Translations under genes and position numbers: made by a program
Shown: positions 1 to 64,000 of the stretch, in pieces
Layout: each line of letters starts with the position of its first letter
Numbering within the stretch: position 1 is the first letter of the stretch
Source: Diphasiastrum complanatum
Taxonomy: Eukaryota > Streptophyta > Lycopodiopsida > Lycopodiales > Lycopodiaceae
DNA: 64,000 nucleotides
Direction: 5' to 3'
Assembly (NCBI GenBank): GCA_029204225.1
Contig: CM055108.1
Span: forward strand, 8,740,601 to 8,804,600
The notes under the pieces: model-generated
Told to the model about the DNA's origin: nothing
Databases searched by the model: none
The model's input: the letters and a program-made list of their open reading frames with translations, nothing else

Positions 1-244
1 TAGGCCATATTGGGCCTTGTTTTAGTTTGGCCAATTTTAGGACACCTATCCTTTCATGCAATTAGTGTATTTCACTATATGTACAGTTTTTTCTTTGTTA
101 TACAAAGCTTTTGTTGTGCCATCTTTGAGAGCTTGTGAGGAGTGTCTATGATGATTGATTGATGTGATCTGCATACTGCACTAGATCCTAATAGGATTTT
201 AATAGCATTGTTATAGGAGGAAACAAGTATCATTTGATGAGACT

Positions 245-655
245 TTGAATAAGTGCTTTACATATTACGCTTACAATTCTACAAAATTTTCATCCAAGAA
301 AACAATGACCAAACGTGTTTCAAACAAAAACAACATCCAAAAAACATCGACAACACCGATATACGATTCAGATGTTTTAACATGTGTGGAGGATGCGACT
401 GATTGTAACATGTCAGGATCGACATATAACTCAGATATCCTAACAAGTGTGGAAGATGTGGTTGATCATAATATGTCAAGATCAGCGTATAACTCAGATA
501 TTCCAATAGGTGTAGAAGATGCAGCTGATCATAATATATCAAGATCAGCGTATGACTCAAATATCCTAACAAGTGTGGAGGATGTCGAGGAAACATTTGA
601 GAGCAATAGAAATAAAGAACAAACTTGTGATCATGATTGTCAAATCAACAAATGA
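245..655 (+). CDS. Hypothetical repeat protein, 136 aa
   Basis: I do not recognise this protein. The frame opens with ATG, and residues 40-123 consist of nearly four copies of a 21-residue unit (Y-N/D-S-D/N-I-L-T-S-V-E-D-x-x-D-H-N-M-S-R-S-A). The unit is 63 bases, so copy-number change keeps the frame. The head (about 39 residues) is Lys/Thr/Asn-rich and the tail ends in acidic and polar residues. No signal peptide, membrane segment or zinc motif is seen. It may be an exon of a host gene, since conserved spacing and the lack of stops through four units argue against random sequence, but a plain minisatellite that happens to be open is equally possible. No promoter was identified upstream. Confidence 0.35.
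   Translation: MNKCFTYYAYNSTKFSSKKTMTKRVSNKNNIQKTSTTPIYDSDVLTCVEDATDCNMSGSTYNSDILTSVEDVVDHNMSRSAYNSDIPIGVEDAADHNISRSAYDSNILTSVEDVEETFESNRNKEQTCDHDCQINK
362..613 (+). repeat. 63-bp tandem repeat, about 3.8 copies
   Basis: Units start at 362, 425, 488 and 551, each opening with a TAT/TAC Tyr codon followed by AAC/GAT TCA. The last unit diverges after about 40 bases. Units differ by scattered substitutions without length change. Confidence 0.85.
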
Positions 656-715
656 ACTAAAGTTGCACACGTGCATCCATTTTGAAAAGTACAAATGCAC
701 TCACACAACGCAATT

Positions 716-960
<245 letters not shown>

Positions 961-1455
961 CTGTATCTAACAGGGACAAGTCAGTTCCAACGACGATATC
1001 TAATTCGATCAGGAGCTCTTCTCAGCCAGATTTAATCATGTTGACTGGTTGGAGAGCTCCATTCCTCAAAGATACGTACGTCTATGAAATGCTTGATCAA
1101 TCACCAAAGCAAATTCAAAATGATGATTCTTTCGACGCAAGACTTCGTAGAAGACAATACCTGCATGCTGAAACTACAAAATCAAAAAACAAAAAAATTA
1201 ATCCACATCTACATTCCACAAAACAAGAAAGTAAGCAAGAAATCTAATTAATCCACAATCACAAGAAGAAATCAGAACATGTTCATAGGAATTTCACTCA
1301 AGAAGAGAGCCATGAACAAGGAGCTTCTGAATTTTCAAGAACTCGTGGAAGATCTTCTTTATTCAATCCAAGACTAAGCTAATCAATGGTATGAAAAGAC
1401 TATTCATCTTTCATTTTTTACCATATTGGAATAACCCTTTTGATCAATCACTTGC

Positions 1456-1908
1456 TTGATCCTATGCAAATATTTAAACATGTGGGTAAATCAATATGGA
1501 AACACTTGGTGGGTGACAAAGATAGTATTTCTGCTGGACATGATCTACAAGAATCAAAAACAAAAAAAAGAGTATTGGCCAACATTGTGTACTATTAAAA
1601 ATACCTATACTATTCCAAGAGCCCCTTGGATTCTTACGAAAGAAGAGTATAAGTATGTATGGTCAGTCATTTGCGAGATGAGAACACCAACTGATTTTGT
1701 TCATTCACTACAAACATCATTCATAGTTGAAGGAAAACTCCATGGTCTAAAATCTCATAATTGGTTGAAGATGGTCGAGTACATATCTCCAATGTGCATT
1801 CATGGCTGTCTAACTGATCAACTTCGTGATGCCATTTACAAATTAGCATTCGTTGTTAGGTACAAGTTGCAATGTTATACACGTTTGTGTGTTTGCAAAG
1901 ATGAATGA
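1456..1908 (+). pseudogene. CACTA (En/Spm) TNP2-type transposase fragment
   Basis: The frame contains the block P-W-I-L-T-K-E-E, then a spacer and G-L-K-S-H-N-W followed by a run ending R-D-A-I. This layout is characteristic of plant CACTA TNP2-like transposases, where a proline-aromatic-L-T/S-x-E-E segment precedes a GLKSHD motif and a PLAxRG-like segment. Here the motif reads GLKSHN, with Asn for the usual Asp. At about 150 residues it is a small part of the family's usual length of many hundreds. I saw neither CACTA termini nor flanking transposase domains. The preceding frame at 912-1247 shows no recognised homology and was not joined to it. It is an inactive scrap. Confidence 0.6.
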
Positions 1909-2497
1909 ATAATCGAACATTGTGGCAAAGTGTATTATTATCTTTCATATAATTTTCACAAATGTTACCACAAAGAAGATGCTTTTTAATTATAATATAT
2001 AAATAATCAACATTTTACATTTTCCAATTGTTCTCTTAATTAATTCACACAACTATTAATATTGATAAGTTTTTTTAATTCTAAGTGATTGCGAGATGCA
2101 TTTGAAATGAAACTATAGAAATGCAACATCGTAGAAAGATGTAATAATTTTAATTTGAAAACAATATAGATTGACCACAATGTATCATTTTATGACAAAA
2201 TTATTTGTGATATGTACTTACTTTATTCATCAATACAAGATTCAAATTCATCATCCAATACATCTTACAACTCATCTCCACTAAGATGATTTTCATCATC
2301 ACTATCAAAATCAAAACCTCTCTCAATATTGTCCTCATGCAAAGAATCATTGTTGTCCTCTTCATCATCTGAGTCATCAAAATGGCATAAAAATCAATTC
2401 TCGGGTTTTGAAGATCTATAAATGTAGCCAAAAAATTTAAATCCAATATAACATCTATTTTTTCAAGCCCTTTAAAATTCATATTTTTAAGCTTAGA
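1909..2497. other. AT-rich stretch, no gene seen
   Basis: Strongly AT-rich, with TA-rich runs around 1985-2050. The only reading frames are short and biased to Met, Leu and Ile with no motif. Nothing can be supported here beyond spacer or decayed transposon sequence. Confidence 0.5.
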
Positions 2498-2832
2498 ATG
2501 AGTGAAAAGGGGGCCCAATATTTTCTTGGGCCCCCATTTTGCAAAAGAATTTGTAAAAAAAGGGGGGGAGGGGGATGGGAGTACATTGCCCCCCCCCCCT
2601 CCCCCCTCCCCCTCTCTCTACCTCTCTCTCCCTCGGGGCCAGCTGGCCCGTCGTACCCCACCCACCCCTTCGGGCCGCTGGCCCTAGATGATCCGCGTGG
2701 CCTAGAGGGCCACACCTAACCCCCCCCCCCCCCCCCCCCTCGCTGTCCTGTCAAAGAGGGAGGGGGGTGACCTGGGAGTGCGCGCTCATCGCGCTCCCAC
2801 TTGGCTCAGCGGCCCCAAGTGGGCAGGAGCAG

Positions 2833-2864
<32 letters not shown>

Positions 2865-2890
2865 GGGGAGGGGGGTTAGGCTAAGCCAAT
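2498..2890. repeat. G+C island with homopolymers and nested palindromes
   Basis: About 390 bases, extremely G/C-rich against an AT-rich surround. It holds GGGCCCAA(n7)TTGGGCCC at about 2512-2533, a G-rich run answered by a C-rich run at about 2560-2610, GGGCCAGCTGGCCC near 2637-2650, a C run of about 20 starting near 2720 and a G run of about 30 starting near 2834. The C run is preceded by CCTAAC and the G run is followed by GTTAGG, so the two arms form a long imperfect inverted repeat around a centre that itself holds CCCACTTGG(n10)CCAAGTGGG (2796-2823). No open frame here looks coding. A foldback or MITE-like element is the simplest reading. Confidence 0.7.
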
Positions 2891-3245
2891 CACATTAAGA
2901 GGAGGAAAAGAAGGGGTACAATCATGTTTCACTCCCCTTTGCCTCAATTTGCTACTTGTATGAGTGATAGATCAATTCTATGTAAGTTTTTTGGAGTTAA
3001 TGAGAGTTTCTACATTTTGAGCTATTTTGGCTTTCTCTCTCTACCCGAGGATTGGTGCTTGGTTTCTCTCCCTATCTAAGAGCAAGGCTGTTTTGTACTT
3101 AGTTTTTTCATCTACAAGTCTCCACATGTGTGAATGTACTTTGGTGTTTGATATACATAATGCTCTTGCCCTAGATTTGTGAGATAGATCTTGGATTTCA
3201 ATCTATGCTTGATCTTTGTGCAATCACCACATCTAAGGAGATCAT
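2891..3245. other. Unassigned, possible LTR-like sequence
   Basis: AT-rich with short CT-rich tracts (3031-3070) that resemble LTR leaders elsewhere in the window, for example near 48765-48810, and a CCACATGTGTG at about 3123. No terminal repeat or primer site was found, so no element is called. Confidence 0.3.
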
Positions 3246-3459
3246 AAACACAACTTGGGGCACTCCCACACATGTGAAATTCAACAAAACTAAGAAAGAA
3301 AAACCTAGTCCACCCTTAGTATGGAATAAAAAATTGGATGAGAGTTTTCAAACTGTCAAAAAGATGATTGTTTTAGCTCTTTTTTTGAAGACTACAAATA
3401 TTGCTAAACCTTTTGTCATTAACGCTTTTTCTTGGGAGAAGAAGCCATGTGCTTTTTGA
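3246..3459 (+). pseudogene. Possible Ty3/gypsy RNase H start, fragment
   Basis: Residues 38-80 of the frame at 3205-3459 read W-(n5)-E-S-F-Q-T-V-K-K-M-I ... K-P-F-V-I-N-A-F-S, which follows the layout of the gypsy RT/RNase H boundary (W-x-x-x-C-x-x-A-F-x-x-L-K ... P-F-x-x-x-x-D-A-S). The catalytic Asp is replaced by Asn-Ala-Phe, and the frame stops soon after. The match is short and weak and could be chance. Confidence 0.3.
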
Positions 3460-3477
3460 GAAATGAAGCACATCCTA

Positions 3478-3590
3478 TTTCAAAATGAAAAGGAAAAAAA
3501 TCTTTAGATTTAAGGTTATTGCTTTGTTTTTGTTAAGATTCTAAATTTTAGTATTTCATTAGGCTTGCAAAGGGAGTTGTGGGCAAAATT
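3478..3590 (+). repeat. Diverged direct repeat, copy 1
   Basis: About 110 bases that recur at 5083-5189. Shared blocks include AAGGTTATTGCTTTG, TTGTTAAGATTCTAAATTTT and TTGCAAAGGGAGTT. Identity is roughly 80 percent by eye. The two copies are 1.6 kb apart in the same orientation; they are too short and too diverged to be called LTRs. Confidence 0.65.
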
Positions 3591-4740
3591 GGCTTTTGAT
3601 TTTGATTTTGGGCTTAGTAAGTACAATTATGTTTGACCTAAGGGTCAACCTTCATATTGACCTACTAATTATAGATGTTAACTTTAGCTCAAATAAGCTT
3701 AACCCATGTTTTGTAAGTATGAGTCGAGTGTCACATAGGAATGATCATTAATTCAATAAATCTTTATCAAGTAACTAATGATGTAAAAAACGAGGCCTTT
3801 TTGAGTTTAGCAGGGCTCTAATGCAAGATGTAAAATTGTTGTGGTTATTCAACATCACAATTTCTTTTGCTTCCAAAACATGTCACTTGTTAGCCAATAT
3901 TTTTACCACTAAATTTTGGCTAATTGACACTTTCTTTCAAAAGATAGTCAATGGTACAATTTAGTCAACTCTCATTTGGCAAAAACAACCTACGTTAAAG
4001 GGTGTCATCCATCCTTTCATGATCTATTAATGTGAATGATTTAGAATCTTTCAATCTCTTAATTAGCATGGAAATAGTTGAAAGTCTGGCATATGAAATA
4101 CAGAAAACACAACAACAAAACATACAAATTTGACTTTGGATTTCGATAGGTTTTAAACACTCAACAAACTATCAATTAAAAGGAAAAATTAAAAAGTAAC
4201 CATTTGTTTAAAATGTAACTTCAAATAGTTCAATTTTGAGCAAGTCCAAACTTTGAAGTTTTCATTATTAACATACGACAATGGTATCGAATCTTTTTTC
4301 CTTAGCACTAGGTATAGAATAAAATTATACCACTACAATTGAAGACTCCAGTTAACATTCTCTTTGAAAGATTGTTGTGGCCTAGTGAGTCAACAATATT
4401 CTCTTTGAAAATTCAGCCCATTTGTTTACCTTAGAAAGTGATATGTACTCAATTGCATTGTTTGGCTTTATGTCAAAGCTTTGGTGATATACTCACTCAT
4501 TATCCATACATTTCTATGATGACACATGTTGATAATACCAACTAGAATCCAAGGCCATCATATAAGAGTGATAGTTAAATATAGAAGTCATAGATTGAAA
4601 ACTAAAATATGAGATTGGTGTCGATAGCTCACCTCCATCGCTATATTTGTGTGTTTGTTTTATAGGTGTCAAATTTAAGAAATAGCTTTGTACAAAAGAG
4701 TTGGAGTATAGCTGGCTATGTACATATAACTTGTTTGTCC

Positions 4741-4744
<4 letters not shown>
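3591..4744. other. AT-rich spacer, no gene seen
   Basis: Over a kilobase with no frame longer than a few tens of codons and no transposon motif that I could recognise. The region lies between the two copies of the direct repeat at 3478 and 5083. Confidence 0.5.

Positions 4745-4803
<59 letters not shown>
4745..4803. repeat. (CT)n microsatellite, about 29 units
   Basis: Uninterrupted CT run. The following 100 bases contain GTGGCCCCAAGTAGGGCCCG at 4905-4924, which echoes GCGGCCCCAAGTGGGC inside the G+C island at about 2811. Confidence 0.95.
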
Positions 4804-4806
<3 letters not shown>

Positions 4807-5082
4807 ATGCTAGAGATTTTAACAATCTTGTGTTAATATCGATGAAAACCATATGAGAAAACAAAAGCAAGAGACCACTCAAAGCCTACATTGATAGCTC
4901 GCATAGTGGCCCCAAGTAGGGCCCGTGGCCCCTTCCATTAGGCCTCAAGTAAAATACCCCCTTATACACTTTCTTAAGTTGATTCAATATCATTTGTTTT
5001 AAGCAAAGCCCTCACCTATCAATTAGCAACTATGAAGAGGCTATCTGAATATTTTTTCAAAGCATGTCCCATTTCAAATGAA

Positions 5083-5189
5083 AATTGGGGAAAACAAATC
5101 ATTAGAATTAAGGTTTTTGCTTTGTATTTGTTAAGATTCTAAATTTTTGTATGTCATTAGTCTTGCAAAGGGAGTTATGGGCGTAACTA
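5083..5189 (+). repeat. Diverged direct repeat, copy 2
   Basis: Partner of 3478-3590. It ends exactly where the A1 LTR is judged to begin, so A1 probably inserted into this older repeat. Confidence 0.6.
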
Positions 5190-5878
5190 TGAAAAATTGC
5201 CTACATTGGCAAATCTAGCCATGTAAAATATTGTACATTTTGTCAATACTTTTTGTTAGTCACTTGAATGGCCAAAGTGCCACTTGTAAATCCACACCTA
5301 AGGTAGGTTACCACGAGTCAAGAGGAGTGGTTGTGTCCATTTGTTAGTGAGTCCTACTTTGTAGGATCTAGACCATGATTTATGATGAGATTTGTACCTA
5401 CCATGCACCTACCAAGCATGACTCTTGGATCTAGGCTAGGGTTTTCACATTAGGGCAAGAAAGTTAAGTCTACTTCCTTATTACATGCTGGATTTTCACC
5501 TAACTTGGCAAAGGAAGTGTCTTTTACTATGTATTCTCATTCTCCATAGTGAGGAGATAGAAACTTTTTGGAGCCTCAAGGAGAAACTCGAGTTTTCTCT
5601 CTATGTATTGTGATTGCTATTGATTACAATGAAACCCAGCTTTGGCACACTTAAAACTCTCTCTACAGGCCGTACTACAGCCTGATCTTCACGCATGGGA
5701 ACTCAGATTATAGTTTATGATCAAGTTTATGATTGTCTCTACTTGTTTTTTATCAAGCTGCTAAACTAGATCTTGTTTTCTAATGACTACTATCTGATAT
5801 ATTGTTTAACAAGCACACAATCAACCTTGTAGATCATTCAAAGATTCATTTATGGTCCTTAGTACTGTACTTTTTACA
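5190..5878 (+). repeat. A1 5' LTR (about 689 bp)
   Basis: The start TGAAAAATTG and the end TTTTTACA are set by alignment with the A2 LTR (686 bp, 45126-45811). Shared blocks include TTCCTTATTACATGCTGG, ACTATGTATTC and CTCTACAGGCC. The start is less certain than the end, which is fixed by the primer site. The open frame at 5802-6002 spans the LTR end and leader and is not a gene. Confidence 0.65.
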
Positions 5879-5891
5879 TGGTATCAAAGCC
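5879..5891 (+). other. A1 primer-binding site
   Basis: TGGTATCAAAGCC directly follows the LTR end. It matches the initiator Met tRNA site (TGGTATCAGAGC) except for one base. Confidence 0.85.
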
Positions 5892-6526
5892 AAGTACAAG
5901 GCTATTGATCAATGTTTGAAACTAATCCAATTTAGCAGGTTTTTGGTGCAAAAAGCTAGTATTGGTGCGGGCTGGTATCTTGGAATTGGTGAGGGAATTT
6001 GATCCCAAACTTTTTGTGGATCAAAAACCATACTGTTCACACGTGTGGGCAACTCTGAACCAACATTTAAAATCCCACATTCATTGGATCACTGTAATTT
6101 CATCCGGTGTCAGTTTGATGTGATTTTTGGTGCAAATCCTAGAATAAGCTACCAAGATCACTTGCCATTAATTAGTTTTGAATTTGTTTCATGATAACTA
6201 ATTAATCTAGGCTGATTTCAAACCTTCTTAAAGTGGAAACCAGGTCTAGAAAGTAAAAAGTGAAAGAGAGATGTAGAGTCATTCTATTGTCCAGAAATAG
6301 CCAAGATTGGCAAGATTTGCTTAAGAATAGTTTTCACTTCACCTTATCTTCATTCCAGCTTTGTGAGGGAGTGATAGAACTGTGATTACAAGTCCATCTG
6401 TTGGATTAGAAGTCAACATTTGAGTGAAACACTGCAAGTTAGAAACCTTTGTGAGTTTCAAGTTCAAACAAATCTATATCTTGTGTGTAGAATTTGACTA
6501 GTAAGATGGGATTTGCTGGAGCAAAC

Positions 6527-6604
6527 CAATTATGCTGGAGCATAATTGATAGAATTTAACCTTTCACTAGAAGCTAGTGAAAGGTTAAATTTTAACAATT
6601 ATGC
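6527..6604 (+). repeat. Quasi-palindromic insertion at the A1 gag start
   Basis: 6540-6570 is the inverted copy of 6574-6604, with a 3-base loop and two mismatches; the inner 18 bases are perfect. It is preceded by a perfect 10-base palindrome with a 2-base loop at 6527-6548. The A2 copy at 46435-46500 has no such structure: it runs straight from the initiator ATG into L-E-A-S-E-R-L. The palindrome therefore arose in A1, probably by template switching, and destroys the gag N-terminus. Confidence 0.85.
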
Positions 6605-7232
6605 CATTTGGAAAGTGAGGATGGAGTCACTCATGGTGCTCTAGGTTCTTTATGAGTTTCTTATTGATGATGAAGATGAACCTTTAGGTGCACAGGAGTT
6701 AGCTAAATACAAGAGAAGATCTAGGCTTGCACTTCACTGTGTGAAGATGAATGGAAGCAATGATTTGTTGAGAGAAGTATCAGCTTATACTAGTGCTAAA
6801 GAGGCTTGGGAATCTTTAAGATCAATCTATGAGTCTAGTAACACTTCGAGGGTACTCATGCTTAGGAATCAGATTCTGCAAAGCATGAAGATGAGTGATG
6901 AGAGTGCACAGGTTTATGTGCTCAAAATCAAGTCTCTCAGTAGGGAGTTAGCTTCCATTGGAGAGAAGATTCAAGATAGTGAGCTTGTTCAGATTGTCCT
7001 TAATGGTCTAGGGAGTGACTTTTCAAATTTGGTCCAAAGCTTTGCAATCCAAAATACTTTGCCCACTATAGAAAAGCTTGACAGTGTCTTAGTGGCTGAA
7101 GAGTGTAGGATGATGCATACCAATGCAAAAATGAATGCTATTTCTCTGCAGGATGGTGATGAGAAAGCTAATTTCTCATTCAAAAACAAGAAGAAGACCA
7201 ATGGCAAGAAAAAAGCACTTCAACGAGACTAA
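6594..7232 (+). pseudogene. A1 gag
   Basis: Copia capsid protein. It opens in frame with N-Y-A-I-W-K-V-R-M-E-S, the standard W-K-x-x-M motif of plant copia Gag, then meets a TAG stop at 6642-6644. From 6741 the frame is open for 163 codons through the capsid region (A-W-E-S-L, then R-V-L-M-L-R-N-Q-I-L, then L-V-Q-I-V-L-N-G-L) and ends in a Lys-rich segment. A frameshift near 7230 separates it from the zinc knuckle and pol. The true start is lost to the palindrome described above. In a live element Gag assembles the particle in which the RNA is copied. Confidence 0.9.
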
Positions 7233-7240
7233 GGAGGAGG

Positions 7241-9106
7241 ATGAGGCCTTCAAGCTCAAAGGGCAAGATCAAAGACAAGTCCAAGTACAAATGTTTTTTC
7301 TATAGAAATAAAGGACATTTTGCATCAAAATGTCTCAAGAAGAAGAAGGCACAAGAGAGCAAACAAAGCAACATTGCACATCAAGAGAAGAAGAATGAAG
7401 AAGAGTCATCCTTGATGGTTTCCAACAAACCACCATCATCCAAGAGCAACACCAATGATTCTTGGTGGATTGATAGTAGGGCTAGTTCCCACATGACATA
7501 TCAAAAGGACATTTTCTCCACTTTACTTTCTTATAATGATTTACATAGATCAATCTATACTGCAAGTAGTCAAGAATGTAAGATAAGTCGAATAGGAACC
7601 ATTCCATTGTATGTTGGATCATCCAAAAGGATGAATCTTGAGAATGTTCTTTATGTTCCTAAGTTAACCAATAATTTGCTTAGTGTTGGCCAATTAATGG
7701 ATAATGGCCTTGTTGTACAATTCAAGCATGGATTTTGTTCCATTCTTAGAAATGATGAATGTATAGCCAAAGGCTTTAAGCAAGGTAGATTGTTTAATCT
7801 TGATGCTAATATTGCAGTGGAGAGTGTTAACTTGGCAAAAGTGGAGTTATCAAAGGTGGAACTATGGCACAAAAGGTTGGACAACCCCAAATTCAAAGCC
7901 ATGGAATCTATGGTTGCAAAAGAGCTTGCAGTTGGACTCCCCAAGCATTTTTCAAAGTGTGGGAAGAGATGTGAAGCATGCAGCCTCTCAAAGGCTAACC
8001 AAATACCCTTCTCAAGATCTACATCAAGATCAAGCTCTCCGCTTGAACTCATATATTCGAATGTTCATAGATTTTCACATGAGTCTAATGGTGGTGCCAA
8101 GTATTATGTAATCTTTATTGATGACTATTCTAGATATTGTTGGATGTACCTCTTGTCTAGCAAATCTATGGTGTCTGATTCTTTTGTAAAGTTCAAGACT
8201 TTGGTAGAAAATCAACTTAGTACCAAGATTAAGGTATTAAGGAGTGATAATGGAGGTGAATATATCTACAATAAGTTGATTGACTTTTGTAGTTTTAATG
8301 GCATAAAGAGAGAGTTGTCATGTCCATACAACCCTCAACAAAATGGAGTGAGTGAGAGAAGAAATAGATCTCTTTGTGAGTGTTCTAAGGCCTTAAGGCT
8401 AGATGCTTCTCTATACAAACCATTTTGGGGTGAAGCAATAACTTGTGCTAATTTTTTGTGCAATAGATTGCCAAACCAAACCATTGGAGGAACCACACCA
8501 TTTGAAGCTCTATTTGGAGGGAAGCCCAATCTCAAGAATCTCAAAGTTTTTGGATCCACTTGTTATGTACACCAATCCTTGGATAAGAGGAAGAAGGATG
8601 ATGCAACATCCATCAAAGGCATCTTTGTGGTATATGGTGAGAATAGCAAAGGATATAGAGTCTTCAATACCATCACTAGCAAGGTGATAGTGAGTAGGGA
8701 TGTTATTTTTTATGAAGGACATGCTTGTGATTTGGATGATAATGCTACTAATCATCTTGATGTCAAGGATCATGCTAGGATGGAGGAGGAGCTTCCAAGT
8801 GAAGAAGAACTTGAGGATCCACCTGAAGATGCAAGAACTCCAAGAACTCCAAGAAGATCTACAAGGGCAAGGATCAAGCCATTGAGGCTCACCTATGATG
8901 GTCAAGGTGATCAAAGGGAGGGCTCATCATCTTTCACATCTTACATCTTTCTTACTTCAATGTTAGATGAGCCAACATGCTATGAAGATGCTTGTAAATC
9001 TAAAAGTTGGATGGATGTTATGCAAGTAGAGTATGATGCTCTTATTGAAAATCATACTTGGGATCTTGTGGATCTTCCTCAAGGGAAGAAACCTCTTGAT
9101 TGCTAG
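7241..9106 (+). pseudogene. A1 pol: zinc knuckle, protease, integrase
   Basis: 621 codons open. Residues about 17-30 are a zinc knuckle CFFYRNKGHFASKC in which the second Cys is Tyr. Protease follows near residue 75 as WWIDSRASSHMT, with Arg in place of the catalytic-loop Gly (normally D-S-G). The pre-integrase domain has W-H-K-R-L near residue 209. The integrase core carries S-D-N-G-G-E-Y and G-V-S-E-R-R-N, the second Asp and the Glu of D-D-E. The end reads W-D-L-V-D-L-P-Q-G-K-K-P, the first residues of reverse transcriptase, and is cut at 9106 by foreign sequence. Two altered catalytic or zinc positions and the truncation make it non-functional. Confidence 0.92.
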
Positions 9107-10075
9107 GTCCGGAACCATGTTGGTTTATAGGGCTTTTAGCAACTGGCATGCTTGCGGTTCTTTCCGCTTCTGATTCGTTGCTCAGTTGCAGTGCGACTTG
9201 AACATCTTTGTTTGAGTGTTCGTCTTCTGCTCCCTCTGTTGTGGTTGACAGGTCATTGTATTGTCTTCCTAGGTCTTCATAGTTGGCTGAATCATTGTTG
9301 GCCATTGTTCTGGTCTCATTGAACTTGACGTCTCTGTTTGTCTTTACTTGGTTTGTCTCTGGCATATAGATCCTATAGTATGATGAATGATTGTCATATT
9401 CTACATGGTATCCCTGTTTTACTTTCTCATCAAGCTTCTTTCGAAGCTTGTCAGAATTATGTGCATATGCTGCATAGCCAAAGATTCAAATATGAGTCAG
9501 ATTGGATTTTCTGCCACACCATAGTTTGTGTGGTGTCATGTGAGAAACATTTGATTTGTCTATCCTGTTCTGGGCGTAGGTAGCTATAGCTACTACTTTA
9601 GCCCATAGTACTCTGGGTGCCTTTGAATGGGCCATCATGCACCTTGCGGCTTCCATGAGGGTGCTGTTCTTTCTCTCAGTGACACCATCGTGTTGTGGTG
9701 TGTCGGATGCAGTCCTTCTGTGAAGTATTCCACGTTCACTGCAAATATTAGCAAAGCGATTTGAGGTGTACTCTCCACCATGATCTGTTATGATCCACTG
9801 CACTTTGCTTCCTGTCTTTCTGCCCAGTTCATGTATTTTGTGAACTTGTCAAGTGTTTTCGACTTGTTGTGAATGAAGTAGACTCTGGCGAACTTACTGT
9901 AGTTGTCAATGAAGGTGATGTAGTACTTCAAACCTCCTACTTAGATCACATCGAAAGGTCCGTAGTTGTCCAAATGTACCAATTTCAGAATCTTTGTCAT
10001 TCTATAGGAGTCTTTGGTGAAAAGAGTACCTCAAATCTTACCTTTCATGCATGCATCATAGGTTATCAATTTTTT
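9107..10075 (-). mobile_element. Inverted copia C fragment: integrase and linker
   Basis: Minus-strand copia integrase. From high to low coordinate it reads Y-I-T-F-I-D-N-Y-S-K-F (about 9930), T-D-H-G-G-E-Y-T-S (about 9790) and G-V-T-E-R-K-N-S (about 9680), then the acidic linker with N-D-L-S-T-T-T-E-G (about 9250) that normally precedes RT. A stop and a frameshift separate the segments. It is the same family as the plus-strand element at 10076-15826, which has the same Y-I-T-F-I-D-D-F-S-K-F and T-S-T-E-G-V blocks but lacks everything between them. The right end abuts the LTR of that element; the left end abuts truncated A1. Confidence 0.88.
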
Positions 10076-11331
10076 TGAAGAAACTAAGAGTTTCTGTCTT
10101 TTTCAAAGCCTTAGCATTTTTTCTTAGTTTTTTTTATGCTATTTTTAGCGACTATGCATTTTGAACTATGTTTTGCACAGTCTGCATTTTTGAACTGTTC
10201 ATAGTTCACAGTTTTGGGTCATGAAAAAAATTCATCCCTAGGCCTAAAATACTTGGAAAATAACTCTGACAGCTTTTCCCGACACGATCGCATTTTTCTC
10301 ATTTTTGCAAAAATGGCGACACTCTCTCCAATGTCTTAGAAAAATTTTCTGAGGCAACCTTCACATTTTTCGCCCTTCGAAAAAAAGGTGACACAGTCTC
10401 TAAATGTCTTAAAAATGTTTTAAGACCTACCTTTGGGTTTTTTGCATTTTTCGAACAAAAACGAAGGTGCCCTTAAAAAGACGACACTGCCCTTAAAATC
10501 GCGAAAGTGTCCTTTGGCAAAAGACGAAGCCCTACAGCGTGACAGCACTATCCAACGGACAGAAGGCAGCTAATGCACGAACAACAGAAGAAGGTCAGAC
10601 AACACAACATGACACGAAATTATTTGCGACACAAAACTCTTCGCGCTCCAAAGGACTAGGTACCATGCAGTACAACTTCTTGATCTGATATGATGACATC
10701 AACGGAAGAGCGTTAGGACGTGTCTAATCCGCCGCTCTTGTAATCTGAAATTAGTTGTAGATCGTTTAATCTCTCTAATCAGAAATGTTACTCTGAATAT
10801 ATGTATTGCTAGATAGTCAAGAAGACAGTCGCGGACACAAAGTGAGTTTATAGATTAGCAGTAGCTAGTCATTTTTATTCTTGAGAGAGAACATCTCCCT
10901 CGCACCAATGCGCTGATCTGGGAAACAGACAGCACTCAAGGAATATATCATGAATTCAGTTTTGATAATAGAAGATATTTTTTTAATGCTCAATTCTATG
11001 TTGTGTATCATCTGAAATATTAGAATGTATGTTATCAATAGATAAATTTCTGTTGTTGTTTTACTCAACATTATCTGTTATTTACAGTCTAATTTTTACA
11101 ACAGATTGTCAAAAGATCTGGGGCTTGGAAGACAATTAGACCGTAGTCAGTAGTAGTAGCTACTCCTGCCAAGTCGGCTCTATCCAGACTTCATCGTGTT
11201 TCGTTTCGTTTCATTTTGCTTCGCTTCGAGCTGTTTCTTCCTCCCATCAGTGGTGACAGAGCTCGATTCACTTCGTTTCGTTTCATTTTGTTCCAATTCC
11301 TTTTGATTCGCTTCGCGATTACTTCGCATCA
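10076..11331 (+). repeat. C 5' LTR (842 bp shared with 3' LTR; likely to 11331)
   Basis: Starts TGAAGAAACTAAGAG. 10076-10917 aligns with 14970-15826. After 10917 the 3' copy is missing, but the primer site only occurs at 11333, so the 5' LTR probably runs to CATCA at 11331. U3 contains three diverged copies of a GAAGGTGCCCTTA-like unit at 10464-10515. The last 150 bases carry CTTCG-rich repeats and an internal duplication that includes a second, variant primer-like site (TGGTGACAGAGC at 11251). Confidence 0.75.
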
Positions 11332-11332
11332 G

Positions 11333-11345
11333 TGGTATCAGAGCC
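11333..11345 (+). other. C primer-binding site
   Basis: TGGTATCAGAGCC matches the plant initiator Met tRNA primer site. A near copy (TGGTGACAGAGC) lies 82 bases upstream at 11251-11262, each preceded by ATCAG. Confidence 0.85.
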
Positions 11346-11387
11346 ATGAATTTCGATTATCAGAGCCCTGCCTGATTCCTTTAGGCT

Positions 11388-12353
11388 ATGGCATCCATTA
11401 GTAGCATTTAATCGAAGATCTGCATGAGCCTTGACTCCTTAGAATCAAACTTCCTAGCATGGAAGGTGAATACTTCTCTCATACTGAAAGGATAAGGTCT
11501 ATGGCCCTGGGTTGATGGCATAGAAGAGATGCCCACAACCATTGGCAAGGAGCTACACAATTGGAGAGAGAAGAACGACAAGACAGTAGACGTGTTGTCA
11601 TCATCCATCAAAGATAGCTTGACACTTGATCTAGCCACACTCTCCAAAGCAAGAGAAATGTGGTGATACTTTGCTGACCAAATTTCAAATGAAATCACAA
11701 AGCCAAATTATGCTTCTTGAAGATCAGCTGACCAATCTGAGATGGGATGGTAACGACCTCACCTCCTTCATCTGAAGAATGAAGGACCTGTTCCTCTTGC
11801 TACACAATTCCGAAACAAAGAATGCAGTCTCAACATAGAAGCAGCTCACATACCTACTGCGAGCTCTACCAAGATCATTTCAAATGATCCGAACACTACT
11901 TGCTAAAGATCCATAGATGACCCTTGAGAAGGCTATAATCGAGATCAGAGAGAGGTGAAAGCCCGTAAACACCTTAACTCTAATCAAGCTCTCTACAATA
12001 AGAAAGAGAAGCAGAAGAAGAATTTCAAGTCTAAGAGAGAGTCAGACCAAAAACAAGATCGAAGGAAACAATCAGAGGGAGCCAAAGAAGAAAAATGGAA
12101 GAGCAAGAATAAATCAAGACAACAGAATGGTGAAAAGAAGACCTGCACAAGGTGCACACAACAAGGGCACACTGTTGATACGTGCTGGACATCCACTGTC
12201 ACAAAAAAGGTCACAAAGCCATTGACTACAACCAAAATCCTAGAAACAAGAAATCTCAGAGCAGACGGAAGAGCGACAATAGCTCATCCTACGTGGAAAA
12301 ACCAGAGTCCTCCAAGATGGCTGAAGATAGAGCCAACAATGGCAAGAATCTAG
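11388..12353 (+). pseudogene. C gag with zinc knuckles
   Basis: Reads from about ATGGCATCCATTAG. The sense frame gives L-E-S-N-F-L-A-W-K-V, the W-K motif of copia Gag, but is broken by several stops. From 11955 the frame is open: a Lys/Arg/Gln-rich segment, then CTRCTQQGHTVDTC (a C-x2-C-x4-H-x4-C zinc knuckle) at about 12144-12185. A second knuckle-like CHKKGHKAID follows in another frame at about 12190-12220, with its last Cys changed. The antisense frame across this region is a shadow. Confidence 0.82.
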
Positions 12354-13110
12354 CAGCTTACTTGTGTGCTGATGTTTGTGTGACATCAACTTCAGATACA
12401 CAAGAGATAATTTTTTATTCAGGTGCAATGTCACACTTCGTGGCAACAAGACACGTGATCACTGATTATCAAGAATCAGAATCTTTCAGATATATAATCT
12501 TGGGAGATGGTTCCAACACAAAGTCAGCAGAATTGGAGCGTTGTGGTTAAGCACCAAAGGAAGAGACAAAAGGCTCGACGACATCATATACGTGCCCACT
12601 CTTCAGAAGGACCTACTGTCTATTGCTAAGATGGTAGATGCAGGACTAACAGTCACCTTTGAAGGCGATATCTGTGAAGCGGTTGAAGCTACAACCACTC
12701 AGCTTGTCACCACAGAAAAGCGAAAGAGAAACCTGTATCACCTCAGGATCTGAGACAAGCTCACTAGATCAACGAATCGATGGATATTACATGGCACAGG
12801 AGGCTGTATCACATGAATACAGTCACTCTATACAATGCTAGCCAGAGCGAAGTCTTCACTAGTATCAACGTTAAAGATGCAGCATGCTTGAAATCATGCG
12901 ATGCTTGTAACAAAGGCAAGATGTCACGTATACCATTCTCCAATGTTTGATGTGGTCTTCCTAGGAGGTTCAAAGTACTACATCACTTTTATTGATGACT
13001 TTAGCAAGTTTGCGGTCGTGTACTTTATCCACAACAAGTCAGAGGCCCTGGACAAATTCACAGAGTTTGTGAATTAGGCTGAGAAATGGACTGACAAGTT
13101 GGCTACTAAA
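12354..13110 (+). pseudogene. C protease, pre-integrase and integrase start
   Basis: The protease motif reads F-Y-S-G-A-M-S-H-F (about 12415), with Tyr where the catalytic Asp of D-S-G should be. L-D-D-I-I-Y-V-P-T-L-Q-K-D-L-L-S-I (about 12571) is the conserved protease C-terminal block. Pre-integrase residues (L-Y-H-M-N-T, then C-D-A-C-N-K-G) are visible across frameshifts at 12790-12925. The integrase core begins Y-Y-I-T-F-I-D-D-F-S-K-F (12975-13010) but stops near 13080. The D-N-G-G-E and V-x-E-R-x-N parts are deleted, and the next bases belong to the integrase-RT linker. Confidence 0.85.
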
Positions 13111-14960
13111 TCTTGACCAAAGGCTACTATGACTTGCCAACATCTACAGAGGGAGTGTACTCTGAGCACCTGAAACAAGATGCTCAAATTCCAGGTGGAC
13201 AGAGTCATTGTTTAGACGACGAGCAACAAGACGCACATCCTGTACCTAGGACACCTTTTACTCACCGCAATTCAGCATCAGCAAAGGCAAGGCCATTGAT
13301 CTGACTACGAACTCTCCAAGAAGATCCACGAGAGAAAGAAAAGCACTTGTCAGATTTGTATCTGATAGCTCAACCTCTATATCAGAGGAGTACTGTGGAT
13401 TTGGAGGAGAACCTCAAACATATGAGGAAGCTATCAACTGTCCAGATAAGAACAAGTGGATTAAAACGATGGAAGACAAAATGAATTCCATGGAGCAGAA
13501 CAATGTTTGGAATTTGGAGCCATTACCAGTAGACAAGAAGACTGTAAAGTGCAAATGGATTCTCAAATACAAGTATGAACCTGATGGCAATGTATCAAAA
13601 TACAAGGCTAGAAAGTTTTCTCTCAGAAGTATGGTGTTGACTACTAAAACCGTTCTCCAGTCATAAAGCATTCATCCTTACACTTACTATTTGCATATGT
13701 AGCAGCCTACAGTCTCAAGATCCAGATAGTGGATGAAAAGACCGCCTTCCTACATGGCGAGTTGAATAAAGAGGTCTATATGGACCAACCACCAGGATTC
13801 ATCTGCTCACGCTTTGCAAACTACGCCTATCGAATGCAAAGAAGCATATACGAACTGAAGTACTCTGCCAAACAGTGGTATAAGAAGAAGAATCACACTC
13901 TCAGATTCTTAGGATTTCAACCATTGATGGCCGACTACAATGTCTATACAAAGGTCACAGATGAGAAAATCATAATCATAGCAGTCTACGTGGATAATAC
14001 TTTGATCTTGTCCAAAAGCGATGAGCTGATTGCTAAGTTGAAGCATGATATTTCACAGCATTTTGAAATATCAGACCTAGGGAAAACAAGATGCTACCTA
14101 GGATTACAAAAAAAAAAAGATCTTGACAAAGGGAAGCTGTATCGTCCCTAGTCAAGATACATCCAGAATATCATTGATGATTTTCAAATGATAGACTACA
14201 AGGGAGCTAATACGCTGATGGTAGCTGAAACAATTCTGACCAAGCAAGGCTGCTCGCAGAATGCAGAAGAGCAAGAAGCCATGCAGAACGTGCTCTACAG
14301 GAGGTTAATCGAATCACTCATGTACTTGACAGATAATACACGGCCTGACATTGCTTATGTAGTTTTCAGAATGAGCCAGCTTAATATCAATCCAAGCCCT
14401 ATGCACTGGAAGATAGCCAAGAGAATTCTACAATACCTTCAATAGACGATGGGCTGTATTTCTCTCGCATGAAGGATTCCAGATCAAATCCTACAGCGAT
14501 GCAAGCTGGGCATCCCTGAAAGATGACTGCAAGAGCGTCATAGGAGGATGCACAATAGCAGGCGGTGCAGTTGTAATATGGATCAACAGGAAGCAGACTG
14601 TAACTACGCAATCATCCTGCGAAGCAGAGTATGTTGCAGTAGCCAAGATGGTGAATGAGCTTACATGGCTCAAGCAGTTCCTTGACGGACTGGGAGAGAA
14701 CTCCAACGAGTCGCTGCTACTATTCATGAATAATACATCCACCATTCATTTTGACAAAGGATCCAATGTTTCATTCCAAGACAAAACACATTGCTATGAG
14801 ATATCATCTGATAAGAGATCTGGTTGAGAAAGACAGCCTGAAGACCTGAGTTTATTCCAATGAAGCAGATGGTGATTGATATTTTCACAAAGCCTCTTGA
14901 GAAGGCAATTTTTGAGAAGCAGCGTGCAAGCATAGGAATCAGAAAAATACCAGCTTTGAG
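13111..14960 (+). pseudogene. C reverse transcriptase and RNase H
   Basis: The linker with T-S-T-E-G-V is followed by RT from about 13400: N-V-W-N-L-E-P-L-P, C-K-W-I-L-K-Y-K-Y and K-A-R-K at 13500-13610. From 13729: K-T-A-F-L-H-G-E-L, E-V-Y-M-D-Q-P-P-G-F and Y-E-L-K-Y-S-A-K-Q-W-Y. The catalytic box reads A-V-Y-V-D-N instead of Y-V-D-D (about 13980), so one of the two metal-binding Asp residues is lost. S-L-M-Y-L-T-D-N-T-R-P-D (about 14317) and RNase H remnants (E-A-E-Y-V, K-T-K-H-I) run to 14960 across several stops and frameshifts. Confidence 0.9.
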
Positions 14961-15826
14961 AGAGAGAGATGAAAAAACTAAGAGTTTGTGTCTTTTTCAA
15001 AGCCTTTGTATTTTTCCTTAGTTTTTTCTTTGATGTTTTTAGCAACTGTACATTTTAAACAATGTTTCGCACAGTCTGCATTTTTGAACTATTTTGTCGC
15101 ACTGTTCGTATTTTTAGGCCTAAAATACTTAGAAAATAACTCTGCCAACTTTTCTCGCATTTTTGCAAAAAAGGCGACACTGTCTCCAATGCCTTAAAAA
15201 ATTTTTGAAGCAACCTTTGTATTTTTAGCCCTTCGGATAAAAGGCGACACAATCTCTAAATGCCTTAGAAATGTTTTCAAGTCTACCTTCGGATTTTCTG
15301 CATTTTTCGGGAAAAAGTGAAGGTGCCCTTGAAAAAGCAAAGGTGTCCTTGAAAGAATGAAGTTGCCTTTAAAAAGATGACACTGCCCTTAAAATTGCGA
15401 AAGTGTCCTTTGGCAAAAGGCGAAGCCTTGCAGCATGAATGCACTGTCCAATGGGCAGAAGGCAGCTAATGCACGAACAATAGGAGAAGGTTAGATGACA
15501 CGACACGACACGAAATTATTCGCGACACAAAACTCTTCGTGTTCCAACGGACCAGGAAGATCAAACAAGTACCATGTAGTACAACTTTCTGATATGATAT
15601 GATGACGTCTGTAGAAAAGTGTTAGGATGTGATTAATCCACCACTCTTGTAATCTGAGATTAGTTGTAGATCGTTTAATCTCTCTAATAAAAAATGTTAC
15701 TCTGAATATATGTATTGCTAGATAGTCAGGAAGACAATCACGGACATAGAGTGAGTTTACAGATTAGCAGTAGCTAGTCATTTTTATTTGTGAGAGGGAA
15801 CATCTCCCTCGCGCCAACGCGCTGAT
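14958..15826 (+). repeat. C polypurine tract and truncated 3' LTR
   Basis: GAGAGAGAGAGA (14958-14969) is the polypurine tract. The LTR starts TGAAAAAACTAAGAG at 14970 and follows the 5' LTR to CGCTGAT at 15826. Its U3 has five copies of the GAAGGTGCCCTT-like unit (15319-15412), against three in the 5' LTR. Confidence 0.85.
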
Positions 15827-16063
15827 ATAGGTGTAGTCTCAAACTGTTTCAGCAAGGAACTTTTTTAATTTCGATAATCCTACAAGGGCGGTCTCCATAG
15901 TTCAGCACTAGAATGTCGCAAAGTAGCTAGTTGGTGAATTGCTTCAAGGATTGCTCAATGACTCTGGAGTTCCAACCTTTTTTTTCTTTTTTTTTTGGGA
16001 GGGCATCAAAGAGTGGAGAGGTGAGGTTGGCACAAAAGGATTTGTCTGCTGAAACTTCCACTC

Positions 16064-16306
16064 TTGATGTCGGGATATTTGTGGATTTGTAAACAGTACA
16101 CTATTTTGCGAAGGGACGGAACACGAGATTCCACTCCACCATCCAGAGTAAGTGGTTCGTGCTACAATTGCGGAGCCCCGGGTCACTATTCGCTTGATTG
16201 CCCTGAACCCAAGAGGTCAGTAGGATATGTGTCGCTCTGCGCTAACTGTAAAGGCGAAGAGCATGTCACTGTTGAATGTCCTCAGGCCACAACAACCACG
16301 GTATAA
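16064..16306 (+). pseudogene. D gag C-terminus, two zinc knuckles
   Basis: CYNCGAPGHYSLDC and CANCKGEEHVTVEC, two C-x2-C-x4-H-x4-C knuckles 20 residues apart, at about 16158-16280. Such knuckles bind the element RNA during packaging. The capsid part upstream (15850-16060) is too broken to read with confidence. The antisense frame at 15944-16186 is a shadow. Confidence 0.85.
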
Positions 16307-16957
16307 ACCAAGGTTTGTAAACTCACCTAGGGAAGACGACCCTCGGCCATCTAAGACTAATACGGACATGATAGTTTAGAGGATAGAAGTAGAGTCTGAA
16401 TTATTAGATCAAGACCATCAATGGCCAAATTTAGATGAAAAGATAAATAAAGTAACTACAAGAAGCAGTAAAGATTCTTTAACTCTTATAGATAAGAAGA
16501 AAACTAAGATGAAATTTGTGAAAACCGCAAAAAACGTGAAAAATGCGACAAAAAAGTGAAGGTCGCAAAAACAGTTGTTAAAAATTCCTAGTAATAAAGA
16601 ATTAAACCTTGATAGGTCTAATAAAAAACATTATGATGTTGATATTAGTTCAGAATAAAAAGCTTTTAGACGAAGAAACTAGAAAAGTTAAAAAAGTAAC
16701 ATCTTCAGATCCAGTTATAAGTAGCGAGATACCTAGAGATCCGTCGCCACTTAGAAATCGTTCTTATGATATTGTAGAAGACCTTGTTTCCGGAATGCCC
16801 AATAATAACTTTTAAACAGTTATTAGACGATAATCAATATTATAAAAAAGAAATTAAGCAATTTTTGCAAAATAAAAAGAGAAGAAAAACAAAGTTACCA
16901 GTAATCAACGTAGGATTAGTTAATTATGGTGACAAAGGTCAACTAGAGATTTAGGTA
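16307..16957 (+). other. D gag-pol spacer, decayed
   Basis: A-rich, Lys-coding, stop-ridden sequence between the zinc knuckles and the protease, similar in character to the K/S-rich segment of element E at 23340-23590 (both encode S-K-D-S-like and lysine runs). No domain recognised. Confidence 0.5.
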
Positions 16958-17902
16958 GTGATTAATGGCTGCATCTTAGATAGTGTACCCATAGATTCCG
17001 GATCTAGTATAAATATAATGACTGAAGAAATAGCATATGAATTAGGCATTCATCATAGAATAGCACCCACCTTAAGACATTTAAGGTTAGATGATGCAAC
17101 TAGAAGATCACCAATAGGAGAATTGTCTCAAGTTACAGTTTATATTGGAGACCATAAGTTTCTTAGACAATCGTCATATAAAGTGTTATTAGGACGACCA
17201 TGGCTCTACCAGGCCGATGTCATAACCCTTTGGAAGAAGAAGGAGATTATCTTTAGAGACCAAATGGAGACACCGACATGGAAAAGTCACAAAAGAATTT
17301 CTATATCATGGGAAAAGGATAAGTACGAAGGTGAGACACCTACATCATCCTCGAGCTATACTTCGGAGGATGAAGGGCTTCAGTCAGTAGGGACTAAGGA
17401 AGGGGAGAGGTTTGTCACACTAAGTACACATGCATATAGTAATAGAGTAGAATATGTAGATAGAGGAGATTGTGGAGTTCCAGAGATTAGTGCTATCATA
17501 GGAGATCAGACTATAGATAGAATACTAATAGACTCAGGATCTAGTATCAACTTAATAATGGAAACAATGGTTAAGGAATTAGGATTAGAAAACCAGATAT
17601 AGCCTATCACTTATCATGAAATCCATCTAGCAGACGCAACTAAATGTATACCAGTAGGGGAGCTAAAAGACATTAACGTAGTTATAGAGACAGAGACGTT
17701 TGTTATGAATTTCCCTCTCATCAACCCAATAGATACACCACCTTATTCAATATTATTTGGAAGACCATGGCTATATCAAGTAGATGCTATTATAAATTGG
17801 TCTACCAAACAAATATTTTTTTCAGGTATTCTCACAACTAGTCCAATAGGAGATCACCTTTTGAGATGGGGTGAGGAGTTAGCTAGACCTGTTCAATCCT
17901 GA
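16958..17902 (+). pseudogene. D tandem retropepsin domains
   Basis: Two complete aspartic-protease modules lie head to tail in one frame. Module 1 has I-D-S-G-S-S-I-N-I-M (about 16989) and ends L-L-G-R-P-W-L-Y-Q (about 17190). Module 2 has I-D-S-G-S-S-I-N-L-I (about 17528) and ends I-L-F-G-R-P-W-L-Y-Q (about 17755). Each has the flap-side block (L-D-D-A-T-R and L-A-D-A-T-K) with P-I/V-G-E-L. A Ser/Glu-rich linker of about 70 residues joins them. A TAG at 17600-17602 interrupts module 2 in frame. Module 1 lacks about 10 residues before the G-R-P-W block compared with module 2. Retropepsins normally work as homodimers of one such module; a tandem could in principle fold as a single-chain dimer. 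Confidence 0.85.
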
Positions 17903-18058
17903 ATCAATTTCATAGAATGTTATGAGATTGACGAGGAAGAAAAAAATACCAACAACATCCGAGTCAAGGGAAGTTCTGGGTGGAACCAAAGCTAGCCTGA
18001 CTGAAGGGATGGTAGATAAACAGATTATGTAGAAATAAAAATTAATAAAGGTAAGATT

Positions 18059-19057
18059 TTGAATCTATATAAACACCAATCGGACCAGAAACGTGAAGAG
18101 TATATATTGCTTCTTCAAAAATACCAAAACGTATTTTTTTGGTCGATGGATGACTTAATAGGAATACCAGTCAAATGGAACGAACATAGAATAGATCTTA
18201 TTCAAGGAACAATACTTGTTAGGCAGCGCCAATATAGATTGAATCCAAAGTACTCCTTGTTAGTAAAAGACGAATTAGATAGATGTCTTAGAGCGGGTAT
18301 TATATATCCTGTTCTAAGCAGTGAGTGGGTGTCACCAATAGTTATAGTACCTAAGAAGAAGACATGCAAGATTAGAGTTCGCCAAGATTTTAGGAAACTA
18401 AATGCTACTAAAGTAAAGGATTATCATCATTTGTCGTATACAGATACTATTCTTGACCAGGTAACTGGTCATGAACGTTATAGCTTTTTAGATGGATTCT
18501 CAGGTTATAACCAAGTTTTTATCAAGGAGAAAGATAGATCCAAGACCAACTTCACCACTGATTGGGGGACGTACGTGTATACGCGAATGCCCTTTGGTCT
18601 TTGTAATGCACCTGCCACATTCCAACGTATGATGACAAATGTTTTTCAAATTTTTTTAAGGAAGTTTCTAGAAATTTTTATGGATGACTTTTGTGTCTAT
18701 TCATCAACTAAAGACCATTTAGACGCATTAGAGAAAACATTGAGAAGATATCAAGAGACATTTCTTAAATTGCATCCAACCAAGTGTTACTTCGGGATGA
18801 GGAAAGGCATCCTGTTAGGACATAAAATTTCAAAGGATGGTATACAAGCCAACATCGAAAAAACAAAAATGATTTTAGAATTATTAGACCCAACCAATTT
18901 AAGAGAGCTTAGAGGTTTTCTAGGACATGTAGGTTATTATCGTAGGATAATTAAAGATTATTCCATAATAGTAACTCCTTTAACAAGTTTATTAAAAAAG
19001 TCTGTTGAGTTGAGCACCATTCGTCACAGGACCGTCAACAAGCTTTTGATCAATTGA
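18059..19057 (+). pseudogene. D reverse transcriptase
   Basis: 332 codons open in the same frame as the protease. Typical gypsy RT blocks are seen in order: S-P-I-V-I-V-P-K-K, R-V-R-Q-D-F-R-K-L-N-A, Y-S-F-L-D-G-F-S-G-Y, M-P-F-G-L-C-N-A-P-A-T-F-Q-R and the catalytic box F-M-D-D at residues 207-210. These are followed by L-G-H-K-I-S-K-D-G and L-R-G-F-L-G-H-V-G-Y-Y-R. The catalytic Asp residues are kept. The frame ends at the RNase H boundary by a shift. There is no obvious start; the ORF begins inside pol. Confidence 0.92.
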
Positions 19058-19527
19058 AACAATCATTAGCAGAAGCCACTGGGGTTAGACCTCCAAATTG
19101 GACTAAAAAGTTCCATGTATATGTAGACACATCATTGTTTGCGATAGCTGTAGTGCTTAATCAAAAAGTTGACCAAAAAATAGATTATCCAATTTACTAT
19201 GCGGGTAGGCAACTCGCTGCATCAGAAAATAATCATTCTGCTACAGAGCGAGAAGCACTAGGGATGATTTATTCAGTAAAGAAATTTAGACATTATCTTT
19301 TAAGATACCCTTTTGTTTTTCACGTAGATCACTATACATTTAAAAATTTAGTGAATAAACCCGATCTTTTGGGTAGGGTAGCTAGATGGGTATTATTATT
19401 AGATGAGTTTAATTATGAAATAGAATTAAGAAGAGGCAAGGATCATCAAAATTTTGATTATATATCCTGCCTCCAAACGAAAATCAGTTTGAACCCATTT
19501 TTGATGAATTTTTGGATGAACATATAA
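19054..19527 (+). pseudogene. D RNase H
   Basis: Ty3-type RNase H in a frame shifted from RT. V-D-T-S-L-F-A-I-A-V-V-L holds the first Asp. The block Y-A-G-R-Q-L then S-A-T-E-R-E-A-L-G holds the Glu, and H-V-D-H-Y-T-F-K-N-L holds the next Asp. It continues to L-R-R-G-K-D-H-Q-N, where the usual N-x-x-A-D-x-L-S-R has become N-F-D-Y-I-S. It would remove the RNA strand after cDNA synthesis. The frame then runs into the region holding a LINE scrap. Confidence 0.9.
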
Positions 19528-19739
19528 TGTGTATCCAATCGGAAACGTCAATTTATATGGACATTACTAACTTCTTACAGGACCAGATATATCCTAGAGT
19601 TGAGACATACGAGACCAATCTGAGGAGGTAATACCTGTACACCAAGCCTCTGACACATACAATGTTGTACGAGTGACCATGGTGTCGAAGAGTCGTACGA
19701 CACTTATTGGGAGCATGATGAATATAACTCCGGAAAAAA

Positions 19740-19960
19740 AAAAAAATTAAGCTGGACAAGGGAGGCGTGACCCTCGATTCGAGGCTGCTTGCCACATATT
19801 GAAAATAGGACCACTGAGTAGAACACCCAAGTAAGCATAAGATAAAACAATCTCCAAAGGTTGACCATCAAGAAAAATCTCCTAACGTTGCATGAAAGCT
19901 CTAGAAGTATCGAAGACCATCACTTTGGTCTTCGATATATTCACCCTCAATACCCACCGG
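19740..19960 (-). pseudogene. LINE reverse transcriptase fragment inside gypsy D
   Basis: Read on the minus strand, bases near 19940 down to 19745 give N-I-S-K-T-K-V-M-V-F, then L-D-G-Q-P-L-E-I-V and A-Y-L-G-V-L-L-S-G. This matches the region after the catalytic box of non-LTR (LINE) reverse transcriptases (K-T-K-x-M-V-F ... x-Y-L-G-V-x-F-x). One stop lies between the blocks. It sits between D's RNase H and integrase, in the opposite orientation. The stretch 19908-19937 is also a 12-base perfect hairpin because the encoded K-T-K-V-M-V-F-D bases are self-complementary. Confidence 0.7.
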
Positions 19961-19969
19961 GTAATAAAC

Positions 19970-20782
19970 AACAAAAAACTATTTTTCTTTCAAAGGTAGG
20001 ACCTTATACGATTGTAAATAGAATATTGTATAAATTAGGAGCTGACGATAGTCTCCGCCGATGTTTAGAACCAACCGAGACGACCGCTGTAATAAGTGCA
20101 TTACATGAGGAAGATTCGGGGGGTCACTATGCTCTTAAAAATACTGCAAAAAAAAATTTTCAATGCTAAATATTGGTGGCCTACCGTCTATAGAGATGTT
20201 AAATTATTCATTCAAAAATGTGATGCATGTCAGAGAATGGGGAAACCCAGATTCGCGACACATTGGCCACTTACTCCAATTATTACCTTAGCACCCTTTG
20301 AGAAGTGGGGGATAGATTTTGTAGGACCTATCAAACCGATCACGCGTAAAACTCATCGTCGTTACATACTCGTTGCCACGGACTATGCTACCAAGATGGT
20401 AGAGGCCGAAGCCACAATTAAGAATGATGCTAAGACTGTAGCAAAGTTTTTATTTCAAAATATTATCACGTGATATGGTTGTCCCTTAGAACTCGTTAGT
20501 GATAAGGGAACCCATGTCCTTAATCAGACCATTGAGGTCATGTTGTCATATTTTTCTATTACACATAACCAAACCACTCCATATAATCCAAAAGCAAATG
20601 GGCTTACGAAGCGGACAAACGAAATTCTATGTAAAATTTTGAATAAAGTAACGGAAACACATTATTCTGATTGGGATCAGAAGTTACCGTCTATTTTATG
20701 GGCATACAGAACTGCTGAAAAGATTACAACTAGGCAAACTCCATACTATCTTGTGTATGGAATGCATCCCATACATAATTGA
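19970..20782 (+). pseudogene. D integrase, truncated
   Basis: Zinc-binding H-H-C-C part: A-L-H-E-E-D-S-G-G-H-Y (about 20096) and C-D-A-C-Q-R-M-G (about 20221). Core: W-G-I-D-F-V-G-P (first Asp, about 20308) and V-S-D-K-G-T-H (second Asp, about 20498). The expected catalytic Glu in N-G-x-x-E-R-T-N is replaced: the sequence reads N-G-L-T-K-R-T-N (about 20596). A frameshift occurs at a run of nine A (20148-20156) and a TGA at 20471-20473. The frame ends at 20782 before the C-terminal domain. The enzyme could not be active. Confidence 0.9.
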
Positions 20783-21776
20783 ACATACATTCAACCTGAT
20801 TGTTAACTAGACCTTTTCACGGGAGCGATGCACCAGTAGTATTAGAGGTGTGTTTGTTCGTTCCGTAGAACATATATTGATCATACGCTTCAGTCTCGAT
20901 CATCGAGAGAGAAAGAGTTTATGTATTTGTGAGAGGTTGAAGAAGTGAATAGAGTGTTGAGGATTATTTTCTCTTATCTCTGTTCTTCGCACTGTTGAGT
21001 GTGAGTGATCTTGAGTCTACTAGCAATATCTACTGCATTATATGAATTACTCTATGGTCAGACAGACAATCTAGCGCATTACAGTCATTTGTTGTATGTC
21101 CGTAAATATGCTCTAAAGAACGTTCTTAAAATCATCTTACTTGTCTGTCGTGAATACTTTCTTTTTGGCACTCGAATAAAGTCTACATTTGGTACAGTCT
21201 AGCACAATCATTGATAGAACTGTATGTATACATCTGAGATGTCAGTCCCTGTTTGAGGAATTGAGTCTTTGATCGATGTGTTCTTGCTTGTAACTGAAAT
21301 AACTTTCTAAAGTACTCTAAAACTCTTTGTGCTCTTTAGCCATAACCTTGGACTTATGTTGTTGAGGACTTCTGTCTAGAAATGAACAGTTCATGAATAC
21401 GATTAACTAATTGTCTGCACAAACACGAATACATCAAACATTTTTCGACTCTCTATTGACGTCTTAATCAGCCGGAGTGTAGTGCTGCTGTAGTACTCTG
21501 ATAACATCTCACCTGTAGAACGCATTTCATTTGATTTGATAGAGGCAAGACTGTTGTTCTGGAATTATCAACACTACACACCCCCAACACAAGTAATACT
21601 GGTTACTTTCTAATGTCTGTTGACAACCAGAAAAATTCTCGAATCCACTTCACTCAAAATAAATCATAATTGTACCAAATACATAACTTTCAAATGCTAT
21701 CCTCTGAGGGTTCGACATTAATTACTACAAAAATCTATATTAACCTTGTTGGTATAGTACGACATATACCAATTTT
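20783..21776 (+). other. Probable E LTR and flank, no gene
   Basis: AT-rich sequence with no coding motif ending at the E primer site. CTACACACCCCCAACAC at about 21584 and the C-rich tract could mark an LTR or leader feature, but without a second copy neither end can be set. The 65-codon frame at 21005-21202 shows no homology. Confidence 0.45.
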
Positions 21777-21794
21777 TGGCGTCGTTGTCGGGGA
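21777..21794 (+). other. E primer-binding site (Tat/Athila type)
   Basis: TGGCGTCGTTGTCGGGGA differs by two C-to-T changes from TGGCGCCGTTGCCGGGGA, the site typical of plant Tat/Athila gypsy elements. Both changes fit methyl-cytosine decay. Confidence 0.85.
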
Positions 21795-21846
21795 TAGCTT
21801 AGGAAAGTTATAAGAAAACTGACATTTCCATCTCCATTCCTAGTGT

Positions 21847-22640
21847 ATGTCAGATAGAGAATCTCGATTAGAATGACACCGTAAGCTTAGAGAGGAATTT
21901 TTGCGTAGACAAAGTGAGAATGCAAGTCGAAGAAATCTTGACGTGATCATTGTCCAGTTACTTGAACTCCTAATTAGCTTCGGTATGGAGGGTCCTACTG
22001 CACGTTTCACTCCTATTCCAGAAATTAAGTATGATTATTTAAAAGGGACTACTTCAGATGATGCAGATAGCTATCTCTCGCAATTCGAGTCAATTGCTAA
22101 TGCAAATAACGAAGGAACTGACGTAGACAAACTACAAATCTTTCCTAGTCTGTTGATAAAACAAGCATGCATATGGTACAGTCAAGTTGAACTAGGCCGT
22201 GTAGGAACCTGGTTACTACTGAAAGATGCATTTCTGAACCAGTTCAAAGAAATCGGTTATAAATCTAGAATTCTCGGATGTCTGAACAATGTTCAGAAGA
22301 AAACTAAAGAACTCCTTTGAAAATATACACGAAAGGTCAAGAACTTATAGAAAAACTAACCGATGTATATCCCGTTGATATGCAAATCGAATGGTTTTTG
22401 GCTGGTTTACCACCAAAGATTGATCGATATGCTAGTGCTTAGAACTTTGAGACCTCAAAACTAGCACGAAAGCGATGCTCAGCTAAAAGATCTTGTAAGT
22501 CTAAAACTAATTCTAGTGATAGCGAAGATGATTCAGATACTGAATCAAGTTCCAGTTCTTCAAGCTCGGAGTATGAAAGCAGTGATTCATCGGAATCAAA
22601 AGCTGATAAAGGAGATAAAAGAAGCAAATGACGATCCAAA
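21847..22640 (+). pseudogene. E gag capsid
   Basis: ATG at 21847, then an in-frame TGA at 21874-21876. The same frame continues open at 21901-22320: S-Y-L-S-Q-F-E-S-I, then K-L-Q-I-F-P-S-L-L, W-Y-S-Q-V and A-F-L-N-Q-F, the pattern of the plant retrotransposon gag domain (F-x-x-x-L-x-x-x-A-x-x-W-Y ... F-L-x-x-F). After a TGA at 22318 only short frames are readable, including a Ser/Asp/Glu-rich stretch at about 22505-22640. As capsid it would package element RNA. Confidence 0.8.
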
Positions 22641-22912
22641 CAGAAGGACGACACGAAAACTATCGAGGAGAAGTCGCCAAGTTCTAAAGTTAAAAAGCTT
22701 TGGAAGAGTAATATGCCTGATCTTCATAAAAAGTTTAATGATTTGAAAGTGCAGATCTTTGAAGTTGCAAACAAAAGACCAAAAGCTTCTTCTTCGACTT
22801 GGGAATGTGGTGTACGAATGTGAAACTTCTAGATATACTAAGGAAGACTGCACCACTATGAATGTAAAGTATATCAAAGATCCTGCCTAGGAGGTACTTT
22901 TCATTTTTCAGA

Positions 22913-23600
22913 ATGATGCGACTACTAATTATGTTCAAGGTACTGCAACATCAGCCCAGCAGGATAGTCGCACCAAGAAGACACAGTCCTCTTGAATTTG
23001 TTGGACGAGCGATGAAGTCACAAACCACGACTAAACCAGTGTTGGGGTACTGTTACAACTGTGGAGAGCCAGGGCATTTTTCACTTGACTGTCCTCAGCC
23101 ACGAAAGCCAATTGGTTATGTACCGCTATGCTCAAACTGAAGGGAGCCTAGCCACAAGTATATTGATTGTCCTCAACTGCAGAACCTGTGACCTAAGTAC
23201 CAGTATGTAGCAACACCAGCTGCTGCAGACTCACAAGCAAAAGTTTCGACTGATGCCGTTGTGCGGAGGATTGATATAATTGAAAGAATATTGGCGAAGA
23301 CATAAGACCAGTCTTGGCCAAGTGACGTAGAAAAGTTATTCAAAATCACAACAAGAAGCAAAGACTCTTCAAAACCTTAACAAAAATCTTCAACGAAGCG
23401 TAGAAACTCTTTGAAGAAGAAATCTTTGAGCAAGTCAACGAAAAAATCTACAACCAAAGAAGATCTTAAAGATGACCTCGACTATTACCGTAATGGTGCA
23501 ACACTATTTGCAAAAGACATCTCAGCAGAAGTGAAAGAAATTATCAATATTGAACTACAGTCAGCTGCTGCAAAGAAGGTGGTCATGTTTGAGGAAGTTG
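22913..23600 (+). pseudogene. E gag zinc knuckle and Lys/Ser-rich spacer
   Basis: CYNCGEPGHFSLDC at about 23050-23091 is a full C-x2-C-x4-H-x4-C knuckle. A second knuckle (23130-23175) is damaged, with a stop in its first half. Beyond it, a Ser/Lys/Thr-rich frame (23411-23626) encodes repeated K-S-x-K-K motifs and an acidic segment, ending at the junction with antisense copia sequence near 23600. Confidence 0.75.
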
Positions 23601-24300
23601 AGCAGATTTGCAATCATGTCTTTTGATTTTATATATTGGACCTGGAGCTCTCCTTTCGAGATTAAATCTCGAATGTGATGGTACTTCAGAGGTATGTGTT
23701 TTGACTTTGAATGGAAGGCAGATCCTGGGACAAATAGATGGCACTCTGAGAGTCCATCATCATCATGCTTGGCCCTTCTTGTGGTATCCCGATTGCCTCC
23801 AGCATCATCTGCAGCCACACTACCTCATTTGCCACCTTTGAAGCTGCGACGTATTCAGCTTCGCAAGAGGATTGAGCCACCAAGGTTTGCTTTTTGCATA
23901 TCCAGCTGATTGCAACTCTGCACGCTATGGTACATCCTCCAGTTATGGACTTGTTGTCATCTTTGCAGCTTGTCCATCTTGCATCACTGTAGTGGTGCAG
24001 ATCGAATTCTTTTTTTTTCGTTTTCAGCTCTGTAGGTTAATCCCATATTCTGGGTACCCTTCAAATACTGTAGGATTCATTTTGCCATTTTCCAATGTGT
24101 CAGGCCAGGATTGAAAGAGAATTGTCTCAGGGCATAAACAGAGAAAGCTAGATCGGGTCTGGTACAAATTGTGAGGTACATCAGACTACCGATTAAGTTT
24201 TGGTAGGGTATACCTGCCATCTTTCGTTCTTCCTCTTCTGTTTTTGGGCAAGTAATATTCATTCTATTCTACTCACCTATGGTTCTCTTTATTCGATTGA
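23600..24300 (-). mobile_element. Copia fragment F: RT end and RNase H
   Basis: Minus strand, high to low: Y-Q-N-L-I-G-S-L-M-Y-L-T-I-C-T-R-P-D-L-A-F (about 24200) is the RT C-terminal block. M-V-A-Q-S-S-C-E-A-E-Y-V-A-A (23883) is the RNase H block with its Glu, and M-D-S-Q-S-A-I-Y (about 23757) holds the later Asp. H-S-K-S-K-H-I-P-L-K-Y-H-H-I-R-D follows near 23700 in another frame. Frameshifts break it. It may be the 3' part of element P, whose 5' part lies on the same strand beyond B1, but the connecting sequence is missing. Confidence 0.85.
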
Positions 24301-24594
24301 TGATATATCTTGCTTAGTTGAGATTTGCTTATCTCAAAGATCAAGTAAGACCATTCTAGTTTTGAATGAAGTCTTTAATCTAGAATTAATTCTTGTCATT
24401 GGTGACTTGATTATGAACATCTAGAAAGCAAGATATTGTAGAAGAGCAAGAGTGAGTTTAGTACTCATAGTTTGAAAGAAAGAGTTTTTTCATGTTTTGA
24501 GGCATATTGTGAACTTTTTTTAAGAGTAAGTGAAACATCGAATGAGGACACTTACATCCTTACGAAAGTATTTAACCTCAATTTGATCAAGCTA

Positions 24595-24937
24595 GATGTC
24601 CCATCCTTTTATGCCAAACCTCTTGAATAGGTATTTGCTCTCTGCAACACATCCAACTTGGTTATCAATAACACAAGCATCTAGTTTGAACAACGTCCCT
24701 TGTCTTTTATCTTTTTCAATCAATACATCCTTCCTTTTGATCATACAAGCATCTCCATCAAACTCAACCTTGAGGCCTTTACTTAGCAATTGACTCACAC
24801 TAAGCAAATTCTTGGTAATAGATGGAATAAGAAAGACATTCTCCAAATGAACATTCCTATTTGTAGAGAGGGAAATAGGAACTGCGCCAATCCCTTTTAT
24901 TGCACACTCACCATCATTGGCCATGTAGATCACCCTC
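24595..24937 (-). mobile_element. Copia B internal fragment (protease to pre-integrase)
   Basis: Minus-strand frame with A-N-D-G-E-C-A-I-K-G-I-G, then T-K-N-L-L-S-V-S-Q and K-D-K-R-Q-G-T-L-F-K-L-D-A-C-V-I, ending F-G-I-K-G-W-D. This matches the B2 polyprotein from the protease to the start of the W-H-K-R-x-G-H motif. It is fused at about 24937 to the beginning of a B-family LTR, an arrangement that does not occur in an intact element. Confidence 0.85.
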
Positions 24938-25009
24938 TTGTTGGCCTCAATTTGCCAAATATAAAAATGTTGCAAATATGATTAAACTAGTTGAATCTTT
25001 CACACTCCT

Positions 25010-26480
25010 TCTTCAACTAGTTTTAGCATGGACTTTGATAACACTCCAAGTGATGTCCTATTCTTCATGAGCAAGTCCTTTCTCAATCCTTTGGTGAAGA
25101 TATCAGCTATACATTCACTTGAAGACACATGTTGAAGCTCCACCTCCTTTGCAATGACTTGCTCCCTCACAAAATGATATTGCACCTCACTATGCTTGCT
25201 CCTAGCATGAAAGATAGGATTGCTTGCCAACCTTTGGGCTGATAGATTGTCACAAAAGCTGATTGGGCTCTCTAAAAAATCTAACCTAGTGAAGATCCTT
25301 GATCATCCTCTTGATCCATACCATCTCCTTTGTGCAATGTGTAAGAGCTTTGTACTCGGCCTCACTAGATGACAACGAGATAGTGGCTTGTTTCTTTGAC
25401 ATCCATGATATAGCTCCATCACCTATGAAAATACAATGAGAACTAATGGATTTTCTATCCATTATATCTCCAGCATAGTCCTAATCTGAAAATCCAAAAA
25501 GGTTAGGTAATGATCCCTCATACAATATGCCAAAATCTCGAGTTCCAATGATGTACCTCAAAACTCGTTTTCCTAGCTTCCAATGCTCCTCACTAGGATC
25601 TTGCATGAATTGGCTCAATCTTCTAGCACAATAGCTTAGATTTGCTCTAGTAATGGTTAGATAGATGAGTGAACCAACTAGCTTTCTATAGAGAGTAATT
25701 TTCTCGGAGGATCTTTCATTACCTCTTATAGTTAGCTTTACATGAGACTCCATAGGTGTATCACTAGCTTTTGCATCTACCATATGAAATCTTCCTAGAA
25801 TAGCGTTAGCATACTTCTCTTGACAAATAAAAGTAGCTTGAAAAGATCTAAACACTTCTATTCCTAGAATTCAATGCAAGTTACCAAGATTATGCACCTC
25901 AAGCTCCTTCTTAAGAGCACTCTTGATATCCTCCACATCTTGATTGTTTCCACCACTCAAGATGATATCATCCACATAGATTAGCAAGATGGTAACATCA
26001 TTTCCAGCAAACCTATAATAAAGTGAATGATCATACTCACTCATAACAAAGCCTTGAGAGAGTAAAAAAGTGTTAAGCTTAGCATACCAACTCCTTGGTG
26101 CTTGCTTAAGGCCATTCAAACTTTTTTGTAGTAGACACAGATGATTTGGCTTTGTTGATGAAATGTAGCTCTCGGGTTGCTCCATATACACTTCCTCCTC
26201 AAGATAACCATTCAAGAATGCAATTGTAATGTCTATTTTCCATAGATCCCATTCATAAAGTGTAGCAAGAGAGATGATGACTCGAATGCTTACCATCTTT
26301 GCCACGGGTGCAAAGGTCCAATCATAGTCAATCCCTTGTTCTTGAGCATATCCTTTTGCCACTAACCTTGTCTTGTACTTGTTGATAGATTCATCTTGGT
26401 TTGTCTTCTCTTTGAAGATCCATTTGCAAGCTTGATCCCCAAATGGTTTATCAAGATTAGCACTTAGTCACATCGCTTTA
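25010..26480 (-). pseudogene. B1 reverse transcriptase and RNase H
   Basis: RT at 25871-26362 reads K-G-Y-A-Q-E-Q-G-I-D-Y, D-I-T-I-A-F-L-N-G, V-Y-M-E-Q-P-E and L-L-I-Y-V-D-D-I-I-L, with the catalytic Y-V-D-D intact. A stop at about 25870 precedes 25481-25855 (Y-R-K-L-V-G-S-L-I-Y-L-T, then W-K-L-G-K-R-V-L-R-Y). RNase H continues with S-L-S-S-S-E-A-E-Y near 25360 and R-S-K-H-S-E-V-Q-Y-H-F-V-R-E at 25190. It ends at the C-terminal M-L-K-L-V-E-E-G-V (25000-25026), which abuts the polypurine tract. This is the only copia RT of the B/H group in the window with an intact catalytic box. Confidence 0.92.
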
Positions 26481-26610
26481 GCACTTTCACATACAGTCCT
26501 ATTCTTCCTTTTAGCCTCTCCATTTTGTTATGGGGTCCTTGGTGTTGTATACTCCCTCTTGATCCCATGCTCATCACAAAAGGTCTTGAACTTGGTAGAT
26601 ATGTACTCAC
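26481..26610 (-). pseudogene. B1 integrase, 3' part
   Basis: Minus-strand remains of Y-I-S-T-K-F-K-T-F-C-D-E-H-G-I-K-R-E and the following N-G-E-A-K-R-K region, cut at 26610 by the solo LTR. Bases 26606-26610 (CTCAC) are one copy of the 5-bp target duplication. Confidence 0.85.
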
Positions 26611-28110
26611 TGTTGGAAATTAAGCCCACAGTTGCCTCCTTGGAATCATAACTTAGACAACCAATTTATTTGAAGGATGTCTACAATGGACTTCTGGCTG
26701 ATCTCCAGCAAAGGGTAACCAATCCCATCATAATTTTAAGTTCAGATGTTAAGTTTAATAACTTGAAGTCATTGAAGACTTGGCCATCTTCAAGGAGTTC
26801 CACAAAACTTGTATTTAGAACAAGTCTACAGATTTACATCATTTTTGAACAGTCTGTAGAAATACACTAAGTGTCACAGTTCGCATTTTTTGCACTTTCC
26901 AAAAACTACGACACTTACCTTCGACTTCTTCTGTTCAATTATTTTTGAAGAAGTCAACTTGTTCATAGTTCAACAGTTTAACTATTTTCAACACCTTCGT
27001 CCCTTTTTTGCATTTTTCTCGAAAAATGCAAAGAGAGAAAAAATTCCAAAAGGTCCTCTATTTTTAAGGGTTAAACTGCTGAAGACACTTTCGCCAACTT
27101 TTAAGGCCGCCTTCAACTTGTTTTAAAGGGCACCTTCGGCTTTTCCAAAAAGAGCGAGAGTTCAACTGTTAAAGAGATCTTCGTCTTTTTAAGGGCACCT
27201 TCAACTTTCTAAGGGCACCTTAAGAAAATTTTGAAGGCACCTTCGACTAGGAGAGAAAAATGTCGAAGGTAATCTGTTTTGAACGAGGAACGTTCTAGCC
27301 ACTTCCCATAATTTGCGAAATGAGAGAAAACCACTTCATGTAAAATAAAAACTGAGAGATTTTGCGACGTCCTCGTCCGCGTCACTGATACTAATTTATT
27401 GACCGTATATATACTATGTCTAGTTATCACAAAAGCCATATACTTCCAAGTACAATGGCTTTCCTGATTAGGTGACAAACATTTAATGTAATTGATACAC
27501 AGATGAAATCTATAAATAGATCATCCAAGCATAGATTAGTGGTTGCTCTGTCCATGAGACAATTTATTTAAGCCTCCCAATTACGCCGTTAATTTTTTTA
27601 TTGTAATTGCTATTTGTATTGTGCTTCAGTGTAATATAGCAACAACACATTTTTATCTATGTACAACATAGATGAATGCTTGTTTTGATTGAATGCACTT
27701 TCATTGTTGTTTGATCGCGCTTGTTTGCTCACTTTGATCAGAACATGAACGTCTACGACTTCTCAGTTTCTGATAAGACGATGGTTGTCTTTGACGCCTG
27801 AGAAACTCACGATATCATACTGCTCTTCCATTTATTTCAGAACTATACTTCACATCGAATGTGATTTCAGTAGTACCACACACAAACCATCTCTAATCTC
27901 TTCGGTGGATTGTACTCTTGTTTTTAGAGTATATACTATTTTTAAGATCTTGTTGGGTAATCAGAACGCATAAAGCTGTGATTATCTTTAGCATAAGCTA
28001 TCTATTAGGCTGTTTTTGCACCTAGCAATCTGATTAGAATAGGAGAGCTATTCCACAATATTCATGCTCTCTTCTCCATTCTTGTTTTTCCTATCTCCCT
28101 TGTCCCATCA
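26611..28110 (+). mobile_element. Solo LTR, 1500 bp, with target-site duplication
   Basis: Starts TGTTGGAAAT and ends CCCATCA (TG...CA), flanked on both sides by CTCAC (26606-26610 and 28111-28115). The empty site is visible in B2 at about 42010, where the integrase runs through without a break. No coding motif occurs inside. A plus-strand TATA-like TCTATAAATAG at about 27509 supports the orientation. U3 holds four AAGGGCACCTTC-like units between about 27125 and 27250. Unequal recombination between the two LTRs of a full element would leave this. The LTR family differs from every other here, although the repeat unit recalls the C LTR. Confidence 0.9.
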
Positions 28111-28670
28111 CTCACCACCATTGTCACTCCTTAAGCACTAGATCCTTGTGGATAATTGGTTCGCCCTTGCATTCTTGAACTCAGCAAAGACATCATACAC
28201 TTCATCTTTGTTCTTTAGTAGATAGATCCAATAAAATCTACTAAAATCAGCAATGAAAGTTACATACATCTTAGCTCCACTATTGCTAATTGTAGTAATT
28301 CCATGAAAAAATATGTACAATTTGAAAAGGCTTTGTAGATGTAGATCAAGCATAAGGTTGTCTATATGACTTTCACAATGCACAAGATTCACAAACATGA
28401 TTGATACTCTTTAAAGAACTTGGAAGGCCTATCACAACTTGCTTCCTAGCCATTACCTCCACTGACTTGAAGTTGAGGTGTCCCAGCCTTTTATGCCAAA
28501 CCTCTTGATTAGGTATTTTCTCTCTTGCAACACATCCAACTTGGTTAGCAATAACACAAGCATATAGTTTGAGCAACTTTTCTTGTCTTTTACCTCTTGT
28601 AATCAAGATATCCTTCCTTTTGATCATACAAGCATCTCCATTAAACTCAACCTTGAGGCCTTGTAGATCA
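28111..28670 (-). pseudogene. B1 pre-integrase and integrase, 5' part
   Basis: E-V-W-H-K-R-L-G-H-L-N-F-K-S-V-E-V-M (about 28480), H-V-C-E-S-C-A-L (28380) and M-Y-V-T-F-I-A-D-F-S-R-F-Y-W-I-Y (about 28250), with Ala for the first Asp of the usual I-D-D-F. The R-S-D-N-G-G-E block (about 28115-28135) is cut by the solo LTR. At about 28664 the sequence jumps from the protease V-I-Y to G-L-K-V-E-F, a deletion of about 130 bases relative to B2. Confidence 0.87.
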
Positions 28671-28741
28671 CCCTCTTGTCATCTCCATATGCCAACAAAG
28701 AAGTGAAATACTCTTTATGAAAATATCAATCTAGCATGGAT

Positions 28742-29593
28742 CTAGATCTCCATCCTTAGCAAGCATACATGAAGACACACAAGCATCATCATTTTCATCT
28801 GAAATATCCAAACCATTCTCATCAAGAGTAAGATTAGTTTGCTTGTCTCCTTGATCTCTTTTCTTCTTGTAGCACTCACTTTCAAAGTGTCCTTTGATGC
28901 CACCATAGAAGCACTTGAGCTTTGATCTATCCTGCTTTTTGCCATTTGAAGAAGCCTCCCCTTGATCTTGCCCTTTAGACCACTTACTTTTGATTTTGCC
29001 CTTGAATTTGCCCTCTCCTCTTGAAGTGTCGATGTAGATCCACCTCTTGCTTGAAGCCAATATTCTTCATTGATCAAAATCTCTTGAAGATCAATCAAAC
29101 TTGGCAAAGTTCTTTGAATAGCAAGACTTTGAACAATGTTAGCATGAGCATCCAACAATCCATTAAGAATAATGTGAACAAACTCTCCTTCCTTAATGCT
29201 CTCATCAATGCAAGCCAACTCATCATTCAATGCTTTCACTCTTAAAATAAAAGTATTGGGACTTTCTTCATTCTTTTGAAAAAATGAAAAGATTTGCCTT
29301 CTTAGAGTCAACACTCTAGAAGTAGACTTGGATTCATAAAGCTTCTTCAATGAATCCCAGGCATCCTCATTGGTAACATTCATCTTTATCATGTGTAGAG
29401 CCTTTTTGGCGCTCTTGTCATACCGCACTTGATCTTGTTCTATTGTTGGTCTCTCCTCTAAACCTACAACAATATCCAAAACATGATTCATCTCAAGAAG
29501 TGATTCCATCCTCACTTTCCACAATGAATAGTTATTTGAGGTAAGCCTATCATTGGCTTCCAACATGATCCACTTGATGTAGCCATGTAGCAA
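28742..29593 (-). pseudogene. B1 gag
   Basis: A frame of 283 codons encodes the copia capsid: Y-S-L-W-K-V-R-M-E-S-L-L-E near the start, S-R-V-L-T-L-R-R-Q-I-F mid-way, and V-H-I-I-L-N-G-L-L. A frameshift around 29020-29060 moves the zinc knuckle (CFYGGIKGHFESEC, with Gly for the second Cys) into the overlapping frame 28731-29060. The protease W-W-I-D-S-G that should follow is deleted, leaving D-P-C and a stop. Compared with B2 gag the capsid lacks L-L-K-E-V-G-K-C. Confidence 0.9.
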
Positions 29594-30162
29594 TGACCTG
29601 ATACTCTCTTTTAACCTGTTTCAATGCATGAAGCACTCCTTTTAACAACAAAAAATATTTTCAAAGAGAAATCACAATGATTTGAAACTACTCAATTCTC
29701 TTCTAGCACTTATACCAAGCAAATCAACACATAGAATCATGAAATCTTGATCAACATATGATCTATCCTCAATATAATGACTTTTGCCACTTTCTAAGAT
29801 TGAAACCCATTCAAATGGGGTCCAACAACCTCACTATCTAGAGATCCAATCGAAATTAGAGTTTTGATAAAATAAAAAAAAATTGAATATTCGAAATCTA
29901 CATGCAAATGTTGAAAATTTGATATGCAATCTATCAGCCACCACTTAGGATATTCCAATGATCCAAAAATCTGTCAAATCTAACATGTGAACTAAGAAAT
30001 TGGAATTGATCAAGATTATAAATCTAAATAGAGTTTAGGGTTTAGAGTTTAATGCAAGAAACTCGATTTTGGTGTAGAATTCAATCTAGCATGGTCTAGC
30101 ATTGATATCTTCTATAAATCATTGATAGATTGTGATTGCTTCCTTCATAACCTGAAACAAAA

Positions 30163-30174
30163 GCTCTGATACCA
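30163..30174 (-). other. B1 primer-binding site
   Basis: Antisense of TGGTATCAGAGC, directly next to the LTR end at 30175. Confidence 0.9.
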
Positions 30175-30821
30175 TGTGAAAGATTTGAAATCACTTAGAT
30201 CCAAAATTTCCCTTTGATCTTTGATTAGAAAACAATCAACTCTACCAATCTTGCCAATGTAGAAAAATCAACAGCTACACACAAAATGAGATGCAAAATC
30301 TAATAGAACTTGATCAAACATGAATCAAAACATAAAGTACTGTTTATGTCCTTACAAAACCATAAAGCTATTGTATTTCACACGTGTGGATCTATAAATA
30401 ACAAATATTGAACATTCTACACATAGAATTGCAAGAAATCACAAGTATAGTGCACCAATGGATAGTAGAACCCAAGAGAACCATGTATAAGCATGAAATG
30501 AGATAGAGAAGAGAGAAGATCTGCATCTTCATGAGTTACATCCTTTTATAACAGGTCCAAACCCTATTTGGCCACTTGGCTTTCCCTCCAAAATGTAAAC
30601 CCCAATATTTTTGGTTCTAGATTCAATGTACTCAAGATTTAAATTTGAATCTACTCAAACAAGAATTCTACATGTCCCACACTTTCAAAATGTGTTTATT
30701 CAAATGAAATTTAGACTAATTAACTTTGAAAAGTCAAACTCTAAGTCTAATGTAAAGTTGGCCTCAATTTGCCAAATATAGAAATGTAGCAAATATGAAT
30801 AAACTAGTTGAATATTTTACA
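30175..30821 (-). repeat. B1 5' LTR (647 bp)
   Basis: On the minus strand it starts TGTAAAATATTCAAC and ends TTTCACA before the primer site. It aligns with B2's LTR (34451-35047) and with 44415-44835 and 50716-51304. It contains CACACGTGTG at 30379-30388 and a TATA-like CTTTTATAAC on the antisense at about 30540, followed by the GA-rich leader. Confidence 0.88.
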
Positions 30822-30829
30822 ACAACTTC

Positions 30830-31255
30830 TACCCAAAATTTCTTTGGAAGAGAAGCATTGGCCATCATGCTTCGGCACTCTCTATCAGTGTTCAATTCTT
30901 CCGTTCTGCTTCTCCATTTGACTAAGGTGAGTAGATCGTGGTGAATTGTTGGAGTATTCCACAGGCCTTGCAGAATTCCTTGAATTTGGTGGAGATGTAT
31001 TCTCCCCCTCCATCAGAACGTAGAGCTTTGATTGTTCTCTGGGTCTGATTTTCTGCAGATGCCTTGAAGTGTTTGAAGAATCTTAAGATATCGAATTTAT
31101 TCTTTAAAAGTTAAGTAGCAGTTCCTAGAAAAGTCATCAATAAAAGTCGAAAAATAAACACATGGAAAATCAGATTTGCTAATAGATGGAAGATCTTGCA
31201 CTAAGTCCTGATTTGACATTTCTTGAATACTCTTGAAATTTAAATGGCCTAATAT
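30830..31255 (-). pseudogene. P integrase core
   Basis: The minus strand gives A-L-R-S-D-G-G-G-E-Y-I-S-T-K-F-K-E-F-C (about 31010), with D-G for the usual D-N, then N-G-E-A-E-R-K-N (about 30920), which holds the catalytic Glu, and P-K-K-F-W-V-E-V-V at the B1 junction. Stops occur between blocks. It lies outside the supplied long frames because it is broken. Confidence 0.8.
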
Positions 31256-31261
31256 GAAATG

Positions 31262-31844
31262 TCACAACAAATGATTTGATTCAGAAGAAACAACAAGTGC
31301 TTGACTACTAGTAGAGTAACAGTGACTTAATTTGTAAAAATAGCCACATCTTCTACCATAAGCTAAGACTTTCCTAGACTTGTCGAGAATAGTGCAGCCC
31401 TCTATATCAAATTCGACCCTACGACTAGAATCAGTGATATTGTTTATAGAAAGTAGATTCTTTGTAACGTTCGGAATATACAGGACATTGGACAACAACT
31501 TAGCAGCACCTCTCTGAAATTCGACCCTGATTGCCCCTTCACCTTCAATGGAATGTATTGAGTTGTCTCCAAGCTACAGAACTCTAGCATAGGTGAAAGG
31601 CTTGTAGTTTTGGAACCGGTCTCGGTGATGGGTCATGTGTTGAGTTGCTCCAGAGTCCATGTACCAAGAATCAATATCCTGAAAATTTTTGACCCTGGTC
31701 ATAAAGGTAGCTTCATCTTCCTCTTCATGTTGGATCGAGTTACTGGTTGAGACAATATTTGCTTATTGTTGGAAATGCTTCTTCTTTTTACTGTTGTACT
31801 TGAGTGTCCTATAGTCCTTAATGAGATGACCAATCCTCTTATAG
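31262..31844 (-). pseudogene. P protease and zinc-knuckle half
   Basis: The minus strand shows S-W-Y-M-D-S-G-A-T-Q-H-M-T (about 31650), an intact D-S-G protease motif, then L-S-N-V-L-Y-I-P-N-V-T-K-N-L-L-S-I (31450-31498) and the pre-integrase lead to 31262. Upstream, K-R-I-G-H-L-I-K-D-Y (about 31800-31844) is the right half of a zinc knuckle cut by the solo LTR at 31845. Confidence 0.85.
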
Positions 31845-32526
31845 TGTTAAAAATTCACAATTCTAGCTTGACTAGTTTTGGTCATATGACTTGTAAATAG
31901 TTAGATGGTCATGATTTGGTTGTCACACGTGCCAAATAGCATAGGATTCCATTCATAAGGATGTTCTCAAGTAGACCTAAGTGTTAGAACCTTTGGAATG
32001 AGTCCAAATTATGCTTAGATACAAGGGAGAAAAAATAGGAGCTATTTTTGGTAGTTTTTTGCATTGTTGAGGGATCTCCAAGATTCCAACCCTAACTTGG
32101 TAGGGATGAAAGATCCACCAAAATTAGCATTAGGGATAGGTTTAGGGCTACTCATACCTGCCCAAAACCGTGATGGATCATGTATATATAGGTGATGATA
32201 TCTCACCAAAATCAATCAAGCAATTTCATGTTTTTTCTCTCATAATGGTGCAATTGCTCTCTATGTTCATAATTCTTTGAGTACTTGTGATTACTAATGA
32301 TTATAGGATTGAATGTAGGTCTGGTGTACAGTACTCAGACTGTGGGAGGCCGTACTTTCACACGTGTGAAGCCTTTTTCAAGGATTTGGGCCATTTAGTG
32401 AGGTTCAAGCATAGATTTTTGATGGATTTTGATGGTTCAACTTGTGCTAATCTTATGAAATCATAATCTATTGTTTCCCTCATCATTTCAAGTGTTTTAG
32501 GATCCTTATTTGCTGTAATTTTTACA
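31845..32526 (+). mobile_element. Solo LTR, 682 bp, with target-site duplication
   Basis: Starts TGTTAAAAATTC, ends TTTTTACA, and is flanked by TATAG at 31840-31844 and 32527-32531. Removing it and one TATAG rejoins the P zinc knuckle as C-K-Y-Y-K-R-I-G-H-L-I-K-D, which proves the boundaries. A TATA-like GTATATATAG lies near 32190 on the plus strand, and CACACGTGTG at 32359-32368. Length and ends resemble the A-family LTRs (686-689 bp), but the sequence is clearly diverged. Confidence 0.9.
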
Positions 32527-32531
32527 TATAG

Positions 32532-33315
32532 TACTTGCAGAAGAGTTTCTACATTGGCTGGGATGATGAAAGAAAATTCAATTGACTCTAGGCCAAAATT
32601 TGACCCTGAGCCAATATTCGACCATGTGCCAAAATTCAACCTAGATTTTATTTGGCTCTTTCTATCTGAATAATTAGATTTTGTGTATTTGAATTTTTTA
32701 TTTTTCTTTGTGTACAGAGCCTGAGGATCTGATCTCGAGCCTGAAAATGCATTCATTCTATCTCCTCTTGTAACAAGATAGAGATGACTCTTGAAAGAGT
32801 AAGTAGCTGTTAGGTCGAATAGCCATGACCCATGTTTCATAGGCTTCAAACAAACTTGATAAAAGAGTCATTACTACATCTGAATTTTCAATGTTCGATC
32901 CTGTTGCAATCATCTGCTCCATCAGGTTCTTGAATGTATTGAGATGGCTGGAAATAGTGTCTGCATCAGACATCTCCAAAGTCAAGAATCTTTTCCTCAG
33001 ATGAAGTTTGGATGTGACATTTATGGTGTCTTAAAGAGTAGCTAGGATGTCCCAAGCATCCTTAGAAGTCTATGCAGATCGGATATGACTAATTTGGGAG
33101 TCTTTGATATTCAAAGTGATTAAGGCAAATGCCTTGTCATCTCGTTGCCTCCACTTGGTGATGCCAGTTGCATCAGCCTTTGGCTTGATTTTAGTTTCAT
33201 CAACACTGTCCCACAATTCCTTGGCTAGTAAAACGACTCTCATCTTGAACTTCCAGAGATGGTAGTTCTCTCTATCAAGCTTGTCAATCAGAGAAGAACT
33301 AGAACTTGAATCCAT
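32532..33315 (-). pseudogene. P gag
   Basis: The start M-D-S-S-S-S-S-S-L-I-D-K-L-D-R-E-N-Y-H-L-W-K at 33315 is a clean copia Gag N-terminus with the W-K-F-K-M motif. Other parts are 32758-32985 (I-S-S-H-L-N-T-F-K-N-L, then L-L-S-S-L) and a basic tail at about 32640-32740 in a third frame. Two frameshifts and a stop break it. Several N-F-G/N-I-G-S repeats occur in the tail near 32590-32640. Confidence 0.85.
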
Positions 33316-33446
33316 TCTGGTATTGTGTGCGATATTGTTAGTAGAAACAACAAATCATGAAAATGTTGGTTGCGCACTAGCTGAGATGAAGTCTTGGTAG
33401 AAACAAGAAAGAATCTACAATGGAAATGCAGATTACTGAGCCACCC

Positions 33447-33705
33447 GCTCTGATACCATGTAGGAAATCAGAGAAAATCGATACTTGCAATAGAAGTAGT
33501 GACCAGGTGGTGTGAATCGGTAGTGCGACAGTTATCAGCAAGACAGTTCAAGATGAAACAAAAAATACAATGCACAACGAAACAAAATAGTAGAAGGATG
33601 CACTCTAATTAGATTACAAAAAAACTAAGTACAATGCTTGAAGTTGGGCGCAAAACAGTAGGTACTCAAAAAGTGCTTTAGCTGGACTTCACACTTTATA
33701 GGAAT
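33447..33705 (-). repeat. P primer-binding site and partial 5' LTR
   Basis: The antisense primer site lies at 33447-33458 (GCTCTGATACCA on the plus strand). From 33459 the plus strand reads TGTAGGAAATC, the LTR end. The LTR is cut near 33705, where plus-strand RT sequence begins, so only about 250 bases remain. Confidence 0.75.
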
Positions 33706-34263
33706 CTTATAGGCTCATTAATTTGGCTTACTATGACTAGACCCGATTTGAGCTATTGTGTGCACAAATTGAGTCAATTTATGCAAGATCCTAAGATCCA
33801 ACATTGGAAGATGTCCAAGAGAGTTCTAAGATATGTATCTTCTACTCAAGATTATGGTTTATTGTACAAGAATGAAGATCTAACCATTGTTGGCTATTCG
33901 GATTTCGATTTTGCAAGTGATAAGATGGATCGAAAGTCCATTAATGCATATACTATCTTTCTTGGAGGCAATCTTGTGTCTTGCCTTTCAAAGAAACAAG
34001 ATATCATATCTCTATCTTCTTGTGAGGCCGAGTACAAAGCACTCACTACAACAACTAAAGAGGTGCTTTGGATCAAGAGGTTAATCATGGAGCTAAAGTG
34101 CATCAAAGAGGATGATCTTTTCTTGATCAAATGTGACAACATATCGGCCCGAGCTCTTGCAAACAATCCTATTTTTCATGCAAGAAGCAAGCATATAGAA
34201 GTGGCACACCATTTTGTAAGGGAAAAGCTCATTGGAGGTGAAATCAACTTGGAACATCATTAG
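33705..34263 (+). pseudogene. Copia fragment Q: RT end and RNase H
   Basis: The open frame starts in G-S-L-I-W-L-T-M-T-R-P-D-L-S-Y, the last RT block. It continues W-K-M-S-K-R-V-L-R-Y, G-Y-S-D-F-D-F-A-S-D (first RNase H Asp region), S-L-S-S-C-E-A-E-Y-K-A-L (Glu) and I-K-C-D-N-I-S-A-R (next Asp), to H-A-R-S-K-H-I-E-V-A-H-H-F-V-R-E. 176 codons are uninterrupted, yet there is no start, primer site or LTR of its own. The C-terminal tail is cut at L-E-H-H. Confidence 0.9.
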
Positions 34264-34450
34264 AGGAGTTCTCAATATCAAAAAGACCCTTTGTAAAGAT
34301 ACTTTTATTTTTTCTCTTTAGTTTCGATCGTCACCAGGCCCAATCAAAATTCACAGATTTGAAATCTCATGTAACATAGTTCAATTAACTAAAAAATAAA
34401 AATGCAATATAGAAAACTTTGAAATTTGTGTCCGGGCAGCATGGACGTAT

Positions 34451-35061
34451 TGTGAAAGATTCAACTAGTTTCATCACATTGAGGTTGACTTTTCAAAGTT
34501 CATTAGTCTAAATTTCATTTGAATAAACACTTTTTGAAAGTGTGGGAAAGATAGAATGCAAGTTTGAGTAGATTCAATTTGAATAAGTTGGGTACATTGA
34601 ATCTAGACCCAAAATTGGTAGGGTTAGCATTTTGGTGGGAAAGCCAAGTGGCCAAATAGGGTTTGAACCTGCTATAAAAGGATGTAACTCACGGAGAGAG
34701 TCATCTTCTCTCTTCTCTATCCATTTCATGCTTATACATGGTTCTCTTGGGTTCTACTATCCATTGGTGCACTATCTTGGTGATTGCTTGCAATTCTATG
34801 TGTAGAATGATCTATATTTGTTATTTTTGGATCCACACGTGTGAAATACAATAGCTTGCTGGTTTTGTAAAGACAACAACAGTACATAATCATTTCATTC
34901 AAGTTTGATCAAGTTCTATTAGTGTTTACATCTCAAATTGTGTGTAGATGCTGATTTTTCTACATTGGTAAAATTGGTAGTGTATTTCTCTTTCTAACCA
35001 AAGATCATTCAAGTAGATTGGATCTTAAGGATCTGAAATCTTTCACATGGTATCAGAGCTT
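34451..35061 (+). repeat. B2 5' LTR (597 bp) and primer site
   Basis: LTR 34451-35047 starts TGTGAAAGATTC and ends CTTTCACA; TGGTATCAGAGCTT follows at 35048-35061. A TATA-like CTATAAAAGG lies at about 34672, followed by the GAGAGAGTC and TCTCTC leader, and CACACGTGTG at 34834-34843. Confidence 0.92.
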
Positions 35062-35644
35062 GTGTTTCAGGTTATAAAGGAGGAAATCAGATCTATCAAT
35101 GATTTGGTGAAGATATCAAGTCTAGAGCATGCTAGAGAGGATTCTACACCAGAATCGGATTTTTTGCTTTTGTAGATTGGATCTTTTGTAGATCAAAACA
35201 CTAAATAAGTCAATATACTTGTTTAATTCCATTTTTTGAATTCACATGCTGGATTTGGCCGATTTTTGGATCATTGGTTCGGCCTAAGTGGTGGCTTATA
35301 GATTGCATATCAAATTTTCAGCATTTGCATGTAGATTTGGAATAGTCAATTTTTTGTGATTTTGTCAAAACCCTAATTTTGATTGGATCTCTATATAGTG
35401 AGATTGCTAGACTTCATTTGAGTGTGTTTCAATCTTAGGAAGTGGCAAAAGTCATTAGATTGAGGATAGATCATAGGTTGATCAAGATTCCATGATTCTA
35501 TGTGTTGATTTGCTTGGATAAGTGCTAGAAGAGAATTTGTGAGATAGTTTCAAATCTTGGTGATTTCTTTTGAAAGCATTTGTTGTTGTTCAAAGGAGTC
35601 CTTTGTGCATTGAAGCAGGTTGAAAGAGAAGATCAGGTCATTGC

Positions 35645-36299
35645 TGTGAAAATTGTCAACATTTCCTAGCTAGTTTGAGGCCTAAATTGGCTAAAATTGT
35701 AAATAGTTTTGGTTCTGGAGTTTCACACGTGTGAACCAGGCCACAATGTTTTTATTTACTGTATTTTTTCAGTATGATGAAGTGTCAAACTTCATACCCT
35801 TCAAAATGAGACCATTTTGATGTATTTTGGTCATATAAGCCATTTTTAGCTATTTTTCCTATATAGGGAATATCTAGGGTCAAGTACCTTCTAGAGAGAG
35901 GAGAGAGAGTCATCTTCCTCATCCATAAATAGTAGGGAAGTCATGGAGAACAGGTTGGAGAAACCTTTTGTATGCTTCATTGAGATCAATAGATCATTGT
36001 CATTGTTTCTTCCTCCATTGAGAGCATTGTTGTGTGTATTGTCTTCAAGCTATTGTGTATGATCTTAGGTGCTTTCCAAAAGTGGTAGGCTGATGTATTA
36101 TGGACTGTATAATGCTATTTTGGGCCGCACTTGATGTTTATGGAAGTTTCCATTTGTGATAAATGCTTTTTGATCAAGTTCTTTGCATTCTAGGTAGCAT
36201 AGAATGTGTTGCCAATTCCTAGCTTATGTAGTTTGGAGTGCAAGCATTCAAGCCAATGATCTTGGAGTTTAGATCCACTTAGGATCTGTATTTTTCACA
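35645..36299 (+). repeat. H 5' LTR (655 bp)
   Basis: Starts TGTGAAAATTG, ends TTTTTCACA. CACACGTGTG lies at 35724-35733. CCTATATAGGG at about 35861 is the likely TATA box, followed by GAGAGAGGAGAGAGAG at about 35896. Confidence 0.95.
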
Positions 36300-37471
36300 T
36301 GGTATCAGAGCTGGTTGGCTTCTATTTACAGTAAGTATTCCATTTTTGGTGATATTTGGATGTTTGATCAAGTTCTAGCATGATTTTGCATTGCTTTGTT
36401 GATCAAATCTTACTAACCTTTGTTTTGTGAGTTGAACTTGTGGATCAAAAGCATATTTCAGGTCTATTGAAGATCAGAGGCTGAAAAGAAACTATTTTGG
36501 ATCAGATCATAACACCTAATCATTTGTTATTGTGAGGCTTGTGCATATTCAATACTAACAATGTTCTTTTCAATCCTATTGTTGACAATCTCCATTCTTG
36601 GATGAACACTCTCCTTAAGTGGATGAAACTTCTCCTTAAGTGGATGACAAATGCTCTTTTGAGTGAGTTGTAATTCTCCTAAAGGCTGAGCAAAGCTCCC
36701 ATTTGGATGAAAGATCCCCTTTTTTGGGTGAACATATTGCAAGCTCCATTGTGAAGAGCATATTGTAAAGATTGTCATCAATTTTGGCATAAATTTTGGT
36801 GTACTTTGTTGAGCATGTAAGTAACTCTCCTTATGTAATTTGATTGGAGCATTTGCTGGAAGGTGTTAACCATTATGCAAGTGTGTTTTCAGGTTCTTAA
36901 CAGGTTGAGGAACATTCTCATGTGAAGTGATCTTAGATCTACATCTAAACACCAAGATTTGACAAGATAGTGAAGCTAGTCTTGTGATTCACTAAGTGTG
37001 CTCATTCATTCACCTCTAAATCTTGTATTTATCACTTGCTGGAGTTTATAAACTTTTAGAAGTGTGGTTTACATGTGTTTTTACAGGTTGAATCAATATC
37101 TTAGTGTGTTGATCACATGTTGATCAAGTTTGTTCATTACTAGGTAATCTTGGCATCCTAGTTTTGGGTATTTTCTAAGAATGCAAGTAACTCTTCACAC
37201 CATAACTTGATTTGGTCACTTGCTGGAAAGTTTGAGAGCTTAAGCAAGAGTGTGTTCAGGTTGGTTTGATTTTGTAATCCATTCTTAGTGTGTGCAAAGT
37301 GTTGCATGTGTTTCAATCTTCCTTTCTATGCTTGGAAACCATCTAGGTTCAAGATAGAAGTGTTTTAGGGTCCTAAATCTTCATAGATCTCTTTATCTAT
37401 CATTTGTTGAGAGAAAAGTGAGTGCTAAGTGCTTTAGGACAGAACCTAAAAGTTGAAGAAACATTAGAATC
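36300..37471 (+). other. H primer site and long leader with degenerate repeats
   Basis: The primer site TGGTATCAGAGCTG starts at 36300. The leader then runs almost 1.2 kb before the ATG. It includes a short duplication CTCCTTAAGTGGATGA at about 36611 and 36632. From about 36800 it holds three degenerate units of roughly 180-190 bases, best seen as GCAAGTAACTCTNC, then TTGCTGGA, then TTNCAGGTT (units near 36817, 37000 and 37186). No sense ORF of note; the antisense frame at 36527-36790 is a by-product of the repeats. Confidence 0.75.
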
Positions 37472-39664
37472 ATGGCTTCCAATGGTGGGATCATGCTAGA
37501 GTCTAGTGAAAGGTTGAGTTCATCAAACTACTCTACTTGGAAAGTGAGGATGGAGTCCTTACTTGAGTTGAATGAACTCATGGACATAGTTGCAGAAATT
37601 GAAGAGAGACCTCTCACACTTCAAGAGCAACAAAGGTTTGATAAGAAGGCCAAAAGGGCTCTTCATATCATTAAAATGAATGTTACAAATGAACTTCTCA
37701 AGGAAGTTGGAAAGTGTCAAAGTGCAAGTGAGGCATGGAATGCCTTAAAGAAGCTCTTTGAATCAAAGTCCACATCTAGGGTATTGACCCTAAGGAGACA
37801 AATATTTTCTAGTAGGCAAAGAGAGGGTGAAAGTGCTCATGCATTTATCTTGAGAGTTAAGTCCCTAAGTGATGATTTAGCATGCATTGATGAGAACATA
37901 AAAGATGGTGAAATAGTCCAAGTTATGTTGAATGGTTTGCTAAATGAACATGCTAACCTTGTGCAAAGTTTTGCCATTCAAAGAGTCTTGCCAAGTGTGG
38001 TTGACTTGCAAGAAATCTTATTGGCTGAAGAACATAGGTTGCAATCAAAGCTTGATGGTGCATCCTTGCAAGGTGGAGGTGAAGAGGCTTTCTTCACAAA
38101 AGGCAAATTCAAGGGCAAAGGTAAAGGCAAAGGGAAATGGTCCAAAGGTGGTAACTTTGATCATGATGATCACTCTTCCTCTTCCTCTTTTACTAAGAAC
38201 AATAAGTCAAAGTTCAAGTGCTTTTATTGTGGGATAAAAGGTCATTTTGCAAATGAATGTTATAAGAAGAAAAGAGAGCAAGGAGAGAGGCAAGGAAATC
38301 TTACAATAGATGAGGAAGAACATAACACATGTGAATCACTTGTTATGACTTCAAGTTTGTTAGCCAACATAGATGATAATGATCCTTGGTGGATTGATAG
38401 TGGAGCCTCATCTCACATGACAAGACATAAGGAATACTTTACATCCTTATTGTCTTATGAGGGAGAAGGTAACATCATCTACACTGCAAATGATGGTCAA
38501 TGTGACATCAAAGGCATGGGCACTATTCCTATTTCCCTTTCAACAAATAGGAAAGCAAATCTTGAAAATGTCTTGTACATTCCTTCAATCACTAAGAATT
38601 TGCTTAGTGTAAGTCAAATGATTGACAAAGGACTTGATGTGGAGTTCATTGGAGATGCATGTTTGATAAGTAAATGTGGATCCTTGATTGCTCAAGGTAG
38701 GAGGCATGGTAAACTTTTCAAGCTTGATGCATGTGTGATCTCTAATCATGAAGGATGTATGGCTAGGGAGCAATTGACAAACCAAGAAGTTTGGCACAAG
38801 AGGTTGGGCCATCCCAACTTCAAATCTTTGGAGGTAATGGCAAAGAAAGAGCTTGTTCTTGGTCTCCCTAAAAGTCTTGTTGCAAACAATAGTGTTTGTG
38901 AACATTGTGCCTTGTCCAAATCTCATAGACTTGCTTATTCTAGATCTACTTCTAGATCTAAAGAAGCTTTTCAACTTGTGCATTCTGATATTCAGTCTTC
39001 TAGTACAACTAGCAATGGTGGGGCAAAGATGTATGCAACTTTCATTGATGACTTTAGTAGGTATACTTGGATCTATCTTCTTAAAAGTAAGGATGAAGTG
39101 TTTGCTGCATTTGTCAAGTTCAAGAATGAAATGGAAAACCAATTCAATACAAAGATCAAATGCTTAAGATCTGATAATGGAGGGGAATACACCTCAAATA
39201 GGTTCAAAGACTTTTGTATAGCACATGGGATTAAGAGGGAGATGTCTAGTCCTAGGACTCCACAACAGAATGGAGTGGCCGAGAGGAAGAATAGAACCCT
39301 TTGTGAATGTGCCAAGGCAATGAGACTACATGCTAATCTTGCTAAGTCTTTTTGGGGGGAAGCTTTAGCATGTGCTAACTATCTATGTAATAGATGGACA
39401 AGTGCTTCCTTGGATGGTAAAACTCCTCATGAGGTTCTTTATGGTAGAAGGCCGAGTGTCAAGCATTGTAGGATCTTTGGATGTACATGTTTTGTCAATA
39501 TCACACTTGATGATAGAACTAAAGAAGATCCTTCATCAAAGAAGGGTGTGTTTGTTGGCTCCAAACCATTGGGAAAGGACCTATATTTAATGCATAGATC
39601 TAATCTTGGAATGTGCTCAAAGACTATGTTGAAACTAGCATCCAATGTTGAAGAGGGAGTGTGA
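37472..39664 (+). CDS. H Gag-protease-integrase polyprotein, RT deleted in frame
   Basis: 730 codons without a stop. Gag: N-Y-S-T-W-K-V-R-M-E-S near residue 20 and R-V-L-T-L-R-R-Q-I-F mid-way. Zinc knuckle CFYCGIKGHFANEC at about 250-263. Protease WWIDSGASSHMT at about 306-317. Pre-integrase W-H-K-R-L-G-H-P at about 441. Integrase with H-S-D-I, R-S-D-N-G-G-E-Y (about 567) and V-A-E-R-K-N (about 602), so all D-D-E residues are visible. At about residue 696 the frame passes from K-K-G-V-F-V-G directly to the last 33 or so residues of an RNase H tail (G-K-D-L-Y ... M-L-K-L-A-S-N-V-E-E-G-V). About 2 kb encoding RT and most of RNase H is missing, yet the frame is kept. The ATG was chosen because it matches the Gag start M-A-S/T-x-G-I-M-L-E of B2. 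Confidence 0.95.
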   Translation: MASNGGIMLESSERLSSSNYSTWKVRMESLLELNELMDIVAEIEERPLTLQEQQRFDKKAKRALHIIKMNVTNELLKEVGKCQSASEAWNALKKLFESKSTSRVLTLRRQIFSSRQREGESAHAFILRVKSLSDDLACIDENIKDGEIVQVMLNGLLNEHANLVQSFAIQRVLPSVVDLQEILLAEEHRLQSKLDGASLQGGGEEAFFTKGKFKGKGKGKGKWSKGGNFDHDDHSSSSSFTKNNKSKFKCFYCGIKGHFANECYKKKREQGERQGNLTIDEEEHNTCESLVMTSSLLANIDDNDPWWIDSGASSHMTRHKEYFTSLLSYEGEGNIIYTANDGQCDIKGMGTIPISLSTNRKANLENVLYIPSITKNLLSVSQMIDKGLDVEFIGDACLISKCGSLIAQGRRHGKLFKLDACVISNHEGCMAREQLTNQEVWHKRLGHPNFKSLEVMAKKELVLGLPKSLVANNSVCEHCALSKSHRLAYSRSTSRSKEAFQLVHSDIQSSSTTSNGGAKMYATFIDDFSRYTWIYLLKSKDEVFAAFVKFKNEMENQFNTKIKCLRSDNGGEYTSNRFKDFCIAHGIKREMSSPRTPQQNGVAERKNRTLCECAKAMRLHANLAKSFWGEALACANYLCNRWTSASLDGKTPHEVLYGRRPSVKHCRIFGCTCFVNITLDDRTKEDPSSKKGVFVGSKPLGKDLYLMHRSNLGMCSKTMLKLASNVEEGV

Positions 39665-40314
39665 AAATTGTCAACATTTCCTAGCTAGTTTGAGGCCTAA
39701 ATTGGCTAAAATTGTAAATAGTTTTGGTTCTGGAGTTTCACACGTGTGAACCAGGCCACAATGTTTTTATTTACTGTATTTTTTCAGTATGATGAAGTGT
39801 CAAACTTCATACCCTTCAAAATGAGACCATTTTGATGTATTTTGGTCATATAAGCCATTTTTAGCTATTTTTCCTATATAGGGAATATCTAGGGTCAAGT
39901 ACCTTCTAGAGAGAGGAGAGAGAGTCATCTTCCTCATCCATAAATAGTAGGGAAGTCGTGGAGAACAGGTTGGAGAAACCTTTTGTATGCTTCATTGAGA
40001 TCAATAGATCATTGTCATTGTTTCTTCCTCCATTGAGAGCATTGTTGTGTGTATTGTCTTCAAGCTATTGTGTATGATCTTAGGTGCTTTCCAAAAGTGG
40101 TAGGCTGATGTATTATGGACTGTATAATGCTATTTTGGGCCGCACTTGATGTTTATGGAAGTTTCCATTTGTGATAAATGCTTTTTGATCAAGTTCTTTG
40201 CATTCTAGGTAGCATAGAATGTGTTGCCAATTCCTAGCTTATGTAGTTTGGAGTGCAAGCATTCAAGCCAATGATCTTGGAGTTTAGATCCACTTAGGAT
40301 CTGTATTTTTCACA
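39650..40314 (+). repeat. H polypurine tract and 3' LTR (655 bp)
   Basis: GAAGAGGGAG at 39650-39659 primes the plus strand. The LTR at 39660-40314 is almost identical to the 5' copy. The pol stop lies inside the first LTR bases. CACACGTGTG is at 39739-39748. Confidence 0.95.
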
Positions 40315-40322
40315 ATTGCTAC

Positions 40323-41150
40323 ATGGCAACCTCAATTGGAATCATGTTGGAAGCCAATGATAGGCTTACCTCAAGTAACTATTCATTATGGAAAGTGAGG
40401 ATGGAGTCACTTCTTGAGATGAATGATGTTTTGGATATTGTTGTAGGTTTGGAGGAGAGACCAGCAACACAAAAAGATCAATTGAGGTATGACAAGAGGG
40501 CCAAGAAGGCTCTACACATGATAAAGATGAATGTTACCAATGAACTTCTCAAGGAAGTTGGTAAGTGCACATCATCTTTGGAAGCTTGGAATTCATTGAA
40601 GAAGCTTTATGAATCCAAGTCTACTTCTAGAGTGTTGACTCTAAGAAGACAAATCTTTTCTTGTTTGCAAAAGAATGAAGAAAGTCCAAGTACTTTTGTT
40701 TTGAGAATGAAAGCATTGAATGATGAGTTAGCTTGCATAGATGAAAGCATTAAGGAAGGAGAGCTTATTCAAGTGATTCTTAATGGCTTGTTGGATGCTC
40801 ATGCTAACATTGTTCAAAGTATTGCTATTCAAAAGACTTTGCCAAGTTTGATGGATCTTCAAGAGATCTTGATCAATGAGGAATATAGGCTTCAAGCAAG
40901 AGGTGGATCTACATCGACACTTCTAGAGGATGCTATGTTCACAAAGGACAAATTCAAGGGCAAAACCAAAAGCAAGTGGTCTAAAGGGCAAGATCAAGTG
41001 GATACTTCTTCAAGTAGCAAAAAGAAGGATAGATCAAAGCTCAAGTGCTTCTATTGTGGCATCAAAGGACACTTTGCAAGTGAGTGCTACAAGAAGAAGA
41101 GAGATCAAGGAGACAAGCAAGGTAATCTTACTCTTGATGAGGATGGTTAA
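40323..41150 (+). CDS. B2 gag
   Basis: 275 codons: M-A-T-S-I-G-I-M-L-E-A-N-D-R-L, then N-Y-S-L-W-K-V-R-M-E-S, N-E-L-L-K-E-V-G-K-C, S-R-V-L-T-L-R-R-Q-I-F and L-I-Q-V-I-L-N-G-L-L, with a zinc knuckle CFYCGIKGHFASEC at residues about 242-255. Complete and uninterrupted to a TAA at 41148-41150. The downstream pol frame (41172) is in the same phase, so this single stop separates Gag from pol. In H and B1 the equivalent place has no stop. The start codon lies 4 bases after H's target duplication, so H landed just ahead of gag and B2 gag is now cut off from its own promoter. Confidence 0.9.
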   Translation: MATSIGIMLEANDRLTSSNYSLWKVRMESLLEMNDVLDIVVGLEERPATQKDQLRYDKRAKKALHMIKMNVTNELLKEVGKCTSSLEAWNSLKKLYESKSTSRVLTLRRQIFSCLQKNEESPSTFVLRMKALNDELACIDESIKEGELIQVILNGLLDAHANIVQSIAIQKTLPSLMDLQEILINEEYRLQARGGSTSTLLEDAMFTKDKFKGKTKSKWSKGQDQVDTSSSSKKKDRSKLKCFYCGIKGHFASECYKKKRDQGDKQGNLTLDEDG

Positions 41151-41171
41151 GATGCAAATGATGATGCTTTT

Positions 41172-43760
41172 GTGATGTCTTCATGTATGCTTGCTAATGA
41201 TGGAGATCTAGATCCTTGGTGGATTGATAGTGGAGCAAGTTCACACATGACCTTTCACAAAGAGTACTTCACTTCTTTGTTGGCATATGGAGATGACAAG
41301 AGGGTGATCTACACGGACAATGATGGTGAGTGTGCAATCAAAGGGATTGGCACAATTCCTATTTCTCTCTCTACAAATGGGAATGTTCATTTGGAGGATG
41401 TCTTGTTTATTCCATCTATTACCAAGAATTTGCTTAGTGTGAGACAAATGCTAAGTAAGGGCCTCAAGGTGGAGTTTGATGGAGATGCTTGTTTGATCAA
41501 AAGGAAGGATGTCTTGATTGGAAAAGGTAAAAGGCAAGGGAAGTTGTTCAAACTTGATGCTTGTGTTATTGCTAACCAATTTGGATGTGTTGCAAGGGAG
41601 CATATTTCTATTCAAGAGGTTTGGCACAAAAGGATGGGACACCTCAACTTCAAGTCACTGGAGGTAATGGCAAGGAAGAACGTTGTGATTGGTCTTCCAA
41701 GTTCCTTAAGTAATGACAAGCATGTTTGTGAGTCTTGTGCTTTGTCTAAGTCACATAGAATACCTTATACTAAATCTATTTCTAGATCTACAAAGCCTTT
41801 TCAACTTGTACATTCGGATATTCATGGATTTACTACAATTAGCAATAGTGGAGCTAAGATGTATGTAACATTCATTGATGATTTTAGTAGATTTTGTTGG
41901 ATCTATCTACTAAAGAGCAAGGATGAAGTGTATGATGTCTTTGTCAAGTTCAAGAATGCAAGGGAGAACCAATTCTCCACAAAGATCAAGTGCTTGAGAG
42001 GTGACAATGGTGGTGAGTACATATCTAACAAGTTCAAGGCCTTTTGTGATGAGCATGGGATCAAGAGGGAGTATACAACATCAAGGACCCCACAACAAAA
42101 TGGAGTGGCTGAAAGGAAGAATAGAACTTTATGTGAAAGTGCTAAAGCTATGAGGTTAAGTGCTAATCTTGACAAACCATTTTGGGATCAAGCTTTGTTG
42201 TGTGCCAATTTCTTGTGCAATAGGTGGCCGAGTGCTATTTTGGATGGAAGGACACCTTTTGAGATGCTATTCAAGAGGAGGCCGAATGTCAACTTTCTAA
42301 GAACCTTTGGATGCACATGCTATGTCAACATTACTCTTGATGATAGGACCAAGGAGGATCCATCTTCAAGAAGAGGTATTTTTGTTGGATATAGTGAGGT
42401 GAGTAAAGCCTACAAGGTTTACATTCCTTCTACTAACAAAGTGATTGTTGGTAGAGATGTCATTTTTGATGAGGGAAACATTCCAAAGGTGTCTTCAAGC
42501 ATGATTGATGGTAAAGTAGATGGATCTAACATTCTTGATGTTGATGAGAAGGATCCTACTTTGGATGGTGGTGATGATGGACCTTCATCAAGTCAAAAGC
42601 CAAGGAGAACATCAAGAGAAAGACAAGTACCTTCAAGGCTCACATATGATCAAAAGGGTAAGCAAGTAGTTTCTGGAAATTATGTTGCTTTCCTAACCTC
42701 TTTGGATGAGCCTACAAGTATAGATCAAGCAAGGAAAGAAGAGGAGTGGATCCAACCAATGGATCTTGAGTATCGATCTCTTATGAAGAGTGGAACATCT
42801 TTTGGAGGATCTTCTTGTGTACATGGAGCTATGCAAGTGGATGGATGTTATCTTGCTGTAAAATCAAGTAATGGATCTGGAAAACAAATTTTGTTCAATG
42901 ACTTTGATGGTCAAGTTGAAGATCAAGAGGTTGATCTCAAAGCGCTTCAACTAGTCAAAAGGGAAGTTGGCAATTTGGAGCTAGTCAAGAGCATCAAAGG
43001 AGAGGTAATTGGCAAAGGTGTTATGGATCTATTTTTGCAGCATATTGAAGACTTAAGTAAGGTCAAAGGAGCAGCAAGGAAGTGTTGTTCAAGTTTACTT
43101 TACTTGTTCTATCTCATGTTTGAGCAATTTCATGTGGATGTGTGCAAATTGTCAAGATATGGTAAAACTAGCTACATTGGTGAGCATTGTTTTGATGTTG
43201 GATTTGTACTAGCATTCTTGGCTGATTTTGCTGATGGAAATGAAGCTATTGGAGGTTCATTATGTCACTCATCCATGGCTAAGTTCTCAAGTGTTGAGCT
43301 ACTTGGTGCCAATACTTGGAGATTGTCAAGTTTTGGTGAATTCATGGTCATTTTCTTGTGTCGAGTAGATCTTGAAGATGGACTAGTGAAAACTACTTGG
43401 TTTATGGAGTCATGTGGTGCTGGATTTGCATCATTTATGTACTCACCTACTCATGGATTTCCAAGGTTTGATGGTTTCTTGTGGCAAGATGAAGATGGAG
43501 GCTCATTCATAGAGTATCATGGTGGATACAAGGCAAAAAAGGACAAAGGAGGAGGAGACATGCAAGCAAAAGTTGATCACTCACATTTATTGTTTGTTTG
43601 CTGTATTTTTCCAGAGAGTTCAGAGTTGGAAGCATGGTGGAATCATTTCATTTACATTCTATTTGATTCTTCATGTTCTAGTCACATTTTTACATGTAAA
43701 ATTGATGTAATCCCAAGTGGACACTATTCTCTATATCAATTATGGTTACATGATCATTGA
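41172..43760 (+). CDS. B2 protease-integrase fused to unknown domain
   Basis: 862 codons open. Protease WWIDSGASSHMT at about 16-27; pre-integrase W-H-K-R-M-G-H at about 151; integrase with H-S-D-I (about 213), R-G-D-N-G-G-E-Y (about 275, Gly for the usual Ser) and V-A-E-R-K-N (about 310). G-Y-S-E-V-S-K-A-Y and the acidic linker follow, to E-Y-R-S-L-M-K-S-G-T (about 540), where RT should begin. Instead about 320 residues of unrecognised sequence follow to the stop, with none of the RT motifs (no K-A-R-x-V-A-K-G, no Y-V-D-D). Only an in-frame TAA separates this from Gag. The ATG at 41172 lies inside the element frame and is probably not a true start. Confidence 0.9.
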   Translation: MMSSCMLANDGDLDPWWIDSGASSHMTFHKEYFTSLLAYGDDKRVIYTDNDGECAIKGIGTIPISLSTNGNVHLEDVLFIPSITKNLLSVRQMLSKGLKVEFDGDACLIKRKDVLIGKGKRQGKLFKLDACVIANQFGCVAREHISIQEVWHKRMGHLNFKSLEVMARKNVVIGLPSSLSNDKHVCESCALSKSHRIPYTKSISRSTKPFQLVHSDIHGFTTISNSGAKMYVTFIDDFSRFCWIYLLKSKDEVYDVFVKFKNARENQFSTKIKCLRGDNGGEYISNKFKAFCDEHGIKREYTTSRTPQQNGVAERKNRTLCESAKAMRLSANLDKPFWDQALLCANFLCNRWPSAILDGRTPFEMLFKRRPNVNFLRTFGCTCYVNITLDDRTKEDPSSRRGIFVGYSEVSKAYKVYIPSTNKVIVGRDVIFDEGNIPKVSSSMIDGKVDGSNILDVDEKDPTLDGGDDGPSSSQKPRRTSRERQVPSRLTYDQKGKQVVSGNYVAFLTSLDEPTSIDQARKEEEWIQPMDLEYRSLMKSGTSFGGSSCVHGAMQVDGCYLAVKSSNGSGKQILFNDFDGQVEDQEVDLKALQLVKREVGNLELVKSIKGEVIGKGVMDLFLQHIEDLSKVKGAARKCCSSLLYLFYLMFEQFHVDVCKLSRYGKTSYIGEHCFDVGFVLAFLADFADGNEAIGGSLCHSSMAKFSSVELLGANTWRLSSFGEFMVIFLCRVDLEDGLVKTTWFMESCGAGFASFMYSPTHGFPRFDGFLWQDEDGGSFIEYHGGYKAKKDKGGGDMQAKVDHSHLLFVCCIFPESSELEAWWNHFIYILFDSSCSSHIFTCKIDVIPSGHYSLYQLWLHDH

Positions 43761-43828
43761 AAGGAGATCTATTCTTAGGAAGAAGATCATTCTTATGATG
43801 GATCAAAGTTCTATTGGCAAAAACTATG
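42795..43828 (+). other. Foreign or swapped segment in place of RT
   Basis: About 1.03 kb between the B2 integrase-RT linker and the RT tail (W-K-L-G-K-R-V-L-R-Y remains at about 43829-43860). It is open in the element frame for about 320 codons. Visible features: V-D-L-K-A-L-Q-L-V-K-R-E-V-G-N-L-E-L-V, a Cys-Cys pair followed by L-L-Y-L-F-Y-L-M-F, V-G-F-V-L-A-F-L-A-D-F, E-F-M-V-I-F-L-C and a basic K-A-K-K-D-K-G-G-G-D segment whose DNA is purine-rich (about 43535-43560). Short hydrophobic runs are present but no clear transmembrane helix. I recognise no family. Host-gene capture, recombination with another element, or an unusual 3' region moved inward are all possible. Confidence 0.75.
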
Positions 43829-44414
43829 CTAAAAGCATTGAAAGCTAGGAAAGCGAGTTTTGAGGTACATCATTGGAACTCGAGATTGTGCATATTGAAT
43901 GAGGGATCATCACCTAATCTTTTTGGATTTTTAGATTCGGACTATGCTGGAGATATAATGGATAGGAATTCCATTAGTTCTTATTGTATTTTCATAGTTG
44001 ATGGAGCTATATCATGGATGTCGAAGAAACAAGCCACTATCTCATTGTCATCTAGTGAGGCCAAGTACAAAGCTCTTACACATTGCACAAAGGAGATGGT
44101 ATGGATCAAGAGGATGATCAAGGATCTTCACTTGCTGGATTTTTCAGAGAGCCCAATCATCTTTTGTGACAATCAATCAGCCCAAAGAATGGCATCCAAT
44201 CCTATCTTTCATGCTAGGAGCAAGCATATTGAGATACAATATCATTTTGTGAGGGAGTGAGTCATTGCAAAGGAGGTGGAGCTTCAACATGTGTCTTCAA
44301 GGGAATGTGTAGCTGATATCTTCACCAAAGCATTGGAAAAAGACTTGTTCATGAAGCATAGGACTTCACTTGGAGTATTATCAAAGTCTATGCTAAAACT
44401 AGTTGAAGAGGGAG
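43829..44414 (+). pseudogene. B2 RT tail and RNase H
   Basis: The RT tail G-K-R-V-L-R-Y-I-I-G-T-R-D is in a different frame from the open one at 43814-44260. That frame gives N-L-F-G-F-L-D-S-D-Y-A-G-D-I-M-D-R-N-S-I (first Asp), S-L-S-S-S-E-A-K-Y-K-A-L (Glu kept; E-A-E-Y has become E-A-K-Y), F-C-D-N-Q-S-A-Q-R-M-A (Asp) and R-S-K-H-I-E-I-Q-Y-H-F-V-R-E. A stop at 44258-44260 precedes the conserved tail (L-Q-H-V-S-S-R-E-C-V-A-D-I-F-T-K to M-L-K-L-V-E-E-G-V, 44281-44415). Without RT this part cannot act. Confidence 0.9.
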
Positions 44415-44835
44415 TGTGAAAGATTCAACTAGTTTCATCACATTTTGCAATATTTCCATATTTGGCATATTGAGGCCAAAACTTGTTTTAGATTAGAGGT
44501 TGACTTTTCAAAGTTCATTAGTTTAAATTTCACTTGAATAGACACTTTTTGAAAGTGTGGGAAAGATAGAATGCGAGTTTGAGTAGATTCAATTTGAAAG
44601 TTGGGTACATTGAATCTAGACCCAAAATTGGTAGGGTTAGCATTTTTGTGGGAAAGCCAAGTGACCAAATAGAGTTTGGACCTGCTATAAAAGGATGTAA
44701 CTCGTGGAGAGAGTCATCTTCTCTCTTCTCTATCTCATTTCATGCTTATACATGGTTCTCTTGGGTTCTACTATCCATTGGTGCACTATCTTGGTGATTG
44801 CTTGCAATTCTATGTGTAGAATGATCTATATTTGC
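44415..44835 (+). repeat. B2 3' LTR, truncated
   Basis: Begins TGTGAAAGATTC after GAAGAGGGAG. It follows the 5' LTR but retains about 55 bases that the 5' copy has lost (about 44443-44498). It stops at GATCTATATTTG (44835), about 240 bases before the expected end, and meets antisense gag sequence. Confidence 0.9.
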
Positions 44836-44839
44836 TAAG

Positions 44840-45122
44840 TAGATTAACTCAAGATTCCACTGCACTGATCAATTGACTTCCAATCATCAATGATGGAGAA
44901 AACGTCTTGACATGCATCTTTTGTAACAATGATTCAAGCATTATCCTGTAACAAGGATCAGTGATTAAGTAGATTTTGTAACCCATTAAGTATGACTTGA
45001 ACAAGTTCATTTTGGTTGATGGAGTCTCCTATGCATGACAATTCTCTATGGAGGTCCTTAAATCTCATTACATAAGCTGAAGCACATTCATCACTTCTCT
45101 GTACACCATTAAACTTGTAAAA
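44840..45122 (-). pseudogene. Copia gag fragment, antisense
   Basis: The minus strand from about 45120 reads Q-R-S-D-E-C-A-S-A-Y-V-M-R-F-K-D-L-H-R-E-L, then S-I-N-Q-N-E-L-V-Q-V-I-L-N-G-L. This matches the second half of copia capsid as in J (57000-57120: R-S-D-E-S-A-T-N-Y and S-E-L-V-Q-V-I-L-N-G-L). Two stops follow. The fragment lies between the cut B2 LTR and the A2 LTR. Confidence 0.75.
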
Positions 45123-45125
45123 AAA

Positions 45126-45824
45126 TGTTAGAAATTGGCAAAACTAGCTTGATAAAAAACCAGGTAGAATCATGTAAAATGTACATAAGTGTGTCCCACA
45201 CATGTGAGGACATGGAGCCACGTCAAAATCCTACCCTACTATAGTTTAGATCAATTCTAATGAGTTTTCAAGTCAATTTGGTAGTGATTCCTAGTTTATA
45301 GGACCTACATCCTAGATTTAAAGTGAAAATTGACCAACTAGCTACCTAACTAGCATGACTCTAGGAAATAGACTAGGGTTTCATTTTAGGACAAAAAGAC
45401 TGAGTTAACTTCCTTATTACATGCTGGAAATTCACCTAACTTCAACTTCCTTATTACAAAGGAAGTCACTTTTGCTATGTATTCCATCTCTCCATAGTGA
45501 GGAGGTAGATTATTATTGGAGCTTATTGGCAATCTTGAGCTAGTTCACTATGTACATTGAATTTTTGTGATCCAAATGAAATCAAATTGATTTCTACTTC
45601 AAACTCTATCTACAGGCCATACAACAGGCTGTAGTTCGGATTACAATGTTGATCAACGATTTTGATTGTTAATGCTTGTTGTTTGTCAAATTGCCAATCT
45701 AGATCAACTTTTTGATGACTAGTTTTTTGATAGATTGTTAAGCAAGCATACAATCATTCTTGTGGATCTTTCTAAGATCCATTTTTGGCCCTAAAGTATA
45801 GTAATTTCACATGGTATCAGAGCC
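45126..45824 (+). repeat. A2 5' LTR (686 bp) and primer site
   Basis: LTR 45126-45811 starts TGTTAGAAATTGG and ends TAATTTCACA. TGGTATCAGAGCC follows at 45812-45824. The LTR carries CACACATGTG (about 45194), a one-base variant of the palindrome found in the other LTRs. Confidence 0.88.
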
Positions 45825-46434
45825 AAGTACAAGGGCTTTAACAATTGAGCTAATGCAAATCCATTTTTAGCAAGTATTAGTGCTAAAAACTAGTATTGAG
45901 AGGATGAGTTAGAATCTACATTTTGGTGAGGGAAATTGATTCCAAACTTGGTAGGGATCCAAATCCATACTCTCCACATGTGTGCGCACCTCTGAACCTG
46001 CATTTATTGCATGATATTCATTTGATCCATAAAAATTCAATTTGTGAGTTCTTGATGATATTTTTATTGCTAATCTTTGGAAAAGCTACCAACTTTGAGT
46101 GCCATTAATTAGATTTGAATTTGATTCATGAGATCCAATTAATCTAGGCTGAAATGAAGACCTTTTTAAGTGATTTACAGGTCTTGAAAGTACATCAAGA
46201 AGAGTGAGGAGTCATTTTTTTGTCCAAAAATAGCCAAGATTGGCAAGATTTTATTGTAAGTAGATTTAAGATCATCTATATGCATTCCATCTTTGTGAGG
46301 GAGTGCTAGAACTGAGATTATAAGTCCATTTGTTGGATTAAAAATCTAATTTGAGTGAAACACTACAAGAGAGGCCTTTGAGAGTTTCTAGAGTCAATCA
46401 AATCAGTTTCTTTTTTGTAGAAATCACTAGTAAG
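45825..46434 (+). other. A2 leader
   Basis: About 610 bases between primer site and gag ATG, aligned with A1 5892-6505 (shared GTGAGGGA, TAATCTAGGCTGA, AGCCAAGATTGGCAAGATT and GAGGGAGTG blocks). No gene; the 61-codon frame at 45923 is part of the leader. Confidence 0.75.
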
Positions 46435-46937
46435 ATGGGATCTATTGGAGCTTACCTTCTAGAAGCTAGTGAGAGATTGAATTCTACAAATTCTGCTATT
46501 TGGAAGGTTAGGATGGAGTCACCAATGATGCTCCAAGACCTCTATGAATTCTTGATTGAACATGAAGATGAACCTCTAGGTGCACAAGAGTTAGTTAGAT
46601 ACAAGAAAAGATCTAGACTAGCCCTTCATTGTGTAAAGATGAATGTAAATAATGATCTTTTGAGAGAAGTATCATCTTGTACTAGTGCTAAAGAGGCTTG
46701 GGATTTTTTGAAATCAATCTTTAAATCAAGCAACCCTTCTAGAGTCCTCATGCTTAGAAACCAAATCTTGCAAAGCATGAAGTGAGGAGAGTGCACAAGA
46801 GCATGTGAATCAAGTCTCTAAATAGGGAGGTGGCTTCATTGGAGAGAAGATTCATGATGGAGAGCTTGTCAAATCATCCTTATTGGTCTAGGAGATGATT
46901 TCACAAATTTGGTCCAAAGTTTTGCCATCCAAGACAT
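46435..46937 (+). pseudogene. A2 gag capsid
   Basis: ATG at 46435: M-G-S-I-G-A-Y-L-L-E-A-S-E-R-L, then I-W-K-V-R-M-E-S, L-A-L-H-C-V-K-M-N-V-N-N-D-L-L-R-E-V and R-V-L-M-L-R-N-Q-I-L-Q-S-M-K, where TGA ends the frame at 46785. A small deletion follows K (A1 continues M-S-D-E-S-A-Q), and the rest to 46937 is frameshifted. This intact N-terminus shows what A1 lost to its palindrome. Confidence 0.9.
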
Positions 46938-47753
46938 TTGCCAACTATAAAAAAACTGTACAGTGTATTATTTCTTTGTAGAATGCTCCACACCAAGACA
47001 AGAATGAGTTCATTGTCTTTGCATGATGGAGATGATAAAGCCAATTTCTCATTCAAGGGCAGAAATAAGACCAATGGAAAGAAGAAACATCCAAATGAGG
47101 CCAAAGAAGAGGATGAAGCATCAAGCTCAAAGGGCAAGAAGGACAAGTCAAAGCAAAAATGTTTCTTTTGTGGGAAGAAGGGGCATTATGCATCCGAATG
47201 CTGCAAGAGGCTAAGAGCACAAGAGGAAGAGGACAAAGAAGAAAACCTTGCACACGAGGAGGAGGAGGATGAACTAGATGTATTCTTGATGGCATCTACA
47301 TCCTCACCAACAAGCAATAGCAATTCAAGAGACCCTTGGTGGATTGATAGTGGAGCTAGCTCCCACATGACTTGTAAAAAGGACTTTTTCTCAACCTTAC
47401 ACTCATTCAATGATGCTAGAAAGTTTGTCTTTATTGCAAGTGATGAAGAGTGTAGAATAGATGGCGTTGGTACCATCTCTTTGTATCTAGAATCCTTAAT
47501 AAATATGGATCTTGAAAATGTCCTTTATGTACCATCAATTGCCAAGAATATGCTAAGTGTTGGTAAAATTTTGAAAAGTGGATTGGATGTCCACTTTAAG
47601 CATGGAGTTTGTTTTATTTTGAATAATGATGTTTGCATTTCAAGAGGATTTAAACATGGAAGATTGTTTAAATTGGAAGCTAATATTGCTTTTGAGAATG
47701 TGAACTTGGCAAAGGAGGAGATCACTCAAGTGGAGATCTTGGCAAAGCCTTGA
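46938..47753 (+). pseudogene. A2 zinc knuckle and protease
   Basis: 271 codons. Basic Gag tail, then zinc knuckle CFFCGKKGHYASEC (about 47161-47202), an acidic stretch of Glu/Asp (about 47220-47280), and protease WWIDSGASSHMT (about 47337) with D-S-G intact. L-E-N-V-L-Y-V-P-S-I-A-K-N-M-L-S-V-G follows, then C-I-S-R-G-F-K-H-G-R-L-F-K-L-E-A-N-I. It ends at V-E-I-L-A-K-P and a stop, where W-H-K-R-L would be expected. Unlike A1, the catalytic and zinc residues here are unaltered. Confidence 0.9.
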
Positions 47754-47964
47754 TATTGCTAGCATTGAGGAGGAGCATAAAAAGGAGGAAGATCTTGAGG
47801 ATCAGCCTCAAAGCATGAGAGTATCAAGTGTGCATCTTGCAAGGATGGAGAGCATTGGAGAGTCTACTATTTGAATACTTTTTGGATAGTATTCGTAGAC
47901 ATAAAATGGTTTTTTTCTTATATTTAAGATTCATGGTGTTTACTACTTTGTATGACAAGACAAT

Positions 47965-48328
47965 TGTTAGAAAGTGTCAAGGCTATAGCCCTTGCACAAC
48001 ACTCTTGGAACACAAATGGATGGGTAGCTCGGTGGTAGAGCACCCCACTGGAATGGGGGAGGTCCTAGGTGCAAACCACACACACCAAGTATAAAAACCC
48101 TTTACATGGTATCGGTTGTGGGTGTGGTCTAGGCGGGCGATAGCTAAAAAAGAGCTATGCCTTGAGGGGGAGTGTTAGAAAGTGTCAAGGCTATAGTCCT
48201 TGCACAACACTCTTGGAACATAAATGGACGGGTAGCTCAGTGGTAGAGCACCCCACCGGAATGGGGGAGGACCTAGGTTCAATCCCTAGCTCGCCGACCA
48301 CACACACCAATTGTAAAATTTTTTCACA
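47965..48328 (+). mobile_element. TRIM element with tRNA-like LTRs (364 bp)
   Basis: A miniature LTR retrotransposon. LTR-a is 47965-48106 (142 bp) and LTR-b 48173-48328 (156 bp), both TGTTAGAAAGTGTC...CA. ACAAT occurs on both sides (47960-47964 and 48329-48333). The internal part is only 66 bases: TGGTATCGG (seven bases of the Met primer site plus mismatches), a stem-loop (48136-48161: GGC, one-base bulge, ATAGCT, seven-base loop, AGCTAT, GCC) and the polypurine tract TTGAGGGGGAG (48162-48172). No coding capacity, so any movement would need proteins from other copia elements. LTR-a lacks 14 bases of LTR-b around the B box. Confidence 0.88.
48226..48300 (+). ncRNA. tRNA-like sequence inside the TRIM LTR
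   Basis: Canonical cloverleaf spacing: acceptor GGACGGG, TA, D arm GCTC-AGTGGTA-GAGC (4/4 pairs), A, anticodon arm CCCCA-CCGGAAT-GGGGG (4/5 pairs), variable AGGAC, T arm CTAGG-TTCAATC-CCTAG (5/5), acceptor CTCGCCG (5/7 pairs counting one G-U), A, then CCA. A box TAGCTCAGTGG (48233-48243) and B box GGTTCAATCCC (48276-48286) fit polymerase III promoters. Six T at 48319-48324 could terminate polymerase III. Position 33 is C instead of T, and the acceptor has two mismatches, so a working tRNA is unlikely. The formal anticodon would be GGA. A related, damaged copy lies in LTR-a (48020-48085). Confidence 0.75.
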
Positions 48329-48333
48329 ACAAT

Positions 48334-49002
48334 GATTAGATGCTTTCAAATCTACTTTCGTTGTTGACAAACCATTTGTCAAAATATTGGAAAAATCTAT
48401 CTACTGTTGTAAGTAGGGATCCTAAAAATGCCAAAGATGAATTAAGCTCTTTTGGCTTAGTAAAGACCCATCTTAGAATAAAATATTCAAGGTAGGTAGA
48501 AGTAGAAACTCGAGCTACCATAGGAATTGCCATTTGTACTTTGCATGCCACATTTAATGCATGAAAAGACTAGGTGGCACAATTAGACATAGTGAGGTGG
48601 CTTGAATAAGTCTAGATAGCTTGAGAGGTGGATTCATAACTCCAATTCAACTCAAAGTAGGAGGAGAGTCCATGGATCTATATATATGTGATGTACTCTC
48701 ATCGAGAAGATGATGAAATTTGTGTGTAATGCAAATTTGGAGACAAGCTCTTTGTGGCCTCTCTCTCTACTCGAGTTTTCTACTTTCATTTTCTCTCTCT
48801 AGTCGAGTTGAGGCATTTATTGTGCTTAGTTTCATGTTTTGTTGACAGACCTTGCTTGTAACACAATAATATTTCTTGTATGATCAGCTTTCCTATTGTC
48901 AATCAATGCTAGTCTGATCTTTATGATATTATTGGGCTTAGGAGATCAAAAGTACATGTGTAGGGCGTCCCACACGTGTGAATTCAACATGGTATCAGAG
49001 CC
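48334..49002 (+). repeat. K 5' LTR (start unclear) and primer site
   Basis: The LTR ends GAATTCAACA at 48989, followed by TGGTATCAGAGCC (48990-49002). A TATA-like CTATATATATG at about 48678, CT-rich leader tracts at 48765-48810 and CACACGTGTG at 48971-48980 fit an LTR. The left end is not defined: no second copy is present, and the TRIM lies just upstream, possibly inside the same LTR or its target. The antisense and sense frames in 48190-48550 are not convincing genes. Confidence 0.7.
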
Positions 49003-50715
49003 TACCTAAGATTTACAAGCAAATCTAATCAAAAAGTTTGCAAATTTGATCAGATTTCAAGCTAGGAATTGTCTAGATTTTACTTTCTAGCTAGTTTGCA
49101 GTTTTCTGGTGATTTAGAGCTTCAAACCACTTTGAATGATCCAGATCATGTACTGTACGGAATTTCAGGTGCTAGCATGTGTGAAATCCACCCATTTTCA
49201 GTTTGGTGGTTCTTTCTCACCTCAGATCCAAATTTCATGCAAATTAGCCCACTAGAAAGCTAGAAATGTGTAGAATTTGATGCAATTGGAATCATGACAG
49301 TTGGATAAGCCAATCAAAAGTTATAAGCTTTTAAAGAGTCATAGGTAGGGTGCCTAGACCTGTGAAAAATCGTGAGTACATGTCATTTATTGCTTGAATG
49401 ATCACAAAAATCATCCAGAAGTTGACCAATCTCATCTATATGTGATTTAGACAAAATTTATAGGTTCTAGGCAAATTGTTTCATACAAATAGATTGTATT
49501 TGAGTCAATTTGACATTTTTGAAGTATTTCACACATGTGAAATTCAAAGAACCATAACTTTTGCCATACTTCATCTTTTTTGATGATTCAAATCTTGTTT
49601 TAGAGAGATTGTCAAGCTAGTGAGATCTATCTCATAGTTTTTTGCTTTGTCTTACATAGGATTTGGTTTTTTAGCCCTTGATTGGTTCCTATAGTGAGAA
49701 GATAAGCAATTTTTTCATCCATCTTTTTTTATTTCCATCATTTTTTATGACTTCAATGGGTGTCTTTCTATTAGAAGCAAGTGAAAGATTGTCAACCTCC
49801 AATTACTCAATTTGGAAGGTTAGGATGGAATCTGTCTTAATACTACAAGATGTGATGGATATTGTACTTGGTATTGAAGAAGAACCACAAATTCCTCAAG
49901 AAATTCCAAAGTACAAAAAGAGAGCTAGGATGGCTCTGCATTATATTAAGATGAATGTCTCAAATGACATCTTAGGAGAAATTGGTGCTTGTACTAATGC
50001 CAAAGATGCTTGGGATACTCTCAAGTCCATGCTTGATAAAAAAAAGGATGTTGTGATTGCAAGAGACAAAAGGCAAGGTCATTATTCAAAATTGATGCTT
50101 GTGTTATTGCTAACCAAGTTGGATGTGTTGCAAGAGAGCAATTGTCCATTCAAGAGGTATGACACAAGAGGATGGGGCATCTCAACTTCAAGTCATTGGA
50201 GGTAATGGCAAAGAAAGCAAGTTGTGATTGGTCTTCCAAGTTCCTTAACTAGCATCAATCATGTTTGTGAACAATGTGCCTTGTCAAAGTCACATAGCTT
50301 ACCTTATAAGATATCTACATCTAGATCTACTATGCTTTTTCAAATTGTGCATTCGGATATTCATGGAGTTACTACAATTAGCAATAGTGGTGCTAAGATG
50401 TATGTAACCTTTATTGATGATTTTAGTATTTTTTGTTGGGTATATCTACTAAAGCGCAAAGATGAAGTGTATGACTTTTTCAAGCTCAAGATTGCAAGGG
50501 AGGTATAAATCTCCACCAAAATCAAGTGCTTGAGGAGTGACAATGGTGGTGAGTATATTTCTACAAGTTTAAAGCTTTTTGTGATAAGCATGGGATCAAG
50601 AGGGAGTAGACAAGTCCAAGGACACCACAACAAAATGGAGTGGCCGAGAGGAAGAATATCTAAAGTTGGATCAAAGTAGTATGGTTAAGACTATGCAATC
50701 TAGTGGAAGAGGGAG
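49003..50715 (+). mobile_element. Chimeric copia K/B internal region
   Basis: A leader (49003-49746) and K-type gag N-terminus are joined at about 50036 to B-family pre-integrase and integrase, which then jumps at about 50660 to a copia C-terminal tail and a B-like 3' LTR. The 5' LTR (ending 48989) is unlike the 3' LTR (50716-51304), so the two ends belong to different families. Confidence 0.82.
49747..50508 (+). pseudogene. K/B fused gag and integrase remnants
   Basis: ATG at 49747: M-T-S-M-G-V-F-L-L-E-A-S-E-R-L, then N-Y-S-I-W-K-V-R-M-E-S and A-W-D-T-L-K-S-M, a copia Gag N-terminus close to J (I-L-Q-D-V-M-D-I-V). After L-D-K the frame reads K-K-D-V-V-I-A-R-D-K-R-Q-G, which is the B protease/pre-integrase border (compare R-K-D-V-L-I-G-K-G-K-R-Q-G), frameshifted to 50205. 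Integrase continues at 50224-50508: H-V-C-E-Q-C-A-L, M-Y-V-T-F-I-D-D-F-S-I-F-C-W, stopping before the D-N-G-G-E block (about 50535, another frame). Confidence 0.87.
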
Positions 50716-51304
50716 TGTGAGAAATTGTCAACTAGTTTGATCTAGTTTGATTAATTGGCAATTTAGGCCAATATGCAATGAAAGTGTGGGAAATGTAGAA
50801 AGTCAAGTTTGGGATATTCAAATTTGAATAGTTTGTTCATTGAATCTAGTCCATATTTTTAGTAGGGTTTTTGATCTAGAAGTTTCTATGGAAGGAAACC
50901 AAATTCAAAATAAGGCATAGATACATTCTCTCTCTACTCTCATTCATCCTTATACATGAGATCTCTTTGGGGCTCCATACTCATTGGTGCACTATTGTGT
51001 TGATATCTTGAATTTTTGTGTTGTGCACTATTTTGTTGATATCTTGAATTTTTGTGTGTAGAATGTAATTGTTTGATGTTTGTTGGATCCACACGTGTGA
51101 AATATAGTAGCTTGTTGATTTTGTACGGACAACAACAATACTCTATCATTCATATCTGATTATGTCAAGATCTATTAGTGTTTATGGCTTCTATGCATTG
51201 TTAGAGCTAGATTTCTACATTGTTAGTGGTGCTAGATGTGCTATCTTAAGTAATTAAAGATCTTAGAGATTGATTGGATCTTAATGATCTGGTTTTTCTT
51301 CACA
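50716..51304 (+). repeat. B-like 3' LTR (589 bp)
   Basis: Starts TGTGAGAAATTGTC after the purine tract GAAGAGGGAG and ends TTCTTCACA at 51304. It aligns with B2's 5' LTR in its second half (ATCCACACGTGTGAAAT, ACAACAACA, TCTATTAGTGTTTA and TTGGATCTTAA blocks). It contains a short duplication TTGATATCTTGAATTTTTGTGT at about 50999 and 51036. CACACGTGTG at 51090-51099. Confidence 0.85.
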
Positions 51305-51949
51305 AAATGAACTACAGTGAAGTAGAAAAAAAGGATAAGCCATTGTATTTGTAGTACGAAAATTAAAAATATTTTTTGCTAGTTAATCCATTTATCTTCT
51401 ATGTGGATCATCATGTTCTATTACAACTAGTTAATATACATAGTGTAACATGAAGGTTGGCTAGATGGTATTTATTGTTACAAGAATATATATTTATAAT
51501 TGTACTCAAATCTTAAAAGTACATTTGCTAGATGAACATCTATCTTAAATTACCAACGTTAAAATAGAAGAATCATTATGCATAAATAATGAAACCCTAA
51601 ATGCCTTGGTATTCGAAGTAGGTGCATTACCTTCTTGCTATTGTGAAATTATTGAGTCTCTATCAACAAGGTATTTTTTAGTTAAGATACTTTTGAAAAA
51701 GAAAATAATAATAATATATTTTTTTTTACCCCTCATAGGAGGACAATCATACAAAATCAGTTTGATTAAAACATTAAGAAAGTTTTTATTGATACATGAA
51801 GTTTTATCGATAAAATCCCATGGAGTGTCAAGAAGATACTTTAGTGGTGATATTGTTTAAGATCAAATATAAACGTACATTACAATCACACTGAGCTATC
51901 AATCATGAAAACTTACAAAAGAAACGTTATAATATTATTCCAAAGAACA
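51305..51949. other. AT-rich, no gene seen
   Basis: No transposon motif or coding signal. One 84-codon frame (51606-51860) has no recognised feature. Confidence 0.5.
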
Positions 51950-54900
51950 AGTGTCATTCATGTTATCATTCTTGATACTCTATTGATACATGGTCAACAA
52001 GAGCCTATATTGGCGATATTTGTCAAGATGTCATTTTTACATGAATATTGATTATGTCATCTAAAATGACTAGAAATGGACAAAGCTTCACATTCCTCAA
52101 ATTTTGTAGGCTTATCCAAAAATTGATAAAAAAAAATAATCTTTGAGCAATTCTATGAAGTTTAGCATTTTGGAATGCATTTTTGTTTGTTGGCCAATAA
52201 AAGAAAAATGACAATCATTGGGTATTGGATGTTGTCTCTTCTCTTTGATTATCTCTTTGTATTCTAGGTGACAATTTTTAAGAAAAATTTGTACAAAAGA
52301 AAGAGGGGATATATTTCAAGTAAAGTCCATGAGTTGCCAAATGCAAAAGTACATGCTTTTCACAAATTCATGACCAATATGACGAAATGTGTTGTCACGT
52401 GGAAGAGTGACTTCGGGATAGCAATACAAAAGAACTGTTTTTAGTCATACCAAAGTTGTTGCCCATACTTTTTTTTTGTCTAAAAGCAATATTTTATAAA
52501 GTCTCAACAAAAATGTTCAACTATCTCTCAACTGTCAAGATTTTTTTTTGCCAAGCTCTCCCAAAGTCAAACTTCATTTTTTAAATTTTGATTTCTTTTG
52601 ATGATTTAACATTTGATTCTTATTTCGAATGTTATGTTAGCACAAGCATGGAGGCAATGAAAATTATCCTATTCTTGAACTTTAGCAATAATACTAGAAG
52701 AACCAAACTCTTTCAATTGGACCACACCAAACTCAAATCATTGGTCCAATCACGTTAATGAGCTAGATTAGATGTTTTCTAGCTTGATCTCATAATTTTC
52801 CAGTGTTAAGTTACAAAAGGCCATTTGATTAACCATGGCTCGTGCTTCTATGCTTATTACCTATTGCTTTCAAGCTAAGATTATATTTGTAGCATGTTAA
52901 GCTTGGGCATGTTTTTTACTATCTAATATTTGACAATTATATTTCAATAATTGCAATTTATTTGTTCTACACACTGAAGATTGCATTGAAGGTTCTTGCC
53001 ACGTGAATTTGTTAACGTTGTCTACCAAGGCTTTTCTGGTCATAAAATTTCTTAATATCAAACCTACAACAATTCAAAAAATATGGTAATAAAATTTGTA
53101 TTTTGAATGAGTTTATAAACAATTGTCTAAGTATAAAAAAAAAACCATTCAGGCTATGGCTCAGGATTTTAATCAATGATTTATACTTAAAGAAACAAAA
53201 CAACATAAGGAATACAATATCATGATCTTGGACATTGCACACAAATATGCAAAGAACAACTATCATCCATATGACCATTAAAGAAAGAATTTCGTCTTTA
53301 TTAGTATGTTTAACTAGCATAAAGATTGTCCTTTGGTTTATATCAAACCGTAATCAATAAGAACTTGCTTTATGTATTGAAGTTTAAGTCAAATGACTTT
53401 TCTACACGTGATCTTTGATGATATGTGGATATCATTTTTACATGAACATCGATTTTGTTATCTAACATGACTAGAAATGGACAAGATTCAAATTTCTCAA
53501 ATTTTGTGGGCCATATCCATTATTCAAAAAGTGAAAAAGGACAATATTTGAGCACTTCTACAAAGTTTTACCTTCCTCCAACATTTTGGGATGCATCTCT
53601 GTTTGTTGTCCAAAAAATGAAAATTGACAATTCCTGTGCATTTTGTTTTCATGATATTGCATGTTGTCTCTACTCTTTGAATTCCTCTTATTTATTCTAG
53701 TTGACAATTTTTAAGATATTCTTGCTAAAAACAAGGAGCAAATATTCTATAAGAGCTGCCAAATGGTAAAGTACGTGCTTTTCACAAGTTCATAATCAAA
53801 ATGGTAACATGTGTTGCCAAGAGCAAGAGTGACAACATGTGTTGCCAAGTGGAAGTGCGTTTCTAGAATAACAATATGAAAGATTTTTTTATAAGGCATA
53901 TTAAGATTTTAGCCCAAACATTCTTTTGTCTAGTTTCTATTAAGCAATATTCTACAAAGTCTATGAAAAAATGTCCAATTATCTCTCAGGTGTTGAGAAT
54001 TTTTCTTGCCAAACTCCCCCAAAGTCAAATATCATATTTCAATTGTAATCCCTTTTGAGGATTCACCATTTGAATCCTATTTGGAACATTATGAAGTATT
54101 ATCTTAATACAAGCATGGAGGTAATGAAAATGATCCTATCTTTCAGATTTAGCAATAGTATTAGAAGATCCATAAAACAAATAAGGGCCTTTCCTTATAA
54201 CGAAGGAGGCTCCTTGAGATTGGACCACACCAAAGTCAACCATCTTAACCACTTGGATTAAGTATTTTGTGTTTCTTAGTTTGTTTTCAGAATTGTCCAA
54301 TATTAAAGATACAAAAAGGCCATTTGATTAAGCATGACTTGTGCTTCTAAGCTTATTAACTAGCTAAGTTGATACTTGCAGAATGCCAAGCCTAGGCATA
54401 TTTCCTACTATTTGATAATTACAAACTATCTTTCAATATTTACATTTCATTTGTTGTACGCATTAAGTGATGCATTGGACGTAACTCTTGCCACATGAAT
54501 CTATTAACATTCTCGACCAAGGTTGTTTTGGTCATAGAATTTAATATCAAACCTACAACAATTCAATATATGGTACTAATTTTCTTCTAATAGATGAGCT
54601 TCTAAACAATCATTTATTTTCTCTCCTTCAACTAAGTAAAAAAAATAACATTGAAAGCTAAGTCGCAATATTTCAAACAACAATATATAGTTAGGGAAGC
54701 AAAAGAGCATAAGGGATACACGATCATATATATGGACACTACACACACAAACATGCATTGAGTTGTGTCATCCATATGACCATTAAAAAGAATATTTCAT
54801 CAAGTTTAAATGACATTACAATTTTCCTCTGTAAAATATCAAGCATGGTCAATAAGAGCCTGTTTTACGTATTCAAGTTTGAGCTAAATGATATTTTTTA

Positions 54901-55320
54901 TAAACGACATAATATTGGATGTTTTCTCTCCTCTTTGAATGCCTCTTGTATATTCTAGTTGACAATTTTTAAGATATTCTTGTCCAAAAACAAGCAAATG
55001 CTACAAGAAAACTAGTCCAAATGGAATGGTGATTTTGGAATAAGATACTAACAATCTATTTTATGAATGAGCATCAATCTAACTAACTTAGAACAAGGCT
55101 AGAAACTTGTCACCATGCTTTAAAGCCCAATTTTCTTTTTTCGTTTACTTTCTATCAAGCAGTATTTCATAAAGTTTCAACAAAACATTCAATTATCTCT
55201 TAGTGTTGAAAGGTTTTTTTGCCAAGCTCCCCCAATGTCAAGTGTCATTTTTCAGCTATAATCCCTTTTGAGGATTCAACAATTGATCCTAGTTGGGATT
55301 TTATATTAGCAATTTTCTCA
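51950..55320. repeat. Diverged tandem repeat, units of about 1.3-1.4 kb
   Basis: Three units: about 51975-53345, 53345-54835, and a partial 54835-55320. Anchors recur in order: ACTAGAAATGGACAA (52070, 53470); CTAGxTGACAATTTTTAAG (52265, 53698, 54956); GCCAAGCTCxCCCAAxGTCAA (52550, 54007, 55220); ACAAGCATGGAGGxAATGAAAAT (52642, 54109); AAAGGCCATTTGATTAA (52818, 54315); ATATCAAACCTACAACAATTCA (53055, 54545); and ATCCATATGACCATTAAA (53266, 54769). Identity is perhaps 70-75 percent. The short frames within are not shared between units at protein level, so a coding origin is not evident. No LTR or terminal inverted repeat was found. Confidence 0.8.
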
Positions 55321-55972
55321 AAGAAGCAATATCACCATTTTGTAGATGATTTGTAACCATTGCTACATAGTTTGACTATAGCGAGCTTGCAACACAAAAT
55401 ATTCTACGTTAAGAAATGAAGGGGGTCTATTTTTTCTTTGACCATCATGGTTTGTAATCTCATCATTTGTAATACAATATTGCATCAATGAATATTTTTG
55501 CAAAGACAGATATAAGTATGAGGCATGAAAATCATAGATAACAAACAGCATTTTTAATTAATAGTTAGAGTTCAAAGGTTGAATAATTAGCCTCAAAGGG
55601 CAAGGTAAAGGAATTTGAAGGGAAAACAACAATGACTTCAAAGAATACTTTGAAATTTCATCCAAGCAACAACCACCCAAAAGGGGAAGTTACAAATGTT
55701 CATCCAAACAACGACGACACCAAAGGGTGTTCTCAATATTGTGTTCAAGTGGCAGGTGGCCTGAAAGGATGGCAAGTAACGTTCTTTAAAAGGGCCGAAT
55801 GGGTGTCTTTAGAAATTTGTCCAACCAAACACATGGGCACAAGATTATCTCACTTCATGCATGGATTAAAAAATGGGTGGGTAAACCCACAAGTCTTAGT
55901 TGCCATGCTGCAATTTATTGGATTTCAAAAGGTGTTAATCAATGTTGATTGTATTAAAGAGACACTTACACA

Positions 55973-55973
<1 letters not shown>
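55321..55973. other. Unassigned, with a doubtful frame
   Basis: A frame from 55632 stays open into the CA repeat. Its first 110 codons (N-N-H-P-K-G-E-V, then W-V-S-L-E-I-C-P-T) have no recognised domain, and the frame is prolonged only by the Thr-His run of the microsatellite. Not called as a gene. Confidence 0.4.

Positions 55974-56030
<57 letters not shown>
55974..56030. repeat. (CA)n microsatellite, about 28 units
   Basis: Pure CA run. Confidence 0.95.
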
Positions 56031-56031
<1 letters not shown>

Positions 56032-56570
56032 GTTGTTGTAATCTAAATCCTCATAGGAACACACATAATTATTTTCCTAACCATAAAATTGATCAATGTA
56101 GACCACAATTATAATTCAAGTTCCAATCAATGAGCTTTAAGTTCAACTCAAAAAATATAGACAAGCTAGATATACACTTATCCTTAAAAAGAGCGAAATC
56201 TAGGTATCCACGTGTATGGTAGTATGGTAATTGACCTTTGAGAAAAAAAAATCTACAAAAAGCTATTAAGATCTCAAATTTATTTTGTATGCATATTGTA
56301 GAAGAGAGTGATGCGTGCATCTTGCTAAAAACTCTTTGATTTCTATAAGATCAAACTCATCATGGAAAAACAAATCTACACATGTTTATAAGAATTTGAT
56401 GAACTTATCACATTGTAAGCTTATTTGAACAATGCAAGTAGGGTCAAGAGATTTTTTGCTTTTTCCAAAATCACACAAAGTCCCAAAATTTTATTGTTGA
56501 ATAAAAATGTCTCTTTAGTATATTTGTAACAATGATAATTTTTGTAAACCATAAGCAGCCGCTTTGAGTT
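56031..56570. other. AT-rich, no gene seen
   Basis: No motif on either strand. Lies between the CA run and the CA-GA compound microsatellite. Confidence 0.5.
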
Positions 56571-57477
<907 letters not shown>

Positions 57478-58010
57478 TTCAAGCAAGCCAACATCTCAAA
57501 TGAGAAATAAGATGATGCAAATGCAAGTGAAGGAAAAGGCTCTCTTATGGTATCAAGCTTCTCCTCTTCCGCCTTCAAGAAGGATGGATCTTGGTATATT
57601 GATAGTGGAGCCTCATCTCCTATGTGGAGCTCCAAGAACTACTTCTCATCTATTATGCCTTACGAAGGAGTCAAGAAGTCTATATACATACAAATGATCA
57701 AGAATACAAAGTTGGAGTAGGGACTATTCCCTTGAAGCTTGCATCTTCTAAAGTTCTATCTCTTCACAAGGTTCTTTTTATTCCCAAGCTTACAAAGAAC
57801 CTTATAAGTGTTGGCCAACTACTTGATAGTGGCCTTGATGTCAAATTCCATATTGACACTTGTGTGATCAAGAAGGATGATGAGATTCTTGTACATGGAT
57901 CTAGATTTGGAGGCATCACAAATTGGATTCAAGAGAGTGTGCAAATTCTTGTGATGTTGCATATTTGACCGAACTCTCCAAGGAGGATTTATGGCATGTG
58001 GAAAAGTACA
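57478..58010 (+). pseudogene. J protease
   Basis: S-W-Y-I-D-S-G-A-S-S-P-M at about 57590: D-S-G kept, with Pro for the usual His of S-S-H-M. A frameshift follows. The frame 57624-57968 carries V-G-V-G-T-I-P-L-K-L, K-V-L-F-I-P-K-L-T-K-N-L-I-S-V-G-Q-L and F-H-I-D-T-C-V-I-K, the C-terminal part of copia protease. It ends near L-S-K-E-D-L-W-H. Confidence 0.87.
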
Positions 58011-58057
58011 AAATGGACCAAAAGTGCATTCTAATTTGATCCTCAAGAGGGATTGGA

Positions 58058-58811
58058 TGTTAGATTTACTTGATCTATTAATCTACATAAGATTAAGATC
58101 AATCTAGATCAATTCTAGACATAAAAACCTAACAAGAACAATCATTAATGAAGGTAAATGTACTTGTTGGTTTCACACATGTGAAACCCTGTCAGAGTAC
58201 GGAATTCAACCTGAAAACAAAGTACACTATGATAGAACCTCAAAACAATCAAAATAAATGTAGACAAATAGAGAGAATTACACAAAATTGCTTCCAAAAT
58301 CAAGATTGATGTTTCATATTGATTGTGGCGAGATATGCCTCTATATATACACTTTTTGGAGCTCGAGGTACTGATCATGCATCAGATCTCACACGTGTGA
58401 GGATGCTTTGTCATCATCATGCAAAATGGATCAAACTTTTTATTTTGGGCATTTTTGGTCCAATTTTCTATTATATGGAGATCTTCATAGAAATCTTCTA
58501 GAAGCAAAAACTTGCCTACTTCAGATTTTTCCACACGTGTGAGTTGTCCTCCACACATTGAATGTGACACCTATACAAAGTATTTGGCTCATGCAATCAA
58601 TAGATTGATGCCATGTGTCATATATCTAAAAAACTAGTTTTTGGCCTTTTTAGCCACTAGAACTTGAACTAAATCATATATGTACAGCATACATGATTAT
58701 GGTACATGACAAGGAAACTAGTTTTGCATGTGGAACAAGCTCCACACATGTGTGTTTATCCTATATACAAGATTTTGGCCTTGACCAAGCATGATTTTTG
58801 CATTTTTCACA
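58058..58811 (-). repeat. M 3' LTR (754 bp)
   Basis: On the minus strand it starts TGTGAAAAATGC at 58811, directly after the purine tract TTTTTGAGGAG (antisense at 58812-58822), and ends CTAACA at 58058. It carries two CACACGTGTG (58390-58399, 58532-58541) and two CACACATGTG (58174-58183, 58743-58752). A TATA-like GTATATATAG lies at about 58330-58340 on the minus strand. The frames at 58145-58570 are within the LTR and are not genes. Confidence 0.75.
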
Positions 58812-60390
58812 CTCCTCAAAAATCTAGCTTGGTAGATCTAGCTTGATGGAAAACATGATGATCTTCAATATGACTCCATGGGCTGAATTGGTCTTTGCTG
58901 GTTCAAAAGGTGTGAAGATCAGCCAATGAGCTTGATGTTGATCTGAAATCACCATATCCATGATAGTGCTTCTTTGATGTTGACATCTTTGATGAGCTTA
59001 AGAGCTTTGCACCATCCTAGCACCTTCAAAATTGATTCCTTCCAAAATTCATGTAGATGCTTTTGAGGCTTGCTGCTTCTTCATGTACATGCTCCTCCAT
59101 GAGAGAATAAAGATTTCTTCTTGACTTATTAGGATCACAAAGATCTAACATCATGTTACCATGATCTAGAGAATTAGACTCACCCAAATTGTCAAGACTA
59201 TGCATGCTATAATAACAAAGTGTTTGCATCATATCTTTATGCTATTTCACCATGCTAATCTCAGATCCAATGAGGCTAAATACTTCATTATGGAGATAAG
59301 TGTCTTTAAAAGATGATTCACTTACTCTCATAAAGATTTTACAATTTGCCTCGATATAAATTTTCAAACTACGTGTGAACAAATCACTTTTGCTATTACA
59401 TGACTCAAGAGCATACATTTGATGAGATAACCATTTTCTTTCTAATTGATTTAAAATCAATTTCAACATTTTAAGAAGATCATCTTTGTTCTCAAGAAGA
59501 CTTCATACTCAACTAGTATGGCTTTACTCCGATTTTGAGAAGCAATGATCTCACTAAAGCAAATTGATTTATCAAATGACATAAGAGAAGTAAGTATGAG
59601 ATCTATACCACATGAGATATGCTCCTCTTTCCCTTGAAATGTGAGCCACATGGGCTCAACCATGTTTCTTGAGTTTCTTTTTGGAATCACAACTTGAGAA
59701 GGTCTCTCCTCCTCAATCATTGGCATTCTTGAACCTTGAGAAGGACTCCTCCTCAATCCTTGGCACACTTGAACCGTGAGATGACTCTTTAAGATCCTCT
59801 TCATGGTGCTCCTTTTTGATGGAAATCCGAGACCTCCATGTCTCATAATGATTACAACAAGTATGACCATACAATATGCACTTCCTATGATTATCAAGAT
59901 TACTTATGCTAGAAACATAAGTCCAAAAGCCACCACAACTTGGCATGATTTTTCCAATATTGAAATCAAAAGGTATTTCCATCTCAATAAGGCTAACTAC
60001 TTGCTTATGGATATAAGTGTCCACTTTGGATGCTTCACTTATTCTCATAAGAAGTTTACAACTTGCCTTTAAGATTGAAAACTTACAATTTTCATCTTTG
60101 TGAATGAACACATCATTTATGATCTTATTGAAAACAAAAGATCCTGCATTATGAAGACATTCCAATTTCCTTGACTTCATATCTAATTTAAGTTTACAAG
60201 GAAAACATGCTTTGCTATACTTTAAGGCATCACACTCAACTAATCCACCTTTGAGATACAAAAATCTCATCAAAGCAAAATGGTTCTTCATAAGTTGATA
60301 TGAGAGCATAAATGAGTTCATAACTAAAGTTAGTCCAACATACTTGTCATTTTGTGATTGCTGCTCCTTATTCTTGATTGATTAAGACTT
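58812..60390 (-). other. M unknown region in place of integrase-RT, internally duplicated
   Basis: Between the M protease and its 3' LTR, where integrase, RT and RNase H should lie, the minus strand instead encodes sequence I do not recognise, in several frames (60321-59713, 59897-59463, 59469-59242, 59232-59026). A block is present twice, about 710 bases apart: C-K-L-L-M-R-I-S-E-A-S-K-V-D-T-Y-I-H-K (about 60065-60005) and C-K-I-F-M-R-V-S-E-S-S-F-K-D-T-Y-L-H-N (about 59345-59285). Both are followed by S-L-I-x-x-E-I, and the DNA is about 75 percent identical. No D-D-E, RT or RNase H motif was seen. It may be captured host or other-element sequence. Confidence 0.65.
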
Positions 60391-60570
60391 TGATAATGCT
60401 CCTTTCAATGGAATACTCCCTATCCCTTCAATTCTACACTCAACATCATTTGTAGTATAGATTGATCTTTTTGTACCTACATAAGACATGAGACTTTTGA
60501 AAGAATTCCTAGAACTGGACATATGGGAACTAGCCCCACTATCTATCCATCATATTTCTTCACTTTTGAA
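60390..60570 (-). pseudogene. M protease fragment
   Basis: The minus strand reads W-I-D-S-G-A-S-S-H-M-S-S-S-R-N-S-F (about 60555-60505), then S-I-Y-T-T-N-D-V-E-C-R-I-E-G-I-G-S-I-P-L (about 60470-60410): a copia protease with D-S-G intact. A stop precedes W-I-D. It ends at S-K-S near 60390, where the unknown region starts. Confidence 0.85.
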
Positions 60571-60643
60571 AGGAAAAGATGAAAAAATTGACATCATTAA
60601 ACAATCCTCCCTATCACTCTCATTATCTTCACATTCTTCCTCA

Positions 60644-60829
60644 TTAGTAAGGTAGTTGGCTTAAACCACATTTGATTTTTGACATCTTCTTCTTGCTATT
60701 GGACGTTGTAGCTTGTGAGGATTGATCCTCATCACCTTCTTTGGATTTGTCCATGTCCTTCTCGAAGTGTTGTTCGTTCCTTTTAATAACTAACTTTGAA
60801 ATCATTAGTACTAAAGTGATTTCATACAA
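60644..60829 (-). pseudogene. M gag C-terminal tail
   Basis: A short frame rich in Lys, Asp, Glu and Ser (K-D-M-D-K-S-K-E-G-D-E-D-Q-S-S-Q, then S-K-K-K-M-S-K-I-K-C-G), as found just before the zinc knuckle in other copia Gag proteins here. The knuckle after K-I-K-C is lost. Confidence 0.6.
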
Positions 60830-61439
60830 TTACAGAGTGTAATTACAGATATAGAATATTGTAGCATTGAAACAATCAACAATTCAAAATAATCAATAAG
60901 AGCTTTAACAAATAAAATAACTTCAGAGGAGCTTGCATACATTCTGACATAATATTGAACACAATAAGGAAGTATGATTGATTCAGTAAGTAGCAAGTAC
61001 AAATAAGATGATGCAAGTACAAAACAATAGCGGATGAATATTTGAGAATGTCTGAGTAACTGATAACTCTGTTTGATGCACTTCTGTTGATAAGCAATAA
61101 CTGTTGCAAGCAATATTCAAAGTATAAACTCCATCACTCATTGATTTTTGTCATTAAATTTCGTTATATATATTTATATGGACATGCGTTGTCATCCATC
61201 CAATTAGAACTTCTTGGAAATTCAGTTGCTAACCAAATTAGATAAGTCATTATATTCATAACCGATGGAAACAGCCTCCGACATCTTCGATAATTCGTCA
61301 TTGTAGAAGCCACTTGTTAAGTGATTTCTGTGTATTTTTGCAAATTGTGTAGAAACTAAATAAACTTGCAGAGTTGAATAAATGAATAAATGTAGATTAA
61401 CTATAGGATAATGAGAGAATAATCCAACACCATGCACCA

Positions 61440-61735
61440 CCTCTCATCATAAATGCATCAATGATATACATGATCACATAGTTTTTCACCAACAAATTGA
61501 TCAAACACAATGCCTTTTGTGCCCTTTTGTCATAGGCTCTCATATCAGCAAGAGTTGCATTCGGTCTAAACTCCACCCTTGTAAGAATATCCCAAAGCTC
61601 CTTCTCCATAATGATACTCTTCATTTTGAATTTTCAATATAGTTGGAAATGCCATTCAACTTGCTAGCCTCATCCAAAATCGAATCGTTCAAGTGTGCCA
61701 CTTCCAAACGGCTTGAAATCGCATCCGTAGGCTAA
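61440..61735 (-). pseudogene. Copia gag N-terminal fragment (probably M)
   Basis: The minus strand gives S-K-L-N-G-I-S-N-Y-I-E, then M-K-S-I-I-M-E-K-E-L-W-D-I-L-T-R-V-E, then Y-D-K-R-A-Q-K-A-L-C-L-I-N-L-L-V. This is the N-L-x-x-W-K-x-x-M ... L-W-x-I-x ... W-x-x-x-x-x-K-A-L-x-L-I pattern of copia Gag, with a frameshift ahead of Met. 61230-61440 and 60830-61110 on the same strand are open but unrecognised, so the link to M is by position only. Confidence 0.65.
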
Positions 61736-62524
<789 letters not shown>

Positions 62525-62859
62525 ATGTTGGGATTCGAGGCAATGCGTGTTGTATCAATGAGAAACAAGCGGAATCCTCAATACATGTAACTACATATAT
62601 CATATTGAGATCAGATTGGAACGAATCGAATTCTGTCTTACTTGATCATGGCTTCAAAGTCACTGGATTGAAATACTCGATTCCATAGCCATGCACAAAA
62701 TCACCGAGTTATAGATCTAAATTTTATGCACAAAAGAGTAATGCATCTAGGTGATTAGAACAACAGATTCAAATTATGCTATCAATCACATGAATAGGTT
62801 AATCTATGAATAATTTATCTGCAGGCTTGAATCTATCTAGACTCTTAAATGCCTTGATT
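62525..62859. other. Unassigned
   Basis: AT-rich, no coding motif; possibly the LTR or 3' flank of the minus-strand copia N that follows. Confidence 0.35.
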
Positions 62860-64000
62860 TGCAAATTCAAGATACTTCAAAAATTCTTGTGTGCTTTCTA
62901 ATTTAATTCTTTCGTGAATATGTCAACTGTCATGTATTGGGTTCTGTAAAACTTTAGACTTACCTCCTTGTTGAGTATCTTGCTCTTGATGTAGTGATAT
63001 TTAATTTCAATGTGCTTGCTCTTAGAATGAAATCTAGGATGGATCGATAATGTGATAGCACTCTGATTGTCACATTATATCATTGTTGGAGTAGACTGTC
63101 TGAGACCAATATCAGACAATAAGTTTCTTAACCAAATTATCTCTTTTGTGGCTTGAGAGGCTGCAATGTATTCAAATTCGGTGGATGACATTGCGATGGA
63201 GGTCTGTTTTCAACTGTTCCAAAATATTGGACCATTCTTGAACAAGAAGACAAATCTAGAAATTAATATTTAGGTGTGGACATCACCTGCCCAATTTGCA
63301 TCTATATGTCCTTGAAGTGTATGGATATCAGACGAATTGACACCACCATAGCAGATGCAGAGGTTGATAGTGGTTCGTACATCTCTGATTACTCTAAAAA
63401 GAGCTCTCCAATGGATCATACCAGCGTTGATCATGTATTGGCTCAAGGAACTGATGGCATATGCAAGATTTGGCATGATAGAGATCATTGCATACATCAG
63501 AGATCTGACAATTGATTGATATAGGTATCCCTTCATTTCGGCCTTCTCCTCATTAGTCTAAGGGCATTGTTCCTTAAATACTTTAAGATCTGGTTCCATG
63601 GGATTATGTACAGACTTGAAATTCATGAAATTGAATCTCATCAACAAAATATGGAAGCACCTTTGCTGGGTGATGTAGAGAAGTCCTTGATTTCTGTCTG
63701 TGTGGATTTGAATCTTGAGATAGTAATGTGCTTCTCCAATATATGCAATCCCAAATTATTGGGATAGCATCCTCTTGGTATCCTTTTTCAATCCAATATT
63801 GTTGTTAAACAACAACGTATCATCCATGTAGCATGTGATGATGACAAAGAATTGTTTCACAACTTTGAAATATACATTATAGTTTGAAGAGCTAGGTTCA
63901 AATCCATGATCATTTAAGAATGTGTTGATTTGCTGTAACCATGCTCTAGATGATTGCTTCAAACCGTACAAAGCATTGTGGAGTTTTCATACCTGAACAT
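62860..64000 (-). pseudogene. Copia fragment N: RT and RNase H, runs off the window
   Basis: Minus strand from the window edge: L-Y-G-L-K-Q-S-S-R-A-W (about 63965), then C-Y-M-D-D-T-L-L (about 63830), a Y-M-D-D form of the copia Y-V-D-D catalytic box. A stop and a decayed stretch follow, then Y-Q-S-I-V-R-S-L-M-Y-A-M (about 63525), A-Y-A-I-S-S-L-S-Q-Y and H-I-D-A-N-W-A-G-D (about 63290), the first RNase H Asp. Broken RNase H remains (E-Y-I-A-A, S-K-H-I-E-I-K-Y-H-Y-I-K) run down to about 62900. Frameshifts and stops make it a pseudogene. The remainder of the element lies beyond 64000. Confidence 0.87.

Follow-up and report, generated by a model that had tools for sequence, protein, structure and literature searches.

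Does the tRNA-like block in a short LTR element of Diphasiastrum complanatum belong to a retrotransposon family that could use it as a polymerase III (Pol III) promoter, or is it a separate insertion at a single place? The question is raised by a gene-less LTR element of 364 bp at 47965-48328 of the window, which is the whole stretch of 64,000 nucleotides analysed (GCA_029204225.1, contig CM055108.1, positions 8,740,601 to 8,804,600). The element is flanked on both sides by ACAAT, and all of its parts are given on the + strand.

The element in the window

The preliminary description had reported an element of 364 bp with an ACAAT target duplication, LTRs of 142 and 156 bp and no coding region, and this was confirmed to the base. 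The left ACAAT occupies 47960-47964 and the same letters recur on the right at 48329-48333. The 5' LTR (LTR-a, 142 bp, 47965-48106), defined by alignment with LTR-b and the rest of a 58-LTR set, is missing 14 bp across the T arm of the tRNA-like block, and its B box is therefore gone. It is followed by TGGTATC (48107-48113), in the place where other copies have TGGTATCAAAGCC or TGGTATCAGAGCC, a PBS that we take to be of the initiator-Met type; the primer-like site described earlier is present, but in this copy merely as a remnant. The purine tract was found as claimed, with the sequence TTGAGGGGGAG at 48162-48172, adjoining the 3' LTR and equally placed in other copies. The 3' LTR (LTR-b, 156 bp, 48173-48328), delimited by the LTR alignment and by genome matches with LTR-b as the query, contains the tRNA-like block (48226-48297). 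Within it, TAGCTCAGTGG (48233-48243) and GGTTCAATCC (48276-48285) resemble the consensus A and B boxes, respectively, and a run of six T (48319-48324) stands ahead of the terminal CACA. These features of LTR-b, including the 18 of 21 stem pairs, all agree with what had been described.

With two LTRs, a PBS (in this copy only the remnant), a polypurine tract, a length below 1000 bp and no coding region, the element is, as judged from its sequence, a TRIM with a tRNA-like block and putative type-2 Pol III boxes in its LTRs. Its internal part measures 66 bp, whereas that of every other distinct site falls within 69-73 bp, and the divergence between its two LTRs (0.107) is the second highest among the 28 sites read, the other values being 0.007-0.062 and, in locus L039, 0.120. 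The window copy looks inactive, having no B box in its 5' LTR and a damaged PBS.

The family and its tRNA-like block

The host genome (1,744,706,496 bases in 5176 contigs; 1.74 Gb), whose Copia elements and three rbcL-like fragments point to a land plant, was searched with four queries. The search with the 364-bp unit, proposed in the preliminary description, revealed a multi-copy family, with at least 43 matches when 40 of 628 candidates were scored. With the 153-bp LTR of copy L003 as query there were at least 67 matches (40 scored of 675), with the window LTR-b at least 75 (40 of 571) and with the internal part at least 41 (40 of 464), the hundreds of candidates being first-look matches and not confirmed copies. 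From the set found with the element, 41 loci were read and 13 were dropped, 12 with flanks common to another locus and one (L041) that was the same place as L020, leaving 28 distinct sites with 58 LTRs. Intact copies measure about 379 bp, with an internal part of up to 73 bp. Exact 5-bp TSDs were present at 15 of the 28 sites, with one mismatch at two and more at 11; the TSD of L036 says little, since this copy sits in a CT repeat. The genome matches and the exact TSDs show ACAAT and the paired LTRs to be more than a product of chance, a possibility that had earlier been considered.

Other arrangements were recorded among the copies. Many are present at least twice, with common flanks and 98.5-100% identity (L002/L003, L006/L007, L011/L012 and others), the range obtained in 11 pairwise comparisons of shared-flank loci, and several of these sit on one large contig, suggesting segmental duplication or haplotigs. 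Arrays of at least three whole or partial LTRs with common internal parts occur in L020, L033, L097, L098 and L118, and in L099 two family LTRs lie close together in opposite orientation. Unique changes number 64 in 5' LTRs and 71 in 3' LTRs. At the 26 two-LTR sites, alignment column 85 departs from the majority solely in 5' LTRs (7 to 0), an asymmetry that was put down to selection by the query because the LTR-a of the query has the same T.

At each of the 28 distinct sites, the LTRs carry the tRNA-like block at one and the same position. When 20 of the 41 loci were submitted to Rfam, 39 of 41 LTRs scored 35.2-61.4 bits, the misses being LTR-a in the window and the third of the LTRs in L020. 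In the aligned columns, allowing up to two changes, 56 of the 58 LTRs have the A box, 57 have the B box and 55 have both; L001_1, L020_3, L033_2 and L033_3 carry deletions of at least three bases within the block. As these loci had come from an LTR-bearing query, a second set was selected by the internal region only, comprising 29 of the 41 places matched by it (the remainder had mostly been found already via the element or the LTR). Exact TSDs flank four of these 29 loci, many of which are truncated or in arrays. Their 58 sides include 33 LTRs with both ends, in which the aligned columns show the A box in 33/33 and the B box in 27/33 (26/26 and 20/26 without seven duplicate loci); the B box is deleted in the 3' LTR of L106, the 5' LTR of L117 and both LTRs of L126 and L129. 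The other sides are truncated or non-TRIM, save the 5' LTR of L106, which has both ends and matching TSDs and lacks most of the block, evidently through a deletion, since the 3' LTR of that locus keeps the A box. A looser motif search in the flank-containing segments of the same loci detected both boxes on 32 of the 58 sides, and on 27 of the 30 that were full-length. As the boxes are kept in most of the aligned LTRs, those of the internally selected loci included, the block is a feature of the family and not a local SINE insertion. The preliminary description had held that copies lacking the block would point to such an insertion; the few exceptions met look like deletions.

The block in LTR-b was matched by the Rfam tRNA model (RF00005) at 48226-48297 with 45.9 bits (cut-off 29, E 1.3e-6), the sole match in the whole window at the Rfam cut-offs, and ARAGORN reported a single gene in the window, at 48226-48300, without resolving the tRNA type. 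Both programs support the cloverleaf proposed earlier, for which a check with tRNAscan-SE and Infernal had been suggested. Its arms pair in 5/7 (acceptor, read by eye), 4/4 (D), 4/5 (anticodon) and 5/5 (T) positions, and 19 of the 21 pairs are retained by the majority base of each column in the LTR alignment. Stem covariation gave no signal in these LTRs, as 25 of 51 substitutions preserved pairing and 25.6 were expected.

The source of the block was sought among tRNA genes genome-wide (84948 candidates, 63 scored hits). The 20 hits read comprised 19 tRNA genes and L094, an LTR of the TRIM family itself that scored 49.2 bits; the nearest were Thr(GGT) at 41/52, Cys(GCA) at 42/61 and Thr(TGT) at 37/53, a ranking that is not decisive. 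Capture from a mature, CCA-tailed tRNA had been suggested from the A-CCA that trails the block in the window. This origin found no support: the acceptor end is short in 54 of the 58 aligned LTRs, usually GCCCGACCA, where ACC is the acceptor strand and A the discriminator base, and since this ACC pairs with the 5' acceptor strand, the short form has no CCA tail. Of the other four LTRs, the end is longer by three bases in the window LTR-b and by two in L015_2, and it is deleted in L001_1 and L020_3. The longer form of the window was seen again at one further site read, the duplicate pair L095/L096; the form with two extra bases also occurs in one LTR of L097, and a still longer one in L098. The A-CCA tail was consequently rejected as a family trait and treated as a rare length variant. 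The longer ends look like small duplications at a CpG-rich spot, an ancestral long form being the less likely alternative.

Polymerase III, Copia and the competing readings

The two boxes lie at tRNA spacing within a nearly complete cloverleaf, which makes it likely, on sequence grounds, that the family uses Pol III. The preliminary description had proposed that a tRNA acts here as the 5S rRNA promoter does in the Cassandra TRIMs; of this proposal, the boxes hold for the LTRs of the family, and the mature CCA-tailed origin is not supported. The T6 run had been listed with the Pol III signals, and it is present, but a role as terminator is weakened because the Copia LTRs resident in the window also finish with such a T-run and CACA. 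In the family, 47 of the 58 LTRs have four T as the longest run near their end, three have five or six and eight have fewer. In L003, runs of four or more T on the sense strand are found solely at the two LTR ends, which is unremarkable, as 0.5 would be expected per whole element. A CAA triplet is found at -5 of the block in the LTRs with C at column 49 (50/58), and is absent in the window LTR-b; PMC11700998 describes upstream motifs of this sort in plant tRNA genes, and this evidence is weak because, in the lineages quoted there, 36-45% of tRNA genes have CAA within 10 bases upstream. The A-box columns show no extra conservation relative to the remaining LTR (17/688 changes, or 0.025, against 0.014-0.028 in LTR regions), and the B-box columns changed at 8/632 (0.013).

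The LTR ends, primer site and purine tract of the TRIM resemble those of Copia elements in the same window, and Copia machinery therefore probably moves the family. Pfam detected Copia-type domains in five of the eight window ORFs submitted. The string TTTCACATGGTATCARAGC occurs seven times in the window with up to three mismatches, four of them exact (0.10 expected), and the junction TTTCACATGGTATCAGAGC, whose TRIM counterpart is TTTTCACATGGTATCAAAGCC or -AGAGCC, has four exact occurrences. At 50706-50731, a Copia-like fragment has the purine tract GAAGAGGGAG followed by TGTGAGAAATTGTCAA, which agrees with the TRIM start TGTTAGAAAGTGTCAA at 14/16 positions. The 16-base TRIM start has ten other window matches with up to three mismatches (1.81 expected), some of which may not be LTR starts, their surroundings having been viewed for a few. 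The window Copia elements are thus like the TRIM in PBS, purine tract and both LTR ends, and unlike it in that their LTRs are longer and they code for gag or integrase. No specific Copia helper was identified, and the internal part had no Copia match among the loci collected; its 41 genome matches are all TRIM-like and 97-100% identical, some adjoining foreign sequence.

Among the resident elements, a very young Copia lies at 35645-40314, with LTRs of 655 bp that are 99.85% identical and ATTGC flanks. Its gag-integrase frame extends to the 3' LTR, no reverse transcriptase domain was found in it, and the element is seemingly nested inside an older Copia. Elsewhere in the genome, the TRIM ends of L013, L026 and L114 adjoin PBS-like sequence (TGATACCA or TGGTATCA, in either orientation) of a neighbouring Copia-like end.

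The explanation that we favour, with good though not full confidence, is that the window element is a decayed member of a plant TRIM family belonging to the Helenus (TRIMp3) kind, a family that would be transcribed by Pol III and mobilised by Copia. Seen directly are the short LTRs with the block, the PBS-like site, the purine tract, the numerous copies, the TSDs at around half the sites and the Copia-like termini. From these we infer that the A and B boxes of the 5' LTR recruit Pol III, which would start just upstream of the tRNA-like block, run past the weak terminal T4 of the 5' LTR and terminate on reaching the T-run in the 3' LTR. The resulting RNA, with repeated ends, would be reverse-transcribed from initiator tRNA-Met by Copia enzymes acting in trans and inserted by Copia integrase, the block serving as a portable promoter and not as a working tRNA. 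Against this mechanism, read-through of the T4 of the 5' LTR would be needed, and the block has been lost from the 5' LTR of L106, as has the B box from another six LTR sides.

The alternative that survives best, to which we give a minor but real share of belief, is an ordinary Pol II-driven TRIM with a captured tRNA or SINE head lying functionally idle in its LTR. The T-run plus CACA shared with Copia LTRs would suit it, as would the lack of any sign of constraint on the stems or the A box in the sampled copies. However, the majority bases keep 19 of the 21 pairs and 55 of the 58 LTRs keep both boxes; moreover, the sampled substitutions are probably mostly post-insertion and therefore tell little about the source copies.

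One extension of the Pol III reading, itself rather doubtful, would have the Copia LTR end (T4-CACA) taken over as a Pol III terminator that leaks: transcription would run through the first T4, and the RNA would end at the second. R would then be the tRNA-like half and U5 four bases, and the LTR/PBS junction shared with Copia would let circles recombine into Copia. That some copies have indeed spread by recombination of circular copies at this junction, and not by integrase alone, seems improbable. In its favour, the TRIM body of L133 is flanked by two TTTTCACA-TGGTATCA junctions, foreign sequence ending in TTTTCACA, TTTGACA and TTCTACA directly precedes the TRIM PBS in L134, L135 and L136, and three-LTR arrays exist; yet the junction is on both sides in L133 alone, and the exact TSDs imply that integrase insertion accounts for at least 15 of the 28 sites. 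L133-L136 each consist of the TRIM internal part and one LTR (shortened in L136), with a Copia-LTR-like foreign end exactly at the PBS, and the far side of L133 also runs on into TGGTATCA. As a hypothesis, these four loci would fit an origin in which a circle with one LTR recombined at the junction shared with Copia.

It is very improbable that the element spreads functional tRNA genes, with the block made into a usable tRNA. Rfam scores of up to 61.4 bits and an anticodon loop of seven bases are what such a tRNA might show, but the anticodon position reads GGA, presumably for a Ser codon, and the variable arm is short, yet the nearest tRNA gene read is a tRNA-Thr; in addition, 51 of the 58 LTRs have C at position 33 (column 85) and all 58 have an A-A mismatch in the acceptor stem. 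That a SINE or tRNA pseudogene entered the LTR pair independently, at the window locus alone, has practically no chance of being right; nothing was found in its favour, and it is refuted by the block in 28/28 distinct sites and on 33/33 counted sides of the internally selected loci.

Relation to known TRIMs

The Cassandra precedent invoked in the preliminary description was apt, and a tRNA version has since 2024 been in print as Helenus (PMC10886601). Cassandra, as presented in PMC10853983, is a TRIM whose LTR holds a 5S rRNA promoter and whose PBS is of the methionine type, and in these respects, a small-RNA-gene promoter in the LTR and the PBS type, it resembles the present family; it differs in having 5S rRNA where the family has tRNA. 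Rfam found no 5S rRNA match in the window or in the 20 loci searched. The multi-unit arrays of the family also recall the long tandem arrays of Cassandra mentioned in PMC7215508. Ajax is likewise a TRIM with a captured Pol III promoter, and unlike the family it has a partial 5S rRNA and is given in PMC10886601 from two nemertean worms.

Several consequences follow for this kind of element. A many-copy plant family is added to a kind for which the account in PMC10886601 reports a single plant species, and the termini of the family tie a Helenus-kind TRIM to Copia in the same genome. Such families may inflate tRNA gene predictions, as their LTRs can be miscounted as tRNA genes, L094 having surfaced in the genome-wide tRNA search. 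With its young copies, the family would also offer a convenient test of the claim that tRNA-TRIMs use Pol III. Literature searches on Helenus or TRIMp3 returned no report on it besides PMC10886601, none was named among the titles listed in wider searches, and the LTR-start strings of the family were not found in the literature searched.

Helenus was the name given by Kojima (2024) to TRIMs with tRNA-like LTRs, which were proposed as TRIMp3 together with Cassandra and Ajax, and that account states their Pol III transcription to be unvalidated (PMC10886601). The features described there, a tRNA-like sequence with A and B boxes inside the LTRs, a PBS, a purine tract and, in plants and fungi, a 5-bp TSD, are shared by our family, as are a link to Copia (described there in fungi) and disagreement over the tRNA type. 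With tRNA-derived LTR sequence throughout the family, both boxes and the 5-bp TSD, the family belongs to the Helenus (TRIMp3) kind, as judged by these described features. The sole plant listed for Helenus in PMC10886601 is Selaginella moellendorffii, with an LTR of 120 bp and an internal part of 85 bp, compared with 153 and 73 bp in the present family and its 1.74-Gb genome. The kind is therefore already known, and the family is a further member that is itself new to it.
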